Positions 1 through 64,000 of a DNA stretch of 64,000 nucleotides are shown here, piece by piece. The stretch covers positions 5,042,501 through 5,106,500 of the forward strand of contig LT629764.1 in assembly GCA_900105225.1 (NCBI GenBank), in the 5' to 3' direction. Each line of letters opens with the position of its first letter. Positions within the stretch are counted from its first letter, which is position 1. The DNA comes from Paenibacillaceae bacterium GAS479. Lineage in GTDB: Bacteria; Bacillota; Bacilli; Paenibacillales; Paenibacillaceae. Position numbers and translations under genes: made by a program. The notes below the pieces were generated by a model, which was not told the origin of the DNA, made no database searches, and was given only the letters and a program-made list of their open reading frames with translations.

Positions 1-109
1 GGCGGTAGGTAATAATTCCGTTCTCTTCGGGGAATTCCTCAAGCAAAATGGAATCCCCCTTCCATATGATGCACAATGAAGTCGCTCGATACTTCCTAGA
101 TTCAGTCAT
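1..109 (-). CDS. Nudix hydrolase, N-terminal part (runs off the window)
   Basis: Only the first 36 codons are inside the window, read on the minus strand from an ATG at 109. The start is fixed by a strong AAGGAGG site seven bases upstream. The peptide opens MTESRKYRATSLCIIWKGDS and continues with a hydrophobic strand and ILLEEFPEENG, which is the usual first beta-hairpin of Nudix (MutT-like) domains, where a short-chain nucleoside diphosphate derivative is hydrolysed. The GX5EX7REUXEEXGU box itself would lie outside the window, so the family call is a recognition of the N-terminus only. Confidence 0.6.
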   Translation of the reverse strand, partial: MTESRKYRATSLCIIWKGDSILLEEFPEENGIITYR

Positions 110-290
110 GGAAATATCCTCCTTTTCAATCTGGAAAAATTAATTATATTACAACTATTATTAGGTTGAAAAGATGCATACCGAAGACTGGGATTCGAGA
201 TATAATCAGGAAATGATAAATGTTATTCCCATGACGGAGAAATCAGGTAAATGACATGTTAGTAATGGATTGGAACGGAGGCGCATGTAG

Positions 291-1022
291 ATGAAGGTTG
301 TTTGGCTCGAGGACGAGCAAGAGCTGCTGGAAGAGGGCAGTCGATTCCTACATAGCCAAGGTTGTGAGGTGGCGGGAGCACATAGCGCGGAAGAGGCTCC
401 AGAAATGATTGAACAGGTGAAGCCGGATTTGCTGCTTGTGGACTGGACACTGGCTGGGGTGCAGACTGGGCTTGATCTTTGCAAGCGCAATGAAAAAGAA
501 TGGCAGCTACCGCTGCTTATGGTAACTGCGAGGGGAGATGAGTTTGATCGCGTGCTTGCGCTGGAGCTGGGGGCGGATGATTATATTCAAAAGCCATTCA
601 GCTTGCGCGAACTGCATGCGCGCATGAGGGCGGTGCTTCGCCGCAGCGGGCGAGCATCAGGAAGAAATGATGGCCTGGAGCAGTCGGACAACGCAAATTC
701 GGGAGAGGAACTGCATCGCGGGCGACTCTGTATTTTACCTTCACAGCATGTGGCTCTGCTTGACAATCAGCCACTGGAGTTAACACGCACGGAATTTGCG
801 TTGCTTTATAGGTTGGCTTATCGTCCAGGACGTGTTTTCACACGGGCTCATTTGCTTGAGGAAGCGCTTGGTGACGCCTTTGCCGGTTTTGAGCGCACAA
901 TCGACAGTCATATCCGCAATCTCCGCCGCAAGCTCGGCGATGATCCGGCAGCTCCAATTTATGTGCTGACTGTATATGGAGTTGGCTACAAGTTTAATCC
1001 GCAAATCGGTGAAGAGGAATGA
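291..1022 (+). CDS. OmpR-family response regulator
   Basis: 243 aa. An N-terminal receiver domain (about residues 1-118) has the acidic pair E7-D8, the phospho-acceptor D51 in LLLVDW and K101 in YIQKPFS. A variable linker leads to a C-terminal winged-helix domain (about 145-238) with the RTEFALL, RAHLLEEA and DSHIRNLRRKLGDD signatures of OmpR/PhoB regulators. The ATG at 291 has GGAGG upstream. Its stop overlaps the start of the histidine kinase gene by 4 nt (ATGA), so the two are translationally coupled. The ABC transporter downstream is the probable target. Confidence 0.93.
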   Translation: MKVVWLEDEQELLEEGSRFLHSQGCEVAGAHSAEEAPEMIEQVKPDLLLVDWTLAGVQTGLDLCKRNEKEWQLPLLMVTARGDEFDRVLALELGADDYIQKPFSLRELHARMRAVLRRSGRASGRNDGLEQSDNANSGEELHRGRLCILPSQHVALLDNQPLELTRTEFALLYRLAYRPGRVFTRAHLLEEALGDAFAGFERTIDSHIRNLRRKLGDDPAAPIYVLTVYGVGYKFNPQIGEEE

Positions 1023-2395
1023 ACTTATCTCAGAAGTTGAGCTTTCACTCTATAAGAAAATCGCTATTGATTGCGCTGGCATTCGGTGTATTTATGACCG
1101 GGTTGATAATGGCCATGTTTGTACGGTCTTCCGATGGAAGCGAGAATGCGGAGCGGCTAGTCCTATATTGGAGTCGCTATGTGAGCCTCATCCTGGATTC
1201 AGGAGCAAGTCCACAACAGTTGGAAAAGCAACTGAAAGAGGATGCTGCTGTTTTTCCAGTCGAAGGGGGGTTCCGCCTTATTGTTCAGAACAATACTGGC
1301 GAAACAATCGCGTCCTATTCCGGATTGAAGAAGCAGATGCGAACGCTGCATCAGGCAAGTAAGCCTTATTTATTCGGCGGAACGCTTGGAGGCAATGTTG
1401 TCATCGAGTCAGCCAGCGTGACGGCACCTGCGATATGGCCCCGCGCTTTACTTGCGGGAGGTGCAGCGGTTCTGTTTGCTAGTTTAGGGGTGTGGCTGGT
1501 GCAGCGCTCCAATCGCAGACGGTTTGGCTACTGGAGCGGACGGGCTGGACAGCTTTCTCACCAGCCTGAATTGCATCAGATGGAGAGCGGAATTAATACG
1601 ACGTCTGGCGGGGGAGTAGGAATAGGAGCTGGAACTGCTAAACTAAACTCGCTGCTGCCCGAGGAGAAACAGCTTGCGGCTGGGCTGGATGAAGCAGCAG
1701 CGCTGATTCGGCAGTTGCAGACAGCACGCAAAACGATGGTCGCCGAAGTCGCCCACGAGCTGCGCACACCGCTCTCAGTCGTACGCGCGGCGCTCGACAA
1801 CGCGCTGTATGAAAGCCGACCGTTACCGCCTGAGCGCCTCGCCACGCTGTCTGAGCAGGTCGGCTCGATGAGCCGACTCGTTCAGGATCTACAAGATCTG
1901 ACGCTGTCAGAAAGCGGCAGCTTGCGGTTGGAGAAAAGTTGGTTCCAGCCTGCGGCCGTTGCGACAGCCATTTTGGAGCTGCTGGAGCCTGAGGCGGAGG
2001 AGAAGGGGATTTCCGTTACCGCATTTCTGGATACGGAAGCGAGGCTGTTCGGAGATGAGAATCGCATTTCCCAGCTGCTGTTGAATCTGCTTGGCAACGC
2101 GTTGCGCCATGCGCGGAGCCAAGTTGAGCTGAGCGTCCGGGTGAGCGGCGCGATGCTGAAAATTAGTGTGGGGGATGACGGCTGGGGGCTGGAGGTGGAA
2201 GAGACCGAGCAGCTGTTCCAGCGCTATTACCGCAAGCGCACTTATGCCGACGGCAGTCCCGCCCCACGCGGCGTCGGGCTGGGACTTGCGGTCGTCAAAG
2301 GCATTGCCGAGGCGCATGGCGGCACATCAGCGGTATCCAGTCGCTTTGGCGAAGGTGCTTTATTTACGGTGAATCTACCGCTTTTTCGCGAATAA
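1019..2395 (+). CDS. two-component sensor histidine kinase
   Basis: 458 aa. Two membrane segments (about residues 15-33 and 143-160) frame an extracellular loop of about 110 residues; the first is preceded by a basic stretch. The phospho-acceptor H246 lies in VAEVAHELRTPLS, followed by an N box (LLNLLGNALRHA), G1 (VGDDGWGL) and G2 (GVGLGLAVVKGI) of the HATPase_c domain. No clear HAMP or PAS domain can be read between TM2 and the H box. It overlaps the regulator gene by 4 nt. The long extracellular loop points to sensing by the kinase itself rather than an intramembrane-sensing BceS-type kinase. Confidence 0.92.
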   Translation: MNLSQKLSFHSIRKSLLIALAFGVFMTGLIMAMFVRSSDGSENAERLVLYWSRYVSLILDSGASPQQLEKQLKEDAAVFPVEGGFRLIVQNNTGETIASYSGLKKQMRTLHQASKPYLFGGTLGGNVVIESASVTAPAIWPRALLAGGAAVLFASLGVWLVQRSNRRRFGYWSGRAGQLSHQPELHQMESGINTTSGGGVGIGAGTAKLNSLLPEEKQLAAGLDEAAALIRQLQTARKTMVAEVAHELRTPLSVVRAALDNALYESRPLPPERLATLSEQVGSMSRLVQDLQDLTLSESGSLRLEKSWFQPAAVATAILELLEPEAEEKGISVTAFLDTEARLFGDENRISQLLLNLLGNALRHARSQVELSVRVSGAMLKISVGDDGWGLEVEETEQLFQRYYRKRTYADGSPAPRGVGLGLAVVKGIAEAHGGTSAVSSRFGEGALFTVNLPLFRE

Positions 2396-2401
2396 GGACA
2401 A

Positions 2402-2420
2402 TCTGCACAACTTCTGCACA
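2402..2420 (+). promoter_or_regulatory. direct repeat TCTGCACA x2, possible response-regulator site
   Basis: Two identical octamers TCTGCACA start at 2402 and 2413, exactly 11 bp apart, in the 105-bp gap between the kinase gene and the ABC transporter. The pair sits inside a GACAAT...ATTGTC inverted repeat (2398-2425). OmpR-family regulators commonly bind direct repeats with one-helical-turn spacing, so this is a candidate operator for the regulator encoded at 291. No convincing -10 could be fixed downstream. Confidence 0.4.
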
Positions 2421-2500
2421 TTGTCTTGATGAGGACTTCACAGCAGCCTGCTAATCTGTTGGCATACCCGCATATGGGCACAGAGAGAGGAGACGCCGGC

Positions 2501-3187
2501 ATGCTGAAGGCGCAACAGATAAGTAAAACCTATGGCACTGGAAATGAAGCGGCGCGCGCACTGCGCGAGATTGGATTGGAGCTTGGCAAGGGGGAAATGG
2601 TCGCTGTCACCGGACCTTCCGGCTGCGGCAAAACAACTCTGCTGCATGTGCTGGCCGGCCTGGAGAAGGCCGACAGCGGCAGCATCTGGCTCGGCGACGA
2701 TGCGTTGCATGGGTTGAAGGAGAAGGAGTTGGCCGAGGTACGGCTAAAGCGAATGGGCTTTGTGTTTCAGTCCTATCATCTGGTGCCTGTGTTGAACGCG
2801 GAGGAAAATATCCAGCTGCCGCTGCTGGCAGCTGGACTGAGCCGCAAGGAAGCAACGGAACGATCACGGGAAATGCTGGAGCTCGTTGGCTTGAAGGACA
2901 AGCGGGCGGCTTATCCATCACAGCTGTCCGGAGGACAGAACCAGCGTGTTGCCATTGCGAGAGCGGTTGCTGGCCGACCCGACATTCTGTTTGCGGACGA
3001 GCCGACGGGAGCGCTCGATTCCGGGACTGCGGAGCAGATTATGGGGCTGCTGGAGCTGATGAATCGACAGTATGGCATGACTCTGCTGCTGGTGACTCAT
3101 GATGAGCGACAAGCTGCACTCATGCAGCGCCAGATCCGCATGTTCAACGGCCGAATCGTCGGAGATGGAGGTACGGCGGGATGCTGA
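2501..3187 (+). CDS. ABC transporter ATP-binding protein (MacB/LolD-like)
   Basis: 228 aa. Walker A is GPSGCGKTT (residues 38-46), the Q loop is VFQSYHLVPVLN, the signature is LSGGQNQRVAIARA, Walker B is DILFADEPTGALD and the H loop is LLVTHD. This order and the short length are typical of the ATPases that work with FtsX/MacB-type permeases in export or extraction of lipids, peptides or antibiotics. The start at 2501 is preferred over an in-frame ATG at 2426 because the family begins with MLKAQQISKTY-like sequence and an AGAGAGGAG site lies just upstream. The permease start overlaps its end by 7 nt. Confidence 0.93.
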   Translation: MLKAQQISKTYGTGNEAARALREIGLELGKGEMVAVTGPSGCGKTTLLHVLAGLEKADSGSIWLGDDALHGLKEKELAEVRLKRMGFVFQSYHLVPVLNAEENIQLPLLAAGLSRKEATERSREMLELVGLKDKRAAYPSQLSGGQNQRVAIARAVAGRPDILFADEPTGALDSGTAEQIMGLLELMNRQYGMTLLLVTHDERQAALMQRQIRMFNGRIVGDGGTAGC

Positions 3188-5946
3188 AGAACAGCCTGGC
3201 TTGGCGGATGGGCGCTCTTTATTTGAGGCGGCAACGGCGGCAGACGCTGCTGAGCATGCTGGCTGGCGCAATCGGCGCGATGCTGATCACCGTGTCGCTT
3301 TTTCATTACGGCGCGGTAAAAACGAGCGGTGATGGATGGATCAAGGCCCATTTTGGCCCGGTCGACTGGGAGCTTGTCCCCTCAAAAGCTGGAACGTTTA
3401 CGGCTGACGAAATCAGTCAAATAACGAATCCGAAGTCTACGCTGCCATATCGTTATTTGTCGGTGGTATCGGCTCTAGGTACGCTATTTGCTTCCGACAA
3501 GCTGGACGCGGATGGAGCCTCATTGCAGCAAGCTAATCTGCTCGGCTTCGACTTTGCAGCGGCGGCAAACTTTGATCCGTCTTCTGCCGCTTTCTGGCGT
3601 TCTCCGCTGAAGCGGGGCGAAGCCATTTTGGATCGGCAAGCGGCAGAGCTCCTAGGGCTGAAAACGGGCGATGCCGTTTATGCAGCCGACAGCGAGGGCC
3701 AACGCCGCGGCTTTATACTGCGAGAGACGCCGCCTTCGGCGGGCCTGTCGGGCTACCGGGGCGAAGGCGCCAAACTGAGTGCGACGCTGCTGCTGCATCC
3801 GGACGATGCCCGTATGCTTACGGGACTTGAACCGGAGCAGACAAGCAAGATTTTAGTTACGCGGATGCAGTCTGCAGATAGTGTGATGGGGATGAGTTTC
3901 ACTGAAAAAACGCCGCAATTGGCCGAAATCCGGACGATTAAGTACAACGCTCTTAATCAAGCCAATAGCAAATTCGTGGTCGTTATTTTAGCTATCAGCT
4001 TAGCCGCGGTTTTTTCAAGCGCTTTTTTGCTGCGGCAAATTGTACTGATGCTCGCGGAATCACGCTCAGAGCTGTACGGCGTGCTGCGTGCAATCGGCTT
4101 GAGCCGTAAACAGATCCGAAGTCTGTTCTGCGCCGAAGCTCTGCTGCTCGGGCTGCTCTCGGGAGCGGTTGGCATTGCGGCCGGGCTTGCCGGCGGCTAT
4201 GCGCTTGTGCGGCTGATCTACGGCACGGCCAGCGGCCGCGAGGTTGCCGGAACCGGAATACCGGTGGAGCCGAGTATGCCGCTTCCGGTACTTATTGGAA
4301 TGGTACTGATCGTACTGGCTTATCAGCTGCTGCTTGTGCTGCTGGCTAGCCGCAAAGCCGGCGCGGGCAGCATCGTTGCTCTCATGAGAGGCAGTTTGCG
4401 GGAGAGCGGATCCCGGCCGGCTCGTCTAAGAGCGGCTACCGGCAAAGGGCTGCTCGTCGCGCTAATCGCAGCCGCTGTGCTGGGGCTGCATCTGTATCAT
4501 ACTTTTGGTTGGCAGCCGAAGGAGGCGAGTGGATCCGTTGCATTGCAACTGCTGCTAGTTTGGCTGGCCTCTTCGGCAGCGATTGTGTTTCTGCTGCAGC
4601 TGCTGTTAACGGCAACCGGCAAGCTGCTCGGTCCAAAAGCCGGCATTGCGGGTCTGCTGGCGCTTCGTTACACCGGACAGCGGCCTGGACGCAGTTTTAC
4701 CGTTATGCTGCTGTTTGCCGTTGCGATGATGACGATAACGTTCACCTCGGGCATGTCAGGATTAATGCTAGGAAATATGGAGCCTAAGCGAAATATTCAG
4801 ACAATGCTTGGTTATGGAGGCTTTGTGCCGTATGAGTCCGAACGGGAGAAAAAAGCTGTACTCGATCTGCTGGCCAACGATGAGATGCTGCGCAAAACGA
4901 TACGTGGGCATGTCGATGTAAAGCCGATTATGGTGGCCCCCCAACTGACAGCGGGCTCAAGTCGCATGGGACAGTCGTTAGTGCCAGTTACCAAGGAGCT
5001 GGCTACAGGCGGGAGCTGGGCGCTCACTGATCGAGCTGCGGAGTTCGCAAGTGATCAAGAAGCATGGGAGAAGGTAATGTCGGATCCGACCTATATCGTT
5101 CTCCCTGTTTTGTACAAGGACTTTGGAACAGTACCTTCACCCACTTATTGGAGGCCTGATAAGCTGTATAAACCTGGAGATGATATCGAATTAAGCTTTT
5201 TCCGCAAAGAAGTTGTTTTACCCGAGGATAAACCTGATCTGAGGCTTTCCTTCACGATTGCCGGATTTGCCGCAGAGAATACGGCGTCAAACGTAAAAAC
5301 CCAATATGTGTTCTCTACGACCTACGCCCATCCGGACATTTGGCGTCAACTGGAGGATTATCATCACCCTTGGTCTGACCAGACGCATGAAGGCATGCTG
5401 CTGCTTGATCTCGATTATTCGAATCTTAGCCAAGATGAGCAGATTGTCTCCAGACTTGTATCCGGGGGAGCCACTCAAGCGATAATCCCGTATCTCGACA
5501 ATTCGAAGACTTATGCGGCAAACAGCCGATTAGTCGACGGCTTTATTGCCTTCACGGCGCTCTCGGCCGTCATCGGTCTGCTCGGCCTGGCCGTGCTGCA
5601 GAAGCGCTCCATCCATGAACGCCAACGCGAAATAGCGATGCTCCGCAGCGCGGGCATGCCGTCGCGCCATCTGTTCACCGCCTTCACCATAGAAGGCAGC
5701 TTGCTTGGCAGCCTTGGCTTGCTGGCAGGCTGGGCTGTCGGCTTGACCGGGGCCACTGCGTTCATTCGCGTCATGCAAAGCGACTTGCGGCCCTGGGAGA
5801 AAGCTATTTCCGTCGATTTCAATTGGCTGTTGCTTATCGGAGTCATGCTCGTACTGATGGGATTGGCCTTCTTATTCCAGCTTGGTCCTTCGCGCGGTGC
5901 GCTCAAAGGCTCCGCTGTGGAGGCGCTTCGAGGGGCGGAGCAATAA
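3181..5946 (+). CDS. ABC transporter permease, FtsX type with two FtsX domains
   Basis: 921 aa. The protein opens with a cytoplasmic RMGALYLRRQRRQT stretch and a membrane segment (about 20-40), then an extracellular domain, then a three-helix FtsX unit (about 265-405). Further helices follow at about 420-490 and 505-530, a second large extracellular domain (about 540-785), and a final FtsX unit (about 786-915) ending in AVEALRGAEQ. This duplicated layout is seen in permeases paired with MacB-like ATPases. The overlap with the ATPase gene and the upstream two-component genes suggest a four-gene stress or antibiotic-response module; the substrate cannot be read from sequence. Confidence 0.9.
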   Translation: MLKNSLAWRMGALYLRRQRRQTLLSMLAGAIGAMLITVSLFHYGAVKTSGDGWIKAHFGPVDWELVPSKAGTFTADEISQITNPKSTLPYRYLSVVSALGTLFASDKLDADGASLQQANLLGFDFAAAANFDPSSAAFWRSPLKRGEAILDRQAAELLGLKTGDAVYAADSEGQRRGFILRETPPSAGLSGYRGEGAKLSATLLLHPDDARMLTGLEPEQTSKILVTRMQSADSVMGMSFTEKTPQLAEIRTIKYNALNQANSKFVVVILAISLAAVFSSAFLLRQIVLMLAESRSELYGVLRAIGLSRKQIRSLFCAEALLLGLLSGAVGIAAGLAGGYALVRLIYGTASGREVAGTGIPVEPSMPLPVLIGMVLIVLAYQLLLVLLASRKAGAGSIVALMRGSLRESGSRPARLRAATGKGLLVALIAAAVLGLHLYHTFGWQPKEASGSVALQLLLVWLASSAAIVFLLQLLLTATGKLLGPKAGIAGLLALRYTGQRPGRSFTVMLLFAVAMMTITFTSGMSGLMLGNMEPKRNIQTMLGYGGFVPYESEREKKAVLDLLANDEMLRKTIRGHVDVKPIMVAPQLTAGSSRMGQSLVPVTKELATGGSWALTDRAAEFASDQEAWEKVMSDPTYIVLPVLYKDFGTVPSPTYWRPDKLYKPGDDIELSFFRKEVVLPEDKPDLRLSFTIAGFAAENTASNVKTQYVFSTTYAHPDIWRQLEDYHHPWSDQTHEGMLLLDLDYSNLSQDEQIVSRLVSGGATQAIIPYLDNSKTYAANSRLVDGFIAFTALSAVIGLLGLAVLQKRSIHERQREIAMLRSAGMPSRHLFTAFTIEGSLLGSLGLLAGWAVGLTGATAFIRVMQSDLRPWEKAISVDFNWLLLIGVMLVLMGLAFLFQLGPSRGALKGSAVEALRGAEQ

Positions 5947-5961
5947 GCTAGTCTACAAACC

Positions 5962-6003
5962 AAAAGCCTCCGCTTCCCCAAACAGGGAATACGGAGGCTT
6001 TTA
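5962..6003 (+). terminator. rho-independent terminator of the ABC operon
   Basis: AAAAGCCTCCG at 5962 pairs with CGGAGGCTTTT ending at 6002, with a 19-base loop and a short T run. It lies 15 bp after the permease stop. Confidence 0.85.
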
Positions 6004-6156
6004 CCTCTCTTTAACTTAAGAAAAACTTCAGACATCGTTAAAGCTTTTGTTGCTTTTTGTCTGGTAAAATATAACTATACCTAAAAAGGACATTTTCCGG
6101 ATACATTTCGAGGCTATAATCCGTCTATGTGAAGTTGGCGCGAAAGGAAGAGGAAG

Positions 6157-6402
6157 ATGAAAACCACATGTTCCACAGACAAGCTCCTCAAGCTGCGACA
6201 GATGGAGCAGCATTGTTACTCTGCTTGCCACTACTTGTTGCAAAATGAGGAGTTAGCAGTTCGAGCAGCGCAGCAGACTTTAAGCGAGCTTTTTCGCAGC
6301 GAAGGCAGCTTGAATCCGGAAATCGTTAAAGCAAGCGCAATCCGGCATTCGCTGAAGCTGCTTGCCGAGTCACGCTCCGCCGCCGTGTGCGCGCTCGTTT
6401 AA
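6157..6402 (+). CDS. small protein of unknown function, sigma-region-2-like
   Basis: 81 aa, not assigned to a named family. An ATG with GGAAGAGGAAG upstream and a TATAAT at 6115-6120 in front of it make expression plausible. The pattern CYSACHYLLQNEELAVRAA followed by QQTLSELF resembles the helix pair of sigma-70 region 2 (the stretch reading YR.AY..L.N.EDAEDA in ECF factors), but the DNA-melting and region 4 parts are missing. It could be a degenerate sigma fragment or a small helical regulator. Its 3' end overlaps the convergent transporter gene by 33 nt. Confidence 0.5.
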   Translation: MKTTCSTDKLLKLRQMEQHCYSACHYLLQNEELAVRAAQQTLSELFRSEGSLNPEIVKASAIRHSLKLLAESRSAAVCALV

Positions 6403-7299
6403 GGAGGCAACCTCGGCTGCGGCTGCAGGCAGCCTCTTTTTACGCAGCGCGGCATACCATCTGCTGCCATATTCCGATACGAGCACGCCGGTCAGTACGA
6501 GTGCTGCTCCCGCATACCCTTGAGGTTTCAGCAGCTCGCCAGCGAGCAAGAAACCGAACAGCGCTGCGAATACCGGCTCCATCGTGAAGATCAGACCGAC
6601 CCGCGAAGGCGTTGTATGCTTTTGAGCCGCGGGCTGAGCGATATAACAGAAGGCTGTACCTATAACAGCGAGAGCCAGTAAGGCTGCCCAACCATCGCCC
6701 GTGGCCGGCAATGAAGCCTGACCCGCCATGGTGGCGAACAGTAATCCGTATCCTCCGGCAAAGGCGAGCTGCAGCACGCCAAGATTGATGGAATCGACGG
6801 ATTTGGCTGCTTTGGATGTAAACAAAACATAAGTCGCATTCAACAGTGCAGCCAATATGCAGAGTAGATCGCCAGGTTGCATGCTAAGCGGAATTTTCAG
6901 TGTCATCAGGCCGATCCCAGCAATGGCGAATGCGATGCCGGCCTTGAGCTGCGGCTTCATTCGTTGACGAAGAAATATAGCAGACAGAATCGGTACAAAA
7001 ATGACGGTCAAGCTGATGAGGAAGCTCGCATTGGCTGTTGTGGTCGTTTTCAGACCGAAATTGACCGATATACCGATTGCGAATAACAAACCTCCCTGCA
7101 AGGCCGCATACTTGACGGTTTGCCAGGTTGCCTTTCTCAGTCTTGGAAATAGGAACGCGGCACTGACCAAAAAGGCAAATCCGAATCGCAGCCCGATCAG
7201 CATAAATTCATTAACCGCCCCTAACGCAACCTTCAACAGCAAGTACGATGCTCCCCAACAAAGCGTAACCGCGAGTAGCACCCATTCCGATTTTTTCAT
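6370..7299 (-). CDS. EamA/DMT-family transporter
   Basis: 309 aa with about ten hydrophobic segments arranged as two EamA repeats (about residues 5-135 and 145-280). The N-terminal WVLLAVTLCWGASYLLLKVA and the second repeat's GTAFCYIAQPAAQ are characteristic of this family of metabolite or drug exporters. A basic, Ala-rich cytoplasmic tail ends the protein. It is transcribed divergently from the LysR regulator gene at 7436, which is the usual arrangement for a regulated exporter. The substrate is unknown. Confidence 0.88.
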   Translation of the reverse strand: MKKSEWVLLAVTLCWGASYLLLKVALGAVNEFMLIGLRFGFAFLVSAAFLFPRLRKATWQTVKYAALQGGLLFAIGISVNFGLKTTTTANASFLISLTVIFVPILSAIFLRQRMKPQLKAGIAFAIAGIGLMTLKIPLSMQPGDLLCILAALLNATYVLFTSKAAKSVDSINLGVLQLAFAGGYGLLFATMAGQASLPATGDGWAALLALAVIGTAFCYIAQPAAQKHTTPSRVGLIFTMEPVFAALFGFLLAGELLKPQGYAGAALVLTGVLVSEYGSRWYAALRKKRLPAAAAEVASLNERAHGGGA

Positions 7300-7435
7300 G
7301 TTAATCCTGTCTCCTAATCTCAGCTTGAACCTTTATCCCTGGTAAAGTATACTAATGCGCGAAGCATAAGGGAATTGAATGTTTCTCATTCATAACATGA
7401 GAATTATGCATGTATCGGAGAAGGGGTCGCAGACA

Positions 7436-8314
7436 ATGAGTTTGTTTAAATACGAAGTGTTTAGCACAGTTGTGGAGCTAGGTAGTTTGACCCGTGCCGG
7501 TGATACACTCGGTCTAACTCAATCCGGGGTGAGCCATGCGATCAGCAGCCTGGAAAAGGAATTCGGAATTGCGCTGCTGACGCGCAGCCGATCTGGCATC
7601 CGGCTGACCGAAAGCGGCGAACGGCTGCTTCGCCCGATCAGGGAACTGTTGGCCTCGCAGGAGCAACTGACCCAGGAGATTGCCCTGATCAAGGGACTGC
7701 AAGCCGGTACCGTTCGGCTCGGTACGTTCACGAGCGTGTCCGTTCATTGGCTGCCTGCGATGATTAAAGCTTTTGATCGCGACTTCCCCGGAATAGAAAT
7801 AAAGCTGATCGAGGGCGACTACAGTGACATCGAAGAGGGCATATCCGACGGCAGCATGGATTTGGGCTTTCTGTCGCTGCCTGCGAGAGAAGGGCTGGAT
7901 ACGCTTGCGCTCAAGAAAGATCGCATGTTATGCGTACTTCCTGCGGAGCATCCGCTAGCGGGGGAGCGTCGGTTATCCTTGAGCCAGCTTGAAGATGAAG
8001 TATTCATCATTCCGAAGGAAGGCTCCGACTATGATGTGAGGCGCATTCTTGAGGAAGCGATCCGCAGGCCGCGGATCAAGTACGAGACGCATGACGATTA
8101 CGCCATTATCGCTATGGTGGAGCATGGACTTGGCATAAGCATCCTGCCGGAGCTGGTGCTGCGCGGGAGAGATCACCGGGCGGCAATTGTGGATTTGGAG
8201 GACGGTCGATATCGTACACTTGCCATCGCTGCAGCCTCGTTTAAGTTGCTGTCTCCCGCGGCGCGCAAGTTCATGAGTTATATTAAGCAATTTGTAGGCG
8301 AAATGGACAACTGA
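7436..8314 (+). CDS. LysR-family transcriptional regulator
   Basis: 292 aa from the chosen ATG at 7436. The N-terminal winged helix-turn-helix (about residues 1-60) reads SLTRAGDTLGLTQSGVSHAISSLEKEFG, and a periplasmic-binding-like effector domain (about 88-290) follows, with LGTFTSVSVHWLPAMI at its start. An in-frame ATG at 7379 would add 19 residues that do not match the family; the 7436 start has a GAAGGGG site. It probably controls the divergent DMT transporter (inference from gene order). Confidence 0.9.
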   Translation: MSLFKYEVFSTVVELGSLTRAGDTLGLTQSGVSHAISSLEKEFGIALLTRSRSGIRLTESGERLLRPIRELLASQEQLTQEIALIKGLQAGTVRLGTFTSVSVHWLPAMIKAFDRDFPGIEIKLIEGDYSDIEEGISDGSMDLGFLSLPAREGLDTLALKKDRMLCVLPAEHPLAGERRLSLSQLEDEVFIIPKEGSDYDVRRILEEAIRRPRIKYETHDDYAIIAMVEHGLGISILPELVLRGRDHRAAIVDLEDGRYRTLAIAAASFKLLSPAARKFMSYIKQFVGEMDN

Positions 8315-8487
8315 CCCGTCATTATGTACGCCGATCCTGAATGGACCGGCGGGCTGGGCGTCTCGCCGACTGCCAGCATGTATCCCCCAACGGCTGGAGA
8401 CGTTAGAAACCGCTTGCTGTGCAGAAAGTGGGAGCAGCCTCACAATGAGCTAGAAATTAAGCGCGGTACAATTCGGCGGGAGCTGGA

Positions 8488-9771
8488 TCAGCTCTTAAGC
8501 ATCGTGTACAGCCGCTGAATAATGAGCGCTTCCGCCCACAGCGGCAATGGAGTATCGGGTTGTTTCCGCCAGATTGGATCGCTTAATAGACCTTGCGTAT
8601 AAAGCCATTCAATCGCTTGTATTTTGTAATCCGGCGTTCCAGCCGGGTAATCTGGTGTCAGGGCCATTGCTGTTGCCACTCCTTCCGCTATTGCTATAGC
8701 CAGTTTCTGGCGAATGTCTGAATTGTTGAGCAGTGCCGCATCAATGGCATTATCGACGAACAGATTTTCCAGTAACACCGAGGGCATGTGCGTCTCCCTA
8801 AGCACGGCGAAGTTAGCTTCTTTTTTGCCTCTGTCCTTCACGCCGAGAGGGCCGAGCAGCTTCATAATTGAGGCATGGACCGCATCCTGGTTTTTCCCGG
8901 CAGGGCCGTTTCGCGTTCCCGGATATACATAGGATTCGAATCCTTCTCCTCCGGCAGCATTATGATGCAGCGCTACAAAATAGGCCGCTCCCCAGCCGTT
9001 GGCCATAGTCGCTCGGTCGCTCAGCGGCACAAAAACATCCGTGCTGCGCGTCAGCCGAACGTCAACTGCGTAGCGAGATCGCAGCACGGAGGCTGTTCGC
9101 AGCGTCAGATCCAGCGCGCTATCCTTCTCCACGATGCCGGAGCCCTTAGCTCCAGGGTCCGTCCCGCCATGACCGGCGTCTAGGACGACGATCGGAAGCA
9201 GCGGTTGATTGCTGCTTGGATTCGGTGGCGCAGCAGCAGCCATTGCCCCATAAAGGCGGATGATTTTCTGACCGTAAGTCTCACCTGCGGCGAGCGCAGT
9301 CTGCAGCGAAACATATTTGCTGCGGTCATAGCCAGGAACAGCCCAGCGGCCAGCGAGATCTTCCCAGGCGGGCGCAATCCCTCTCTGAACGAGAGAGAAA
9401 CGCGGGTCGACAACGACTTCACCAGCTGGCAGTGGAGCCTTGGAAGCGTATGCGTACAGATGTTGAATCTGTGCTGTGACACCTTCTTCCACACTAGCGA
9501 AGCTGGAGCCGGGATTGCTTCCACCCGTAGCGCCGATTCCCGCAAAATTGTTCTGTTGGGGCTTGACGCTGCCTCCAAAGCGGAACCAGTTCGTCTCGTG
9601 TATTGATTGACAGAGGGCGATATCACCTCGCAAACCATACCGGCTGCCAATGATCCAGAATTGCTGCGCAATCTCAGGATTAAACGCTGGGTTGACCTTC
9701 TGGACATAGCTCGTCATTACGTCCGCTTGGATGATGGGCTGGCCTATGATTGGCGTTATGACGGTTGGCAT
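8488..9771 (-). CDS. two-domain peptidoglycan hydrolase: glucosaminidase plus amidase_3
   Basis: 427 aa. Residues about 20-175 form a lysozyme-like endo-beta-N-acetylglucosaminidase domain: E59 in QSIHETNWF is the likely catalytic Glu, followed by NNFAGIGATGG. Residues about 193-372 are an N-acetylmuramoyl-L-alanine amidase (amidase_3) with the zinc ligands H201 (DAGHGG), E215 and H269 (LHHN) and the catalytic E335 (LLENLF). A C-terminal helical tail (about 380-425, IQAIEWLYTQGLLSDP) resembles a single SLH-like or wall-binding helix pair. There is no signal peptide, so release must be by lysis, holin or mother-cell action. Confidence 0.88.
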   Translation of the reverse strand: MPTVITPIIGQPIIQADVMTSYVQKVNPAFNPEIAQQFWIIGSRYGLRGDIALCQSIHETNWFRFGGSVKPQQNNFAGIGATGGSNPGSSFASVEEGVTAQIQHLYAYASKAPLPAGEVVVDPRFSLVQRGIAPAWEDLAGRWAVPGYDRSKYVSLQTALAAGETYGQKIIRLYGAMAAAAPPNPSSNQPLLPIVVLDAGHGGTDPGAKGSGIVEKDSALDLTLRTASVLRSRYAVDVRLTRSTDVFVPLSDRATMANGWGAAYFVALHHNAAGGEGFESYVYPGTRNGPAGKNQDAVHASIMKLLGPLGVKDRGKKEANFAVLRETHMPSVLLENLFVDNAIDAALLNNSDIRQKLAIAIAEGVATAMALTPDYPAGTPDYKIQAIEWLYTQGLLSDPIWRKQPDTPLPLWAEALIIQRLYTMLKS

Positions 9772-9984
9772 CTAATTTCACTCCTTTACAATAGGATTGT
9801 ATTAGAATATTCAGAGCCGGGACAAGAAGTTCGGGCCCGTACAGGTCAAAGATTAAGGATGCCAAAAAGAACATCGATATGCAAATCGAAGCTGCCGCCA
9901 GTGCAGTGCTTAAGTAGGAAATGGTAGTTGAAGCGGGTTGCGTTGCAGGGGACAAAATGGGGCCTTAAAATTAGGCTCACAAAG

Positions 9985-10011
9985 AAAAAAAGCCCCCATA
10001 AACAGGGGCTT
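9985..10011 (-). terminator. terminator downstream of the 105-aa gene
   Basis: On the minus strand AGCCCC and GGGGGCT arms (10010-9991) enclose a short loop and are followed by a run of T (9990-9985). It ends transcription of the gene at 10039-10356. Confidence 0.8.
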
Positions 10012-10038
10012 CACGATGAGGCCGGGCATGAGTAAAAG

Positions 10039-10356
10039 TTACTCTACGCGTTCATAGAATTTTTTCCATTCCTTGTCGCCCCGGTGGATGAGATCAGCAA
10101 TGGTGCGTTCGATGACTGTATTTACGGCAGAGCGGAAAAAGTCCGTCTCCTCCCGGATTGCTGTTTCGACCTCTCCTTTGGACTTCTCGCCATTGATGCT
10201 GCGAGCTCCAATCTCAAGGCGATGCATTTCCACATGTTCATCGAGCAGATCCAGCAAATGATCAAATGCAATGAGGACGGATTCTCGACCTTGAAGCTTG
10301 CCTTGATGATCTAGTTCCTGTTTGAAGCGCTCTAGAGGTTTACGCATTTCCGCCAC
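10039..10356 (-). CDS. conserved-looking cytosolic protein of unknown function
   Basis: 105 aa, strongly charged and predicted almost entirely helical (for example KPLERFKQELDHQGKLQGRE and ETDFFRSAVNTVIERTIADL). No enzyme motif, membrane segment or signal is visible. The ATG has AGGAG within ACTAAAGGAGTGG upstream and the gene has its own terminator, so it is likely a real single-gene unit. I do not recognise the family. Confidence 0.65.
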   Translation of the reverse strand: MAEMRKPLERFKQELDHQGKLQGRESVLIAFDHLLDLLDEHVEMHRLEIGARSINGEKSKGEVETAIREETDFFRSAVNTVIERTIADLIHRGDKEWKKFYERVE

Positions 10357-10494
10357 TCCTTTAGTAGTAAATAATTTAGTGTGTAATTATAATTACATAA
10401 AGGACAAGCAGAATGCAAGTACATTTTGAAGCTGCTTCCTTGAGGTTGAAACGGGGTATGTAGTGTTAGTTGAAGTGGACAAAGGAGAAATCAT

Positions 10495-12000
10495 ATGCGG
10501 ACAAACTCTTCTGAGCCGACTGGCCACCGGGAGCGGCGAAAAGTCATTGCCCTTACAGGGGCCAGTGGATATATTGGGAGCCATCTGCTGAAGCGGCTTG
10601 AAGAAGATGCGGATATCATCGCGATCTCCCGCAATGCCGACACCAGCAAAAATCGCGGCCAAGTAGAGTGGAGAAGCTGCGATTTTTTCTCGCAGGAGCA
10701 AGCCTTAACGGCGCTGCGCGGGGCCGATTTCGCCTTTTACCTGATTCACTCCATGCTGCCTTCGGCGAAGCTGACTCAAGGTAGCTTTGAGGTTATGGAT
10801 GCGATATTGGCCGCGCATTTTGCCCGTGCCGCTGCACAGAATGGCATTCGGCAAATTATTTATCTCAGCGGCATGATTCCGCCTGACTTGCCTGAGAGCG
10901 AGCTGTCCCGTCATCTTCGCAGCCGCCTAGAAGTGGAGCGCATACTTGGCTCCTTCGGTGTGCCCGTCACTACCATCCGCGCAGGACTGATCGTTGGGCC
11001 AGAAGGCTCTTCTTATCCGATCCTTTCCAAGCTGGTGCGAAGGCTGCCGATCATGGTCATGCCAAGCTGGACAAGAACAAAGACCCATCCGGTTGCTCTG
11101 TCTGACGTATTGGATGCGTTAACCGCAAGTATCGGACGCGCGGAGGTGATGGGACGTTTCATAGATGTCGGGGGACCGGACATAATGAGCTATGGGCAGC
11201 TCCTGCGGGTAACGGCCGAGTTGATGGGGCTGAAGCGTATCATGATTCCATTTCCTTTTCCAACGATCAAGCTGTCCCGCTTATGGATTTCGCTTATCAC
11301 CGGCGCACCGAAGGCGATTTCCTATCCGCTTGTGGAAAGTCTTGCTCATCCGATGGTTGCTAGAAAAGAGAATGAAGTAGATGGTATCAGTAAAGGGAGC
11401 GTCAGGTATCGGGCGGCCGCCAAACAGGCTCTGGAGCAGGAGCAGGAGAAGATGCGAAAGGATCATGCAGCTCAAGCGGCTCGAGCTCAGACCGACTCAT
11501 CTCCAAACAGTGAACCGGCCATCTCAAAAAAACTGAAAGCTCTCAAATCCGATGTGCGATCGGTTCAACGCTTCACATTACCGCCTGGCAAAAATGCAGA
11601 CTGGGCCGGCAAACATTACGTCAACTGGCTTTCTAACGCATTTAAGCCATTCATTTATGCCGAACACGGGGATAATGAAGTCATTCGCATTCATGTGAGA
11701 CCGCTACGCAAGCCGGTGCTCGAGCTGAGTTATGCCCGTGAGCTTAGTTCGGCCCATCGATCGGTTTATCGGATAACAGGCGGGCGTTTTGCCTTGACCG
11801 CAGAAGCTCATGATGGACGACTGGAATTCATGCAGCTTCCGGAGTCTCAGGACTGCCTTGCTGCAATTCATGATTTCATGCCGGCTTTACCTTGGTTCCT
11901 GTATAAATATGGTCAAGCAAAAATTCATCTGGTCGTTATGAATGCTTATGGAAGACAGCTTAGGAGGCTTGCATCCAATCGGAATATGAAGTCAAAATAG
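10495..12000 (+). CDS. NAD(P)-binding Rossmann protein (SDR/NmrA-like) with extra C-terminal domain
   Basis: 501 aa. An atypical short-chain-dehydrogenase domain occupies about residues 15-300, starting with the dinucleotide-binding loop LTGASGYIGSHLLKRL and followed by LRGADFAFYLIHSM and the QNGIRQIIYLSGMIPPD strand. The catalytic YxxxK of classical SDRs is not evident, as in NmrA/YbjT-type proteins that bind NAD(P) and act as sensors or reductases of uncertain substrate. A C-terminal domain of about 160 residues (340-495) contains hydrophobic strands and a basic tail and is not recognised. The small gene at 12037 follows 36 bp downstream. Confidence 0.78.
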   Translation: MRTNSSEPTGHRERRKVIALTGASGYIGSHLLKRLEEDADIIAISRNADTSKNRGQVEWRSCDFFSQEQALTALRGADFAFYLIHSMLPSAKLTQGSFEVMDAILAAHFARAAAQNGIRQIIYLSGMIPPDLPESELSRHLRSRLEVERILGSFGVPVTTIRAGLIVGPEGSSYPILSKLVRRLPIMVMPSWTRTKTHPVALSDVLDALTASIGRAEVMGRFIDVGGPDIMSYGQLLRVTAELMGLKRIMIPFPFPTIKLSRLWISLITGAPKAISYPLVESLAHPMVARKENEVDGISKGSVRYRAAAKQALEQEQEKMRKDHAAQAARAQTDSSPNSEPAISKKLKALKSDVRSVQRFTLPPGKNADWAGKHYVNWLSNAFKPFIYAEHGDNEVIRIHVRPLRKPVLELSYARELSSAHRSVYRITGGRFALTAEAHDGRLEFMQLPESQDCLAAIHDFMPALPWFLYKYGQAKIHLVVMNAYGRQLRRLASNRNMKSK

Positions 12001-12036
12001 AAGAGAGGATGACACTTTGACAAAGGGGGAGATGGA

Positions 12037-12339
12037 ATGTTAATCGTGTGGATTGCAGCGGCTGCAATTGCAATAGTAGTTGCGCTGATTATCCCTTTCA
12101 CGAGGCGTGGACGAACCTCTGCTGCGGCTAAAAGTTCAAAGGTTGTGATGCTGAAGACCGTCCGCAACATTAGGGACAAGCAAGCGGCAAAGGCAGCCCG
12201 AGGCAAGCAACAGCCATGCTCCCTATGTCGGAAGCTCTCGTCTCGACTTGGTTTTTATACGGATGAGAACGGAAGGGTAATAGGAGTATGCAGGGATTGC
12301 AAGCCTAAAATCAAGAACAGGGAGCTGGATCAACTGTAA
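12037..12339 (+). CDS. membrane-anchored zinc-ribbon-like small protein
   Basis: 100 aa. One N-terminal membrane segment (about residues 3-22, LIVWIAAAAIAIVVALIIPF) is followed by a basic linker and a C-terminal CxxC...CxxC motif (CSLC about 30 residues before CRDC). The four cysteines suggest a bound zinc ion on the cytoplasmic side. A GGGGGAGATGG region precedes the ATG. It may be cotranscribed with the Rossmann protein upstream. No family name is claimed. Confidence 0.6.
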   Translation: MLIVWIAAAAIAIVVALIIPFTRRGRTSAAAKSSKVVMLKTVRNIRDKQAAKAARGKQQPCSLCRKLSSRLGFYTDENGRVIGVCRDCKPKIKNRELDQL

Positions 12340-12352
12340 TTAAGCGATGCCA

Positions 12353-12390
12353 GTAAAATCCCCCGAACCGAATTGCCAACTGGTTCGGGG
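12353..12390 (-). terminator. terminator between convergent genes
   Basis: CCCCGAACC (12361-12369) pairs with GGTTCGGGG (12382-12390); on the minus strand the stem is followed by GATTTTA. It serves the DUF423 gene and may also act on the opposite strand. Confidence 0.7.
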
Positions 12391-12408
12391 ATGAAGGAAC
12401 TAGCAGGC

Positions 12409-12768
12409 TTAGAGGGCCGCTATAGCGACAAGCACCCATCCAGCGAGAAAAGCCAAACCGCCGAGCGGCGTGACCGCTCCTAGTTTGCGGATGCCGGTAA
12501 GGCTAAGGGCATAGAGGCTGCCAGAGAACAGAATGATGCCTACGGCAAACACCCATACAGCCGCATTCAGCAGCGAGGAAGGTTGGACTCCAGCGGCAGC
12601 TCCAACGGCGATCATTGCTACCCCATGAATCAAATGATAGAGGACGCCGGTTCCATAGTTCTTGCCGGCATCTCCGGCCAGCTTTTCCTTTAGAGCATGG
12701 GCGCCGAAAGCCCCAATTGCAACAGCTAAAAACATAAAGATAGCTCCAAGCACAAGAGCCGTTTGCAT
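12409..12768 (-). CDS. DUF423-family membrane protein
   Basis: 119 aa with four hydrophobic segments. The family signatures AIGAFGAHALK near the N-terminus, GVLYHLIHG in the middle and SLYALSLTGIRKLGAVTPLGG near the C-terminus are all present, and the length is normal. These small inner-membrane proteins (E. coli YgdD type) have no established biochemical role. It stands alone, with an AGGAAGGAGCG site before the ATG. Confidence 0.9.
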   Translation of the reverse strand: MQTALVLGAIFMFLAVAIGAFGAHALKEKLAGDAGKNYGTGVLYHLIHGVAMIAVGAAAGVQPSSLLNAAVWVFAVGIILFSGSLYALSLTGIRKLGAVTPLGGLAFLAGWVLVAIAAL

Positions 12769-12918
12769 GTTCGTACACGCTCCTTCCTTTCCGTATGCTA
12801 GCCAATTCGCCAGCTCTCGTCAACCGTCCTCCGTACATAATGTTGGAAATGGCAGCGGATGCTTCAATTCGGTAGGATGAAGATATGGAAAACCTATATT
12901 GCGAAGGGAATGGTATTG

Positions 12919-13464
12919 ATGAGAGCTCTTCTGAATATCGATTATACGAATGATTTCATTGCGGAGAATGGAGCTCTTACTTGCGGAGAGCCCGGGCAGC
13001 TCATCGAGGATGAGGTTGTGCGCCTAACCCGCGAGTTCGCGGAAGCGGGCGACTGGGTTGTGTTCGCAGTAGATGTTCATGAGCCAGGCGATCACTATCA
13101 TCCGGAAACAGAGCTTTTCCCGCCTCATAACTTACGCGGCACTTCCGGACGCGATCTATATGGCAAGCTAGGTGAGTTGTATAAAACGATCAAGGAACTT
13201 CCGAACGTACTGTACCGTGACAAAACTCGCTATTCAGCTTTTGCCGGAACGGATCTGGACTTAAGACTGCGGGAGCGAGGGGTAAAAGAGCTACATCTCG
13301 TTGGGGATTGCACCGATATTTGTATTCTTCATACTGCCGTCGACGGCTATAACCTCGGCTACAAGCTGGTCATTTACGAGAACGCCGTAGCAAGTTTCAA
13401 CCAAGCCGGACATGAATGGGCGCTGCAGCATTTCAAAACTTGTTTAGGAGCAGATATTCGCTAA
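12919..13464 (+). CDS. isochorismatase/nicotinamidase-family cysteine hydrolase
   Basis: 181 aa. The expected triad is visible: D8 in LLNIDYTNDF, K102 in YRDKTRYSAF and C135 in GDCTDICILHTA. DVHEPGDHYHPE supplies the metal-type Asp/His region of nicotinamidases, so hydrolysis of nicotinamide or a related amide is the best guess. The start at 12919 is chosen because GAAGGGA lies ten bases upstream and the domain begins at once; an in-frame ATG at 12859 would add 20 atypical residues. It is followed 62 bp later by an MFS gene. Confidence 0.85.
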   Translation: MRALLNIDYTNDFIAENGALTCGEPGQLIEDEVVRLTREFAEAGDWVVFAVDVHEPGDHYHPETELFPPHNLRGTSGRDLYGKLGELYKTIKELPNVLYRDKTRYSAFAGTDLDLRLRERGVKELHLVGDCTDICILHTAVDGYNLGYKLVIYENAVASFNQAGHEWALQHFKTCLGADIR

Positions 13465-13526
13465 ATTCGCAATAATTTCCAGTTGTTTCCGTTGTCGAAT
13501 TGGAATGTTTGAGGTACCATGACCTC

Positions 13527-14840
13527 ATGTCTACATTTATCCAGGAATGGCGCGAGCAATTAGGTGGTTACAGCCGTAATATTAGGCTCTTTTTCATTTT
13601 CAATTTGTTGTGGAATATCGGACTTGGCATGTATAGCCTAATCTACAATTTATATATCAAAGCTCTAGGTCACGCGCCAACGATGGTAGGAGATATCGTT
13701 GGCGCTACTGCGCTTGCAGCGGCGCTGGTGCTTATACCAGCGGGACTTGCCAATGACCGCTTCGGTCCCAAGCGCATGATCAGTATCGGTACGGCGGCTG
13801 TCATTGCGGTACTAGCGGCTAGGGCATGGGCGACGGGAGGCGGCAGCCTGACGATGCTTGCCTTTGCGGGAGGCATGGCACAGGCTATTGTGTCCGCTAC
13901 GATCATGCCTTTTATGGCCAATAACTCGTCGCCAAGACAAAGGATTCATCTGTTCAGCTTCAATATGGCACTCGTTATGGCGGCAAATGTGGCAGGAAAC
14001 CTAGGTGGAGGCATCATCAGCGATTTGCTGCATAGCTCATTTGGTCTAAGTGAAGTATCCAGTCTGCGGGTGACTCTGCTGATTGGCGTCGCGATTGCAG
14101 CGGTGGGACTTTATCCCGTACTTAAATTCCGTAATGATGATGGAGCTTTGACGGGCGATTATGATTCTGGCGCTGGAGGAGGCAGTGACGGTGCCAAGCT
14201 CAGCCTGCGTGCCAAGTTTTCTAAGCACCGCTCCTCCTACATAGCGATAGCGGCCTTTACATTGCTTAGCTTACTCTCGTCGATGGCGGGTGGCATGGTC
14301 GTTCCTTATTTGAATGTGTATTTTGAAGATCGCTTTCAAGCATCCAATTCCAGCATCGGGCTCGTCGTCGCGATGGGCCAAGGGGCAACGGCGATAGCAT
14401 TCCTGCTCGGACCTGCGATTGCGCACAAGATGGGGGAGGTGCGAGCGGTTGTTTGGCTGCAACTCGCCTCGATTCCGTTTTTGGTGCTCACCGCGTATAC
14501 GAATCAGTTCTGGCTGGCAAGCGCAGGATATCTATTCCGGCAGGCGCTTATGAATGCAGCTAATCCTTTTTATAGCACGATCAAAATGAGATATGTGGAT
14601 CGCTCACTGAGGGGGCTGGCGGCAAGCTCAGGGGAGGCGATGTTTAATCTCGGCTGGTTTATTGCGGCGCCGATTAGCACTGGCCTTGTCGCCACATATG
14701 GGGCATATCATGGGTACGCGAGCGCCTTCAGTGTTACGGCAGTTATCTACACCTTGATTGCATTATTGTTCGGTTACTTCTTCATGAAGGATCGTTTCAA
14801 ATCAGTAGAGGAAGAGGACGAAAGCGTTCGTTCACGATAG
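13527..14840 (+). CDS. MFS transporter
   Basis: 437 aa from the ATG at 13527 (GAGGT eleven bases upstream; an in-frame ATG at 13500 lacks a ribosome site). About 12 membrane segments are seen in two halves separated by a hydrophilic loop (GALTGDYDSGAGGGSDGAK). Motif A-like residues occur in the first half as GLANDRFGPKRM. The protein ends in an acidic tail (EEEDESVRSR). Substrate unknown; the nicotinamidase-like gene just upstream might be functionally linked but a separate promoter is possible. Confidence 0.88.
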   Translation: MSTFIQEWREQLGGYSRNIRLFFIFNLLWNIGLGMYSLIYNLYIKALGHAPTMVGDIVGATALAAALVLIPAGLANDRFGPKRMISIGTAAVIAVLAARAWATGGGSLTMLAFAGGMAQAIVSATIMPFMANNSSPRQRIHLFSFNMALVMAANVAGNLGGGIISDLLHSSFGLSEVSSLRVTLLIGVAIAAVGLYPVLKFRNDDGALTGDYDSGAGGGSDGAKLSLRAKFSKHRSSYIAIAAFTLLSLLSSMAGGMVVPYLNVYFEDRFQASNSSIGLVVAMGQGATAIAFLLGPAIAHKMGEVRAVVWLQLASIPFLVLTAYTNQFWLASAGYLFRQALMNAANPFYSTIKMRYVDRSLRGLAASSGEAMFNLGWFIAAPISTGLVATYGAYHGYASAFSVTAVIYTLIALLFGYFFMKDRFKSVEEEDESVRSR

Positions 14841-14847
14841 AGAAAGG

Positions 14848-14887
14848 GCGGCCAGCAGTCGAAAATAGAGGCTGTTGGCCGCTTTTT
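14848..14887 (+). terminator. terminator of the MFS gene
   Basis: GCGGCCAGCAG (from 14849) pairs with CTGTTGGCCGC (ending 14882) and TTTTT follows directly. It lies 8 bp after the stop codon. Confidence 0.9.
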
Positions 14888-15012
14888 AGTCCCATAAAAT
14901 AGTAAGGATAATTATGTAAACCTAAAATTAAGGTTATTAAATAAAAGGTAAAAAGGCGGGCAGAACCCGCCACAAACCGAACAAAAAATCAACTACTCGA
15001 AACCATTTTAAG

Positions 15013-16182
15013 CTATGCGTTGCCATCTTTTTCCTCGGTATAAAACTTCCCTTTGAACTTCCCAGTCGTCCTAAGAAATACTTTGACCTTCAACGAAGCA
15101 ATCGAGTTTTCATCAAGGAAAAAAGAGCTGTTGCTCGTAAGCTCACGAAAGATCCCTGGATACCGGCGATAAAGCTCAAGCTGCAGCCGGTAGCAGTCGG
15201 TACGCTTGGAGAGGGCAGACTTGTACGTATTCATAACTTCTTGTTCAATGACAGAAGCCGCCATCGCCTGAAGCTCTTGGACGGAATTCTGCTGGATCAA
15301 CTCACCTAAATAACCATCGGTATTGATGGTGATATCATAACGGGGAACGCCTCGCTCCATACGCAGCTTGATGTTGAACTTTGGATGTCCAAGCATCAGT
15401 ACGGCAGCTGGCTTTCCGTTTTCCGTCAATTGAACCGGTGTCACATCAAGTTTGCTGTCACGCCAGCGCATTCCTTTCAGCGGCAACATGAGCATATGAC
15501 TCTGGAGTTCATATCCGTTGAAAAAGTAGGCTCCTCGAATGATGAACATAGGTCTGCTTGTTTTATCTTCATACCAGGTGTCGCGGTTGATGCCGATTTC
15601 CGGGAGCATGCCTGCGCCACCCGGCTCATTCAGGTAAGCATAAGCTTCATTGGCGTTCATAGGAAGAATATAGGCTTTCTGGGTATTTAACTGAACGGCC
15701 GTAAAAATCATCGTATCAAGCGGCGACAGGTTGAACATCGATTTCTGGATTAAAATATCCTCAAGCTTCTCTTCCGTGCCGTAAAACAATACGGTATATC
15801 TAGCTTGACTGTCCCTAATCAGCGCAGAGTTCAAGCCTGATAAGCCCTGTCTCATCACGTTTTTGGTGACGATAACGGCTTTAACATGTCCCCAAAATAG
15901 CCTCGATTGAGATGTCGCATTAGTTTCAGCGATTGCTCCGGATATCGTTTCGCCTTGCCCTCGACCAATCCAAATTGGGACCGATTTGCCGAGTTCTACC
16001 GCTTCGCTCCGAGCTACGTTCGAAAAATTCAAAACCTGCACATAAGCCTGGTACTTGCCGTCTTGATAATCTAGGCCGATCGCGGTAACGTAGGCCATCG
16101 ACTGGATATCCCTTGAGTTGGCGCAGCCCTGGATGAAGACATAAGTCAGAACTACAACAACGAACATCAGCAGTCTTTTCAA
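15013..16182 (-). CDS. GerC-type germinant receptor lipoprotein (Ger(x)C family)
   Basis: 389 aa. The N-terminus has a lipoprotein signal with lipobox FIQGC, making C20 the lipid-modified residue. The family signature MAYVTAIGLDYQDGKYQAYVQVLNFSN-like region (quoted in part) follows the Cys, and the C-terminal half holds the Spore_GerAC domain. It is the third gene of a gerB-gerA-gerC-order operon on the minus strand and would sit on the outer face of the spore inner membrane. Translation starts at TTG; its start overlaps the gerA stop by 4 nt (TTGA) and AGGGG lies upstream. Confidence 0.93.
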   Translation of the reverse strand: MKRLLMFVVVVLTYVFIQGCANSRDIQSMAYVTAIGLDYQDGKYQAYVQVLNFSNVARSEAVELGKSVPIWIGRGQGETISGAIAETNATSQSRLFWGHVKAVIVTKNVMRQGLSGLNSALIRDSQARYTVLFYGTEEKLEDILIQKSMFNLSPLDTMIFTAVQLNTQKAYILPMNANEAYAYLNEPGGAGMLPEIGINRDTWYEDKTSRPMFIIRGAYFFNGYELQSHMLMLPLKGMRWRDSKLDVTPVQLTENGKPAAVLMLGHPKFNIKLRMERGVPRYDITINTDGYLGELIQQNSVQELQAMAASVIEQEVMNTYKSALSKRTDCYRLQLELYRRYPGIFRELTSNSSFFLDENSIASLKVKVFLRTTGKFKGKFYTEEKDGNA

Positions 16183-17849
16183 GAATTGTCCCCTCCATCC
16201 TTATGGTCTTTGTCCTTATTCGGACCTACGGTGCTTGAGGGTCGCCGACTCAGATAGGCCCATGGCACGCGAAGGTACGACATCAGCAGATCCTTAGGCA
16301 AAAGTGGGGACAAGGGAGTTAAATAGCTGACACCGAACGATTGCAATTTCGACATATAGGCGACGAGTAACACCATTCCTAGTATGACCCCGTACAGGCC
16401 GAAGAAGGAGGCGGCTAAAAAGAAGAAGAACCGAAAAATACTTACGACCGTGCTCAGCACCTGATTGACCAGTGTAACGCCTGAAACCGCAGTAATCGCT
16501 CCAACTACGACAACGGAAGGGGAGACAAGACCCGCGCGGATCGCCGCGTCCCCGATAATGAGGCCGCCGATTGAAGTCAACGTTTGGCCGATCGGATTCG
16601 GCAAGCGAACCCCGGCTTCTTTAAAGATTTCTAATAGCAGAAGAAGCAGCAGCATTTCCATTTGTGCGGAAAAAGGAATTCCTAGTCGGGAAACGGATAT
16701 GGTGGCCATCAGCCGGAACGGGATCTGATCTTGATGGAAGGCCATTAGAGAAATCCATATCGCCGGCAGAAAGATCGACAGAAACAAGCTTATAACACGG
16801 ATCATTCTGGCGAATGACACATAAGAGAAATTGAAATGGACATCCTCCGGTGATTTCATAATTAAGGAGAGAGAGGCTGGAGCGATGATAACCATTGGAT
16901 TGCCGTCTACAATAATTGTAAAACGTCCTGCTAGCAGGCTGGAAATGACAAAATCCGGCCTTCCTGTGAAATCGACGAGAGGAAGTATTTTGAATCGGTT
17001 CTGAAGAAGCAGGGCCTCTAATTGATTCACCGAATAGAGACCATCAATATCGATCTCATTCATTCTCTTGCGAACTGTTTCCAAAGGTGTCGGATCGACA
17101 ATATCTTCAATGTAAAGCAACGAAACGCGAGTGCGCGTCCGTTTGCCGACGGTAAAGTTCTCGATATGTAGCGAGCTGGTGCGCATCCGTTTGCGGACAA
17201 GAGCGATATTCGTATCAATATCCTCAATAAAACAGTCACGAGGACCATTAATCGAGATTTCTGTACTGGATTCGTTCGGTGTCCGCCTAGGTGGATTGCA
17301 AATATTAAGGGTAGCAAGAAGCCCGTCCTGCACAAAAAAGAGGAGCAAGATGCCGGAATAAATGGCTTCTTCCAGCTCCATTCGAGAAGGGTTGCGCGGA
17401 AAGCCCTCTATCGTCAGCGAGTCGGATAGACTGAGAAGTGGACGGGAGAAGCTGCCGCGCTGCTCGAAATGACTGGCCAACTCGGGCAGAACAAGTCGGT
17501 TAATCATGATCGTGTCGCATAGACCGACGGCATAGATGAGCACCACTTCTTTTTCGCCATCCTTGCCAAAAAACGAACTTTTGAGGACAACATCAGAGGA
17601 ATGTTGGAATAGCTTGAGCAGCTCTTGGCGCGTCCAGGTTTTAGCCTGTCCCTCCGCCGGAGCTGGATGGTCCTGCTGCTTACCCGGGCTGCGCGCTGGT
17701 TTCTTCTTCTGATCCTTCTGAGTTGCCTGCGTTTGACGGCTCGGCAGAGCCTCCGTTTGTTTCGTCTTTGTTGTCTCTACTGTCTGCTCGGTTGGTGAAC
17801 TTTCTTTGTGACTGTTGACTTGAGCCTCCTGTGGATTGCTGTCCTTCAT
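16179..17849 (-). CDS. GerA-type germinant receptor subunit A
   Basis: 556 aa. A strongly hydrophilic, Gln/Thr/Lys-rich N-terminal tail (residues 1-75) precedes the GerA domain, with FIEDIDTNIALVRKRMRT, YIEDIVDPTPLETVRKR, and FVQDGLLATLNI-type strands, then five to six membrane helices in the C-terminal third (VLSTVVSIFRFFFFLAASFF among them) and a hydrophilic tail. Together with GerB and GerC it forms a nutrient germinant receptor in the spore inner membrane. The ATG at 17849 has a near-perfect GGAAGGAGG site, so the 170-nt overlap with gerB is real. Confidence 0.95.
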   Translation of the reverse strand: MKDSNPQEAQVNSHKESSPTEQTVETTKTKQTEALPSRQTQATQKDQKKKPARSPGKQQDHPAPAEGQAKTWTRQELLKLFQHSSDVVLKSSFFGKDGEKEVVLIYAVGLCDTIMINRLVLPELASHFEQRGSFSRPLLSLSDSLTIEGFPRNPSRMELEEAIYSGILLLFFVQDGLLATLNICNPPRRTPNESSTEISINGPRDCFIEDIDTNIALVRKRMRTSSLHIENFTVGKRTRTRVSLLYIEDIVDPTPLETVRKRMNEIDIDGLYSVNQLEALLLQNRFKILPLVDFTGRPDFVISSLLAGRFTIIVDGNPMVIIAPASLSLIMKSPEDVHFNFSYVSFARMIRVISLFLSIFLPAIWISLMAFHQDQIPFRLMATISVSRLGIPFSAQMEMLLLLLLLEIFKEAGVRLPNPIGQTLTSIGGLIIGDAAIRAGLVSPSVVVVGAITAVSGVTLVNQVLSTVVSIFRFFFFLAASFFGLYGVILGMVLLVAYMSKLQSFGVSYLTPLSPLLPKDLLMSYLRVPWAYLSRRPSSTVGPNKDKDHKDGGDNS

Positions 17850-18933
17850 GCTGGATCCTCCTTCCCGGCTTAATGGCGATGGCTATCCCGAACCAAACGA
17901 GGGACAGTGGCAAAATAGCGGCCAAAACGGCGGGCATGTAGTAACGGTACATCAGCACATAAATCTCATATTCATTCACAGGAAGCAGGGTAGCTATGCC
18001 GAAGCATACTAACAGAGCCAGAATGAATAGCTTGCGCTGCTTCACGGTGCGAAACGGAAAGTTCTCGGAGAGAATGATGACGGCTAGCGCCACCCGAATT
18101 GAAGCACCAGAGAGCCATTGAAAAATAGAGAAAAAATCAAGATGCTCAATATATTGCCCAATCCGCAGCAGTCTCCACTGTTCATAGGGCGAAGTCATCT
18201 GATTGGCCGCTTCTAGCGGGCCAAACTCCGTAATGGCTCCAATAATGGGGCCACACATAATAATGACGGAGAAGAGTGAGTAGGAGAACATATGCCACGC
18301 TTTGATTGGTCCTCTGATGCGATGCTGCAGCAAAATAATAATCATCAGTTCGGAATAAGCAGCGCCTGCGTAGATCATTCCTTGCAGGATGGGTCCCCAG
18401 CCATGCTCCAAGATTGGGCGCAGCAAAGTCATGTCCTTGATCGGGCCGTTGGAAGTTCCGACCAGAATACCGAGGGCAATAACAATCGGCAATAACACAC
18501 CGGAGGCAATAGCGGTCACTCTTATTCCGGACCAGGCGAGAAAAAGGCAAATGAGCAGCAGCAAGAGACCTAATTGAAGCGAATTGCTTGCCGGTAAATA
18601 GTTGGTAATATGCCAGCTGATCGTTTGAGCAACGGTCCCCATGGCTGTCAAAAAAAGCAGCAGCAAGACGGGAGCGACAAGCAGCCAGGATAGTGCCGGG
18701 TGGGTATGTTCGGCCAGCCATTCTCGCCAATGCTGCTGTCCACTGCGCTTCATAATGCCCCATATCATCATGCTCCAGCCTATAAAAAAGACTCCTGCTG
18801 TTAGGGCTGTAATCCAGGCATCTCTTCCCGAGGCGTCCAGAAGCATCGGATTGACGATGACATGGCATGCGAGCCCATTGGACAGCATGAGGATCAGGAA
18901 AGTTTGAAACACATTCATGACTCTGCCATTCAA
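17680..18933 (-). CDS. GerB-type germinant receptor subunit B (APC-superfamily fold)
   Basis: 417 aa. Ten or so membrane helices (residues about 5-360) of the spore-germination GerAB type are followed by a long hydrophilic tail of about 60 residues (from about 357) rich in Ser, Gln, Asn and Glu. The last 56 codons of this tail overlap the first codons of gerA in a different frame. The start is read as TTG at 18933, with GCGGGTGATG upstream; an ATG at 18918 is the alternative. Within the receptor this subunit is thought to bind germinants such as amino acids. First gene of the operon, behind a sigma-G-like promoter. Confidence 0.92.
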   Translation of the reverse strand: MNGRVMNVFQTFLILMLSNGLACHVIVNPMLLDASGRDAWITALTAGVFFIGWSMMIWGIMKRSGQQHWREWLAEHTHPALSWLLVAPVLLLLFLTAMGTVAQTISWHITNYLPASNSLQLGLLLLLICLFLAWSGIRVTAIASGVLLPIVIALGILVGTSNGPIKDMTLLRPILEHGWGPILQGMIYAGAAYSELMIIILLQHRIRGPIKAWHMFSYSLFSVIIMCGPIIGAITEFGPLEAANQMTSPYEQWRLLRIGQYIEHLDFFSIFQWLSGASIRVALAVIILSENFPFRTVKQRKLFILALLVCFGIATLLPVNEYEIYVLMYRYYMPAVLAAILPLSLVWFGIAIAIKPGRRIQHEGQQSTGGSSQQSQRKFTNRADSRDNKDETNGGSAEPSNAGNSEGSEEETSAQPG

Positions 18934-18966
18934 AGAACATCACCCGCTTTCTGCATCATGCGGGTT

Positions 18967-18997
18967 TAGTATGGGCGTACCCATTTTTTTCTATTCG
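18967..18997 (-). promoter_or_regulatory. sigma-G-like promoter of the ger operon
   Basis: On the minus strand CGAATA (18997-18992) and CATACTA (18973-18967) are separated by 18 bp. This closely matches the forespore sigma-G consensus (TGAATA, 17-18 bp, CATACTA), which is the sigma factor expected for germination receptor genes. Between the -10 and the gerB start, ACCCGC and GCGGGT arms form a small hairpin whose 3' arm contains the probable ribosome site. Confidence 0.8.
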
Positions 18998-19115
18998 AGA
19001 GATTGGTGGGAGGGGTTATCAAACTTGTCTCGGCGGTAGTATAACAGCGTCTTGTCCCACTGAGCCAGCCGATTGTGTTATAGTGTTAGCATAGTTGAAG
19101 CAGGAGGACCTCATT

Positions 19116-20051
19116 ATGCATAAGAACAAAACAAGCTACTCGAAACCTAAAGTCAATCGTCCCAACATCAGCCAGTACACCGTCAAAGAACCGACGGAGC
19201 TGCTGCTTTTTTTATTACATAAACATTCCAAGCTCGGTCGGAACTCCGTTAAAGCTTTATTAGCTCGCGGACAAGTCAGCGTCAATGACCGGGTCGTGAC
19301 AGAATACAATTGTCCCCTTGAGCCTGGACAGACGGTAACGATCCGCAAGGACAAGGTTGTTGAAGAACCACCGATGGTGGGGTTAACTATCCTACATGAG
19401 GACGAGGATATCATCGTTATTCAGAAGGAAGCTGGTTTACTGTCGATTGCTTCTCCCAAAGAAAACGAAATGACAGCCTATCGACAGCTAACGGCTCATG
19501 TTCGAATTAAAGATGCTGGAAGCAGGATTTTTGTCGTTCATCGTCTGGATCGAGATACTTCCGGTGTAATGATGTTCGCCAAGAGCGAGCGGGTTCAGCA
19601 ATTACTTCAAAACTCCTGGCAGGACACGGTTAAGGAGCGGACATACGTTGCGTTGGTTGAAGGACGGGTTAAAAAAGCGGAAGGCACCATTTCTTCTTGG
19701 TTGAAAGAAACCAGCACGCTAAAAATGTATTCCAGTCATCACCCTAATGACGGCCTACACGCTGTGACACATTACAAAACTATTCAATCCAATAGTAACT
19801 TTACCTTACTGGAGGTTGAGCTCGAAACAGGACGCAAAAATCAAATCCGCGTCCATATGCAAGACTTAGGACACCCCATAGTAGGAGATAAGAAATATGG
19901 TTCAAAGTCAAATGCAATTAGACGAATGGGCCTCCACGCTCGAGTGTTAGCTTTTATGCATCCTACTAAGGGTGAGCTCTTGCGTTTTGAATCAGACATT
20001 CCCAAGTCGTTTCTTAACCCGTTTAGACCGCCTGCTCATAGATCGAATTAA
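19116..20051 (+). CDS. RluA-family 23S rRNA/tRNA-type pseudouridine synthase
   Basis: 311 aa from the ATG at 19116, which has GCAGGAGGACC upstream (an earlier in-frame ATG at 19095 has none). An S4-like RNA-binding domain (about residues 25-85: LGRNSVKALLARGQVSVNDR) precedes the catalytic domain, where HRLDRDTSGVMMFAKS carries the catalytic Asp and GRKNQIRVHMQDLGHPIVGD the second conserved motif. The enzyme isomerises uridine in structured RNA; the target site cannot be told from sequence alone. Confidence 0.93.
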   Translation: MHKNKTSYSKPKVNRPNISQYTVKEPTELLLFLLHKHSKLGRNSVKALLARGQVSVNDRVVTEYNCPLEPGQTVTIRKDKVVEEPPMVGLTILHEDEDIIVIQKEAGLLSIASPKENEMTAYRQLTAHVRIKDAGSRIFVVHRLDRDTSGVMMFAKSERVQQLLQNSWQDTVKERTYVALVEGRVKKAEGTISSWLKETSTLKMYSSHHPNDGLHAVTHYKTIQSNSNFTLLEVELETGRKNQIRVHMQDLGHPIVGDKKYGSKSNAIRRMGLHARVLAFMHPTKGELLRFESDIPKSFLNPFRPPAHRSN

Positions 20052-20059
20052 ATTCTGAA

Positions 20060-20090
20060 GGTTTCAAGCTTTTGAGCTTGAAGCCTTTTT
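20060..20090 (+). terminator. terminator of the pseudouridine synthase gene
   Basis: GGTTTCAAGCT and AGCTTGAAGCC form an 11-bp stem with a tight loop and are followed by TTTTT. Confidence 0.9.
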
Positions 20091-20143
20091 GTTTGTCCAA
20101 TAACAGGCCTGTTGATTAACCACTAAAAAGAATTGCGGTGTGC

Positions 20144-20308
20144 GGATCGCTAGAAAATACAGCCTTTATTATGGTTATGGATCGAGCTTATGGGAAATTG
20201 GAGCGTTTGGATCGCGATAAACAAGAGGGGCAATCCTTCGTGATTTGACTGCGCGACAATGTTCATGTGGAAAAGCCACGTGCACTACGACGTGAAGCTC
20301 CCGATTGA
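20144..20308 (+). pseudogene. decayed IS4-family transposase fragment
   Basis: One frame reads ENTAFIMVMDRAYGKLERLD, then RDKQEGQSFVI, an in-frame stop at 20246-20248, then LRDNVHVEKPRALRREAPD and another stop. This is the region around the second catalytic Asp (VMDRAY) of IS4-type DDE transposases, where the family typically has DRAY..ERF....G..FV.R.K.N. No terminal repeats and no rest of the transposase were found nearby. The remaining gap (20309-20444) has no gene I can support. Confidence 0.75.
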
Positions 20309-20444
20309 TTGCACTGAGTTTAAAGAATTGGAGATTCTCAAATTTACTCGAAGTGAACAAGATGATGGTGATACGTACGAGTACTTATCTTCAGTATCCG
20401 CTCCTGGTTGTCTACAATCAACACGCGAACAGGAAAGGCAAAGC

Positions 20445-21830
20445 TTACGACTCATGAAGTTGCCCAGACTCCCGGCGGCGCAGGCTCATGAATACTAAAC
20501 ATAATGCAGTTAGCGTGAGGATAACCCCAAGCAATCGGAATCCCTCGAAGCTGAACTTACCTCCCATTATAATACCAATCAACAATGAAGAGAGAATGGT
20601 TCCCAGGTATCTTGATGTATTAAATAATCCGGAAGCTACACCGATAATTTCTTTTGGCGAGCTTTGGAACAACACGGCTTGCATACCTACACTGTTCAAA
20701 CCGTTGCTAATGCCGAATGCAGCTAAAGCCAGACAGACGCTGATAACCGGTGAAGTTTGATTCAAGGTCACGAGCCACACCGACCCGAATGTCATCAGAA
20801 CTGCAGAAACCAGCAATGCTGGTCGAGTTCCTGATTTATCGATCCACCATCCTGCTATTGGAGCACTGGCGAGTGAGCACAAACCTAAGCTTAACATTAG
20901 GATACCTGTTTGGAATTCGCTAACATGACGGACAACTTGCAAGTAGGACGGGATCCCGAAAAATACGGAGTAAAAAAGTACGTTAACGAGCATGAATTCC
21001 ACATTAACCCAAGTCATTGCAGGATACTTGGCAAATGTACGCAAAGGAATAAAGGGAGACGTCGCTTTTAACTCATGTCGCAAGAATGCCGCCAGAGCAA
21101 AGAGGCCGAACAGTCCGACAATGACATTTCCTAATGAGAAATGCCCAGATGATTTGGCCGAGAGCAATCCAAATAGCAGGGCAACCAGGGCTATTGTGAA
21201 GAGCAGAATTCCAGTCGCATCAATCAAATCCAACCATTTATGAAAGGGCATGTTGCCAGTTACGTTTGTTCGCGGCTCATCTTTAGGAATAGTCCTCCAA
21301 GCCAATAGAAAGCCAGCCAACACAAAAGGAATATTAACGAAAAAGATCGCATGCCAATCCCACCAATGAATCAAGATTCCGCCGATAAAGGGTCCAACTG
21401 CAGCCGCTCCCGATAGAAAAATGGACAGAACAGACAGCGCAGTCGCTTGTTTCTCTATAACATGAATTCGTACTATGGCCATCCCAACTACAACCATCAT
21501 GCTGGTTCCGATGGATTGCACAATGCGAAAAACGATGAGCCATCCGAAGTTTGGTGATAGTGGAGCTAATAATGATGCTAAGAAAGCTACAACAAGTCCA
21601 GTAAGGAATATATTCCTACGACCGAATAAATCGCTTGCTTTTCCTATGACTGGTTGAGCGATAGCACTGGCAATGTAAAAAGAGAAAATAATCCAAGAAA
21701 CAGCCGTAAAGTCAAGCTGGAACACATTTTGCAAACTTGGAATAGCAACCGAAATCATTGAGGAATTTAAAGGGTTCAAAAGTACCCCTAGACCAACGGA
21801 AATCATTAACCACCTGCTGCGAACACTCAT
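20445..21830 (-). CDS. MFS transporter, DHA2-like (drug or metabolite efflux)
   Basis: 461 aa with at least 12, possibly 14, membrane helices. Motif A is GKASDLFGRRN and motif C is the GPFIGGILIHWWDWHAIFFV stretch, where GP...G and the WRAIF-like ending mark antiporters of the QacA/EmrB branch. It is divergent from the LysR gene at 21941, which is the likely regulator. The 3' end lies next to the IS4 fragment. Confidence 0.9.
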   Translation of the reverse strand: MSVRSRWLMISVGLGVLLNPLNSSMISVAIPSLQNVFQLDFTAVSWIIFSFYIASAIAQPVIGKASDLFGRRNIFLTGLVVAFLASLLAPLSPNFGWLIVFRIVQSIGTSMMVVVGMAIVRIHVIEKQATALSVLSIFLSGAAAVGPFIGGILIHWWDWHAIFFVNIPFVLAGFLLAWRTIPKDEPRTNVTGNMPFHKWLDLIDATGILLFTIALVALLFGLLSAKSSGHFSLGNVIVGLFGLFALAAFLRHELKATSPFIPLRTFAKYPAMTWVNVEFMLVNVLFYSVFFGIPSYLQVVRHVSEFQTGILMLSLGLCSLASAPIAGWWIDKSGTRPALLVSAVLMTFGSVWLVTLNQTSPVISVCLALAAFGISNGLNSVGMQAVLFQSSPKEIIGVASGLFNTSRYLGTILSSLLIGIIMGGKFSFEGFRLLGVILTLTALCLVFMSLRRRESGQLHES

Positions 21831-21940
21831 TTTTGTCCCCCCAAACCTATTAATGCAATCGTACTTGAAATTGATTATTTACTCCAACGCATTTAATGTT
21901 ATGATCTCATTGACTCGAAGGAATGAACGGGGGCGCTGAA

Positions 21941-22825
21941 ATGGAACTTCTTCAACTAAAATATTTCCTCGCGGTAGCTCGTTTGGAGCATGTGACCGAA
22001 GCTGCACAAAATCTACATGTTACACAATCGTCCCTGAGCAAAACGATTCAACGTTTGGAGGAGGATTTAGGGGTCCCTTTATTCGATCGAGTAGGAAGGA
22101 AACTGCGACTAAATGAGTTCGGAAGTAGATTCCTTCACCGTGCAGAAAGAGCTTTGTTTGAATTGGAACAAGGCAAGCAGGAACTCAGTGATTTATCGAG
22201 CCCGGAACATAACACACTCGAATTAGCGGTAACCACGGCAAGCACATTACCCAATATCCTTCGAGAGTTCCAGAAAAATCGTCCACATATTCATTTTCAT
22301 GTGCAAATGTTGACAACACAGGAGATGGTTACGCTTCTTGATCGAGGGGAGGTTGATTTTTGCTTGTCCTCACCTCCTATAGAAGGGGATAACATCGAAA
22401 GCCAAATCGTGTTTGTTGATCCAATCCTTGTAGCCGTTCCATTGGGACATCGACTGGCAGACCGAAGCAATGTATCTTTGACAGAGCTAGAGGATGAATC
22501 GTTTGTAGGTGTAAAGAGAGGTTACGGAACTCGAGATTTAGTTGATTCTTTATGCAAAGCGGTTGGATTTGTACCTAAATACGTGTATGAGGGGGATGAG
22601 CCTGCGAGACTTACTGCTCTTGTGGAAGCCGAAATCGGTATAGCCTTCATACCAAGTACGGCTAGGAATCCACGAGAAAATATCAGATATCTCCAGGTAG
22701 AAAATCACGAATTAATAAGGGAGATAGCATTATTATGGAATAAGAATAGGTATATTTCGCGGGCTGCTCTGTATTTCCGAGAGGTAGTAGAGGCGTATTT
22801 TGGAGCGCTATCCAAACAGCAGTAA
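21941..22825 (+). CDS. LysR-family transcriptional regulator
   Basis: 294 aa from ATG 21941. The first residues MELLQLKYFLAVARLEHVTE and the helix AAQNLHVTQSSLSKTIQRLE are classic LysR HTH sequence of the CynR/YybE kind. The effector domain (about 90-290) follows. An upstream in-frame ATG at 21923 is less likely since it adds a non-family MNGGAE. Divergent from the MFS efflux gene with 110 bp between the starts. Confidence 0.92.
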   Translation: MELLQLKYFLAVARLEHVTEAAQNLHVTQSSLSKTIQRLEEDLGVPLFDRVGRKLRLNEFGSRFLHRAERALFELEQGKQELSDLSSPEHNTLELAVTTASTLPNILREFQKNRPHIHFHVQMLTTQEMVTLLDRGEVDFCLSSPPIEGDNIESQIVFVDPILVAVPLGHRLADRSNVSLTELEDESFVGVKRGYGTRDLVDSLCKAVGFVPKYVYEGDEPARLTALVEAEIGIAFIPSTARNPRENIRYLQVENHELIREIALLWNKNRYISRAALYFREVVEAYFGALSKQQ

Positions 22826-22865
22826 TAAGAGTGACATGAACGAATCCCGCCTGATATTGAGCAAC

Positions 22866-23573
22866 TTAACATCTTACATATTTGCGTTTGAAACCAAGTT
22901 GCTCTTTATCCACTGCTTTTTGAATATTGCCAGATGCACTTAGTAACTTGCTCTTTGTCTTGTCGCGGTTCACTTCTACTGGACCTACTGCCAACGCAGT
23001 TTCGACCGCTTTGGTATGGAGCGGCAAATAAGATACTGCGACCGTGTATATAAAATTATTCATCGCGTATTTCGCACGTTCTGGACAATCATGAATCGTA
23101 TTTTTCAAAAATTGTAGCATATTTGAAAGTTTACTTTCAGAAAATTCACTATCTGGTCGGCTGCCCAAAAGCCAGCAGTAACAACTCCAGCCCGCTGACA
23201 TTTTCAGCTCTTCACCACTTGCGATCCATTTATCGGCAACTTCTTGTGCAATATTCGTTTCTGCCAACGTAACGGCAACCACATAATCAGACAGCATATA
23301 AAAATAAGCCGAATCGATCCAACGATCAAAATCTTCTTCAGTCATTGCTTTTGGTTCTGCAATAACACCGGCAAAGTACATAGCGTCGTAGTTCCCTGTA
23401 TTATATAGCTGCTCAGCCAGAGCTTGGTTCTGTTTGATTTTCTTAGCGATAGGCTTCATCTGGCCTGTTGCCACGCCAAAAAGAGGTTCGTGAGCGCCAT
23501 TGGAGATGTAGATTTTTTTGGTTCGTTCCTTGCCGAGAGCTTCAAGTTCCTGCATAACTGTTTCTAAGTTCAT
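22866..23573 (-). CDS. DNA alkylation repair-like HEAT-repeat protein (AlkD superfamily)
   Basis: 235 aa from the ATG at 23573, which has AGAAGGAAG eight bases upstream. The sequence opens with a helix (VMQELEALGKERTKKIYISN) and the GVATGQMKPIAKKIKQNQALAEQLYNTG-like pattern (quoted in part) of AlkD-type glycosylase-like proteins, followed by WIDSAYFYMLSDYVVAV and repeated helical pairs. The catalytic Asp of AlkD is not certain here, so the protein may be a paralogue without glycosylase activity. Confidence 0.75.
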   Translation of the reverse strand: MNLETVMQELEALGKERTKKIYISNGAHEPLFGVATGQMKPIAKKIKQNQALAEQLYNTGNYDAMYFAGVIAEPKAMTEEDFDRWIDSAYFYMLSDYVVAVTLAETNIAQEVADKWIASGEELKMSAGWSCYCWLLGSRPDSEFSESKLSNMLQFLKNTIHDCPERAKYAMNNFIYTVAVSYLPLHTKAVETALAVGPVEVNRDKTKSKLLSASGNIQKAVDKEQLGFKRKYVRC

Positions 23574-23679
23574 TGTTAGCACTTCCTTCTTTTTAGATGG
23601 AGCAGTGATGATTTGTCCTTAGCTTATCAAAATTGCTTGTATAAGTTAAATGGCTAGCTATTGGAAGAGGGGGGATGTC

Positions 23680-24150
23680 TTATGTACGTTTCTCTTGCTT
23701 CATAAAGGCTTCGATTTGTTTCTTATGGTGTTCGTCATGGTGTATGAATACATTTACAAACTTCTTAAAGGAATAGTTATCGTTGTCGATCGTGAACTTC
23801 ATAGTGTCGTTGTATTTTTCCACGAGCAAAATAAGCAACTGCTTACGTGTCTTAACGAGGTCATCGATAAGTGCGTCTAAGGAATGGTACGATTGTGCAA
23901 ATACAGCGGCTTCTTGGTTATGCTTTTCGATGTCTACAAAGAATAATTGAGCACCTTCCGACATACTTGGGACCATCATTTCCAAACTGTTCTTATCCCA
24001 ATACATAAGGTGAGCTAAAATCTCTCTAAGAGACCATTTCCCCGTGGATATAGGTTTCAACCAAATGTCTTTTGCGGTAACTTTCAAAGTTTCAGCCCAA
24101 AGCAAGAAATTTGAGAACTCATTTAGTACTTTATTTTGCTGAGCAGCCAT
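23680..24150 (-). CDS. DinB/DfsB-family four-helix protein
   Basis: 156 aa from the ATG at 24150 with AAAGGGGAA upstream. It shows the DinB-like pattern: WSLREILAHLMYWDKNS in the second helix, then NVFIHHDEHHKKQIEAF near the C-terminus, supplying the His triad of this metal-binding fold. Such proteins include thiol transferases (bacillithiol or mycothiol dependent) but also many uncharacterised members; the substrate is open. It lies behind the AlkD-like gene but has its own ribosome site and a 530-bp separation from it in start position. Confidence 0.8.
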   Translation of the reverse strand: MAAQQNKVLNEFSNFLLWAETLKVTAKDIWLKPISTGKWSLREILAHLMYWDKNSLEMMVPSMSEGAQLFFVDIEKHNQEAAVFAQSYHSLDALIDDLVKTRKQLLILLVEKYNDTMKFTIDNDNYSFKKFVNVFIHHDEHHKKQIEAFMKQEKRT

Positions 24151-24269
24151 ATAAATTCCCCTTTCAATTAGAGCCCTTATCATTACAATACTATAATCTT
24201 ACACTAATAGCAAACGTATGTTCCTGTTTATGAATCCTAAGCCTAATTACATGCGGCTCTAAAATTATC

Positions 24270-24298
24270 TTGTTAAAATTTAGAAGCCATACTATGAT
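24270..24298 (+). promoter_or_regulatory. promoter of the GNAT gene
   Basis: TTGTTA (24270-24275), a 17-bp spacer and TATGAT (24293-24298). The 110-base leader that follows has a possible 9-codon reading frame and a TGGTGGT...ACCACCA hairpin (about 24362-24387) before the acetyltransferase start. Confidence 0.6.
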
Positions 24299-24411
24299 TC
24301 GGTATAAGAATGAAGGGGGATGAACGAAATGGAGTTAAAAATACCTACAAAAAACTAATCATGGTGGTTGAGTCATAATGACCACCAATCATTTTGCAGA
24401 GGGTGGTAAGC

Positions 24412-24837
24412 ATGATAAATGAACAATATGAAATAATTGAGCGTCCCCCAACTGTGGTCGAGCATAAGACTTTATGGGAGTCAGTAGGTTGGGGCACTGT
24501 AGATACAGAAATGACAAAACAATCTATAGCTAATTCGGTTTATGCCGTGGTTGTCATTTTGGATGGAAAAGTCATCGGTATGGGGCGAATAGTTGGCGAT
24601 GGAGCTATGTATTTTTATATTCAGGATGTTGCTGTCCTACCAGAACATCAGATGAAAGGAATAGGGAAGATGATTGTAAAGCAATTACTTGCCTATATAA
24701 AAAAGTGCAAATTTAAGAACGGCAATGCTTTTGTAGGCCTATTTGCCTCATATGGAAAAGATAATTTTTATGAGAGGTACGGATTTAAGGATCACTCCCC
24801 GGAGATGACAGGGATGTTTACTGTTTTAGATCAATAA
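24412..24837 (+). CDS. GNAT-family N-acetyltransferase
   Basis: 141 aa from ATG 24412 with GAGGGTGG upstream. The acetyl-CoA site is VAVLPEHQMKGIGKMIVKQL (Q/R-x-x-G-x-G/A motif as QMKGIGK), preceded by strand DGAMYFYIQDV and followed by the C-terminal YGKDNFYERYGFKDH. The fold is complete and of normal length. The acceptor substrate is unknown. Confidence 0.9.
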   Translation: MINEQYEIIERPPTVVEHKTLWESVGWGTVDTEMTKQSIANSVYAVVVILDGKVIGMGRIVGDGAMYFYIQDVAVLPEHQMKGIGKMIVKQLLAYIKKCKFKNGNAFVGLFASYGKDNFYERYGFKDHSPEMTGMFTVLDQ

Positions 24838-24855
24838 ATAGAAATATCCAATATC

Positions 24856-24896
24856 AAGTGGCTTCCTATATTCAATATAAGGGTCACTTTTTTTGT
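24856..24896 (+). terminator. terminator of the GNAT gene
   Basis: AAGTGGCTTCCTATAT and ATATAAGGGTCACTT form a long, slightly bulged stem followed by seven T. Confidence 0.75.
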
Positions 24897-24924
24897 GCAA
24901 AATCGGCTTGTTAATCAGGGGCCA

Positions 24925-25746
24925 CTAATGAGTGGGAATACCCGTCAACCAATGTGCGGGAGCTTTAAGACCATATGGAAGTTTGGTACCCTGATTCCCT
25001 TTAGCTGAATTGACTTGTGATTGTGTTAAAAAAAAGCTCCCAGTCAAATTAGCGTCAGACAGATTAGCATCTCTTAGATCTGCGCCAATAAAATCGACTT
25101 TGCGTAAGTCAGCACCGCTCAAATCCGCTGCAATTAGCAATGCACCTCTGAAATTATATCCTTTCAAGTTAGTTCCCTTCATATCGGCGCCTAAATAATC
25201 ATTTGTGATTTTCATTATTTTACTACTAGGATTAAAGTCTTTGCGAATGATTGAGCTTGTTGTTAAGAGGTGGCGGTTTACGAGTTCTCTATGAGCTGGA
25301 ACGTCTAACTCTAAAATATCCACTGGATCGAGATTAGTTAACGATAACGTAACATCAAACACGAGTTGTAGCTCATCATGAATGGATCGGGTTTCTTCCA
25401 GTTCCAATGTTTGATGCAGGTAATAAAGCATTTCAGACAATTGTTGAACGATTGGGAAAACCTCGAACATTAGTTGTGATGACTCTGAATTTCCTCTCCA
25501 ATCCTCACCTTTAAATATATGTTGAGAAACATGCTGTCCTGCTCCAAAGCATTCATAGGACACACATCCTTGAAATCCCTTCATTTTTAAATCCTCATGG
25601 ATACGACATCTATGGTCGGAGTCGAGGTTCCGACAGGGTACCCCGCTTTGTTTGTTACAAGCAAAATCTGCTGACTTCCCGTAGGGTAAAGCAACGCAAC
25701 ATAGAGCAAAACAATTTTCACAATCGGACTGCAGTTTACTGTTCAA
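24925..25746 (-). CDS. pentapeptide-repeat protein with Cys-rich N-terminal domain
   Basis: 273 aa. The head (residues 1-70) carries nine cysteines, C9, C12, C16, C17, C30, C38, C47, C61 and C66, arranged like a CxxC-type metal-binding YkgJ-like domain. A helical middle part (about 88-165) is followed by eight or so A(D/N)LXX pentapeptides (about 183-245: ADLSGADLRKVDFIGADLRD), which would build a right-handed quadrilateral helix of about two turns. Start is TTG at 25746 with AGGAAG upstream. The role is unknown; metal binding is an inference. Confidence 0.8.
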   Translation of the reverse strand: MNSKLQSDCENCFALCCVALPYGKSADFACNKQSGVPCRNLDSDHRCRIHEDLKMKGFQGCVSYECFGAGQHVSQHIFKGEDWRGNSESSQLMFEVFPIVQQLSEMLYYLHQTLELEETRSIHDELQLVFDVTLSLTNLDPVDILELDVPAHRELVNRHLLTTSSIIRKDFNPSSKIMKITNDYLGADMKGTNLKGYNFRGALLIAADLSGADLRKVDFIGADLRDANLSDANLTGSFFLTQSQVNSAKGNQGTKLPYGLKAPAHWLTGIPTH

Positions 25747-25860
25747 AGAGACACTTCCTAGTTTGAGGTGATGGTTTATTTACTCCCAAAACTTTACTAC
25801 GAGCTTCGCGATAGGGCTAGATAAAGTTTCGCTATAATAGTTCCCGTTTTGTAATTTTTG

Positions 25861-25889
25861 TTGACAGTATATTCCATATCCAGTAACAT
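25861..25889 (+). promoter_or_regulatory. candidate sigma-A promoter
   Basis: TTGACA, 17 bp, TAACAT. It lies in front of the broken gene at 26016 and may be its old promoter. The rest of 25747-26015 shows nothing else I can name. Confidence 0.4.
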
Positions 25890-26015
25890 CTAATTCATCA
25901 TACATCTAATTAGATATTGCTAAATTTGCTGTTGGGATAATAGAAGGAGAAACGAGCACTTTGAGTTTTAACCATACCATATGCGGATTAGGTCGACAAG
26001 TTGGGAGATGAGTTC

Positions 26016-26313
26016 ATGACAATGTTAGGTATTCTCGGTGTGGTTCATGATGATGAACTTAGACAAAGGCATAATTTATCCTTGGACTTCATTACAGAAG
26101 TACGAATGGTTAGAGCGGATTAATCCGCAAGCTCATTTAGTACGGTGGGTATGCAGGCATCTTATAATGATTCAACGGGTAAAAAATGCTATTAAGAAAC
26201 ACCCAGGCAAACGAATCTTATGCCTTGTAGGTGCAGACCATAATCATGCGTTGTACGAAGGACTAATGACGGAAAAGGACATAACACTCTTATACCCTTT
26301 TAGAAGGAGCTAA
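26016..26313 (+). pseudogene. broken gene, both ends of one protein with the middle deleted
   Basis: An ATG at 26016 with GGGAGATGA upstream opens MTMLGILGVVHDDELRQRHN and stops at a TAA after 35 codons. A second frame then gives the C-terminal-looking segment RVKNAIKKHPGKRILCLVGA followed by DHNHALYEGL and a stop at 26313. The opening (short strand, GxxH with acidic pair) and the ending (GADHNHAL) suggest a small TraB/ChaN-like family member in which most of the interior has been lost with a frame change. The family is only a guess. Confidence 0.55.
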
Positions 26314-26316
26314 ACG

Positions 26317-26595
26317 GTGAAAGAAGCTTTTTCCATACTAAAAAAAGATCCGTCTTATAGAAAGCTCGTCACTGCAAATTTCATTAGTGGGATTGGAGAC
26401 TGGTTTAGCAGCGTTGCAATTTTAAGTTTGCTTCTTCAAATTACGGGGACAGGGTTAGCGGTAGGGATAACGTTAGCAGCTCGTACGCTTCCGTATTTGT
26501 TTATGGGTCCTATTGGCGGTATTCTGGCTGATAAGGTAAATAAAAAAACGATATTAGTCGTTTCTGATTTTGCTCGTATTTTTTTGGCGTTCTCT
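26317..26595 (+). pseudogene. truncated MFS transporter (N-terminal two to three helices only)
   Basis: The frame from 26317 reads KEAFSILKKDPSYRKLVTAN, then FISGIGDWFSSVAILSLLLQ and PYLFMGPIGGILADKVNKKT, the typical N-terminus of MdfA/YfiS-like MFS proteins with motif A as GGILADKVNKK. At about 26595 the similarity stops within RIFLAFSF, and the rest of the frame (to 26691) is an out-of-frame reading of a different gene. So the 3' nine tenths of the transporter have been deleted and joined to another sequence. Confidence 0.75.
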
Positions 26596-27069
26596 TTTCA
26601 TCAGCAATTACAAAGGCGGAGTAGGCGCATCGTTAGGCATTATTCTTGTTTTATTCATTTTATTGGCAGTTGTGACACAGCTGTTCTGTAGCCCTAGGCA
26701 AGATGACGGTTTTTCGACCGCAGGTTCTGTTTCAACCGAAGTTTACAATGATACGAATGACTTCGTAATGGAACTAGCCAATTGGTACGGTAATTTTGAG
26801 CCGCCTGGTCCCCAGCTCTATTACAATATCCCTCCGGGGGCAGTTATAATTTTCGGTTATTAGATGGAATCTTAAATCAAGGCACCGTTACTTTTCATAT
26901 AAGGTCATCAGGACGAGTTGTTGGGAGTTTTAATACAAAAATGAGCGTGGGCTTCACTCCTCCTGTATTCAGATATGGAATAGTTAGACCTGAGCTAGTA
27001 TATGGCCCAATTCTCGTCTCTAACCCGAGCAATAATATTCTTAGAGTCTTAACGGTGCCTTCTTATTGA
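26596..27069 (+). pseudogene. YjcZ-like membrane segment with a beta-rich C-terminal part, frameshifted
   Basis: From about 26606 a frame reads YKGGVGASLGIILVLFILLA followed by VVTQLFC, very like the single hydrophobic segment of YjcZ-family sporulation peptides. It continues into SPRQDDGFSTAGSVSTEVYN and PPGPQLYYNIPPGAVIIFG, stops at 26863, and resumes in the next frame from 26854 as RLLDGILNQGTVTFHIRSSG to a TGA at 27067. The start is lost at the junction with the MFS fragment, so this is a remnant of an originally about 150-residue protein. The beta-rich part is not recognised. Confidence 0.5.
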
Positions 27070-27129
27070 ATATTTTTGGAAAGAAATATAACCGAAGCGA
27101 TGCCTCTAACAGGGATCGTTTTTTCATCG

Positions 27130-27158
27130 TTGTCATATACAGTTGAACTGTATATAAT
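27130..27158 (+). promoter_or_regulatory. sigma-A promoter of the PadR/DUF2812 operon
   Basis: TTGTCA (27130-27135) and TATAAT (27153-27158) are separated by exactly 17 bp. Confidence 0.8.
27136..27154. promoter_or_regulatory. 19-bp perfect palindromic operator in the promoter spacer
   Basis: TATACAGTTGAACTGTATA is a perfect inverted repeat around a single central base and fills the gap between -35 and -10. A repressor bound here would block RNA polymerase. The PadR-family protein encoded just downstream is the obvious candidate (autoregulation). Confidence 0.75.
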
Positions 27159-27178
27159 ACAACTATACAGTCACGCGA

Positions 27179-27197
27179 TATAAAGTTGAACTGAATA
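27179..27197. promoter_or_regulatory. second, imperfect copy of the operator
   Basis: TATAAAGTTGAACTGAATA matches the upstream operator at 17 of 19 positions and lies 43 bp (about four helical turns) further on, between the -10 and the padR start. Confidence 0.65.
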
Positions 27198-27217
27198 GTT
27201 AGTGAGGGAGGGATAAC

Positions 27218-27529
27218 GTGAAAAGAGATAAAAACCTGCCGCTAACTGAAACCGTTTATTACGTTCTTTTGGCATTGGTTGAACCGGCACATGGCTATTT
27301 AATTATGCAAAAGGTAGAGGAGTTAAGTGGCGGGCAAGTCAAAATGGCGGCCGGAACGCTATATGGAGCGATCGAAAACTTAGGAAAACAGCAATTGATC
27401 CAACCTGTGCAAAGCGAGGACAGCAGGCGCAAAGTATACGTTATTACATCAAGAGGAACGGAGCTTTTGCGTCTCGATTTTGAAAGAATGCAGCAAATGA
27501 TCGAAGCAACAAAAGGAATTTTGAAATAA
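27218..27529 (+). CDS. PadR-family transcriptional repressor
   Basis: 103 aa, the normal size of short PadR proteins. The winged helix is evident: YYVLLALVEPAHGYLIMQKV, AGTLYGAIENL and RRKVYVITSRGTELLRLD. A short C-terminal dimerisation helix follows. Start is GTG with GGGAGGGA upstream. The DUF2812 gene follows 16 bp later, a pairing that recurs in Bacillota, where PadR controls a membrane protein gene in response to envelope-active compounds. Confidence 0.93.
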   Translation: MKRDKNLPLTETVYYVLLALVEPAHGYLIMQKVEELSGGQVKMAAGTLYGAIENLGKQQLIQPVQSEDSRRKVYVITSRGTELLRLDFERMQQMIEATKGILK

Positions 27530-27545
27530 GAAATGGGGGAGCGAC

Positions 27546-28205
27546 ATGAGAAAGTTCAAGTTCTTCATTAATCTTGATCAAGAGGAAAAGTGGTTGAATG
27601 AAATGGCCAAGCAAGGATATAGTCTTTCAAAAAAGTCCTTCGGATATGAATTTCACCTCGCTAAACCGGAATATACAGTTATAAAAATGGACTATCGCCG
27701 CTTTAAAAAACAGGAGGATTTTGAAGATTACTGTGTTCTTTTTGAAGACAGCGGGTGGAAGCATATCGCTGGAACGAAACACTCTGGATACCAATATTTC
27801 AAGAAGGCGGATGAAAGCGGGACAGAAGATATTTTTTCGGATGTCCATTCAAAGGCGGGTCGATATAAACGGTTATCCAACATGTGGCTCTGGTTTGCTG
27901 TTTTCTACATTACCATTTTTGCTTTCCAATTCATTAATAACAACATTGAGCTGGCTGCTCTGCTGGAACCGAAATCGTTGTATTTCACGCCGGGATTATG
28001 GGAGAAAACAGGAGCAGCCTTTTGGGCAGCATTTCTCTTTGAGACACCGTTTGTACTTTTTAGAGGGAGCTTATTGGCGTTTTTTCCGATTATGATCGTG
28101 TTGGTTATTATCTTTGCATTCAAAGCGAATAAGTACTATCAGAACGCACAAAACGATGCGGACCGTTGTCTGATCGATGGTCGGCATATTCACATTGCCG
28201 TATGA
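27546..28205 (+). CDS. DUF2812-family membrane protein
   Basis: 219 aa. The cytoplasmic N-terminal domain (residues 1-100) has the family hallmarks EEKWLNEMAKQGYSLSKKSF, YTVIKMDYR and YCVLFEDSGWKHIAG. Two membrane segments (about residues 108-128 and 160-190) lie in the C-terminal half. It forms an operon with the padR gene. These proteins are often regulator-linked but have no assigned activity. Confidence 0.85.
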   Translation: MRKFKFFINLDQEEKWLNEMAKQGYSLSKKSFGYEFHLAKPEYTVIKMDYRRFKKQEDFEDYCVLFEDSGWKHIAGTKHSGYQYFKKADESGTEDIFSDVHSKAGRYKRLSNMWLWFAVFYITIFAFQFINNNIELAALLEPKSLYFTPGLWEKTGAAFWAAFLFETPFVLFRGSLLAFFPIMIVLVIIFAFKANKYYQNAQNDADRCLIDGRHIHIAV

Positions 28206-28414
28206 GCTGATAAAGAAAATAGTGGAATATAGAGTTTTAATTTACAACGAAAAAGCTGCAGTAAGAGGGAAATTAAAAAAGAAATAGAATATTAGTGAAG
28301 CTGTCTGAAAAAGAATTGATTCGAGTAGCGAGTTCCGTTATAAGTTTCATGGCGAGCACCGTTACGGTTTCCGTAGGTAAATCTAAAAGCTCAGCATTTT
28401 CCAGGAGGGAACTA

Positions 28415-29950
28415 ATGCCGATCGATTTAACAGAACTTAAGAACATAGCGAAAACAATAGTTGAAATACCCGAGCAGTATAGGCTTGAGATGGAAGCCAG
28501 CATTCCGCAAGGTAACGAGCGAGAACGAAGTTACATATGGGAAGATCCTAATAACGAGGAAAATAACATTGAAATCACGCTTGATTTGGCAACCGGACAG
28601 CTCACGCGATTGGCTATTGATCGAGAACAAGAGGGAGAAGTGGAAAACGAGACTGAAACCATGTTAGATGAGGCGGCTAGAGTAACGGCCCATAAGTTCG
28701 TTGCAAAGTATGCTCTAGATTCAGCGCTATATACGTCTGTGTGTAGTGAAAAACACCGAAACATAATTGATTTTACGTTCAGCAAGGAAGTTGGCGGACT
28801 GCCACTACCCGATACGGGCTGTAAGCTGACGTTGGATTCAAGGCTGAAAGTGATCCGATATCGCCTTAAAGGTCATAGGTCTGGCAACGCTAGACAGCCC
28901 CAATGGCCAGCGACCATCGTGGATGCGGATACGGTGAAACAGGATATCGTGAGCCATATGAACATGCAGTTAACGATTGTGACCCTATATCCGTCTTTGT
29001 ACGAGATGAATGGAACTGAAGACGAATATCGACTCGTTTATGAGCCGGTACTGCAACGTCAATCTATTGATGCTGTCACGGGTCGTGATTTGTTCGGTCC
29101 TGAACATTATGTTATGCCGCGGAGTTATCCCATTCATCCGACCGATCCAACAGACAAGCCTGCTGCAGATGAAACGATCCCCTGGGAGCAGCGGCTTGGT
29201 ATCAACTTGGAGCGTTATGTGTTAAAGAAGTCCAATGATGACGGGCACACGATTAAATCCTGGTATCATTTCATGGAACAGGAGGAAGAAGAAATACCTG
29301 AGCCGGACCCCTTGTCCTCAGACGCATACATAAAGAGAAAATGGGGAGATAATCCTTTTACCTCTGAAGGCTCTTCGATTGTTGTTAAGCTGGAGAAGCC
29401 GACTGGACGCCTCATCGGGTGGTTTCAACGGTTGGAGCGCGAGGAGGAAGCGGCTCCTGTACTGAATCGGAAGCAATGCTGGGAGAAGGCGGAGAGTTTC
29501 CTTCGCACCGTATTTCCCGAGTACGCGCAATATCTCCAGCTTGAAAGGGATGAAGCGGTATCTGAAGAGCAAACACGAGAATTTTTCTATTTACCCGTCT
29601 ATATCGATGGAATTCCACTCCATTTTGAAAGAATTATGATCACGGTCAGCAAATCAACAGGAGAAATTTGCATGTTTATCGGTGTTTCTTTCGAAATGAT
29701 TCAAGAAATGGAAGCACACAAGTTCCGTTCAGTTATAGAGCCTGAAACCGCCTTGAATTCTTACGTCGCACAGATGAAAATGCAGCTTAAGTGGCATCTG
29801 GACTCGAACTCGAAATCAGATTCGGAAGAAGGGATTCCTGTTTTCCGGCTGCTGTACGAACCGAATGTAGATATCTGTAATGATGGAGGGGAAAAGCGGA
29901 CCTTAAAATACATTGACGCCATCTCGGGAGAGATCATTTGGGGAAAATAG
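28415..29950 (+). CDS. YcdB/YcdC-domain-like protein, no signal peptide
   Basis: 511 aa from ATG 28415, which has an excellent CCAGGAGGGAA site; an in-frame GTG at 28295 is rejected because it has none. The opening IPEQYRLEMEASIPQGNERE, then WEDPN...ITLDLATGQLTRL, is the repeat of YcdB/YcdC (PepSY-like) domains, and a second similar unit occurs at about residues 335-450 with ITVSKSTGEICMFIG. The protein ends with YIDAISGEIIWGK, the usual PepSY-type last strand. Known relatives are mostly secreted; this one has no signal or membrane segment. Function unknown. Confidence 0.7.
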   Translation: MPIDLTELKNIAKTIVEIPEQYRLEMEASIPQGNERERSYIWEDPNNEENNIEITLDLATGQLTRLAIDREQEGEVENETETMLDEAARVTAHKFVAKYALDSALYTSVCSEKHRNIIDFTFSKEVGGLPLPDTGCKLTLDSRLKVIRYRLKGHRSGNARQPQWPATIVDADTVKQDIVSHMNMQLTIVTLYPSLYEMNGTEDEYRLVYEPVLQRQSIDAVTGRDLFGPEHYVMPRSYPIHPTDPTDKPAADETIPWEQRLGINLERYVLKKSNDDGHTIKSWYHFMEQEEEEIPEPDPLSSDAYIKRKWGDNPFTSEGSSIVVKLEKPTGRLIGWFQRLEREEEAAPVLNRKQCWEKAESFLRTVFPEYAQYLQLERDEAVSEEQTREFFYLPVYIDGIPLHFERIMITVSKSTGEICMFIGVSFEMIQEMEAHKFRSVIEPETALNSYVAQMKMQLKWHLDSNSKSDSEEGIPVFRLLYEPNVDICNDGGEKRTLKYIDAISGEIIWGK

Positions 29951-30052
29951 AGTGGTGGTACAATTCGTTATAGTTAATCTTGAAATAGCGTCCACAAATT
30001 AACTGGGATAAGATGAGTTTACTATTTACTTTTACCGAAGGGAGTGAGCGGC

Positions 30053-30112
30053 ATGAAAAGCCGGGCTAAAACGACAACAGTTGATATGAGGGGTACTTTC
30101 AGCAAGCTTTAA
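30053..30112 (+). CDS. possible 19-codon leader peptide
   Basis: MKSRAKTTTVDMRGTFSKL with GAAGGGAGTGAG at an ideal distance before the ATG. The stop is followed at once by a hairpin (30117-30137). The size, ribosome site and position upstream of a phosphotransferase gene resemble attenuation leaders of resistance genes, but chance cannot be excluded. Confidence 0.35.
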   Translation: MKSRAKTTTVDMRGTFSKL

Positions 30113-30116
30113 GCGG

Positions 30117-30143
30117 GCCGCAGACATAGCCTGCGGTCTTTAA
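30117..30143 (+). terminator. hairpin between leader ORF and phosphotransferase gene
   Basis: GCCGCAG pairs with CTGCGGT across a 7-base loop, followed by CTTTAA. A weak terminator or attenuator. Confidence 0.5.
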
Positions 30144-30179
30144 GCACGCAAACAATTGGCTATGATGAGGAGCAGTTTT

Positions 30180-31154
30180 GTGCTGAAGTTAAAGTATCTT
30201 TTCAATAATATAGACTTGGCAGAAATGCTTGTTAAAAATTGGAGCTATGATGAGACTTCGTTAGACATGTTCAAATATTATCGAATATCTTCAAATGCTA
30301 TTTACCCTTTTAAATCCGAAGGGAAGAACCAGTTGTTACGATTTGCTCCAACAAATGAGAAGTTGAAATCAAATCTATTGGCGGAGCTGGATTTTATCGC
30401 ATACTTACGTGACAATCGCTACGGGGTGTTGGAAGCCGTTGATTCGAGTAGCGGCGGGCCGCTTATAGAGGTGCAGACCCCTTGGGGACAATACTTTGCA
30501 TCTGTTTTTAAAAGAGTTCCAGGCGTTCGAATGGATGCTACCGATTCAAGCGATGACATAGTATTCAGTTATGGGCAGGCTCTCGGACGGCTCCATCAAT
30601 TATCCAGTCATTATACACCTGGTAACCATCAAAGATGGTCATACAGTGATGTTTTAGATTGGATTCAAGATGTATTGAAGGATGATCCAGAACAGACAGG
30701 GGCCATGCAAGAAACGGAAATGCTGCGTGATTATTTTTCTACTATTCCTAAATCGACGAGCAGTTTTGGGCTAGTGCATTATGATTTTGAATACGACAAT
30801 GTATTTTACGATGAGCAATCAAAGTCATGTTATATCATTGATTTTGATGACGCCATGTATCACTGGTACTTCATGGATATTGAACGAGCAATGGATAGTT
30901 TGCAGGACGGTATTTCCGCCGAAGCTTTCGACGATAAAAAACAGTGTTTTATGAAAGGTTATTTAACTGAATTTGAGATTTCCTATGATTTAGACGAGCT
31001 TTTACCGGCATGCAGACGGTTTGCCAATCTATATGGTTACGCTCGAACGTACCGTTCAATCAAGGAAAAATGGACTAACGAGCCAGAGTGGCTGGCGAAT
31101 TTAAGGGTAAGGCTGGAGAATAGCTTGAGTCGAGAGTCGATTTTCAGTAATTAA
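30180..31154 (+). CDS. APH-family phosphotransferase
   Basis: 324 aa from GTG 30180 (GAGGAG seven bases upstream; a TTG at 30156 is the alternative). The kinase-like fold is shown by LLRFAPTNEK (nucleotide-binding strand), the catalytic loop LVHYDFEYDNVF with D202 and N207, and the metal-binding YIIDFDDAMYHW with D221. This is the aminoglycoside/choline/homoserine-kinase-like superfamily, in which small alcohols or antibiotics are phosphorylated. The specific substrate cannot be assigned; similar genes in bacilli are often annotated simply as phosphotransferase. Confidence 0.85.
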   Translation: MLKLKYLFNNIDLAEMLVKNWSYDETSLDMFKYYRISSNAIYPFKSEGKNQLLRFAPTNEKLKSNLLAELDFIAYLRDNRYGVLEAVDSSSGGPLIEVQTPWGQYFASVFKRVPGVRMDATDSSDDIVFSYGQALGRLHQLSSHYTPGNHQRWSYSDVLDWIQDVLKDDPEQTGAMQETEMLRDYFSTIPKSTSSFGLVHYDFEYDNVFYDEQSKSCYIIDFDDAMYHWYFMDIERAMDSLQDGISAEAFDDKKQCFMKGYLTEFEISYDLDELLPACRRFANLYGYARTYRSIKEKWTNEPEWLANLRVRLENSLSRESIFSN

Positions 31155-31218
31155 TTTACTTAATTGGAGACTATTATCACATTCCTTTCGTCTAATAGAT
31201 TGAAAGGGGGTGAGGTCT

Positions 31219-31503
31219 TTGAGAAAAAGGTATTTGACTTCAATTGCTCTAGCAATTTTAGTTATAGGAACATCTATAGGCTATGCACAGAATCAAATGA
31301 ATGAAACAAGATTTAACAAAGTCATGATAACAAGGGAAAGCGCTGAACGCCAATATGAAGTTATCAGTGCTGTAAATAACGGAGAACTCCCAATCTCCGC
31401 GTTAAGTGAAGCAAAACAGTTGTTAGACAAGAGACCTGATTTAATTCATTCAAATATTCGTACTAAACATAAAGATGAATTATCAAACTTAATTGGAAAT
31501 TAG
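31219..31503 (+). CDS. small secreted protein of unknown function
   Basis: 94 aa from a TTG at 31219 with AAAGGGGGTGAGG upstream; GTG at 31210 is possible. A signal peptide (RKRYLTSIALAILVIGTSIG, then YAQ) is followed by a charged helical mature part of about 70 residues ending SNLIGN. No known motif was recognised. It has its own terminator. Confidence 0.6.
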   Translation: MRKRYLTSIALAILVIGTSIGYAQNQMNETRFNKVMITRESAERQYEVISAVNNGELPISALSEAKQLLDKRPDLIHSNIRTKHKDELSNLIGN

Positions 31504-31523
31504 GTTTGAGAAATTGTCCACTC

Positions 31524-31550
31524 AGCTGTCGATTTACTCGACAGCTTTTT
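31524..31550 (+). terminator. terminator of the small secreted-protein gene
   Basis: AGCTGTCGA (31524-31532) pairs with TCGACAGCT (31538-31546), then TTTTT. Confidence 0.9.
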
Positions 31551-31654
31551 CTATTTAATTGAAGAAAAAACCGCTCTCTAAAATTCTCCTTCTCTAAATA
31601 ATTGCCCAATAGCTCAGTAGTAAGCATAGGCAGTGTTTGTTGCATTGGGCGGGC

Positions 31655-31684
31655 TTGTCCTAGGTAGGCTAATCTCGCTATAAT
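31655..31684 (+). promoter_or_regulatory. promoter of the YebC-type gene
   Basis: TTGTCC, 18-bp spacer, TATAAT, 35 bp before the ATG. Confidence 0.7.
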
Positions 31685-31719
31685 AGAGTTCAAAACTATA
31701 ACCGGAAAGCGGGTTCAAC

Positions 31720-32439
31720 ATGGGTCGCAAATGGAATAATATTAAGGAAAAAAAAGCGTCGAAGGACGCCAATACAAGTCGGATCTACGCCAAATTCGGA
31801 CTTGAAATCTATGTGGCTGCCCGCAAAGGCGAGCCGGACCCAGAATCCAACCGCGCCTTGAAGGTCGTGCTGGAGCGGGCCAAAACATATAATGTTCCTA
31901 AGGCGATCATCGATCGCGCTCTCGAGAAAGCAAAAGGAAGCTCCGATGAGATTTACGAAGAGCTGCGATATGAGGGCTTCGGTCCTAACGGCTCGATGGT
32001 CATCGTTGATGCGCTGACGAACAATGTTAATCGGACGGCTTCCTCCGTTCGCGCAGCTTTTAGCAAAAACGGCGGCAATATGGGCGTCAATGGCTCCGTT
32101 GCTTATATGTTCGATGCTACTGCCGTTTTCGGCGTGACCGGCAAATCGCTGGATGAAATCATGGAGCTGATGCTCGAAGCGGACGTCGATGTTCGTGATG
32201 TGGTCGAAGAAGACGAAGATGTGCTTGTTTACGCGGAGCCAGATCAATTCCATGCCGTTCAAGAAGCTTTGAAAGCTGCTGGAATTACTGAATTTACGGT
32301 TGCCGAGCTTACGATGCTGGCTCAGAACGATGTGGAGCTGCCAGCCGATGCTCAAGCTCAATTCGAGAAAATTATCGATACGCTGGAAGATCTGGAAGAT
32401 GTTCAGCAGGTGTACCACAATGTCGAATTCGCTGACTAA
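31720..32439 (+). CDS. YebC/PmpR-family protein (YeeN type)
   Basis: 239 aa, full length. [20 protein letters not shown] with [20 protein letters not shown] is the YeeN-branch form of the family (YebC proper begins MAGHSKW). The three-domain layout is intact, with [16 protein letters not shown] and the Gly-rich [18 protein letters not shown]. Members act as transcription factors or, as shown more recently for YebC-type proteins, assist ribosomes on proline-rich stretches. It stands alone between its own promoter and terminator. Confidence 0.93.
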
Positions 32440-32497
32440 GCCGCAAGAAGATTTAGCTTTTGGACTTGAAATGGCGACATTGTGAACTACAGGATAT

Positions 32498-32533
32498 AGC
32501 CCGGACTCTGACCTATCGGAGTCCGGGCTTTTA
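32498..32533 (+). terminator. terminator of the YebC-type gene
   Basis: AGCCCGGACTC and GAGTCCGGGCT form an 11-bp stem followed by TTTT. Confidence 0.9.
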
Positions 32534-32554
32534 AAAATCCAAGGGGGAGATCGG

Positions 32555-33442
32555 ATGGAGCTTACCTGTCTGCGCAGCTTCCGCGAGGTAGCCATATGCG
32601 GCAGTTATACAAAGGCTGCCGAGCAGCTTGGCTACGCGCAGTCCAGCGTAACGGCGCAGATCCAGAAGCTGGAGGAGGCTTATGGTGCCGTCCTTTTGGA
32701 AAGGCGTGGAAGATCGATGGGGCTTACTGATGCAGGAGAGAAGCTGCTGGTGTATTCCAATGAGATTTTGCGGCTGCATGCCGAATCGCTGGAAGCTGTA
32801 TCATCCGCTTCGGGCGGCAGCCTGTCGATCGGCTCCATTGAGACGCTGGCTTCCTTTTTCCTACCCTCTTATATGCAGGCGTTCAGGTCTTCTCATCCTC
32901 AAGCTTCTATGACGCTGCTTCCCGGCAACGAGCCGGAGCTTATCCGGGAAGTTAAAGCAGGCACGCTTGATGCTGCCTTCATCCTTGATCCTCCGTTTAG
33001 GGATTCGGATTTAGTAGTGACGATGCTCCGCGAAGAGCAACTGGTGCTGGTTTGTCCTGCAGAGCATCGACTTGCTGATCTATGCTTAGCTTCCGTGTCG
33101 GATCTGGCGGGAGAATCATTGGTGCTCACCGAGAACGGTTGTACTTATCGTGCTCATTTGCTGCGGCGTTTGAAAGAAACGGGCACGGAGGCACGAATTT
33201 CCTGCGAACTTGGCAGCATCGAAGCAATCAAGCAATGCGTCCAGCGTGGGCTGGGAATTGCGCTGCTTCCGGCAATTGCGGTACAAAAAGAGGTTGAAGC
33301 CGGTCAATTGGCAGTTGTGAAGCTGGAGGATGAGTCGTTCCAGTTTTTCATTCAGCTCGTTTATAACCGTAAAAGATGGCTGTCTCCTGGATTTCGCAGC
33401 TTTCTGGAAAGCTTCGGTATCCGGGAAGCTACGGGATCGTAG
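32555..33442 (+). CDS. LysR-family transcriptional regulator
   Basis: 295 aa. The HTH region reads MELTCLRSFREVAICGSYTK and AAEQLGYAQSSVTAQIQKLE, followed by an effector domain (about 88-290) beginning SLSIGSIETLASFFLPSYM. An AAGGGGGAG site lies before the ATG. It is followed 270 bp later by a rhodanese gene in the same direction; no divergent neighbour exists, so its target is not evident. Confidence 0.92.
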   Translation: MELTCLRSFREVAICGSYTKAAEQLGYAQSSVTAQIQKLEEAYGAVLLERRGRSMGLTDAGEKLLVYSNEILRLHAESLEAVSSASGGSLSIGSIETLASFFLPSYMQAFRSSHPQASMTLLPGNEPELIREVKAGTLDAAFILDPPFRDSDLVVTMLREEQLVLVCPAEHRLADLCLASVSDLAGESLVLTENGCTYRAHLLRRLKETGTEARISCELGSIEAIKQCVQRGLGIALLPAIAVQKEVEAGQLAVVKLEDESFQFFIQLVYNRKRWLSPGFRSFLESFGIREATGS

Positions 33443-33505
33443 GGAAGGTGAGCCAGGCAATACAGGTGGTCAGTGTTGTACGATTTAGAAATCATCGAGT
33501 ATGAG

Positions 33506-33584
33506 CTGCGCTGCATTGTGAAGCAATCCATCGGTATTTTGATTAGTGTGGACTGCGCTTCATTGTGAAGCGATATATCGGTAT
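33506..33584 (+). repeat. two 32-bp direct repeats upstream of the rhodanese gene
   Basis: Copies at 33506-33537 and 33553-33584 agree at 28 of 32 positions, each ending ATCGGTAT. The second contains the inverted repeat GCTTCATTGTGAAGC, and just after it ATCGGTATAACCGAT is a further palindrome. The 270-bp gap holds no gene; these may be regulatory sites. Confidence 0.6.
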
Positions 33585-33713
33585 AACCGATAAGCGGTAT
33601 CGAAACGAGTCGATAACAGCTTTCTGATCGGTCATGGTATGATTTTTCCAAGTCAAACAAGACTAAATAGCCGGCCTGCTTAGAAACAGCTGTCTTAGGA
33701 GGAGAATGAACCG

Positions 33714-34139
33714 ATGACCGATTCTTTCGTACTGGAAACACCTGCTGCCGAGCCGGAAGCGGCTGCCCGCCATTATCTTGCCAAGCTATCCGTAGAGACC
33801 GATACGTCGGATGTCCGTCACGATCAGCTGAGCGGTCAAGATGATTTCCTGCTGCTGGATGTGCGCGCATCCGGCGCTTATGAGGATTGCCATGCTGCGG
33901 GCGCGTTGAACATGCCTTACCGCGAGATCAGCCCGGAATCCACGGCCGATTGGTCCAAGGATCGACTCATTGTTGTTTACTGCTGGAGTCCTGCCTGCAA
34001 TGGAGGGGCCAAAGCCGCTCTGCGGCTTTCAGAGCTAGGCTTTCAGGTAAAGGAAATGCTGGGCGGAATTGAGTATTGGCGCCGAGAGGGGTTTCCGGTG
34101 GAAGGCTCCAGCATAGCCGCAGCTCCGCTCGTAGGCTGA
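33714..34139 (+). CDS. rhodanese-like sulfurtransferase
   Basis: 141 aa, a single rhodanese domain. LLLDVRASGAYEDCHAAGAL and NMPYREI form the CH2A/CH2B-type signatures, and the active-site loop lies in YCWSPACNGGAKAALRL with C95 as the probable persulfide-forming cysteine (C90 is a second candidate). GGIEYWRREGFPVEG is the usual C-terminal strand. AGGAGGAGA precedes the ATG. Confidence 0.9.
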   Translation: MTDSFVLETPAAEPEAAARHYLAKLSVETDTSDVRHDQLSGQDDFLLLDVRASGAYEDCHAAGALNMPYREISPESTADWSKDRLIVVYCWSPACNGGAKAALRLSELGFQVKEMLGGIEYWRREGFPVEGSSIAAAPLVG

Positions 34140-34156
34140 TGCATTGAATTCAAAAT

Positions 34157-34187
34157 AACGCTCCTGAAGATGATAAAGGGGCGTTTT
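34157..34187 (+). terminator. terminator of the rhodanese gene
   Basis: AACGCTCC and GGGGCGTT (one G-T pair) followed by TTTT. Confidence 0.8.
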
Positions 34188-34281
34188 TGCTGTTGCCATG
34201 CATAAAATAAATTGGTGAAACAAGTAAACAACCCAAAATGAACTACCTTAAATCTGCTCGTTGAAAAGGAGAGGGAGCTGT

Positions 34282-34725
34282 ATGTCTTACAAGAACGCCG
34301 AGATCGACTGCCCCTGGTGTGGAGAGGCAGTCGTGCTGGATGGGACGATTTGTCCCGATTGCCGTCATGAGGTGCTGCCGGAGCATTTGAAGCAGCAGGA
34401 AAGCGGCGACGTTGAAGATGATGTAGACGATGTAGATGCTTTAGCAGCTGAAAGTGCTGAACCTCCAGATCCATGGACAGAGGTAGAGAATCCGGAAGCT
34501 TACCTTTTAAGCAAATTTATTTGCCGGGGATGCGGCGGCAGCGAGGCATCAGCCGAGGAGGTTGCCATGACAGGAACTGGTCTCAGCAAAATCATGGATT
34601 TGCAGCATAACCATTATCTTTTTGTGAGCTGTCTCAATTGCGGCTTAGTCGACGTATACGATCCAGATGTGCTGCTGCGTCGTGCTTCTGGCACGACTTC
34701 GAATATTCTCGACCTGTTCTTTTAA
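34282..34725 (+). CDS. zinc-ribbon protein of unknown function
   Basis: 147 aa from ATG 34282 with GGAGAGGGAG upstream. Two Cys4 zinc ribbons are visible: CPWCGEAVVLDGTICPDC at the N-terminus and a CRGCGG...CLNCGLV pair in the C-terminal half, linked by an acidic segment (DVEDDVDDVDALAAESAEPP). The second ribbon has the YLFVSCLNCGLVDVYD ending seen in many small uncharacterised Bacillota proteins. It is convergent with the MerR pseudogene, stop codons almost touching. Confidence 0.7.
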   Translation: MSYKNAEIDCPWCGEAVVLDGTICPDCRHEVLPEHLKQQESGDVEDDVDDVDALAAESAEPPDPWTEVENPEAYLLSKFICRGCGGSEASAEEVAMTGTGLSKIMDLQHNHYLFVSCLNCGLVDVYDPDVLLRRASGTTSNILDLFF

Positions 34726-34728
34726 GCT

Positions 34729-35461
34729 TTACATGAATCCCAACTGGCGGCATAACACAACCAGCTCGTGGATGCCGATAAATTGCCGCCTGATCCTCGT
34801 TCCGATCATCTCCAGCGCATGCTCCGTACCTTTGATCGCATGCTCAACGCCCCGATTGCCCATTGCCTCAACAATTTCTTTCATTCCATCAAGGAAAAAT
34901 ATCGTCGGCCGCAGCGTTCGAATAAGCATAATTTGCCGAAGCTGAAGAGGGGTGTACAGACGATAGCCATTGTGCGAATCACGGACGGGCTGGATGAGTC
35001 CTTCCTTTTCCCAGTGTCGGATCGCAGACGGAGCAACGCCTGCAAGCTCAGCCACTTCACCAATGGCCATGTGAGGCTTGAGCTTCAGGCCATCCAGTTC
35101 GTCCGTCTCAAGCTGAAGAAGCAGCTGTAGGGTGCGGTCAGCGGCAGCTTTATCCTGATGCAGCTTTGCCTGCTCTTGATTGACAAGCCACATCGCCAGT
35201 TCGGCCTTTCCTTCCTGCAGCTTCTTCAGCACTTCAGATGCGTGGCTCATCCCAAATCCTTCATACAACGCCCTTAGGCAGCGGAACCAAGCCAAATCTT
35301 AGGCAGCGGAACCAAGCCAAATGCTCGCTTGTGTACATACGGTATCCATTCGAGGCTCTCTCCGGGAGCGGCACGACTCCCCATGATTCATAATGGCGCA
35401 GCGCACTTGTACTGAGTCCGAGCTCGCGGGCGATATCAATCGGCCTGTATTTGCGATCCAT
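34729..35461 (-). pseudogene. double-MerR regulator, frameshifted by a 25-bp tandem duplication
   Basis: Frame 1 from ATG 35461 gives MDRKYRPIDIARELGLSTSA and LRHYESWGVVPLPERASNGY, a MerR HTH, then LAWFRCLR and a premature end at 35261. Frame 2 repeats LAWFRCLR and continues ALYEGFGMSHASEVLKKLQE to a second MerR HTH (HMAIGEVAELAGVAPSAIRH) and a stop at 34729. Removing one copy of the duplication at 35273-35322 would join both into a 235-aa protein with two MerR HTH domains separated by a helical linker. Whether the frameshift is reversible is open. Confidence 0.85.
35273..35322. repeat. perfect 25-bp tandem duplication inside the MerR gene
   Basis: Positions 35273-35297 and 35298-35322 are identical. 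25 is not a multiple of three, so the duplication shifts the frame by one base. Confidence 0.95.
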
Positions 35462-35501
35462 TTTAGCTAATCTCCTTCGCTAAACTTAACTACCTCTACC
35501 A

Positions 35502-35539
35502 GGGGCCCCCTCACGAAACGGAAATAATCGTACGCTAAG
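35502..35539 (+). repeat. left 38-bp terminal inverted repeat of the Tn3 element
   Basis: Begins GGGGCCCCCTCACG and ends CGTACGCTAAG. The tnpA stop codon (35535-35537) lies inside it, as is common in Tn3 elements. Confidence 0.9.
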
Positions 35540-36234
35540 AGTCATTGACTGAGCGCCGTAGCGGCCTGAACTTGCCGGGTGCCACCTGATTACTCTGTTG
35601 CCATGTGTAATCGCCAGTCAAGTTGATGTGTTCCCATCCGAGTGGTGAAAGGTGTTGTAATAGATTATCAATTGATTGTCCGCGCGCTCGTAACGCCTGG
35701 ATCGCTCTTTCTAAGTAGACTGTATTCCATAATACGATGGCGGCTACCACCAGATTGAGGCCGGAAGCACGATAACGCTGATTCTCGAAACTGCGGTCAC
35801 GCAGTTCGCCCAGTCGATTAAAGAAAACAGCACGGGCTAATGCGTTCTTGGCTTCGCCTTTGTTCAATCCAACTTGTACCCGGCGGCGTAGCTCAACGTA
35901 TTGTAGCCAGTCCAGCGTGAAAAGAGTGCGCTCAATACGTCCGAAAAGCGATTTTGATGAACGGTACGTTCTTCACTATCTGATAATCCTAATTCTCCAA
36001 TAGTCAGCAGCCGTTGGATATGGGCCAACACATGTTTAGCATTCGGAGCGCCGGGTGGCTGCCGTAGCCAAGTCAATGAACTAGTCATGGTACCCTCACG
36101 AACTGATAAGAGGTTGTCCGGCATTAGCCGTTGGTCTTCGGATAAAAAGGCATTCAATGCCTCGTATATATGCCGAGTACCACGGGTAAGCGATTCTGCA
36201 CAAACTCTTTCGATCACCTGTTCGCAAAGCAATG
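35535..36234 (-). pseudogene. tnpA remnant (Tn3 transposase) with internal deletion and frameshift
   Basis: The upstream part (36234-35945) reads RVCAESLTRGTRHIYEALNA, SVREGTMTSSLTWLRQPPGA and HVLAHIQRLLTIGELGL, the N-terminal third of a Tn3 transposase. After HQNRF the frame changes and the text jumps to [20 protein letters not shown] and [20 protein letters not shown], ending with the TnpA C-terminus [18 protein letters not shown]. The catalytic core in between is gone, so no active transposase is made. Confidence 0.9.
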
Positions 36235-36390
36235 ACTTCTTTCGTCCTCGGTACACGCCACGTTGCTTGGCTAATGCAATTCTTTCGCGCTGACGTTCGC
36301 GAATCAAGGCGCTCGAACTTTGCAAAAAGCGAGTAACGCTTCTAATTGCGGTCTTTGAGTATTTTTACCGGATGCTTTGTCCGCAAAGTT
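36235..36390 (-). pseudogene. tnpR remnant (serine resolvase) fused in frame to the tnpA remnant
   Basis: DKASGKNTQRPQLEALLAFC is the resolvase segment after the catalytic region, and after a deletion the frame gives ALIRERQRERIALAKQRGVY and RGRKK, the E-helix and start of the HTH. The reading then passes straight into TnpA sequence (about residue 130 of a normal transposase). The catalytic serine region and the HTH are missing. Confidence 0.8.
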
Positions 36391-36460
36391 CATTATGACA
36401 ACCAGAGCAGAGGGGGATTTACGAACAGGCAGGATAATGTTAAAAATCCAACTCATAAAT

Positions 36461-36480
36461 ACTGACATACAGTTGTCAGT
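36461..36480. promoter_or_regulatory. 20-bp palindrome upstream of the epoxide hydrolase, TetR-like operator
   Basis: ACTGACATACAGTTGTCAGT has perfect 7-bp arms around six bases. It lies 60 bp before the epoxide hydrolase start. No TetR gene remains in the element. Confidence 0.55.
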
Positions 36481-36540
36481 GTTCCACATCTACAATAAAG
36501 CTTAGAACTACATGAATTGATTAGAAGGAGGCTTTCATAA

Positions 36541-37734
36541 ATGGCTCAATCCAAACAACAACTGGAATGTAAAGAAACTACGCCCAACGAGATCCGGCCG
36601 TTCCGCATCGAAATTCCCCAGGCAGACCTTGAAGATCTGCGAGAACGACTTGTCCATACCCGTTGGCCCGCCCAATTGCCCGGGGCCGGGTGGAACCGTG
36701 GGATACCGGTTACTTATCTTAAAAATCTTACTGAGTACTGGCAGACCGATTATAACTGGCGTGAAAACGAGGCCAAGCTCAATGAATTTCCACAATTCAT
36801 TACGGAGATCGATGGACAGATTATCCACTTCCTACATGTAAGGTCGCCCGAACCTAACGCTCTTCCATTGATTATCACGCACAGCTGGCCGAACTCAGTC
36901 GTCGAATTCATGAAAATAATAGGTCCGCTGACTAATCCAAGGGCACACGGCGGAGATCCGGACAAGGCTTTCCATGTGGTTGCGCCTTCTATCCCCGGAT
37001 TTGCCTTTTCGCAGTTTTCCGAGCCAGCTGACGAAACACCATGGAATATCGCGCGAGTCGCCCGAACATGGGCAGAACTGATGCGGAGACTAGGATACGA
37101 TCGCTATGGTGCTCACGGCAATGACGCGGGTGCATTGGTCTCCCCGGAACTCGCAGTCATGGATTCTGAGCATATGATCGGTGTGCACATTACCGGTGGG
37201 CTAGGCATCCCTACAGGCGATCCCGACGAACTGGAGGATCTGACAGAGAAGGACCGTGTAGAATTAGAACAAATGACAGAACTTTTCGCCGGGGGAAGTG
37301 GCTATGCCTCGTATCTTACCCATCGACCACAAACGCTCAGTTACGGGTTTAATGATTCTCCAGTCGCTCAACTAGCCTACCTTGTAGAAAGGTTCAAAGA
37401 GTTCGATGGTTGGCCGGGTGCCGGATTTGAACCGCCTAGCGAACCCATCGACAAAGATCAACTGCTCACGAATGCGACATTATACTGGCTGACAAGGACA
37501 GCAGGGTCCTCGTCTTGGACTTACTATGAAGGTGCTGCAGGCTTGCCAATTGATCAAACCAAAGTGCCGACTGGAGTTTCCCATGGAGGAGGTCCTGTAT
37601 TCCGTCGCCTGGCCGAACGAAAGAACAAAGTCGTTCACTGGTCGGATAATAAAAGCGGCAGCCATATGGTTGCTATGGCAGAACCGGAATCACTCGTTCA
37701 TGATATCAGGGAGTTCTTTAGTAAGCTACGCTAG
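36541..37734 (+). CDS. epoxide hydrolase (EHN plus alpha/beta-hydrolase domains)
   Basis: 397 aa, full length. The N-terminal EHN domain (about 18-125) starts IRPFRIEIPQADLEDLRERL and ends at YW..YNWR. In the hydrolase domain HSWPNS (114-119) supplies the oxyanion loop, D195 in GNDAGA is the nucleophile and H375 in SGSHMVAMAEPE the general base. The motif HSWPNS replaces the usual HGWPGS and GNDAGA the usual GGDWGA, so substrate scope may differ from known enzymes. The ATG at 36541 follows an AGAAGGAGG site. It is the only intact gene of the Tn3 element, hence cargo. Confidence 0.88.
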   Translation: MAQSKQQLECKETTPNEIRPFRIEIPQADLEDLRERLVHTRWPAQLPGAGWNRGIPVTYLKNLTEYWQTDYNWRENEAKLNEFPQFITEIDGQIIHFLHVRSPEPNALPLIITHSWPNSVVEFMKIIGPLTNPRAHGGDPDKAFHVVAPSIPGFAFSQFSEPADETPWNIARVARTWAELMRRLGYDRYGAHGNDAGALVSPELAVMDSEHMIGVHITGGLGIPTGDPDELEDLTEKDRVELEQMTELFAGGSGYASYLTHRPQTLSYGFNDSPVAQLAYLVERFKEFDGWPGAGFEPPSEPIDKDQLLTNATLYWLTRTAGSSSWTYYEGAAGLPIDQTKVPTGVSHGGGPVFRRLAERKNKVVHWSDNKSGSHMVAMAEPESLVHDIREFFSKLR

Positions 37735-37795
37735 CATTCCTGTAGAGCGTTAAATTTCCGCTATCTTAGGAGGACGCTCTACTATGAATGAATTG

Positions 37796-37833
37796 CTTAG
37801 CGTACGATTTTTTCCGTTTCGTGAGGTGACCAC
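37796..37833 (-). repeat. right 38-bp terminal inverted repeat of the Tn3 element
   Basis: Reads CTTAGCGTACGATTTTTTCC at its inner end on the plus strand. Just before it, GTAGAGCGT and ACGCTCTAC (37742-37783) form a 9-bp stem that may end transcription of the hydrolase gene. Confidence 0.88.
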
Positions 37834-38048
37834 TACCATAGCAGAAGCACTCCAAGCGACGCAAATCCTCCTGTAAAAGATTAAAGCTCTTTGACAGGGT
37901 TTGATCCAACTTAAAGCTTCATCAGCCAGGCGGAATGGTTCCGAAGCTTATCACTTTCATCAATGTGATAAAGTAGGGTTGTATCCAGTCGAGCCCAATG
38001 GAATAGCCAATTTTTCCAGCTGAGAAGCCTTGAGGAGGAAGCAGATTT

Positions 38049-40410
38049 ATGATTGATACGATCCGCATCCGCGGAGCCAAGGAAAACAACTTGAAAAACA
38101 TTGATGTTGATATTCCGAAGTATAAACTTATTGTTGTGACGGGACCATCAGGTTCTGGTAAATCGACACTTGCGCTCGATATTCTTCAGCGGGAATGTCA
38201 GCGCCAGTACATGGAATCAAGCGGCCTGTCGGGAGAATCGATTCCGAAGCCGAAGGTCGCATCAATCACAGGTTTGTCTCCAGCCATTGCAGTTGGACAG
38301 CATGCAGCGAACCGCAATCCGAGATCGACGGTTGGTACGGTGACTGATCTTTAGACTTATCTAAGACTCATTTGCGAAAAAAAAGGGAAGCGCCATTGCC
38401 AAAGCTGCGGCGAAGATATGATGGGCGCCCCAGAAAATGGGGCCTCCGAGATCGCTTGCCCGTCATGTGGTGAAATTCATCGTGCTCTCGGAAAAGCGGA
38501 TTATTCTTATAACACCCCGTCAGGCGCATGCAAAAGCTGCAGCGGACTAGGAAGCATTGTCGATATTGATATTGAAGCGGTGTTTGATCGGAGCAAAAGT
38601 ATTCGCGGCGTCGCTGTAGCGTTCTGGTTTGAAGCGTTGGCGGAATACAATGCCTCCATTCTAGCGGCAGCAGGCAAACATTACGGACTGCCGATGAATA
38701 CTTCTCAGCCAGTAGGCGAGTACAGCCAGGCGGAATGGGATCTTCTCCTTTATGGAGTGGAGAACCCGGAGTTCTCCCGACACTTCCCCGATCAGCCGCT
38801 TCCGAAATCGGTTGGTAAAGGTCGCTTTAAAGGCGTTCTGACCGGAATGTGGCAACGTTACAGGGAGAAGGACGGCCAGTCCGGCGAGGCCGTCTTTTTC
38901 CGGAGTATGCCTTGCACAGATTGCCGGAGTGAACGGCTGAACCCGGTGAGCCGATCCGTGACCGCCTACGGCCGAACACTTCCTGAGCTGTCTCGAATAT
39001 CGCTGTGGGAACTGTCGGCCTGGCTTCAAGAGCCGTATCTCCTGTCCGTAGATAGTCAAGATGATCTGCTTGCGGCGGTACTGCATGACATGATGGTCAA
39101 AGTTCGTCGCATCGAGGATGTCGGCCTTGGTTATTTGACGCTCAATCGTCAGTCGGTATCGTTGTCAGGGGGAGAAGCACAGAGGCTTCGATTGGCAACG
39201 ATATTAGGTTCAGGATTAACCGGCGTACTCTATCTGCTTGACGAACCGACGACGGGGCTGCATGCCAAAGATACAGCTGGGCTCGTGCAAGTGATCAAGG
39301 AACTGCGGGATCTCGGTAATACAGTGCTGCTGATCGGCATAATTTGAAGGGGATTACGGCTTCTTTTCCACTCGGCTGTTTAACGGCAGTATCCGGAGTA
39401 TCTGGTTCTGGGAAATCTACACTCGTATTCGATCTGCTCGCCTCCGCTGTGCCTGGGCAGGGCTCATTCCGCAACATTGAGGGCTGCGCACAGATCAGCG
39501 GTATGGAACGAGTAGACAGCTTGATCACCGTTGATCAGAGCCCGCTCTCCCGTATGCAGCGTTCAAGCGTTTCCACTTATATGGATTTGTTCGCCTTGCT
39601 CCGCAAAGCTTATGCCGCACTGCCTGAAGCAAAAAGTCGGAAGCTAGTGGAGAAGCATTTCTCCTTTAATACACCAGGAGGACGCTGCGACCGTTGCGAA
39701 GGTTTGGGCCAGGTGACCGTTGATATGCATTTCCTGTCCCACCTGCAAGTCGTCTGCCCGGAATGCAGGGGCAAACGTTTCAAGCCCGAGGTGCTGGAAG
39801 TACGCTATAAGGAACGCGCCATCTCTGACTTCCTCGAGCTCAGTCTGGAGGAAAGCCAGCCGTTGCTGCAGGAGAACAAAAAGATGAGCGCTCTGCTTCA
39901 GCTGCTCGCTGACATTGGTCTCGGCTATTTGCAGTGGGGCCAATCCGTCACGACGTTGTCCGGCGGAGAGGGCCAGCGGCTTAAGCTGGCTAAAGAGCTC
40001 AGTGCTCCGGCGAAGGGCCACACGCTGTATTTGCTCGATGAACCTTCAAGCGGCTTGCATCCTATCGATGTCGAGAAGCTGCATCTGCTGCTCAGCCGAC
40101 TTGTCGATGCTGCAATACGGTCGTTATGGTTGAGCATAATACAGAGCTGATCGCAGCGGCTGATTGGGTGTTTGATCTTGGTCCCGGCGGCGGAGATGCA
40201 GGGGGCAAGCTGATCGCGGCCGGAACGCCGGAGCTGCTTACCAGCGACAGTCGTTCCGTGACTGGCGCTAGCCTTGGCATTCGAGCGGCTTCCAGCAGCT
40301 CAAACGCTGACTTCAGGAGAAAAGGACATATGTCCTTTTCTCCTTTTCCCTTTGCGATTAAAGTAGAAACTAAGGTGTTCATCGCAGACAGAATGGGGAT
40401 GGCAAGATGA
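38049..40410 (+). pseudogene. UvrA-like ATPase (short UvrA paralogue), inactivated
   Basis: The frame opens IRIRGAKENNLKNIDVDIPK with Walker A GPSGSGKSTLALDI and Cys pairs CQSCGE and CPSCGE. Lesion 1 is a TAG at 38352-38354 in GTVTDL*TYLRL, where relatives have Tyr. The signature LSGGEAQRLRLATILGSGL and Walker B YLLDEPTTGLH follow. Lesion 2 is near 39343: the frame breaks after LGNTVLLI and resumes as HNLKGITASFPLGCLTAVSG, with about 60-100 residues lost. Lesion 3 is a one-base loss near 40113 before VVMVEHNTELIAAADWVFDL. Intact members are class II UvrA proteins (about 750 aa) linked to drug resistance or repair. Confidence 0.9.
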
Positions 40411-40832
40411 AGGGCTTGTTGGCTGCGTTGGCAGCCGGATTTTTTATTACGCTGCAGGGAGTGGCGAATACTCGCATCAGCGGAGCGCTGGGAACATGGC
40501 AGGCAGCGGCAATGACTCAGCTGACGGGTTTTGTCGGCGCGCTATTGCTGGCCTTGTTTTTACGAAGTTGGCAGCCGAGCAAGCTGCTACAGGTAAAGCC
40601 GGTATACGGGATTGGCGGGGCTTTGGGGGCTTTTATTATTTTTGGCAATGTGACGGCTATTCAGCAAATTGGGATTACGCTGACAACCGCGCTCGTCCTG
40701 CTTGGCCAGCTTGGATTAACGTTTCTGATCGAATGGAGAGGCTGGATCGGGGTTCCTAAAACCCGGATGGGAACTGCGCAGGTTGCAGGCATTATACTGA
40801 TGGCAGGCGGAGTACTACTGTTATCCATCTAG
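40407..40832 (+). CDS. YdcZ/DUF606-family DMT transporter, first copy
   Basis: 141 aa, four to five membrane helices. MKGLLAALAAGFFITLQGVA and TRISGALGTWQAAAMTQLTG are typical of the DUF606 branch, whose members are half-size and often work as pairs. The ATG overlaps the last frame of the UvrA-like pseudogene. It is followed by a Crp-type regulator and a second DUF606 gene, forming an operon. Confidence 0.9.
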   Translation: MKGLLAALAAGFFITLQGVANTRISGALGTWQAAAMTQLTGFVGALLLALFLRSWQPSKLLQVKPVYGIGGALGAFIIFGNVTAIQQIGITLTTALVLLGQLGLTFLIEWRGWIGVPKTRMGTAQVAGIILMAGGVLLLSI

Positions 40833-40881
40833 AATGAAGGCGGTCGCACGCCGCAGTTGATAGAAAATGAGGTGACGTCGA

Positions 40882-41607
40882 GTGAAGATAAAGGATGAGT
40901 CGGAAGTGATTTCAGCCTATATGCACGCTTTTGAACTGGAATCTATATTTCCGGTGGAGTTGATAGCAAAGGCGGAGCTAGTCAAGTATGGCAGGGGCGA
41001 TACGATAATGACCCAAGGGGAGGTAGCTTCCAGTCTACTCATCCTTGTGGAGGGGAAAATCAAGGTATTCAATACGATTTCGGATGGCAAATCCCTGATC
41101 CTATCTTTTTTGAACCCATTGGAGGTCATTGGAGATATCGAGTATGCGCAGCGCGGCATGGAACTGATGAACACAGTTGAAGCCGTAACACCGGTCACGG
41201 GAATCCGCTTCTCTTACCGGCAGCTGGATTTGCATGTACAGGAGCAAGCTCCTTTTCTTCGCTTCCTACTAGGGATCATCACACGAAAATTCAAAATTAA
41301 AAACAATTCGCTCAGCTTTAACCTGCTTTATCCGGTCGAGGTGAGGCTAGCCAGCTACTTGTTATCGGTCATCAGCGCAGGTTCAGATGAGGATGGACAG
41401 CCTGCCGCCAGGCTCGAAGCCGGGGCGCTCCGCGATGCAGCTAATCTGATCGGAACCAGTTACCGCCATCTGAATCGGGTGCTCGTGCAATTCGCGGCCG
41501 ACGGCTTGATCGAGCGCAAGCGCTCCAGCATCGCGATCAGGGATAGGGAAGCGCTCTCTGCACTTGCTGGCGACAATATTTACGAATTGAGTACGGGGGG
41601 CATCTAA
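40882..41607 (+). CDS. Crp/Fnr-family regulator (YeiL-like)
   Basis: 241 aa, GTG start with GAGGTGA upstream. The cyclic-nucleotide-binding-fold domain (about residues 20-125) reads DTIMTQGEVASSLLILVEGK and VFNTISDGKSLILSFLNPLE. The C-terminal HTH (about 180-228) is DAANLIGTSYRHLNRVLVQF. The Arg and Glu for cAMP binding are not conserved, as in YeiL/ArcR-type regulators. It lies between two DUF606 transporter genes and probably controls them. Confidence 0.88.
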   Translation: MKIKDESEVISAYMHAFELESIFPVELIAKAELVKYGRGDTIMTQGEVASSLLILVEGKIKVFNTISDGKSLILSFLNPLEVIGDIEYAQRGMELMNTVEAVTPVTGIRFSYRQLDLHVQEQAPFLRFLLGIITRKFKIKNNSLSFNLLYPVEVRLASYLLSVISAGSDEDGQPAARLEAGALRDAANLIGTSYRHLNRVLVQFAADGLIERKRSSIAIRDREALSALAGDNIYELSTGGI

Positions 41608-41608
41608 C

Positions 41609-42091
41609 ATGGCTGGAATGCTATGGGCTTTGGCAGCAGGTTTGTTGCTCAGCCTGCAGAATCTATTTAACTATAAGGTCGATGAGAAGGCTGGCATGTG
41701 GACAACAACAACGCTTATCCTTGGGATGGGTTTTCTTGCGTCATTCATGTTGGGATTAGGTTTTGAAGGGTCTGGGCTTTGGCAGCTTCAGGGGATGGAG
41801 GTATGGCATGGCTTCAGCGGGTTAATCGGGATCGGCGTTGTGACCTGCTTAGTACAGGGTGTAAAACGTCTAGGTGCAACGTATGCGATAAGCATTGTGC
41901 TCTGTTCCCAGCTGGCGTTCGCGATGATCTGGGATACTTTCGGATGGTTCGGACTCGAAGCCGTTCCACTGGATCCAACCAAGCTAGCCGGAGTACTTGT
42001 ACTGGCGGCGGGCATTCTCGTGTTCAAGCTGGGTAAGGGCAAAAAAGTGGAGGCGCCAAGCTCTATTGCTGCTTCTTCATCTGAGTTTTAA
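41609..42091 (+). CDS. YdcZ/DUF606-family DMT transporter, second copy
   Basis: 160 aa, start 41609 one base after the regulator's stop. Five membrane segments, the first being MLWALAAGLLLSLQNLFNYK, and a hydrophilic tail after residue 145. Paralogous to the first copy; two half-size DUF606 proteins may assemble as a heterodimeric transporter (inference). Confidence 0.88.
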   Translation: MAGMLWALAAGLLLSLQNLFNYKVDEKAGMWTTTTLILGMGFLASFMLGLGFEGSGLWQLQGMEVWHGFSGLIGIGVVTCLVQGVKRLGATYAISIVLCSQLAFAMIWDTFGWFGLEAVPLDPTKLAGVLVLAAGILVFKLGKGKKVEAPSSIAASSSEF

Positions 42092-42152
42092 AATTGATTG
42101 TTGCCTACTATACTGTGGATATCCATAATTGGACTGGAGATAAAACTTGGTA

Positions 42153-42239
42153 ATGTTACAAACAATTTTAAATTTATTGATTGTAATTTTTATAATTTAT
42201 TTAATAGAGTTTCTTTTTGAAAAAAGATTCAATTTTTAA
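42153..42239 (+). CDS. 28-codon small hydrophobic ORF
   Basis: Starts MLQTILNLLIVIFIIYLIEF and ends LFEKRFNF. It would be one membrane helix with a charged C-terminal end, the layout of small membrane proteins and type I toxins. A GGAGAT site lies 11 bases before the ATG. The surrounding 250 bp are strongly A+T-rich compared with neighbours. Short ORFs occur by chance in such DNA. Confidence 0.35.
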   Translation: MLQTILNLLIVIFIIYLIEFLFEKRFNF

Positions 42240-42388
42240 TTCTAGGGATTCTTTCTTATTTAATTCCCCAAAAAGGTATATAAGAAGAATTATTAAGCTA
42301 AGTGCGACACCTCGTCATGAAGGCTTTGTGAGCTGACTTCCAGTCAAAGCATTTGCTACCGATTTGGAAAGAGAATGGAGCTGTAAAT

Positions 42389-42940
42389 GTGAAAAGATTA
42401 GCTATTATTACAGTGGGCAAGACACACAGTGGCAAAACTACATTTGCCAAAACATTAGAACAGAATTTGCCTAACTCTGTTGTGATTGATCAGGATAATC
42501 ATGCTGAGTTTATAAATACATACTACAGAAAACTGTTGTCTCAAGACGGCCCCAACACGCTGAAAAGTGCTATTTCTCAAAATATTGTCAACTATGCTGT
42601 CAACGAGACAAATTATCATCTAATTTTATGTAATGCCAATCGTAATCGCGTTGGACGAATGATGTTACTTAATCGACTTCATCAAGATGGGTTTTTCACT
42701 GTGATTGTTTATTTTGATATTCCTGACTCTGTCCTTAATTCTCGAATCGCCATCAGTCAGCGTAGTAAAGCCATTTTCAGGAGTGCTTCAAGTTTCGAAG
42801 AGGTGCTTTATCGGCAACAGGCGGAATCTCAGAATGACGATATGTCTCCACCAGCCGAGAACGAAGCAGACCGCTTATTTGTCATCAAGGACGGTAGTCA
42901 AATTAATTCCATTATTGATGAGATTTGTCGACCGCGATGA
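42389..42940 (+). CDS. P-loop kinase-like ATPase
   Basis: 183 aa from GTG 42389, which has AATGGAG eight bases before it (TTG 42353 lacks a site). The P-loop is VGKTHSGKTTFAKTL, followed by VVIDQDNHAEF (metal or substrate acid), and a lid-like region with RNRVGRMMLLNRL. This is the layout of small nucleoside or sugar kinases (AAA_33-type). The substrate is unknown. It is followed by a weak 67-aa frame. Confidence 0.7.
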   Translation: MKRLAIITVGKTHSGKTTFAKTLEQNLPNSVVIDQDNHAEFINTYYRKLLSQDGPNTLKSAISQNIVNYAVNETNYHLILCNANRNRVGRMMLLNRLHQDGFFTVIVYFDIPDSVLNSRIAISQRSKAIFRSASSFEEVLYRQQAESQNDDMSPPAENEADRLFVIKDGSQINSIIDEICRPR

Positions 42941-42963
42941 GCTTCAATATTTAATCAATTACC

Positions 42964-43167
42964 ATGCTTCTTGTTTATAATGGGCACGCGGAGTATATCC
43001 CCTCTTTAAAAGTTCAGAATTATCCTCTGCCCTCTCAGATAGAACAATACATTCCTGCCATAATTGATGTTTATTCTAATCCTCGTGAGATATTAGACGT
43101 AAAGCAGCTAATATGTGCCTGGGATTCCGTTTGGGATGTTATAAGCAAACAGAATATTCTTCTTTAA
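42964..43167 (+). CDS. weak ORF, possibly a fragment
   Basis: 67 aa, MLLVYNGHAEYIPSLKVQNY. Without ribosome site. Nothing recognised; it may not be a gene. Confidence 0.25.
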   Translation: MLLVYNGHAEYIPSLKVQNYPLPSQIEQYIPAIIDVYSNPREILDVKQLICAWDSVWDVISKQNILL

Positions 43168-43194
43168 GCTTAAAAGCTAAAACTTTCTGGACGA

Positions 43195-43230
43195 GAAAAA
43201 AGGGACCCCATCCATATCGGAGGGGTCCCT
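43195..43230 (-). terminator. terminator of the sigma/anti-sigma operon
   Basis: On the minus strand AGGGACCCC and GGGGTCCCT arms (43230-43201) followed by TTTTTT (43200-43195). Confidence 0.9.
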
Positions 43231-43241
43231 GCTTTATTTTC

Positions 43242-43745
43242 TTACGGTTTGTCAGTCCCGGTAATCTTCTCGAAGAGCGGAGCCAGCTTGGTGGAGAGCT
43301 GCTCCCACTGCTGCAGTTCTTCTTTGGACAGCTTCCCCTCATCTCTGACCCCATTTTTATCCGTAATCTTCATCTTTAATTGCATTAACTGTTTGGTCAG
43401 CTCCATATACTCCTTGAATTCGTCTTTCGTAAGCTTGGCTTTTGCTGTTTTAAGGAGTCCCTCAATCTCTTGATAATCTTCCTTTGAACCGCCGATCTTT
43501 TCAATAGCTGCAGAAGAACCGAATATACTATCGGCGAGATAGGAAGAAGCATATACGGCAGACGGAATAAGGATTGCTACTGCGGCAATACCTGCGAGTA
43601 GGCGTTTTTTCATAGGAGATCGACCTCTCTTTTCTTTCACATAGTGTTGATAGGATTGTTGGACACGTCCATACAACTCAGGTGGGCAGTGCATCGAATC
43701 TGCCACTTGGCGAAGCTCTTCACGCAATTCCTTGTCAATGGACAT
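43242..43745 (-). CDS. anti-sigma-factor-like membrane protein
   Basis: 167 aa. A cytoplasmic N-terminal part (residues 1-45, charged) precedes one membrane segment (about 48-67, LLAGIAAVAILIPSAVYASS) and a charged extracytoplasmic domain rich in Lys and Glu. The start overlaps the sigma-factor gene by 11 nt. The order sigma then membrane partner is typical of ECF systems of SigV/SigY kind, where this protein would hold the sigma factor inactive at the membrane. No ZAS zinc motif is seen. Confidence 0.75.
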   Translation of the reverse strand: MSIDKELREELRQVADSMHCPPELYGRVQQSYQHYVKEKRGRSPMKKRLLAGIAAVAILIPSAVYASSYLADSIFGSSAAIEKIGGSKEDYQEIEGLLKTAKAKLTKDEFKEYMELTKQLMQLKMKITDKNGVRDEGKLSKEELQQWEQLSTKLAPLFEKITGTDKP

Positions 43746-44298
43746 ACGCGTCTCCTCCCGTCATTCCGACTCGTTTCCGGAGTTCTTTCAGTGCCAGATG
43801 ATGCCTGGATTTCACTGTGCCAACGGGGATCTGCAGCATGTCTGCGATTTCTTCCAGAGCATAGTCGTGAAAATAGCGCAGGATGACCACCACACGAAGT
43901 TTGTACGACAACTGTCGAACAAGACTGAATAGCTCATGCTGCATTTCGGACTGCAAGACAGCCCTGTCCGTCCAGTCGAACTGTTCGCAAGACATCTGGC
44001 GGGTTCGTTCAAAGAGCCGAATTCGCCGCCAGGCTTTTCTTTTCCAATCTTGGACTTGACGGACAGTGATTCCGTGCAGCCAAAACCGGAACGACCTGTT
44101 CGGATCGTAATTGTGAAACGACCGCCACATGCGCATGTAAACTTCATTCACAATATCTTCAGTATCCTGTTTGTTGTAGACAAGAAAAGCAACCGTCCGA
44201 TAGACGTCTTGATGAGTCGCCTGATAGACAAGCTGAAAGGCCGACTCGTCGCCTAACGTCGCTTTTTCAAGCCACGGAAGTAACTCTTTATCATTCAT
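43735..44298 (-). CDS. ECF-type RNA polymerase sigma factor
   Basis: 187 aa. Region 2 (about 20-90): FQLVYQATHQDVYRTVAFLV and DTEDIVNEVYMRMW, with FRFWLHGITVRQVQDWKR next. Region 4 (about 125-180): LSYKLRVVVILRYFHDYALEEI and GTVKSRHHLALKELRKR (quoted in parts). It is closest by eye to the SigV/SigY group. An ECF-type promoter lies 32 bp upstream, so it likely drives its own operon. Confidence 0.92.
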   Translation of the reverse strand: MNDKELLPWLEKATLGDESAFQLVYQATHQDVYRTVAFLVYNKQDTEDIVNEVYMRMWRSFHNYDPNRSFRFWLHGITVRQVQDWKRKAWRRIRLFERTRQMSCEQFDWTDRAVLQSEMQHELFSLVRQLSYKLRVVVILRYFHDYALEEIADMLQIPVGTVKSRHHLALKELRKRVGMTGGDAYVH

Positions 44299-44329
44299 GG
44301 GGGCCCCTCCTGAACGTGTTACAACCCTT

Positions 44330-44357
44330 AATTCGCTCCCATGGGGAAAAAGGTTCA
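44330..44357 (-). promoter_or_regulatory. ECF-type autoregulatory promoter
   Basis: On the minus strand TGAACC (44357-44352), then a 16-bp spacer, then CGAATT (44335-44330). TGAAC with CG(A/T) is the ECF consensus of this group. The rest of the 44299-44599 gap holds the divergent PadR promoter below. Confidence 0.65.
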
Positions 44358-44515
44358 GTAAAAGAATAAACTTTTTTTACGATACTCGCCAATTTAGGAA
44401 GGAACTTCATTGGGTTCCTCGCCAATTTCTGTGCATACGGTTGCCCCTGGTGTGACGGACACTGTTATTGCCCCAATTCAAACCATAAAATCCGTAACAG
44501 AACAAACAAAGGCTA

Positions 44516-44544
44516 TTGACAGACCAACTACTACGTGCTACTTT
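44516..44544 (+). promoter_or_regulatory. sigma-A promoter of the PadR/DUF1048 operon
   Basis: TTGACA, 17 bp, TACTTT, 50 bp before the padR start. Confidence 0.65.
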
Positions 44545-44599
44545 GTAGATGTACTAAGTAACACTTGATACCAGTGGTACAGAATAGCAAGGAGTGATT

Positions 44600-44929
44600 G
44601 TGCTGGAGAATCTAACGGAAATGCTCAAAGGGGCGCTTGAGGGCTGTGTTCTTGAAATAATAAGCCGCAAAGAAACCTATGGTTACGAAATCACGCGGCA
44701 GTTGAACACCCTCGGATTCACAGAGGTTGTGGAAGGAACGGTGTACACTATCCTGATCCGACTTGAAAAAAACAAATTGGTGGAGATCACCAAGAAGCCT
44801 TCCGACATGGGACCGCCGCGCAAGTTTTTCGTGCTCAATGACGCGGGGCGCAAGGAACTAAAGAGGTTTTGGGAAAAATGGGATTTTGTATCATTAAAAA
44901 TTAAAGAGTTAAAGGAGGGCATAAAATGA
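44600..44929 (+). CDS. PadR-family transcriptional repressor
   Basis: 109 aa from GTG 44600 (AAGGAG five bases upstream; GTG 44594 possible). The winged helix is clear: YGYEITRQLNTLGF, VEGTVYTILIRLEKNKLVEI and PPRKFFVLNDAGRKELKRFW. Its stop overlaps the first DUF1048 start by 4 nt. PadR-DUF1048-DUF1048-ABC operons recur in Bacillota and respond to drugs or toxic compounds. Confidence 0.93.
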   Translation: MLENLTEMLKGALEGCVLEIISRKETYGYEITRQLNTLGFTEVVEGTVYTILIRLEKNKLVEITKKPSDMGPPRKFFVLNDAGRKELKRFWEKWDFVSLKIKELKEGIK

Positions 44930-45273
44930 ATTTTTGGGAAAGAATCACTGGAAGCGAAATAAATAAAGAAATGAAAGCTTTTGAATTGCGAGCCAAAAAG
45001 CTGCCCGCTGATTATCGAGCGGCATGGGAACAAATTAATACCAATCTTTGGCCGCACTCCGATTTCACCGGTCGCAACCTCATGCCAATTCTTGACGGTG
45101 TGCTTGGGCTGCTCGAAGAAACGGCGGCGGACGGTCAGAGTGTCCAAGAGGTTTTGGGTGACGATATTAAAGGCTTCTGTTCAGCACTGGCTGGCGAAGA
45201 AGGGGCAAAGTCTTATCGCGACAAGTGGCGTGAGCAACTCAATCATAATATCGCTAAAAAATTAGGTAAATAG
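44926..45273 (+). CDS. DUF1048-family protein, first copy
   Basis: 115 aa, helical. FWERITGSEINKEMKAFELR, then LPADYRAAWEQI and GLLEETAADGQSVQEVLGDD with FCSAL, all family hallmarks. Cytosolic, no motif for catalysis. Translationally coupled to padR. Confidence 0.9.
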   Translation: MNFWERITGSEINKEMKAFELRAKKLPADYRAAWEQINTNLWPHSDFTGRNLMPILDGVLGLLEETAADGQSVQEVLGDDIKGFCSALAGEEGAKSYRDKWREQLNHNIAKKLGK

Positions 45274-45282
45274 GAGGATAAA

Positions 45283-45633
45283 ATGAGAATACAAGATATT
45301 ATCCAAGGCAAAAAAGAGTGGCGAGCGCATGTGGCGCGTGTCAAAGCACTCCCGCAAGATTATCAGATTGTTTACAAAGAGATTCAAAAATATCTTTTTA
45401 AGGTCGGCCCTGTTGAGCTAACTGATGGGATGGGTTTGCTCTCGGGGATTGTCGATTTTTTTGAAGAGGGTGCGGCATTGGGAAAAGGTGTGCTTGAAGT
45501 GACGGGCAATGACGTAGCTGCTTTTTGCGACGAATTAATCAAAGATTCAAAAACTTACGCTGACATCTATCAACAATCTGTTAACCAAAAAGTTAACAAG
45601 GCTATAAGGAAGGGGACGGATAATACAATTTAA
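45283..45633 (+). CDS. DUF1048-family protein, second copy
   Basis: 116 aa, paralogous to the preceding gene: KALPQDYQIVYKEIQKYLFK and VDFFEEGAALGKGVLEVTGN with DVAAFCDEL. GGAGG lies just upstream. Its end runs into the ABC-ATPase remnant. Confidence 0.9.
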   Translation: MRIQDIIQGKKEWRAHVARVKALPQDYQIVYKEIQKYLFKVGPVELTDGMGLLSGIVDFFEEGAALGKGVLEVTGNDVAAFCDELIKDSKTYADIYQQSVNQKVNKAIRKGTDNTI

Positions 45634-45755
45634 CAATTTTGAAGTGAAGCGAGGTGAAATTTTTGCCCTGCTTGGCTCCAACGGCGCGGGTTAGACGACG
45701 ATTGTCAAAATTCAGCCACTTGACGCGGGTTGGCAATTGACCCCGTGGCCCGTAT
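45632..45755 (+). pseudogene. ABC-transporter ATPase stump
   Basis: The frame reads NNFEVKRGEIFALLGSNGAG, then TAG (45692-45694) where the Walker A Lys is expected, then TTIVKI. After that the sequence no longer resembles an ATPase. The Walker A Lys codon AAG appears to have become TAG and most of the gene is deleted. The rest of the gap to 46076 holds only the GH16 leader (GGAGG at 46061-46065); no gene is seen. Confidence 0.8.
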
Positions 45756-46076
45756 TGAGGCACTCTTTTACTCGATAAAAAATTGTTGTTTCAGACAAGG
45801 GAGTTAACAAAAAAGTTTCTCCCTGAAATTTTGAACCATTCTTCAAAGAAATGAAACTCGTTATTTCAAAAAAAGGATATCATCTATGTAAGCCCTTACA
45901 AAGTATGGGCGCATTAAATAGTTAGTAAGGTATTAAGCAGCCGTTAAAGGTAGAGAGGTGTGATTAGTATTATATGCGTAATATCTAAAACCTAATTTAT
46001 GAGGGGGAAAAGTGCAAGCATTTATCTTTAAATGTAAATTGTTACAACATCCAATCTTAACAAGGAGGATTATATA

Positions 46077-48203
46077 ATGAAATTATTGCCTAAATGGTTT
46101 AAATCGAATCGAAAGATGCTTCCTGCCTTGCTATTGGCCACTACTGCAGTTCCTGCAATGTCGCCGACGCCGGCTTCTGCGGATGTTCCAAACCCGAATG
46201 GCGGCAATACATTATACTATGCCGACGAATTTAATGAAAACGCTATCAATGGAAATGACTGGATGTATCGCGATGCCGGTCCGTATAGTAAGGGCTATAA
46301 CAAGAAAGAAAATGTGCGGGAATCGGACGGGGTGCTGCACATTGATATGAAGAAGGAGCAGATTAATGGTCAGTGGTACTACACGTGCGGCGGCATCGTC
46401 ACGAAAAAAATGTTTGGTTATGGTTACTACGAGACGAAAGCCAAGCTCTTCAACGCCACAACGGGTCTGCATCCGGCTTTTTGGAGTATGGGACTAAGCA
46501 ACCATTTAGCCAGCAACAACATTACGGCATTATCTGCAGAAATTGCCGCAGGTAATTTGCCTTATTACAATCAAGTCACCGAGATCGACGGATTTGAAGC
46601 TAATTCGGCAGACCCTACTTTAAATATTGGTACTGTCACTCATATTCCAGGGTACGCCGGGCCGCGTAAGGGCTTTAACGTTCAAACACCTGATAGCTGG
46701 CATGTGTATGGATATGATTGGAGTCCAACGGCTATCAAATTTTATGTAGACGGTGCGCTTGTTCACCTAATTGATTTGACAACGACGCCGCAGCCGTTTT
46801 CTCCAGCTAATTTCTGGTTAACAGCTTTGGTTGGCGATACTGTTGCGGATGACAGTAAGCTCCCTGGGGATACGCAATTCGATTATTTTCGTTATTATAC
46901 GAAGAACTATTCCGGGGCCAATATGATTGGTAACGCGGCAATGGAGTATACGCCAAAGGAGACGACGAGAGGCTATACGGATCAAGATACGCCAAGTTGG
47001 ATCGAGACAGGTGGCAAGACGGCCAGCTTTATGACGGCACAGGATGCGCATAGTGGTGTAAGAGCTTTGAAGCATGCGAGCTCGAGCAGCTATCAGGTGA
47101 CGACGAAGCAGAATCTAAACGGAATCGCTAATGGGACTTATCAGCTAAGTGCATGGGTAAAGAGCTCCGGTGGTCAGACACAGGCTAGAATGAGCGTATC
47201 GAACTATGGCGGAACAGAGCAATATGTCGATATCCCCGCAGCGTCTACATGGACGCAGGTTACGATAGATAACGTTCAGGTCACCAATGGTCTAGCCACT
47301 GTTGCCTTTACATCGAATGCGGATTCAACACAATGGCTGCTTGTCGATGACGTCAGCTTTAGCGATGTCTTAACACCGCCAGAGAAAGAATTCGTACACG
47401 AGGCAGAGATCTTACCGACAACTGTATCTACTGGGGATACGCAGGCAAATTATAAGGATTCCACAACAGGTACCTCGTTTAATGGCTTAACATCAAACGG
47501 CATCGGCGATTTTGTTGAATATACGGTCAATGTACCTCAACCGGGAACTTATACGGTGTATGCACGCAACCGGGTTGCCCCTAGCAAAGGAGCGTACCAA
47601 CTATCCGTTAATGGTACGAATTTAGGCTCGACAGTAGACCAGTACGCAACGACTGCCGGTTTTACAGAGAGTAAAATAGGTACAGTAACGTTTGGCACGA
47701 CAGGGAGCCAAGCATTCCGTTTTACAGTAACAGGTAATAATGCCGCATCTAGCGGTTATGACTTAGCGTATGATTCTATTAAGTTAGTTAAAAACGACTA
47801 TGAAGTAGAATCACTTCCTGTTTCCGTTTCTACTGGGGATTCACAGTCGAATTATACCGATACGGCTGCCGGAGTAACGTTTAATAATTTAACATCGAAT
47901 GCAAGTGGTGACTATGTTGACTATACCCTCAATGTACTACAACCGGGAACGTATACGGTGTTCGTGCACAGTCGCGTAGCTGCCAATAAAGGGATTTATC
48001 AATTATCCGTTAATGGTACGAATGTAGGCTCTCCAATAGATCAATATGCGGTCGCATCGGGTCATGCAGGGCGCAGCTTGGGTACAGTTACGTTTAGTGC
48101 GGCAGGCAATCAGACGTTCCGTTTTACGGTGGCAGGTAAAAATGCCGCATCTAGCAGATACGATCTGGGATTTGACTATATATCATTAGTGAAAAATAAC
48201 TAA
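46077..48203 (+). CDS. secreted GH16-like glycoside hydrolase with carbohydrate-binding modules
   Basis: 708 aa. A signal peptide (about 1-36, ending PTPASA) is followed by a GH16-type beta-jellyroll (about 45-280) with EIDGFE: E169 (nucleophile), D171 and E174 (acid/base), matching ExDxxE. LHPAFWSMG supplies the substrate-lining Trp. A CBM4/9-like domain (about 282-430) and two paralogous modules of about 130 residues (441-573 and 574-708, the second likely a CBM6/35-type) end the protein. GH16 enzymes cut beta-1,3/1,4-glucans or galactans. Strong AAGGAGG before ATG. Confidence 0.88.
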   Translation: MKLLPKWFKSNRKMLPALLLATTAVPAMSPTPASADVPNPNGGNTLYYADEFNENAINGNDWMYRDAGPYSKGYNKKENVRESDGVLHIDMKKEQINGQWYYTCGGIVTKKMFGYGYYETKAKLFNATTGLHPAFWSMGLSNHLASNNITALSAEIAAGNLPYYNQVTEIDGFEANSADPTLNIGTVTHIPGYAGPRKGFNVQTPDSWHVYGYDWSPTAIKFYVDGALVHLIDLTTTPQPFSPANFWLTALVGDTVADDSKLPGDTQFDYFRYYTKNYSGANMIGNAAMEYTPKETTRGYTDQDTPSWIETGGKTASFMTAQDAHSGVRALKHASSSSYQVTTKQNLNGIANGTYQLSAWVKSSGGQTQARMSVSNYGGTEQYVDIPAASTWTQVTIDNVQVTNGLATVAFTSNADSTQWLLVDDVSFSDVLTPPEKEFVHEAEILPTTVSTGDTQANYKDSTTGTSFNGLTSNGIGDFVEYTVNVPQPGTYTVYARNRVAPSKGAYQLSVNGTNLGSTVDQYATTAGFTESKIGTVTFGTTGSQAFRFTVTGNNAASSGYDLAYDSIKLVKNDYEVESLPVSVSTGDSQSNYTDTAAGVTFNNLTSNASGDYVDYTLNVLQPGTYTVFVHSRVAANKGIYQLSVNGTNVGSPIDQYAVASGHAGRSLGTVTFSAAGNQTFRFTVAGKNAASSRYDLGFDYISLVKNN

Positions 48204-48225
48204 AAGTTCCTTTTAGGCCGTGAAC

Positions 48226-48262
48226 AGATGACTTCTGAATTTCATCAGGAGTCATCTTTTTT
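48226..48262 (+). terminator. terminator of the GH16-like gene
   Basis: AGATGACT and AGTCATCT form the stem, followed by TTTTTT. Confidence 0.85.
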
Positions 48263-48307
48263 ATGTCTATTGCGTTATCCGAACAATTCCCCTTGCACAA
48301 CTTCGAC

Positions 48308-49465
48308 TCAACCAGCAATTCCTCTTCCAGCAAGCCCTTTGCGCTCCATACGCCTTGAAATAATGGCGAAAGCGACAAGCGCTGCTATGAGCAAGAAGGC
48401 GGCATAAAGGAATACATTCTGAAGGCCGACAACCTCGCTTGCATAACCTCCAGCATAACTGCCAATAATTCTCGCTGCTCCCATATTGATAAGCACGTTC
48501 AACGTTTGTCCGCTCGCCCGCAGCTCTGCCGGAACTTCTTTGTTAATGTACACCGACATTGTGACGGTCACTACGATGAAGGTCAGACCATGCAGCGCCT
48601 GAGCTGGAAGCACCAGCCAAGCCGAGTCCAACGTCGAGAACAATAGCCACCGCAGTGTGGCCGCTCCTCCGGCAAACAGCAGAATGGTGGAGACGGAAAA
48701 CCGTTTTAAAATTCGAGCGCTATATAGCAGGAACGGTAGCTCGCATAGAGAGGAGATAACCATCGACCAGCCGAGCAGATCGTTGCCTGCGCCAATGCCT
48801 TTGAAATACAGCGAAAAAAAAGAATAATAATAGCCGAGCGTAATGTTGATGGCGAAGCAAATGCTCATGTAAAGCATGAGTCTGCGATTTCGCAGCAGCT
48901 CCAGCAGATTCATTTTGCGACCGCCGAATTGATGACCCTTGATGTTCGGGTAGAGCAGCAAAACGAGCACAGAAGCCGCCATTACAATAGCATAAACCAC
49001 GAACATGCTCTCAATCGCAAAGTGCTCGGCGTAAATGCCGAAGCTGACGCTCATCAAGGCGAAGCCTAGTGTACCGCCGATGCGGATATGACCATAATAA
49101 GAAGCTTTGTTGCCTAGAGCCTCCAGCGTGATGGCGTCGGATACGGCCGGGATGGGGGACTGAAACAGTGTGAACAAACTGATGACCAGCATCAACCAGC
49201 CAAATGATGTCGACATCGGGAACAGTAACATTGAAATTCCGCTGCCGATCAACATGAGAATGAGCACGCGATTTTTGGAGCTGGCCTTGTCTGTGTAGGT
49301 ACCCCAGACCGGCTGGGCCAATACGGCGATGAAAGGCCCAAAGCTCAGCAGCAAACCAATCTCGGAAGCGCTGAAACCTTGCTGCTGGAAATAGACCGGA
49401 ACGAATGTCCCGAATAAGGCATTGCCTGAATAGAGGACGAAGTAAAACCAGAAGAACAGCTTCAT
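48308..49465 (-). CDS. MFS transporter (MFS_1-like / LacY-nucleoside type)
   Basis: 385 aa with 12 membrane segments. FQQQGFSASEIGLLLSFGPF and AQPVWGTYTDKA are the helix 1-2 loop and motif-A-like region of the MFS_1_like/PPP branch, and SYYGHIRIGGTLGFALMS is the usual helix-5 sequence. SGQTLNVLINMGAARIIGSY mirrors it in the second half. The substrate is unknown. No obvious ribosome site stronger than AAAGGA before ATG. Confidence 0.88.
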   Translation of the reverse strand: MKLFFWFYFVLYSGNALFGTFVPVYFQQQGFSASEIGLLLSFGPFIAVLAQPVWGTYTDKASSKNRVLILMLIGSGISMLLFPMSTSFGWLMLVISLFTLFQSPIPAVSDAITLEALGNKASYYGHIRIGGTLGFALMSVSFGIYAEHFAIESMFVVYAIVMAASVLVLLLYPNIKGHQFGGRKMNLLELLRNRRLMLYMSICFAINITLGYYYSFFSLYFKGIGAGNDLLGWSMVISSLCELPFLLYSARILKRFSVSTILLFAGGAATLRWLLFSTLDSAWLVLPAQALHGLTFIVVTVTMSVYINKEVPAELRASGQTLNVLINMGAARIIGSYAGGYASEVVGLQNVFLYAAFLLIAALVAFAIISRRMERKGLAGRGIAG

Positions 49466-49789
49466 GGGCAGAAGTCCTTTGCAGTATGTAGTAGTTGGAA
49501 TAAGAGGCTGCTGTGTGAGATTGCATTAAACGCATATGAAGCGGGTTTATCGCTCCAAGAAACATACTATTTATAACGGATTGAAAACGAACCCTTCACA
49601 TTCACGGGGGACTTTTAACGCCACCAGGACTCGTTAAAGTATGAACGGCGTGAGTTTGGGCCTTTTAAAAGACTCGGGAACGAGAACGAACCTGTGTGGG
49701 GATTGGTTTTCTCAGCTATGACGGCCTATATCTTTCGTTCCGCTAACCCAGGTTATAGTTTACCCCTTAACATCAATACATGCTATAGG
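49466..49789. other. 324-bp intergenic stretch with possible structured RNA
   Basis: No gene. Inverted arms GGAACGA (49677-49683) and TCGTTCC (49735-49741) flank GAGAACGAACCTGTGTGGGG and GACGGCCTATATCT. No riboswitch class could be named. Confidence 0.3.
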
Positions 49790-49818
49790 TTGACAAGATC
49801 ATCTTGCCATTTTATGAT
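49790..49818 (+). promoter_or_regulatory. sigma-A promoter of the GIY-YIG gene
   Basis: TTGACA (49790-49795), 17 bp, TATGAT (49813-49818); a near-consensus promoter. Confidence 0.85.
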
Positions 49819-49844
49819 TTACTAAATAAGTAATTTAGTAAATC
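49816..49844. promoter_or_regulatory. 29-bp inverted repeat operator overlapping the -10
   Basis: GATTTACTAAAT (49816-49827) and ATTTAGTAAATC (49833-49844) are perfect 12-bp arms around AAGTA. It overlaps the -10 and the expected start point, ideal for repression. Confidence 0.75.
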
Positions 49845-49867
49845 CCAATGAGTGGAGGCAATCGCAA

Positions 49868-50233
49868 ATGGACAAAGCTCGCAGGAAAGAGCTCCAGGAA
49901 CAATACAAAGACATCAAAACTTATTTTGGTGTCATTCAAATATCGAATAAGTCTAATGGCAAGATTTTTGTGACGAGCTACCCGAATCTGAAAAACAAGT
50001 GGAGTACACTGCAGGTGCAGCTCCAGCTAGGGAAGTTTGCTAATTTAGAGCTGCAGCGTGACTGGAATGTCTTGGGTGCGGAAGCATTCGAGTATGAGGA
50101 GCTAGAACGTAAGGAATCCGACCCTGCGAAAATAACGGATATGAAGTGGGAGCTCAAGATGATCTTGAAGCCGTGGCTGGAAAAGCTCCAGCCCTACGGA
50201 GAACGAGGTTATAATCGTCCGCAGCAGTCGTAG
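49868..50233 (+). CDS. GIY-YIG nuclease-family protein
   Basis: 121 aa. The GIY-YIG core appears as FGVIQISNKSNGKIFVTSYP (GVI for GIY and KIFV for YIG), followed by NLKNKWSTLQVQLQLGKFAN, LQRDWNVLGAEAFEYEELE, a form common in Bacillota genes annotated as GIY-YIG. The catalytic Tyr pair is replaced by Phe and Phe, so nuclease activity is doubtful. GTGGAGG precedes the ATG. Confidence 0.8.
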   Translation: MDKARRKELQEQYKDIKTYFGVIQISNKSNGKIFVTSYPNLKNKWSTLQVQLQLGKFANLELQRDWNVLGAEAFEYEELERKESDPAKITDMKWELKMILKPWLEKLQPYGERGYNRPQQS

Positions 50234-50364
50234 ATCCAGTAGGGGATACAATTGCCCCCCGCAGCCGCAGATCCAGCTCAGCCTGCAGATATCAACTATT
50301 GCAAAGAGTTTGCCGCAGGCGCTCCGACCTGTTAGGATAAGGGGACGAACGGAGTGAGAACACA

Positions 50365-50535
50365 ATGAGTAAATCCAAAGGCGGCGGCACCGGAAAAGGC
50401 ACAGGCAAAAAGGGCTGGAACCGCTGGCAGGCTGCGGAGCGCAAAGCTAGCAGCAAGCCCAAACCATATGTAAGCAAAGGCCTCAAGAAAAAAGCGGAAG
50501 AAGCGAAAGCTGCCCGCTTAAATGAACAGAAGTAA
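50365..50535 (+). CDS. small basic protein
   Basis: 56 aa, too short for most gene finders. MSKSKGGGTGKGTGKKGWNR and KPKPYVSKGLKKKAEEAKAA: Lys/Gly rich and strongly basic, suggesting nucleic-acid binding. GGAGTGAG sits six bases before the ATG. No family recognised. Confidence 0.65.
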   Translation: MSKSKGGGTGKGTGKKGWNRWQAAERKASSKPKPYVSKGLKKKAEEAKAARLNEQK

Positions 50536-50656
50536 CAGAATCGGCGATCAACAATCGCTGTCATTGCGCTTGAATGATCCGATGAGGCGATCAACCATTG
50601 TCGGCAATTAATCGATTCGAAGTAAACAGAACCGGCGATTCAACAATCGCAGGCAT
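50530..50656 (+). repeat. dispersed direct repeats after the small basic gene
   Basis: AACAGAATCGGCGATCAACA (from 50534) recurs as AACAGAACCGGCGATTCAAC (from 50624), both continuing into AATCGC; a partial third copy, GGCGATCAACCATTGTCGG, lies between (50587-50605). Confidence 0.6.
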
Positions 50657-50658
50657 AC

Positions 50659-50701
50659 AACGGCTCTTGTCCCGCTTGGCGGGGCAGGGGCCGTTTTATT
50701 T
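50659..50701 (+). terminator. terminator before the GH87 gene
   Basis: AACGGC and GCCGTT outer arms with TCCCGC/GCGGGG inner arms, followed by TTATTTT. The remaining gap to 50881 holds TATAAT at 50762-50767 as a possible -10 for the GH87 gene. Confidence 0.85.
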
Positions 50702-50881
50702 TGCATGGAATCGCACCTGATATTCGTAAAAACGCTCCTCAGCGGCAGATGCATCCATGTCTATAATGAGGATACTCCCTAAAGAAAGGAGTTGCGGAAC
50801 CATTCGTTGCAGCGATAGTACCGTGCTTTTTCGGGTCCTAATGTGTAAAAGCTTCCTATTTGCAAAATAAGGAGGAGTATA

Positions 50882-53800
50882 ATGCGCATCAACTTCAAGG
50901 CACTATCTCTGGCTGGCTTACTGCTGCTGACGAGTGTGCTGATGGCGGTAGCCCCTTCCCGTACGGCGGCGGCCGCTGGCGGTCCGAATCTGACCCTTGG
51001 CAAAACCGTCACAGCAAGCGGCCAATCCCAAGTTTATACACCTGACAACGTTAAAGACGGTAATGCCACTACCTATTGGGAGAGCGTGAACGATGCTTTT
51101 TCACAGTGGATCCAGGTTGATCTAGCCTCCAATACGAGCATCGACCAGATCGTACTTAAGCTCCCTTCCAGCTGGGAAAAAAGAACCCAGACCTTGTCCA
51201 TTCAGGGAAGCTCGAATGGGTCTAATTTTTCAAACCTCGTTACATCGGCGAGTTATGTTTTTGACCCGGCTGTTGCCGGAAATTCCGTGACGATCAACTT
51301 CTCAGCAGCATCTGCTCGGTACGTCCGACTGACTTTTACCGCCAACACGGGTTGGCCGGCAGGCCAACTGTCCGAGCTCGAAATCTACGGCAGCTCGGCA
51401 CCAACGCCTACACCGATTCCAACTGTAACACCGACACCAACTCCAACGCCTACACCGACGCCAACGGTAACGCCTACGCCAACCGTAACTCCAATTCCTA
51501 CGCCGACACCAAGCGCCACCCCAACACCGACACCAGCGCCCGGCTCAAACATCGCCATTGGCAAGCCGATCAGTGCTTCATCCAGCACGCAAACCTATGT
51601 TGCAACCAATGCCAATGACAATTCCAACAGCACCTACTGGGAAGGCGGCAGCAACCCGAGCACGCTGACAATTGACCTCGGCGTCAATTACAATCTCACT
51701 TCAATCATTCTCATGCTGAACCCAGCTTCGGAATGGGCAACCCGAACTCAGACAATTCAGGTGCTGGGGCATGACCAGAACACAACGACTTTTTCCAGCT
51801 TGAAGGCAGCGCAGTCCTATACATTCAATCCATCAACCGGCAATACCGTAACGATTCCGCTCTCATCGACTGCGAAACGACTGCAGCTCAACATTTCGTC
51901 GAATAGCGGTGCTCCAGCGGGCCAAGTCGCCGAGTTCCAAGTATTCGGCACGCCTGCGCCGAATCCGGATTTGACGATTAGCAGCATGGACTGGGCTCCA
52001 ACTTCTCCCGTTGAGGACAGCTCTATTACCCTTAACGCCACAGTCAAAAATAACGGCAGCTCCGCATCCTCAGCTACGACGGTGAACTTCTACCTGAACG
52101 GCACGTCGGCCGGCTCGGCAGCAGTGGGCGCACTTGCCTCGAACGCTACTACGACAGCCTCTCTGTCGATAGGCACGAAGCCTTCGGGATCGTACTCGCT
52201 CAGCGCGAAGGTGGATGAGAGCAATGCCGTGCTTGAGCAAAATGAATCCAATAACAGCTACACGAATCCGGCCGCACTGACCGTAGCCCCGGTTTCAAGC
52301 TCCGACCTTGTCAGCACCGTATCCTGGACGCCGCAAACGCCATCCGCTGGCAACAGTGTAAGCTTCTCTGTTGCCCTGCAAAACCAGGGCAGCATCGCTT
52401 CTGCCGGAGGGGCTCACCCCATATCGGTAGCGCTCAAAAATGCCGCAGGCGCCACGATCCAGACGTTTAGCGGCTCCTATAACGGCAGTTTGGCGGCCGG
52501 GGCGTCAGCTAACGTCCCGCTTTCGGGAGCATGGACCGCCGCCAGCGGCGCCTACACGGCAACCGTCACGGTTGCGGTTGACGGTAATGAGCTTCCCGTT
52601 AAGCAGTCCAACAACAGCAGCTCGGCTAGCCTGACGGTATATTCCGCACGTGGAGCCAGCATGCCGTATACCCGTTACGATACGGAGGATGCGGCTCGTG
52701 GTGGGGGAGCGGCTTTGCAGACGGCTCCGACCTTTAATCAAGCACTAACAGCATCGGAGGCATCCGGCCAAGCTTACATTTCGCTTCCTTCAAGCAGCTC
52801 TTATGCGCAATGGACCGTTCGGCCTGGAGAGGGCGGAGCAGGTGTCACCATGCGCTACACGATGCCGGATTCGTCGGATGGAATGGGACTGAATGGCTCG
52901 CTCGATGTTTATGTCAACGGTACAAAAGTCAAAAACGTACCGCTGACCTCGTATTATAACTGGCAATATTTTTCCGGTGATATGCCTGCCGATGCGCCGG
53001 GCGGTGGAAGACCGCTATTCCGTTTCGACGAAGTACATTGGAAGCTGGATACGCCGCTGCAGCCAGGAGACACGATCCGCATTCAGAAGGCAGCTGGGGA
53101 TACGATCGAATACGGTGTGGACTTCCTGGAACTAGAGCCAGTGCCGGCAGCAATCGCTCGTCCAGCCAACTCGGTATCCGTCACGGATCACGGCGCGATT
53201 CCGAATGACGGGCAGGATGATCTGCCCGCCTTCAAAGCAGCGGTCACCGCTGCAGTTGCAGGGGGGAAAACCCTTTACATTCCCGAAGGAACCTTCCATT
53301 TGAACAATATGTGGGAGATCGGCTCGGTTAGCAGTATGATTCAGAACTTCACCGTGACGGGAGCGGGGATGTGGTATACGAATATCCAGTTTACGAATCC
53401 GAATGCATCCTCGGGCGGTATCTCGTTGCGGATTGAGGGCAAGCTGGACTTCAGCAATGTGTATATGAACTCCAAGCTCCGCTCCCGCTATAATCAAAAT
53501 GCCGTATACAAAGGCTTCATGGACAATTTCGGCACGAACTCCACGATCCGCAATGTGTGGGTTGAGCATTTTGAATGCGGCTTCTGGGTCGGTGACTATG
53601 CCCATACTCCGGCAATAACAGCTAATGGCCTCGTTATTGAGAACAGCCGTATTCGCAATAATTTAGCCGACGGCGTCAACTTCGCCCAAGGCACGAGCAA
53701 CTCCGTCGTGCGCAATTCCAGCGTCCGCAATAACGGAGACGACGGGCTGGCCGTATGGACCAGCAACGTGAACGGCGCGCCTGCCGGTGTAAACAACAAC

Positions 53801-54352
53801 TTTTCGTACAATACGATCGAGAACAACTGGCGTGCAGCCGGGATCGCCTTCTTCGGCGGCAGCGGTCATAAAGCAACAAACAACTATATTGCCGATTGTG
53901 TCGGAGGGTCGGGACTTCGGATGAATACTGTGTTCCCAGGGTACCATTTTCAGAATAATACTGGTGTTCTGTTCTCGGATACGACGATACTCCGCTGCGG
54001 CACAAGCCAGGATCTGTACAATGGTGAGCGGGGAGCGATTGATCTTGAGGCGTCGAACGACTCCATTCAGAATGTAACCTTCACCAACATCGATATCATC
54101 AACGCTCAGCGTGACGGCATTCAATTCGGGTACGGCGGAGGTTTCCAAAATATCGTCTTCAACAATATTACGATAGACGGTACAGGCAAGGATGGGGTGA
54201 CGACCTCACGTTTCTCCGGACCGCACTTAGGGGCCGCAATCTTCACCTATACCGGTAACGGCTCCGCGGTGTTCAACAACTTGATAACACGGAATATTGC
54301 CTACGCAGGTACAAACTATTTACAAAGTGGTTTTAACTTAACGATACACTGA
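50882..54352 (+). CDS. secreted modular GH87 alpha-1,3-glucanase (mycodextranase-like)
   Basis: 1156 aa. A signal peptide (about 1-32) leads to a discoidin/F5-8C domain (about 36-170), a Pro-Thr linker (173-219), a second discoidin domain (about 222-358), two CARDB domains (about 361-470 and 475-590), a beta-sandwich domain (about 600-757) and a right-handed beta-helix (about 760-1156). The helix carries [20 protein letters not shown] and [11 protein letters not shown]930, D953 and D954 have the spacing I recall for the catalytic Asp triad of Paenibacillus GH87 enzymes. Target: alpha-1,3-glucan of fungal walls or dental/soil biofilms. Confidence 0.88.
51400..51545 (+). repeat. Pro-Thr linker coding repeat
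   Basis: Iterated ACNCCNACNCCN-type hexamers encode [10 protein letters not shown]-rich linker residues 173-219 between the two discoidin domains. Prone to length variation by slippage. Confidence 0.9.
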
Positions 54353-54360
54353 GTCAATCG

Positions 54361-54389
54361 CCGCCTGGTCTTCCAGGCGGTTTATTTTT
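54361..54389 (+). terminator. terminator of the GH87 gene
   Basis: CCGCCTGG and CCAGGCGG with a four-base loop, followed by TTTATTTTT. Confidence 0.9.
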
Positions 54390-54524
54390 GCCTTCGGGTC
54401 CAAGAAGGTTGTTCGCGCCTTTACATCGAATTAATAGATGCAGGACGGTAACGTCCAGGCATGAATGGAAACAGGGAACAGAGGGAACACAGGAAGCAGG
54501 AGCAGACAGAAGGAGGAAGGTACG

Positions 54525-54929
54525 ATGAGCGAAAAAGCATTCGTAATGATCAAGCCGGATGGGGTACGCAGGGGACTGATCGGCGAGATCGTATCCCGAT
54601 TCGAGAAAAAGGGACTTGCCGTAGTCAAGGCTGAGTTAGTCCAAGTAAGCACCGCAACCGCTGAGGAGCATTACGGCCATCTGAAGTCTAAGCCGTTCTT
54701 CGGTGAGCTCGTTGACTATATGACTTCCGGGCCGGTCTTCGCCATGATCGTGGAGGGTCCAGCTGCAGTGAAAAATTCCCGCTACTTGATCGGTGCAACC
54801 GATCCGGCAGAAGCTGCTCCCGGCACGATTCGCGGCGACTACGGCCTCGATGTATCGGAGAATGTCATTCATGGCTCGGATTCTCCTGGCAATGCTAGCA
54901 TCGAGATTGCGCGGTTCTTTATCCGCTGA
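54525..54929 (+). CDS. ndk: nucleoside diphosphate kinase
   Basis: 134 aa, normal length. [20 protein letters not shown] is the family start, and H116 in NVIHGSDS is the phospho-histidine that transfers the gamma phosphate between NTP and [23 protein letters not shown] and [10 protein letters not shown] are conserved. AGAAGGAGGAAGG precedes the ATG. Confidence 0.97.
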
Positions 54930-54961
54930 TTCCACCTTACTTCAACCGATAATACAACGAA

Positions 54962-55000
54962 GGGCTGTCCCAAAGGTCATGAAAATGACCGGGACAGCCC
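54962..55000. terminator. bidirectional terminator between ndk and the response regulator gene
   Basis: GGGCTGTCCC and GGGACAGCCC with inner GGTCAT/ATGACC arms; a strong hairpin between convergent genes. T runs are poor on both sides. Confidence 0.75.
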
Positions 55001-55004
55001 CTAA

Positions 55005-55736
55005 TTATGTCTGTGGACGGCTGCGGTAGACCCGCTCGGGCCGACCGACTCCATAGGATAAATCTGCCTCAATAATTCCAAGTCCGACGAGGTATTCCAA
55101 GTATCTGCGGCTCGTCGAACGGCTGATGCCGATGAGCTTTGCGACCTTCTCGGCCGACAATCCGTCATTCATGCTGGCGATCGTTTGCGTCACCTTGTCC
55201 AGCGTCAGCTTGTCTATCCCTTTAGGCAGCGATGCACCAGCCTCCGAGGAACCAAGCGGATCTGCGGTGCGGTTCAGCAAGCGATCGATATCGTGCTGGC
55301 CGATGCTCGTTGCGTCGCTCAGCCGGGAGAGCTCACGGCGGAAAGCCGCGAAGCGGAGCATCGTTTCCTTGAGCCGATCGAATACGAGCGGTTTCATCAG
55401 GTAATCGAAGGCTCCGCTGCGGATCGCTTCCTGCACGGCATCGATCTCACGGGCAGCGGTAATCATGATGGTATCCGTGCCACGATGATGCTGCCGAATA
55501 TAGAGCAACAGATCCAAGCCGCTGGCAGGAGGGAGGTAAATATCAAGCAGCACCAGATGCGGCTCCAGCAGTTCCAGCTGAAGCTTGGCTTGTGCTTCAG
55601 TAGAAGCGATTCCGCAAACCCGAAAGCCTGGAATTTGTTCTAAAAAACGTCGGTTAATCTCCGCAATGCGGAGATCGTCCTCAACGATCAACACCTCGAT
55701 CTTCGAGGCCTGGCCGTCAACAATTGGCTGTTCCAT
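55005..55736 (-). CDS. CitB/DcuR-type response regulator
   Basis: 243 aa. Receiver domain (about 13-128) with D20-D21, phospho-acceptor D65 in LVLLDIYLPP and K in LMKPLVF. The C-terminal part (about 180-240) has the HTH LSAEKVAKLIGISRSTSRRY and LEYLVGLGIIEADLSYGVGR of the CitT/MalR/DctR branch. It pairs with the kinase gene upstream, 12 bp away. Such systems usually regulate uptake of citrate, malate, fumarate or similar acids. Confidence 0.92.
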   Translation of the reverse strand: MEQPIVDGQASKIEVLIVEDDLRIAEINRRFLEQIPGFRVCGIASTEAQAKLQLELLEPHLVLLDIYLPPASGLDLLLYIRQHHRGTDTIMITAAREIDAVQEAIRSGAFDYLMKPLVFDRLKETMLRFAAFRRELSRLSDATSIGQHDIDRLLNRTADPLGSSEAGASLPKGIDKLTLDKVTQTIASMNDGLSAEKVAKLIGISRSTSRRYLEYLVGLGIIEADLSYGVGRPERVYRSRPQT

Positions 55737-55748
55737 GGGATTCTCTCC

Positions 55749-57359
55749 TCAGCTATCGGAATGATAATGCTTCGGCACCGCTGCAATGAAGATGGTCCCG
55801 CCGGATGGCTTGCGGCTGAAAGCGACCATGCCTCCGAGTCGCGTGACAGCCTGATGCACAAGATAGAGTCCTATGCCACGATTCTCTCCCGGCTTGGTTG
55901 ACACTCCTTTATGAAAAATGGTCTCCCCGAGTCCATCTGGCACTCCAGCTCCGTTATCCTCACATTCTATTATTAGATCTGTACCGAGATCTGTAAGCAG
56001 CAGGTTTACCCGACGATCTTCAGGCGCAAGACTGCTCCTCGCTCTGACGGAGTCCAATCCATTATCCACTAAATTGCCGATTATTGTCACGAGCAAGCTT
56101 CGGTCAATCGTTTCCGGCACATCCCGGAAGCTGCTCTCCGCATCCAGCGTGAAGGTGACCTGGACCTCCCGGGCATGATTAAACTTGCCGATCAAGAAGC
56201 CTCCCAGCACCGGATCTGGGACTTCCTGCATGATGAACTGGATCAGGTTTTGCTGCAAGCCAGCCTCAGAATGGATCAGTTCAATGGCTTCTCTATAGGA
56301 GCCAAGCTGAATCAGTCCAGAGATGACATAAAGCCGGTTGGAAAATTCATGTGTCTGGGCGCGCAGTGAATCTGCGAACAGCTTCACCCTGGACAGCTCC
56401 TCGGCGAGCCGGTACAGCTCGGATTTGTCGCGGAAGCTAGAGACGGCGCCGGCCACATTGCCTTTATTGTCGAGAATCGGGACGCGATTCACCACGACAT
56501 CTTTGCCGCGCATGACCATTTCTTGATCAAGCTGAACCTGTCCGCTGCGGATGACCTGAGGCAGTCCAGTATTCGGCAAAATATCTTCGATCGGCCGGCC
56601 GACTAGATCCTCGTGCTCCGGTAATTGCATAATATCGAGAGCAATCCGGTTGGCCATCGTAATGCGGCCATCCACATTCACCGCAACAACGCCTTCGCGG
56701 ATAGATTCCAGAATCGCTTCTTTTTCCATGTATAAAGCCCCGATTTCCTTTGGTTCAAGTCCATGGATAGAACGCCGAACGCTGCGTGCGATCCAGACTG
56801 CACCTGCTGCTCCCAGCAGCAGAACAAGCGTACCAGCGAAGAACACCTTATTTTGGTAGGGGTCGTCGATTCGATCGATTTCTGAAGCGAGAAAGCCCAC
56901 GCTCACAATGCCAATCACTTTGCCCTGGTCATCCATGATCGGAGCTTTGCCCCGCAGAGCGAGTCCCATCGATCCAGTTGCCTTGGAGATGATAGCTTGG
57001 CCTGCAAGCACAGGGCCGTTGTCGCCGCCGACCATCGGTTTGCCGATCTTGTCAACTTCCGGGTGGGCGACTCGAATGCCTTCTTTATCTCCAACAACAA
57101 CATATTCCGCATTTGTTTTCTGCCGGACGATTTCGGCGATCGGTTGGATGATGCGTCCAGGTTGGGGACCATTCATAGCAGCACGAACTTCCGGCATAAC
57201 AGCCAGTGATTCAGCGACGGTCAAAGCTCTGACGCCGATCTGCTGCTCGACTACACGAGTCACAACATAATAGAAGGTTCCGCCCAGTGCGAGTATTAGC
57301 GTTCCCAAAAGAGAACAGATAGTAATGATCAGTTTTGTTTGCAATCGCATTTTGACCAA
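55749..57359 (-). CDS. CitA/DcuS-type sensor histidine kinase
   Basis: 536 aa. Two membrane segments (about 9-33 and 172-191) frame a periplasmic-type sCache domain (about 40-165) with RVAHPEVDKIGKPMVGGD. A cytoplasmic PAS (about 205-315) precedes the HEFSNRL phospho-acceptor H337 in RAQTHEFSNRLYVISGLIQLG (first 20 residues) and the HATPase_c with NLVDNGLDSV and GVSTKPGENRGIGLYLVHQA. The dicarboxylate or citrate transporter usually beside such genes is absent here. Confidence 0.93.
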   Translation of the reverse strand: MVKMRLQTKLIITICSLLGTLILALGGTFYYVVTRVVEQQIGVRALTVAESLAVMPEVRAAMNGPQPGRIIQPIAEIVRQKTNAEYVVVGDKEGIRVAHPEVDKIGKPMVGGDNGPVLAGQAIISKATGSMGLALRGKAPIMDDQGKVIGIVSVGFLASEIDRIDDPYQNKVFFAGTLVLLLGAAGAVWIARSVRRSIHGLEPKEIGALYMEKEAILESIREGVVAVNVDGRITMANRIALDIMQLPEHEDLVGRPIEDILPNTGLPQVIRSGQVQLDQEMVMRGKDVVVNRVPILDNKGNVAGAVSSFRDKSELYRLAEELSRVKLFADSLRAQTHEFSNRLYVISGLIQLGSYREAIELIHSEAGLQQNLIQFIMQEVPDPVLGGFLIGKFNHAREVQVTFTLDAESSFRDVPETIDRSLLVTIIGNLVDNGLDSVRARSSLAPEDRRVNLLLTDLGTDLIIECEDNGAGVPDGLGETIFHKGVSTKPGENRGIGLYLVHQAVTRLGGMVAFSRKPSGGTIFIAAVPKHYHSDS

Positions 57360-57401
57360 CCCCCTTAGAACAGTTTCGCAAATTTTCCAGCTAAGTGCTC
57401 G

Positions 57402-57428
57402 TGAACAAAATGAACAAAACGAATAAAT
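57402..57428. promoter_or_regulatory. 9-bp direct repeats upstream of the kinase gene
   Basis: TGAACAAAA at 57402 and 57411 plus the related CGAATAAAT at 57420. A TTTACTTTGAAGTAAA palindrome (57461-57476) and GCTTT...AAAGC arms (57491-57504) lie further upstream. Candidate regulator sites; the rest of 57429-57576 shows nothing else clear. Confidence 0.4.
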
Positions 57429-57602
57429 TTCGCATGAAGAAAATTTTTCGTGTAAAACTCTTTACTTTGAAGTAAAAATGCTCGGCAAACGCTTTCGAAA
57501 AAGCGCTTTAGGTACGAATTAGATTTACTATACTACATGACAGGAGATGAGGGGATATACCTTTTGTCTCTGTCTCAAATTACTTAACGCAAAAACAACT
57601 CA

Positions 57603-57750
57603 GACCGCACTGCGCATGAATACGCATGTGGCCTGAGCTGTGATGGTGTTTACTAGACTACACTACGTTTGAGCGCGCAGGTGGCCTGATCCGTGATTAT
57701 TCTAGTTCGACCACGCTGCGCTTAAACACGCAGGCGGCCTAGCGTTATAG
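57603..57750. repeat. three imperfect tandem repeats of about 50 bp
   Basis: Copies start near 57603, 57655 and 57705. Each has a CTGCGC/CGCAG-type inverted arm pair and a shared (A/G)GG(C/T)GGCCT core. They lie between the kinase start and the end of the CorC-like gene, in the direction in which the latter is transcribed. Confidence 0.6.
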
Positions 57751-57792
57751 TGCTACATTTTTTCCTAACCCAACGGTTTCTTCAATGCTTTT

Positions 57793-58845
57793 TCAATAAG
57801 CCGTAAGTGGAGCGCCAACCGTCTCGTCGCGAATTTCACCGACGATCTCCTCCAGAATATCTTCCATCGTCACAAGACCGACAGGGCTTCCGGAAGCATC
57901 CGTTACAATCGCCATATGAACACGAGTCTGCTGCATTTTAATCAGAACATCGCGGATAGATGAAGTTTCTTTAAAACGCGGCATCTCATGGGTCAGCTCT
58001 GTTATGGGGCGATTTCTACCGGCTGCGATGCTGGTCAGCATTTCTTTGGCGTTAATATATCCGATATAAGAATCGGGTCGGTCGCTCTCCGTTACCGGAT
58101 AACGAGTGAAGCTATAATCATTCAAAATGACGAGCAGAGCCGAGAGCGGCATTTCTTTTTTGATTGTGACGATATTCAATTTGGGAATCATTATTTCATC
58201 CAAAGTTCGTTCATCAAAATCAAACATATTTTTGAGATATTCCAGCTCGGTCTGATTGATCTCGCCGCTTTTATAGCTTTGATCCACGATCAGCTTCAAC
58301 TCTTCTTCCGAATGGACGGTTTCATGGCCGGCCGGTTTAACGCCGAATATGCGGAGCAGCAGCCGAGCCGAGTTGTTCAAAACGTAAATGACAGGATTCA
58401 TAGCTTTACCAAATGCGTACAACGGAGGCGCCAAGAGCAGGGTTAGTTTCTCCGAATATTGAATGGCAATCGTTTTAGGCGCTAATTCACCAATAACGAC
58501 ATGTAGGAAGGTGATGATCGATAAAGCAATGACATAAGTAAGCACTGTGGACAGTGCATCCGGCACTTGGAGACGCTCGAATAACGGATGAAGCAAACGC
58601 TCAACTGTCGGCTCACCCAAAGCGCCAAGCACGAGGGCGGTAATAGTAATTCCGAGCTGGCAAGCAGATAAGTAATAATCGAGGTCATGGGCTACTTTTT
58701 TTGCCTTGACCGCTTTTTTGTTGCCCTCGTCAATCAATTGATCTAGTCTAGACATTCTGACCTTGAGGATGGCAAATTCAGCTCCGACAAAAAAGGCGGT
58801 GAGGCCAATAAACACGACGATCAATAGTAGATTTAATCCAATCAT
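57793..58845 (-). CDS. CNNM/CorC-type membrane protein, short paralogue
   Basis: 350 aa. A DUF21 transmembrane domain (about 1-190; FIGLTAFFVGAEFAILKVRM, YYLSACQLGITITALVLGAL, ELAPKTIAIQYSEK) precedes a CBS pair (about 200-335; IMIPKLNIV, LVTMEDILEEIVGEIRDE). It ends right after the second CBS, at residue 350, and so lacks the CorC_HlyC transporter-associated domain of its neighbour. Probably magnesium or cobalt efflux or an anion/metal transporter; activity is unproven. Its GAGGGGA site lies in the end of the upstream paralogue, so the pair is cotranscribed. Confidence 0.88.
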   Translation of the reverse strand: MIGLNLLLIVVFIGLTAFFVGAEFAILKVRMSRLDQLIDEGNKKAVKAKKVAHDLDYYLSACQLGITITALVLGALGEPTVERLLHPLFERLQVPDALSTVLTYVIALSIITFLHVVIGELAPKTIAIQYSEKLTLLLAPPLYAFGKAMNPVIYVLNNSARLLLRIFGVKPAGHETVHSEEELKLIVDQSYKSGEINQTELEYLKNMFDFDERTLDEIMIPKLNIVTIKKEMPLSALLVILNDYSFTRYPVTESDRPDSYIGYINAKEMLTSIAAGRNRPITELTHEMPRFKETSSIRDVLIKMQQTRVHMAIVTDASGSPVGLVTMEDILEEIVGEIRDETVGAPLTAY

Positions 58846-58850
58846 GATTA

Positions 58851-60191
58851 TTATTCCCCTCTAGCCGGGGAATTCACCTCCTCGTTCGAGACATCGACAT
58901 AGTTGATTCTGACCTGCTTAATCTGGAACTTATCCATTTCATCGACTGTCCAAATATACTCGTTCATTCGGATCTGATCTCCTGGCTGAACGGTCGTTCC
59001 TGTCTGAAACTGAATCCAGCCGCCAATCGTATCCACTTCTTCTCGGTTTTCAAAAGTTAGGCCGAATTCCTTTTCAAGCTCATCAAGCAGGACGAGTCCA
59101 TTGATCTTGTATTCTCGTTCACCAGTCTTACGGATAGGCGCTACTTCATCTTCATCGAATTCATCGCGAATCTCGCCGACAAGCTCTTCCAAAATATCTT
59201 CCATCGTTAGAATACCCGAAGTTCCGCCGTATTCATCGATGACCAATGCCATAAACACTCGTTCCTGCTGCATTTTCATCATAGCCCCTTGGATAGGAGT
59301 CACTTCGAGGACAAAAGGCAACGTACGCACGAAGTCCTTCAGGCTATGCGCTCTGCCGGCTACAAGATGAGGCAGCAGCTTTTTCACGTTCACAACGCCG
59401 ATGATGCGATCCTTGTTGCCGTCTTCGATGACGGGATAACGAGTGTAATTGTACTCATCCAGAATACGAATAATTTCTGCATCGCTCATACTAATGTCCA
59501 ACGCGACCATTGCCGTACGTGGGACCATAATATCTTTAGCGGCTCGCTCATCGAACGAAAAAACATTTTCCATATAGTCCAGCTTAGTCTGATTCAGCTC
59601 GCCGCCCTCGAAGCTCTGAGTCATGATGATTCTCAATTCATCCTCAGAGTAAGCCTGCTCATGCGGGGCAGGTTTCACGCCGATTGCACGCAATAGCAGG
59701 CGTGAAGCGCCGTTCAGCGCCCAGATGAACGGACTCATCAATTTGCCAAACCAATAAAGTGGAGAGGCGAGCAGCAGCGTCATCTTTTCGGAAAATTGGA
59801 TCGCAAGCGTCTTTGGCGCCATTTCTCCAACCACAACGTGAAGAAACGTAACGAGAATAAAGGCAATCGCATAGGCAGCGGCCGAGGCCGCAGATGCGGA
59901 AAGATTGAAATAGTTGAACGCTGGCTCCAGCAGCGTTTCTACAGCTGGCTTGCCGATGGCGCCAAGACCAAGCGCAGTGACGGTAATTCCAAGCTGACAG
60001 GCAGATAAATAGTAGTCCAGGTTGCTGGCAACCTTTTTGGCATTAATCGCTTTCTGGTTCCCCTCGGAAATCAACTGCTCGATTCGGGAAATCCGGATTT
60101 TGACAACGGCAAATTCCGCTCCTACAAAAAATGCGGTTGCCGCAAGCAGTACGACAAGGACGAGTAAGTTCATTACGGTAGCTAGCTCCAC
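58851..60191 (-). CDS. CNNM/CorC-type membrane protein, full-length paralogue
   Basis: 446 aa. DUF21 domain (about 1-195; AATAFFVGAEFAVVKIRISR and YYLSACQLGITVTALGLGAI), CBS pair (about 205-340; ILTMEDILEELVGEIRDEFD) and a C-terminal CorC_HlyC domain (about 350-437) with REYKINGLVLLDELEKEFGL. GTG start with GGGGAA upstream. First gene of the two-gene minus-strand unit. Confidence 0.92.
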   Translation of the reverse strand: MELATVMNLLVLVVLLAATAFFVGAEFAVVKIRISRIEQLISEGNQKAINAKKVASNLDYYLSACQLGITVTALGLGAIGKPAVETLLEPAFNYFNLSASAASAAAYAIAFILVTFLHVVVGEMAPKTLAIQFSEKMTLLLASPLYWFGKLMSPFIWALNGASRLLLRAIGVKPAPHEQAYSEDELRIIMTQSFEGGELNQTKLDYMENVFSFDERAAKDIMVPRTAMVALDISMSDAEIIRILDEYNYTRYPVIEDGNKDRIIGVVNVKKLLPHLVAGRAHSLKDFVRTLPFVLEVTPIQGAMMKMQQERVFMALVIDEYGGTSGILTMEDILEELVGEIRDEFDEDEVAPIRKTGEREYKINGLVLLDELEKEFGLTFENREEVDTIGGWIQFQTGTTVQPGDQIRMNEYIWTVDEMDKFQIKQVRINYVDVSNEEVNSPARGE

Positions 60192-60292
60192 ATTAGTTCC
60201 CCGGTAAGAGGGGATTCACCTCCAATTCATTAAAGCGTCAATTAGAAATTAATAACGCATTCTCTATTGGGTTCAAACTTCTCGAAAATAGA

Positions 60293-60322
60293 TTGACACT
60301 AAATTAACCTGTAGTATATTAT
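60293..60322 (+). promoter_or_regulatory. promoter of the efeUOB operon
   Basis: TTGACA (60293-60298) with TATATT at 60315 (16 bp) or TATTAT at 60317 (18 bp). Confidence 0.75.
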
Positions 60323-60334
60323 TTACAAGTTAAA

Positions 60335-60349
60335 TGATAATCATTATCA
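60335..60349. promoter_or_regulatory. Fur box
   Basis: TGATAATCATTATCA is a perfect 7-1-7 Fur box, located just downstream of the -10, so iron-bound Fur would block transcription. Confidence 0.92.
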
Positions 60350-60383
60350 ATCTAAGTCAAGCTCCTGGAGGCAGTGGATAGTA

Positions 60384-61874
60384 ATGCATTGTAATTGGGC
60401 TCAAATCGGGAAAAACAGGCTGTTGATCACACTGGCTCTGGTTTTAATTCTCCTGATGGGGCAGGGAATATGGACAAGCAGCGCCTTTGCTGTAGAAACC
60501 GATTCAGTTTCCACCTCTGTAACATCTGCTGCCGATCGGTTGTATGCCGCTCTGCAAGAGCAGAACCGCATGGAAGCGGAGCCGGCCTTCAAAGCGGTCA
60601 AAAAATGGTGGACTCTGAACAAAGCACAGGTGAAGTCAAATTCGCTTGAACTCGCTCTGGAGATCGACAAGCATATAGCAGCGCTGTCTCTTGCATTGCT
60701 GACAGAAGATGACTCCAATGCAACGGACGCTGCTGCCGAGCTCAGCTTCTCGCTTCATGCGTACGAGGACGGAGCTTATGCGAACACGGATCAGGATATA
60801 GAGTTCCCTTTGTCCGCCTATATTACCCAACTGCAATTAGCCAAAGGGCTCGCTGATAAACAGGATTGGGCGGGGGCGGGCAAGCTCGTCAAACAGTTGC
60901 AAAATCGCTGGTTATCCGTTGAGGGTGAAGTAGTTAGCCGCTCCCAAACGGTTTACAACCATACGGAACGAGATCTCGTGCTGGTCGATGCCTATCTGAC
61001 CAATGAAAATCAGCGGCCGCAAGCTGCGGCAGTGCTAGAACGAATGGCTCAAAGCTTGAGCCCGCTGGCGCAAAAGGGCTACTCGTGGTGGGATGCAGCA
61101 TTGATTCCATTTCGCGAAGGTTTGGAGGCGGTTCTCGTCATCAGCGCCTTGTCCGTTGCCGCTGAGCGCTCGAATTCGCGGAGGGCGAAGCGCTGGATCG
61201 TAGGCGGGACGTCGGCCGGGATCATTCTATGTATTGCCGCTGGACTTGTTGTAGCGATGCTGATCTCCACGGCGGCGATCGGAAGCGGCAATTCACAGCT
61301 TAACGGCTGGACCGGAATTGTCTCCAGCGTGCTGCTTCTATATGTCAGCTACTGGCTTCATCGCAACGCCGACATACAGAGGTGGAATCACTTTTTGAAG
61401 GGGCAAACGAGCAAAGCCGCCTCCTCAGGTCATGCGCTTGGTTTCGGCTTGTTAGCGTTTTTCGCCATCGTCCGTGAAGGACTCGAGACCGTATTGTTCC
61501 TCGTCGGATTGGCGGGAAAGATGCCAACTGGTACGATCATTGCCGGTCTCGCCGCTGGCTTTGGCTTGTTAGTTATTGTCGCCTTACTGATGCGTCTGGC
61601 AGGCTCTAAAATTCCGGTGCGGCCGCTCTTTATAGCTTCCAGTCTGGTCGTATTTTATCTCTGCTTCAAATTTCTTGGCTCTGGTATTCACAGCCTGCAG
61701 ATGGCCGGAGTCATTCCGTCCTCGGTGAGCGACTATTTGCCACAGTTGGCTTCGATCAGCCTGTACCCGTCCTGGTACAGCACGTTTCCTCAGCTAGTAC
61801 TCGTCCTGCTTGCTCTGGCAGCTCTGCTGCCGAAGGGATTCAGACGAGTCGGTAACACTCAGCACTCTATATGA
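60384..61874 (+). CDS. efeU: EfeU iron permease (FTR1 family)
   Basis: 496 aa. A signal or signal-anchor segment (about 11-36) is followed by an extracellular helical domain (about 40-230) and the seven-helix FTR1 permease (about 236-480). The two REXXE iron-relay motifs are complete: R244-E248 (FREGLEAVL) and R364-E368 (VREGLETVL). It takes up iron, together with EfeO and EfeB. First gene of the operon behind a Fur box. Confidence 0.95.
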   Translation: MHCNWAQIGKNRLLITLALVLILLMGQGIWTSSAFAVETDSVSTSVTSAADRLYAALQEQNRMEAEPAFKAVKKWWTLNKAQVKSNSLELALEIDKHIAALSLALLTEDDSNATDAAAELSFSLHAYEDGAYANTDQDIEFPLSAYITQLQLAKGLADKQDWAGAGKLVKQLQNRWLSVEGEVVSRSQTVYNHTERDLVLVDAYLTNENQRPQAAAVLERMAQSLSPLAQKGYSWWDAALIPFREGLEAVLVISALSVAAERSNSRRAKRWIVGGTSAGIILCIAAGLVVAMLISTAAIGSGNSQLNGWTGIVSSVLLLYVSYWLHRNADIQRWNHFLKGQTSKAASSGHALGFGLLAFFAIVREGLETVLFLVGLAGKMPTGTIIAGLAAGFGLLVIVALLMRLAGSKIPVRPLFIASSLVVFYLCFKFLGSGIHSLQMAGVIPSSVSDYLPQLASISLYPSWYSTFPQLVLVLLALAALLPKGFRRVGNTQHSI

Positions 61875-61950
61875 GATGGTGATATAAGTTGAACTAGAGA
61901 AACAAGCGATTTCACAATTATTTTCCTAATTAATGGAGGTTAAAGTTCAT

Positions 61951-63132
61951 ATGTATAATCGCAACCAAGCCTTGAAGGTACTGTCTCTAAGTGGTCTGAT
62001 TCTTCTCTCTGCATGCTCCAATTCGGCCAACTCTAACGAAGCTTCCAACCATCATCAAGCCACTACCACGCCAACGGCGGATGGGGGGGCTGTTGACTCT
62101 ACAATTAAAGACAGCACGGTCAAAATGAAGGCGGAAACGACCAAACTGCAGGACGCTTTGTCCAAGCAGGACGGGGACCAAGTGAAGGCTCTTGGCAAAG
62201 GGATCAATGAGCTGTGGTTATCCTATGAAAATACAGTCCGCCAGTCGTTTCCGCTGGAATATACCGAGGTAGAGAAATATGAAATGCCTATTTTCTCGGC
62301 TTCCGCTTATGACAAAATTGATTTCGCATCACTTACTGTCACAGCCCAGAATCTGATGGGGGCGCTGGAGAAGCTTGAGCAGGCCAAACCTTCCAGAGAG
62401 AGCTCTTCCGAGCTGCTGGACAAGGCTGTGGCGAACTATGAGGCTTTCGTAAAAGAGCAAGCGACATCCTTTGCGACGGCAACCAAAACGTTCGCTGCTG
62501 CCGTCAAAAGTGGAGACGTCGAAAAAGCCAAGCTGGAATATACGAAGGCACGCGTCTATTTTGAAACCATTGAGCCCGTCGCAGAAAGCTTTGGTGATCT
62601 TGATCCACGCATCGACGCTCGCTTGGCCGATGTAGAGAACGAAAAGGATTGGACCGGATACCATCGGATTGAAAAGGCGCTCTGGGCCGACAAAACGCTG
62701 GATGGTCAAGACGTTTATGCCGATCAGCTAGTGAAGGATACAGAGGAGCTAGAGGGCAAGGTTCAAGACATCAAGCTGAACGCCAAAACGATGGTCGCCG
62801 GCGCAATCGAGCTGATCAACGAGGCTTCAACATCCAAAATCACCGGCGAGGAAGAAATCTTCTCCAAGACCGACCTCGTTGATCTTGCCGCCAACATCAA
62901 CGGTTCCAAAACCGTTTATCTTGCCATCATTCCGGCTTTGAATGAGCATAATCCTGATTTGGCAGCTAAGGTCGATAAACAGTTTCAAGATATGGAAGCT
63001 CTACTGAGAGGTTATCAGGAAAACGGAGCTTACATTGCTTATGACAAGCTGACAACGGAGCAAATTCGGGAGCTGAGCGACCAGTTGAGCCAATTGTCGG
63101 AACTCATGACTCAGACGGCGGCGATTCTCTAA
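61951..63132 (+). CDS. efeO: EfeO/EfeM iron-binding lipoprotein
   Basis: 393 aa from ATG 61951 (GGAGG upstream; ATG 61933 overlaps that site). The lipobox LLSAC gives C22 as the modified residue. A helical domain (about 60-145) similar in style to the EfeU extracellular part precedes the peptidase M75-like domain, whose HxxE motif is H238-R-I-E241 in GYHRIEKALW. No cupredoxin domain is present, as usual for Firmicutes EfeM-type proteins. The stop overlaps the efeB start by one base. Confidence 0.93.
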   Translation: MYNRNQALKVLSLSGLILLSACSNSANSNEASNHHQATTTPTADGGAVDSTIKDSTVKMKAETTKLQDALSKQDGDQVKALGKGINELWLSYENTVRQSFPLEYTEVEKYEMPIFSASAYDKIDFASLTVTAQNLMGALEKLEQAKPSRESSSELLDKAVANYEAFVKEQATSFATATKTFAAAVKSGDVEKAKLEYTKARVYFETIEPVAESFGDLDPRIDARLADVENEKDWTGYHRIEKALWADKTLDGQDVYADQLVKDTEELEGKVQDIKLNAKTMVAGAIELINEASTSKITGEEEIFSKTDLVDLAANINGSKTVYLAIIPALNEHNPDLAAKVDKQFQDMEALLRGYQENGAYIAYDKLTTEQIRELSDQLSQLSELMTQTAAIL

Positions 63133-64000
63133 TGCAGCCCAAAAAAGAGTCTGGCATCTCGCGCCGTGAATTTCTGAAGCTCTCGGCGGTAACTGCTGCC
63201 GCTCTTGCTGTTGGCGGAGGGGGAGCCGGAGCAGCATTGTCAATGTTTGGCCGAAGCAACGCTCCCGCAGCGGTCAGCAATGATGAGAGGCTGAACTTTT
63301 ACGGCGCCCATCAAGCGGGCATCATTACGGCGCAGCAGAAATATCTGTATCTGGGCAGCTTCCGTATCATTACGGACAGCAAAGCGGATCTCATCTCTAT
63401 GCTCAAGGAATGGACGAAGTTCAGCACGCTCGCCGCAGCCGGTGGTTACCGGCAAAGCAGCGGCAATAATTTACTGCCTCCGGCCGATACCGGGGAAGCA
63501 ATGGATTTAGGCGCCGCCAAGCTGACGATTACGTACGGGTTTGGGGAGTCCTTTTTTCTGGACAATGGCAAGGACAGATTCGGCGCTGCTGCGCGTAAAC
63601 CTAGCCATTTGAAGCGTATTCCCCGTATGCCTAAGGATCATCTTGATCCCGGCTTTCAAGCGGGAGACATCGCGGTGCAGGTATGTGCGGATGATCAGCA
63701 GATTGCTTTTCATGCGTTGCGCAACCTGATTCGGCTCGCTTCGGGAACCGCTATTTTGAACTGGATGGAGGAAGGCTTCACTAGCGCTCCTCCTGATGGA
63801 AAAACGCCGCGCAATCTGTTTGGATTCAAGGACGGTACGGCCAATAAACTACATCAGAGCGATTTTGATGAAGTGGTTTGGGCTGGAGCTGGGGAACCGG
63901 ATTGGATGAGGGGCGGCTCCTATTTGGCATTCCGCAAAATCCGCATGCTGCTTGAGGTATGGGATCGTAGCTCCTTGAAGGCTCAAGAGGACACGTTCGG
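63132..64000 (+). CDS. efeB: EfeB, Dyp-type haem peroxidase (runs off the window)
   Basis: First 289 codons only. A twin-arginine signal is clear (SRREFLKLSA, residues 9-18, then AVTAAALAVGGGG), so the folded haem protein is exported by Tat. The Dyp motif GxxDG is GFKDGTAN with D234. EfeB oxidises Fe(II) or releases iron from haem for EfeU. The ATG at 63132 shares its first A with the efeO stop; translation is likely coupled. Confidence 0.95.
   Translation, partial: MQPKKESGISRREFLKLSAVTAAALAVGGGGAGAALSMFGRSNAPAAVSNDERLNFYGAHQAGIITAQQKYLYLGSFRIITDSKADLISMLKEWTKFSTLAAAGGYRQSSGNNLLPPADTGEAMDLGAAKLTITYGFGESFFLDNGKDRFGAAARKPSHLKRIPRMPKDHLDPGFQAGDIAVQVCADDQQIAFHALRNLIRLASGTAILNWMEEGFTSAPPDGKTPRNLFGFKDGTANKLHQSDFDEVVWAGAGEPDWMRGGSYLAFRKIRMLLEVWDRSSLKAQEDTF

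Follow-up and report, generated by a model that had tools for sequence, protein, structure and literature searches.

The mcr-5 transposon is known as Tn6452 and is of the Tn3 type (PMC9462459). In its sequence (AP021941.1, L237), a cargo that includes a colistin-resistance gene is followed by tnpR and tnpA, both annotated as whole genes, and compared with the consensus of the group, one of the two Tn3-family ends has 4 and the other 5 deviating positions out of 38. Organic catabolite degradation is named among the functions of Tn3 passenger genes (PMC7157771). Tn3 ends are also found around unrelated DNA in the transposase-less elements called TIMEs, among which an integron mobilization unit is counted; movement of TIMEs and TIME-COMPs by TnpA in trans has been reported (PMC13367494). 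As for integrons themselves, Firmicutes are listed among the phyla that carry them (PMC8618304) and integrons in this phylum are thus not new.

We analysed a window of 64,000 nucleotides, by which we mean the whole stretch of DNA under study, from Paenibacillaceae bacterium GAS479. Positions 35502-37833 of this window form a Tn3-family element of 2,332 bp with both ends counted (Table 1). Our main reading, to which we assign a probability of roughly 0.85, is that this unit is a defective Tn3 element of the mcr-5 transposon group that was, most simply, inserted after the split from the sister species G007 and that carries an intact hydrolase gene with a palindrome of its own; the reading would further comprise non-autonomy of the unit, a repressor and a slot for cassettes.

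Table 1. Features of the Tn3-family unit in the window (upper rows) and recombinase genes of array loci in relatives (last row).
Feature	Position	Strand	Basis
Left copy of the TACCA target duplication	35497..35501	.	Sequence; occurs once in G007, the sister species
Left (tnpA-side) 38-bp terminal inverted repeat	35502..35539	+	Matches the tnpA-side end of L062
tnpA relic, C-terminal part (~aa 854-983 of 988, mcr-5 transposon numbering)	35551..35942	-	Pfam DDE_Tnp_Tn3 5e-31; start by DNA alignment
tnpA relic from the N-terminal third (~aa 160-250)	35946..36217	-	82% DNA identity to L062; comparison with mcr-5 transposon
tnpR (serine resolvase) relic, near C-terminus	36228..36319	-	88% DNA identity to L149; 74% aa identity to mcr-5 transposon TnpR 120-153
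tnpR relic, near N-terminus	36325..36387	-	94% DNA identity to L062; mcr-5 transposon TnpR 31-53
Backbone stretch common to L062, candidate res region	36388..36421	.	Alignment; homology ends in the following half site
attC-like half site (L'-R') CGAACAGGCAGGATAATGTTAA, immediately preceding the cargo	36422..36443	+	PWM; random-segment control
Operator-like palindrome ACTGACATACAGTTGTCAGT	36461..36480	.	Counterparts before 3/11 epoxide hydrolase homologues (L007, L008, L009)
EHN-type alpha/beta hydrolase of 397 aa, the one gene left intact	36541..37734	+	Pfam EHN 2e-39, Abhydrolase_1 3e-6; PDB 5f4z E 5e-120
Scar, left end of an IS110-family element (28-nt tip plus RBS/start region, middle deleted)	37735..37788	+	Tip pattern; IS110 ORFs
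Right (passenger-side) 38-bp terminal inverted repeat	37796..37833	-	Sequence
Right copy of the TACCA target duplication	37834..37838	.	Sequence
280-aa recombinase, within arrays or at their margin	L278:11062-11904, L279:8927-9769, L280:3290-4132, L282:5306-6148, L283:9503-10345, L285:177-1019		

The two 38-bp ends are of the GGGG...TAAG type and identical at 34 of 38 positions, with GGGG at the tip of the left and GTGG at the tip of the right end, and both are flanked by TACCA, as claimed by the first-pass annotation; the 2,332 bp given there as the length of the interior are correct as a number, but they measure the entire element. The unit is present in one copy in its own genome (5.52 Mb, one contig). 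When its flanks were fused at a single TACCA, matches were obtained in five of eight genomes of the genus, own counted: in G007, 702 of 800 positions (88%) align across the junction with one TACCA and without a gap, and in G006 the fused flanks align at 69%. The site of G007 contains neither the element nor the hydrolase, and is thus not a case of the hydrolase standing at this place without the end repeats, which according to the first-pass annotation would have refuted mobile cargo. In the collection of named genomes, the core of the Tn3 ends was found in 101 stretches, spread over many phyla, and it occurs in 20 of 394 genomes of the family, own counted. The named Paenibacillus records L031, L067, L089, L101 and L104 fall on the same places as the family genomes G354, G380, G342, G176 and G339, from which we take the family to be Paenibacillaceae. 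Because of the gapless alignment to the empty site in G007 and the recurrence of the end core in 101 stretches, we do not regard the insertion as a chance pattern, and since G007 has the empty site, the insertion is most simply placed after the split from this species. The element copied TACCA upon its insertion, some 36 bp ahead of a MerR-type gene. In this MerR-type gene (34729-35461), the reading frame is destroyed by a tandem duplication of exactly 25 bp (35273-35322), and the gene at the same place in G007 is intact with 235 aa. A UvrA-like gene (38049-40150) is disrupted by a frameshift as well as a premature stop; in the sister species, it is open as far as the fetched locus reaches.

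The transposition genes had been described as scars, and we found tnpR and tnpA as four minus-strand pieces with at least three internal deletions between them, overall 82-95% like one of two loci from relatives, L062, an element of Paenibacillus eucommiae, or L149. The C-terminal piece of tnpA shows 95% amino acid identity to L062 and 80% to residues 879-983 of the mcr-5 transposon TnpA, and it covers positions 303-389 of PF01526 in its ORF and 276-389 in a six-frame search. Since transposase and resolvase are both in pieces, the unit is a defective member of the Tn3 family. This qualifies the earlier description of the unit as complete, and a second Tn3 transposase was not found in the own genome, in which the relic is the sole match to the family. 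Most of tnpR and tnpA was lost through the internal deletions, and the unit would now be non-autonomous and move only if a related TnpA enters the cell.

A plasmid search returned at least 5000 records at 60-80% identity; the mcr-5 transposon is one of its best matches, and Tn6452 is the closest named relative found. The unit resembles it in the order of cargo, tnpR and tnpA, in the type of the ends and in the TnpA C-terminus, whereas tnpR and tnpA of Tn6452 are whole and its cargo is a different one. The resemblance to L062 is closer in the TnpA C-terminus and extends to the same ends and the same position of the half site at the backbone junction discussed below. L062 has two ends and a TTAAA duplication but, unlike the unit, is about 7 kb long and has another cargo; its tnpA is spread across several ORFs, and among its listed ORFs of at least 90 aa there is no tnpR. 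The transposase part of L062 was matched in 36 of 394 family genomes at E <= 1e-30, own counted; among the matches listed, only the own genome (95%) and G313 (88%) have a close one, and none of the others exceeds 63%.

As in TIMEs and the integron mobilization unit, the Tn3 ends are here without a working transposase. The nearly intact ends and the perfect duplication, together with the transposition in trans reported for TIMEs and TIME-COMPs (PMC13367494), would agree with a TIME-like non-autonomous derivative that is still moved by TnpA supplied in trans, but the unit is single-copy in a genome in which no second Tn3 transposase was found, its right tip reads GTGG and its insertion may predate the deletions. 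We consider such a derivative rather unlikely. In contrast to TIME-COMPs, which are bounded by two miniature elements, the locus is a single unit with relics and one cargo gene. Our conclusion is that it is a new, defective element belonging to a group of transposons already known, and that its cargo is uncommon.

This cargo, the hydrolase gene, is the only intact gene of the unit and its ORF is open from end to end, as had been claimed. Homologues of the protein were found in 17 of 59 genomes searched, own counted, the others being at most 53% alike, and at E <= 1e-110 the own genome was the only one of 398 genomes of the phylum with a match. The best match in the collections searched is a protein of Nonomuraea (L288), which is 67.5% identical in the search and 68% in the alignment. 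The nucleophile D195 within the motif GNDAG and H375 are kept in the hydrolase. The HGXP motif, however, reads HSWP at residues 114-117, and there is a gap at the aligned place of the triad acid, as positioned in the Aspergillus niger enzyme. The Nonomuraea protein has the same GNDAG, the same HSWP and the same gap. Because these deviations are found in both proteins, they look like a trait of a subfamily rather than decay, and this bacillus and an actinomycete may have in common an EHN subfamily that is marked by HSWP and lacks the acid where it is usually found. An EHN-fold enzyme of another activity, or even a scaffold, instead of an epoxide hydrolase is a serious candidate, if at somewhat less than even odds: the two deviations recur in the 68%-identical protein and neither of the two proteins belongs to an NCBIfam family, but the hydrolase retains nucleophile and histidine, matches Pfam EHN at 2e-39 and is close to PDB 5f4z and 4i19. 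Since two active-site features deviate, we use the original designation as epoxide hydrolase at the level of the family only, where it fits the EHN domain and the alpha/beta hydrolase fold by sequence; as a statement on the activity, the designation is unsure. The first-pass annotation had also called a catabolic or detoxifying epoxide hydrolase unusual for a Tn3 element; with regard to Tn3 elements in general, a catabolic cargo is not new (PMC7157771).

The palindrome upstream of the hydrolase gene, which had been noticed before as operator-like, is indeed present. Like the hydrolase gene of the window, which has a perfect TGACA-n(4-10)-TGTCA upstream, other homologues were examined for this pattern; it was present within 220 nt upstream of three of eleven other homologues (L007, L008 and L009; 46% alike), the remaining eight reaching at most 8 of 10 matches, and none of 2000 random 200-nt segments reached 10 of 10. 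Since it recurs before three of eleven homologues, the palindrome is a credible putative operator. The gene beside the homologue looks WYL-type in L008 and L009 (Pfam run for L008 only). We had also considered the palindrome as a res site, which was ruled out by its recurrence before epoxide hydrolase homologues with no Tn3 end in view. The hydrolase gene would be transcribed from its own promoter, with the palindrome overlapping the likely -35 box and serving as the site of a repressor that the unit does not carry.

Directly before the cargo lies a motif resembling the L'-R' half of an attC site, which had been spotted by eye ahead of testing. The first-pass annotation had noticed neither this half site nor the IS110 scar nor the cassette arrays of relatives. 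Using a PWM built from 36 L'-R' halves of the array sites described below, it was the best match on both strands of the 64-kb window with 14.1 bits, the next one having 9.6. As a control, we used 3000 random segments of family DNA without arrays, the tested stretch extending from the cargo start to the tnpR relic; the score of the window was reached by none of them. The half site of L062 scored 24.7 bits, also reached by none of the 3000 segments, with a one-base gap that was allowed post hoc and without which it scores 3.8, and the half site of L149 is weak with 7.9 bits (54 of 3000 segments). The opposite strands gave -1.7, 1.5 and -0.5 bits for the window, L062 and L149, respectively. Taken alone, the half site of the window is not significant genome-wide, with a null maximum of 13.0 +/- 2.9 per 64 kb (largest 26.5), and the best score in the reversed window was 15.1.

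The homology of the backbone between the window and L062 continues through the half site and then stops. The cargo of L062 consists of a beta-lactamase-family serine hydrolase and two-component genes (the latter named by eye), and that of L149 of an OYE-type flavin oxidoreductase and TetR; in all three loci, the cargo reads towards the passenger-side end. In L149, for which only this Tn3 end is present within the 19 kb fetched, the backbone beside the weak half site differs from that of the window and L062, and a strict array core next to the Tn3 end is separated by 40 nt from the end of the cargo. The 3' core of the L062 cargo is degenerate and fails the strict pattern, and at the 3' end of the hydrolase gene no attC-like core is recognisable, the only similar sequence being CGCTAG next to the IS110 scar. 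The hydrolase gene thus resembles integron gene cassettes in the half site that precedes it, and differs from them in having no attC site at its 3' end. The element likely has a cassette slot, bounded by the res region on one side and by the passenger-side end on the other, and we infer, with less certainty than for the unit itself, that the hydrolase gene entered it as an integron-like cassette.

An acquisition by ordinary Tn3 routes, i.e. by deletion or illegitimate recombination next to res, with the half site as a chance match or a remnant of res, falls in our estimate not far short of an even chance. The three deletions are illegitimate events within this very unit, the score of the window is close to the null maximum for 64 kb, the half site of L149 is weak beside a differing backbone, and the hydrolase gene is without a 3' core; these points have to be weighed against the common backbone junction at which the half sites of the window and of L062 lie despite unrelated cargo, their strand-correct scores that no random segment attained, and the strict core near the end of the L149 cargo. 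If the gene did enter as a cassette, the half site before it would be the cassette joint and, with less certainty, Paenibacillaceae members of this Tn3 group may fill the slot with integron-like cassettes. The hydrolase was absent from the cassette arrays fetched. An epoxide hydrolase gene within an array was considered as a candidate, but this paralogue, 44% alike and about 5 kb inside the solo end of L157, reads away from the end and provides no evidence.

The tail of the hydrolase gene had been a candidate for an attC hairpin, as about 31 nt are identical to the neighbour of an attC-like site in L173, but a family-wide search identified it as the tip of an IS110-family element. With up to 3 mismatches, the tip pattern occurs in 41 of 394 family genomes, own counted, and IS110 transposase ORFs lie behind such tips (Pfam DEDD_Tnp_IS110 in three of three tested). 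The hairpin of tail and end (z of -2.8 and -2.9) is explained by this tip. The scar sits against CGCTAG, and the proposed order of events is that an IS110-family element inserted at the 3' end of the hydrolase gene later on and was then reduced to the scar. Elsewhere (L173, L263 and L267), tips of this family abut CGATAG or CGTTAG boxes of attC-like sites, as if these boxes were targets of IS110-family elements.

The array sites on which the PWM is based were found in relatives. We inspected 30 end loci, 28 of which are the places besides the own two from the search of 394 genomes, and two more were added. A terminator-like tail was seen by eye inside the end in 27 of the 30 loci (two of these cut short), and in 12 the distance from the Tn3 end to a core CTAWCGn(2-8)CGTTAG is at most about 150 nt. 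We searched 28 genomes for the strict core CTATCGTn(1-3)CCGTTAG, namely 22 that contain this Tn3 end, the own genome and five members of the genus that lack the end; it was present in 24 of them, with up to 166 copies in G380 versus 0-2 per genome for the reversed pattern. In 19 array loci chosen for having cores, we counted 77 strict cores, 35 of which have an L'-R' 25-105 nt downstream, compared to one upstream and one on the opposite strand; 42 lie behind an ORF on their own strand, compared to one with an ORF on the opposite strand only. Cores have a single orientation in 18 of the 19 loci. The sites show the layout R''-L''-hairpin-L'-R', and the genes are cassette-like (GNAT, glyoxalase, GrpB and similar, named by eye). 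RNAalifold on 17 sites recovered the R''-L'' hairpin only (six pairs, one with a two-sided change) and no covariation support for the whole attC-like hairpin, and single folds of five sites gave z of -2.5 to -4.5. Array loci in Paenibacillaceae include L168, L169, L173, L175, L278-L280 and L282-L287, among others, and a number of arrays have a solo copy of this Tn3 end within them or next to them. The own genome contains no array: there are 4 strict cores against 0 in the control, and with a looser core 6 scattered matches (L195-L200) against 4 in the reversed control. In L163 (1993-2080), a different Tn3-type end (GGGGTACCCCTAGCAAAACGCG...) lies directly inside the solo end, and group II intron matches occur within array locus L169 (4333-6855); one of the loci led to G418, which is a Neobacillus record.

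The arrays resemble integrons in their attC-like sites behind genes and their mostly uniform orientation, but differ from them in the recombinase. A 280-aa Xer-like tyrosine recombinase was present in six of seven regions listed gene by gene (76-84% identical to the first); these seven come from ten regions fetched for cores or nearby recombinase matches and are thus partly chosen for the recombinase. The four recombinases tested reach 89-93 bits against TIGR02249 (IntI) with its cut-off of 265, and their position suggests that they work the array sites. IntI itself was dismissed as the recombinase of the arrays: TIGR02249 matches were found in all 23 genomes as well as in all 14 controls, and in none of the 23 genomes or the controls over the cut-off. 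The best scorers adjoin an IS91-type transposase gene (L201 and L202, by eye), lie on a 4-kb contig (L205) or adjoin a second kind of array (L203, L204 and L206). This second kind, with sites like TTTCAYATAACGTTCTTG...GTGTTATGTGAT (L203:8000-18001, L204:1-9600 and L206:1-9300), adjoins a tyrosine recombinase of 332-381 aa that scores 193-223 bits on NF040815 (cut-off 220).

By title or opening of the abstract, no report of such arrays in Paenibacillus appeared in the full-text literature searched, which excludes subscription papers and preprints, and in those passages that were read, mentions of Paenibacillus are limited to a distant protein match and a single isolate with zero scores. Tentatively, and with a probability somewhat below one half, the arrays may represent an undescribed integron-like system of the Paenibacillaceae with the 280-aa Xer-type recombinase, devoid of an IntI domain; a Tn3 group would have a docking half site of this system beside res and thereby shuttle single cassettes, such as this hydrolase, from chromosome to chromosome, and the solo ends in and beside arrays would be traces of exchange between the two. 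The arrays, which lie mostly outside the unit, are more surprising than the unit, which taken alone is one more defective Tn3 element. It is significant for the link that it suggests, within a family of Bacillota, between large integron-like cassette arrays and a Tn3 group that is widespread. If this link is true, the transposon would load and unload single cassettes without an integrase of its own, and the arrays would be a tractable integron-like system operated by a recombinase without an IntI domain.
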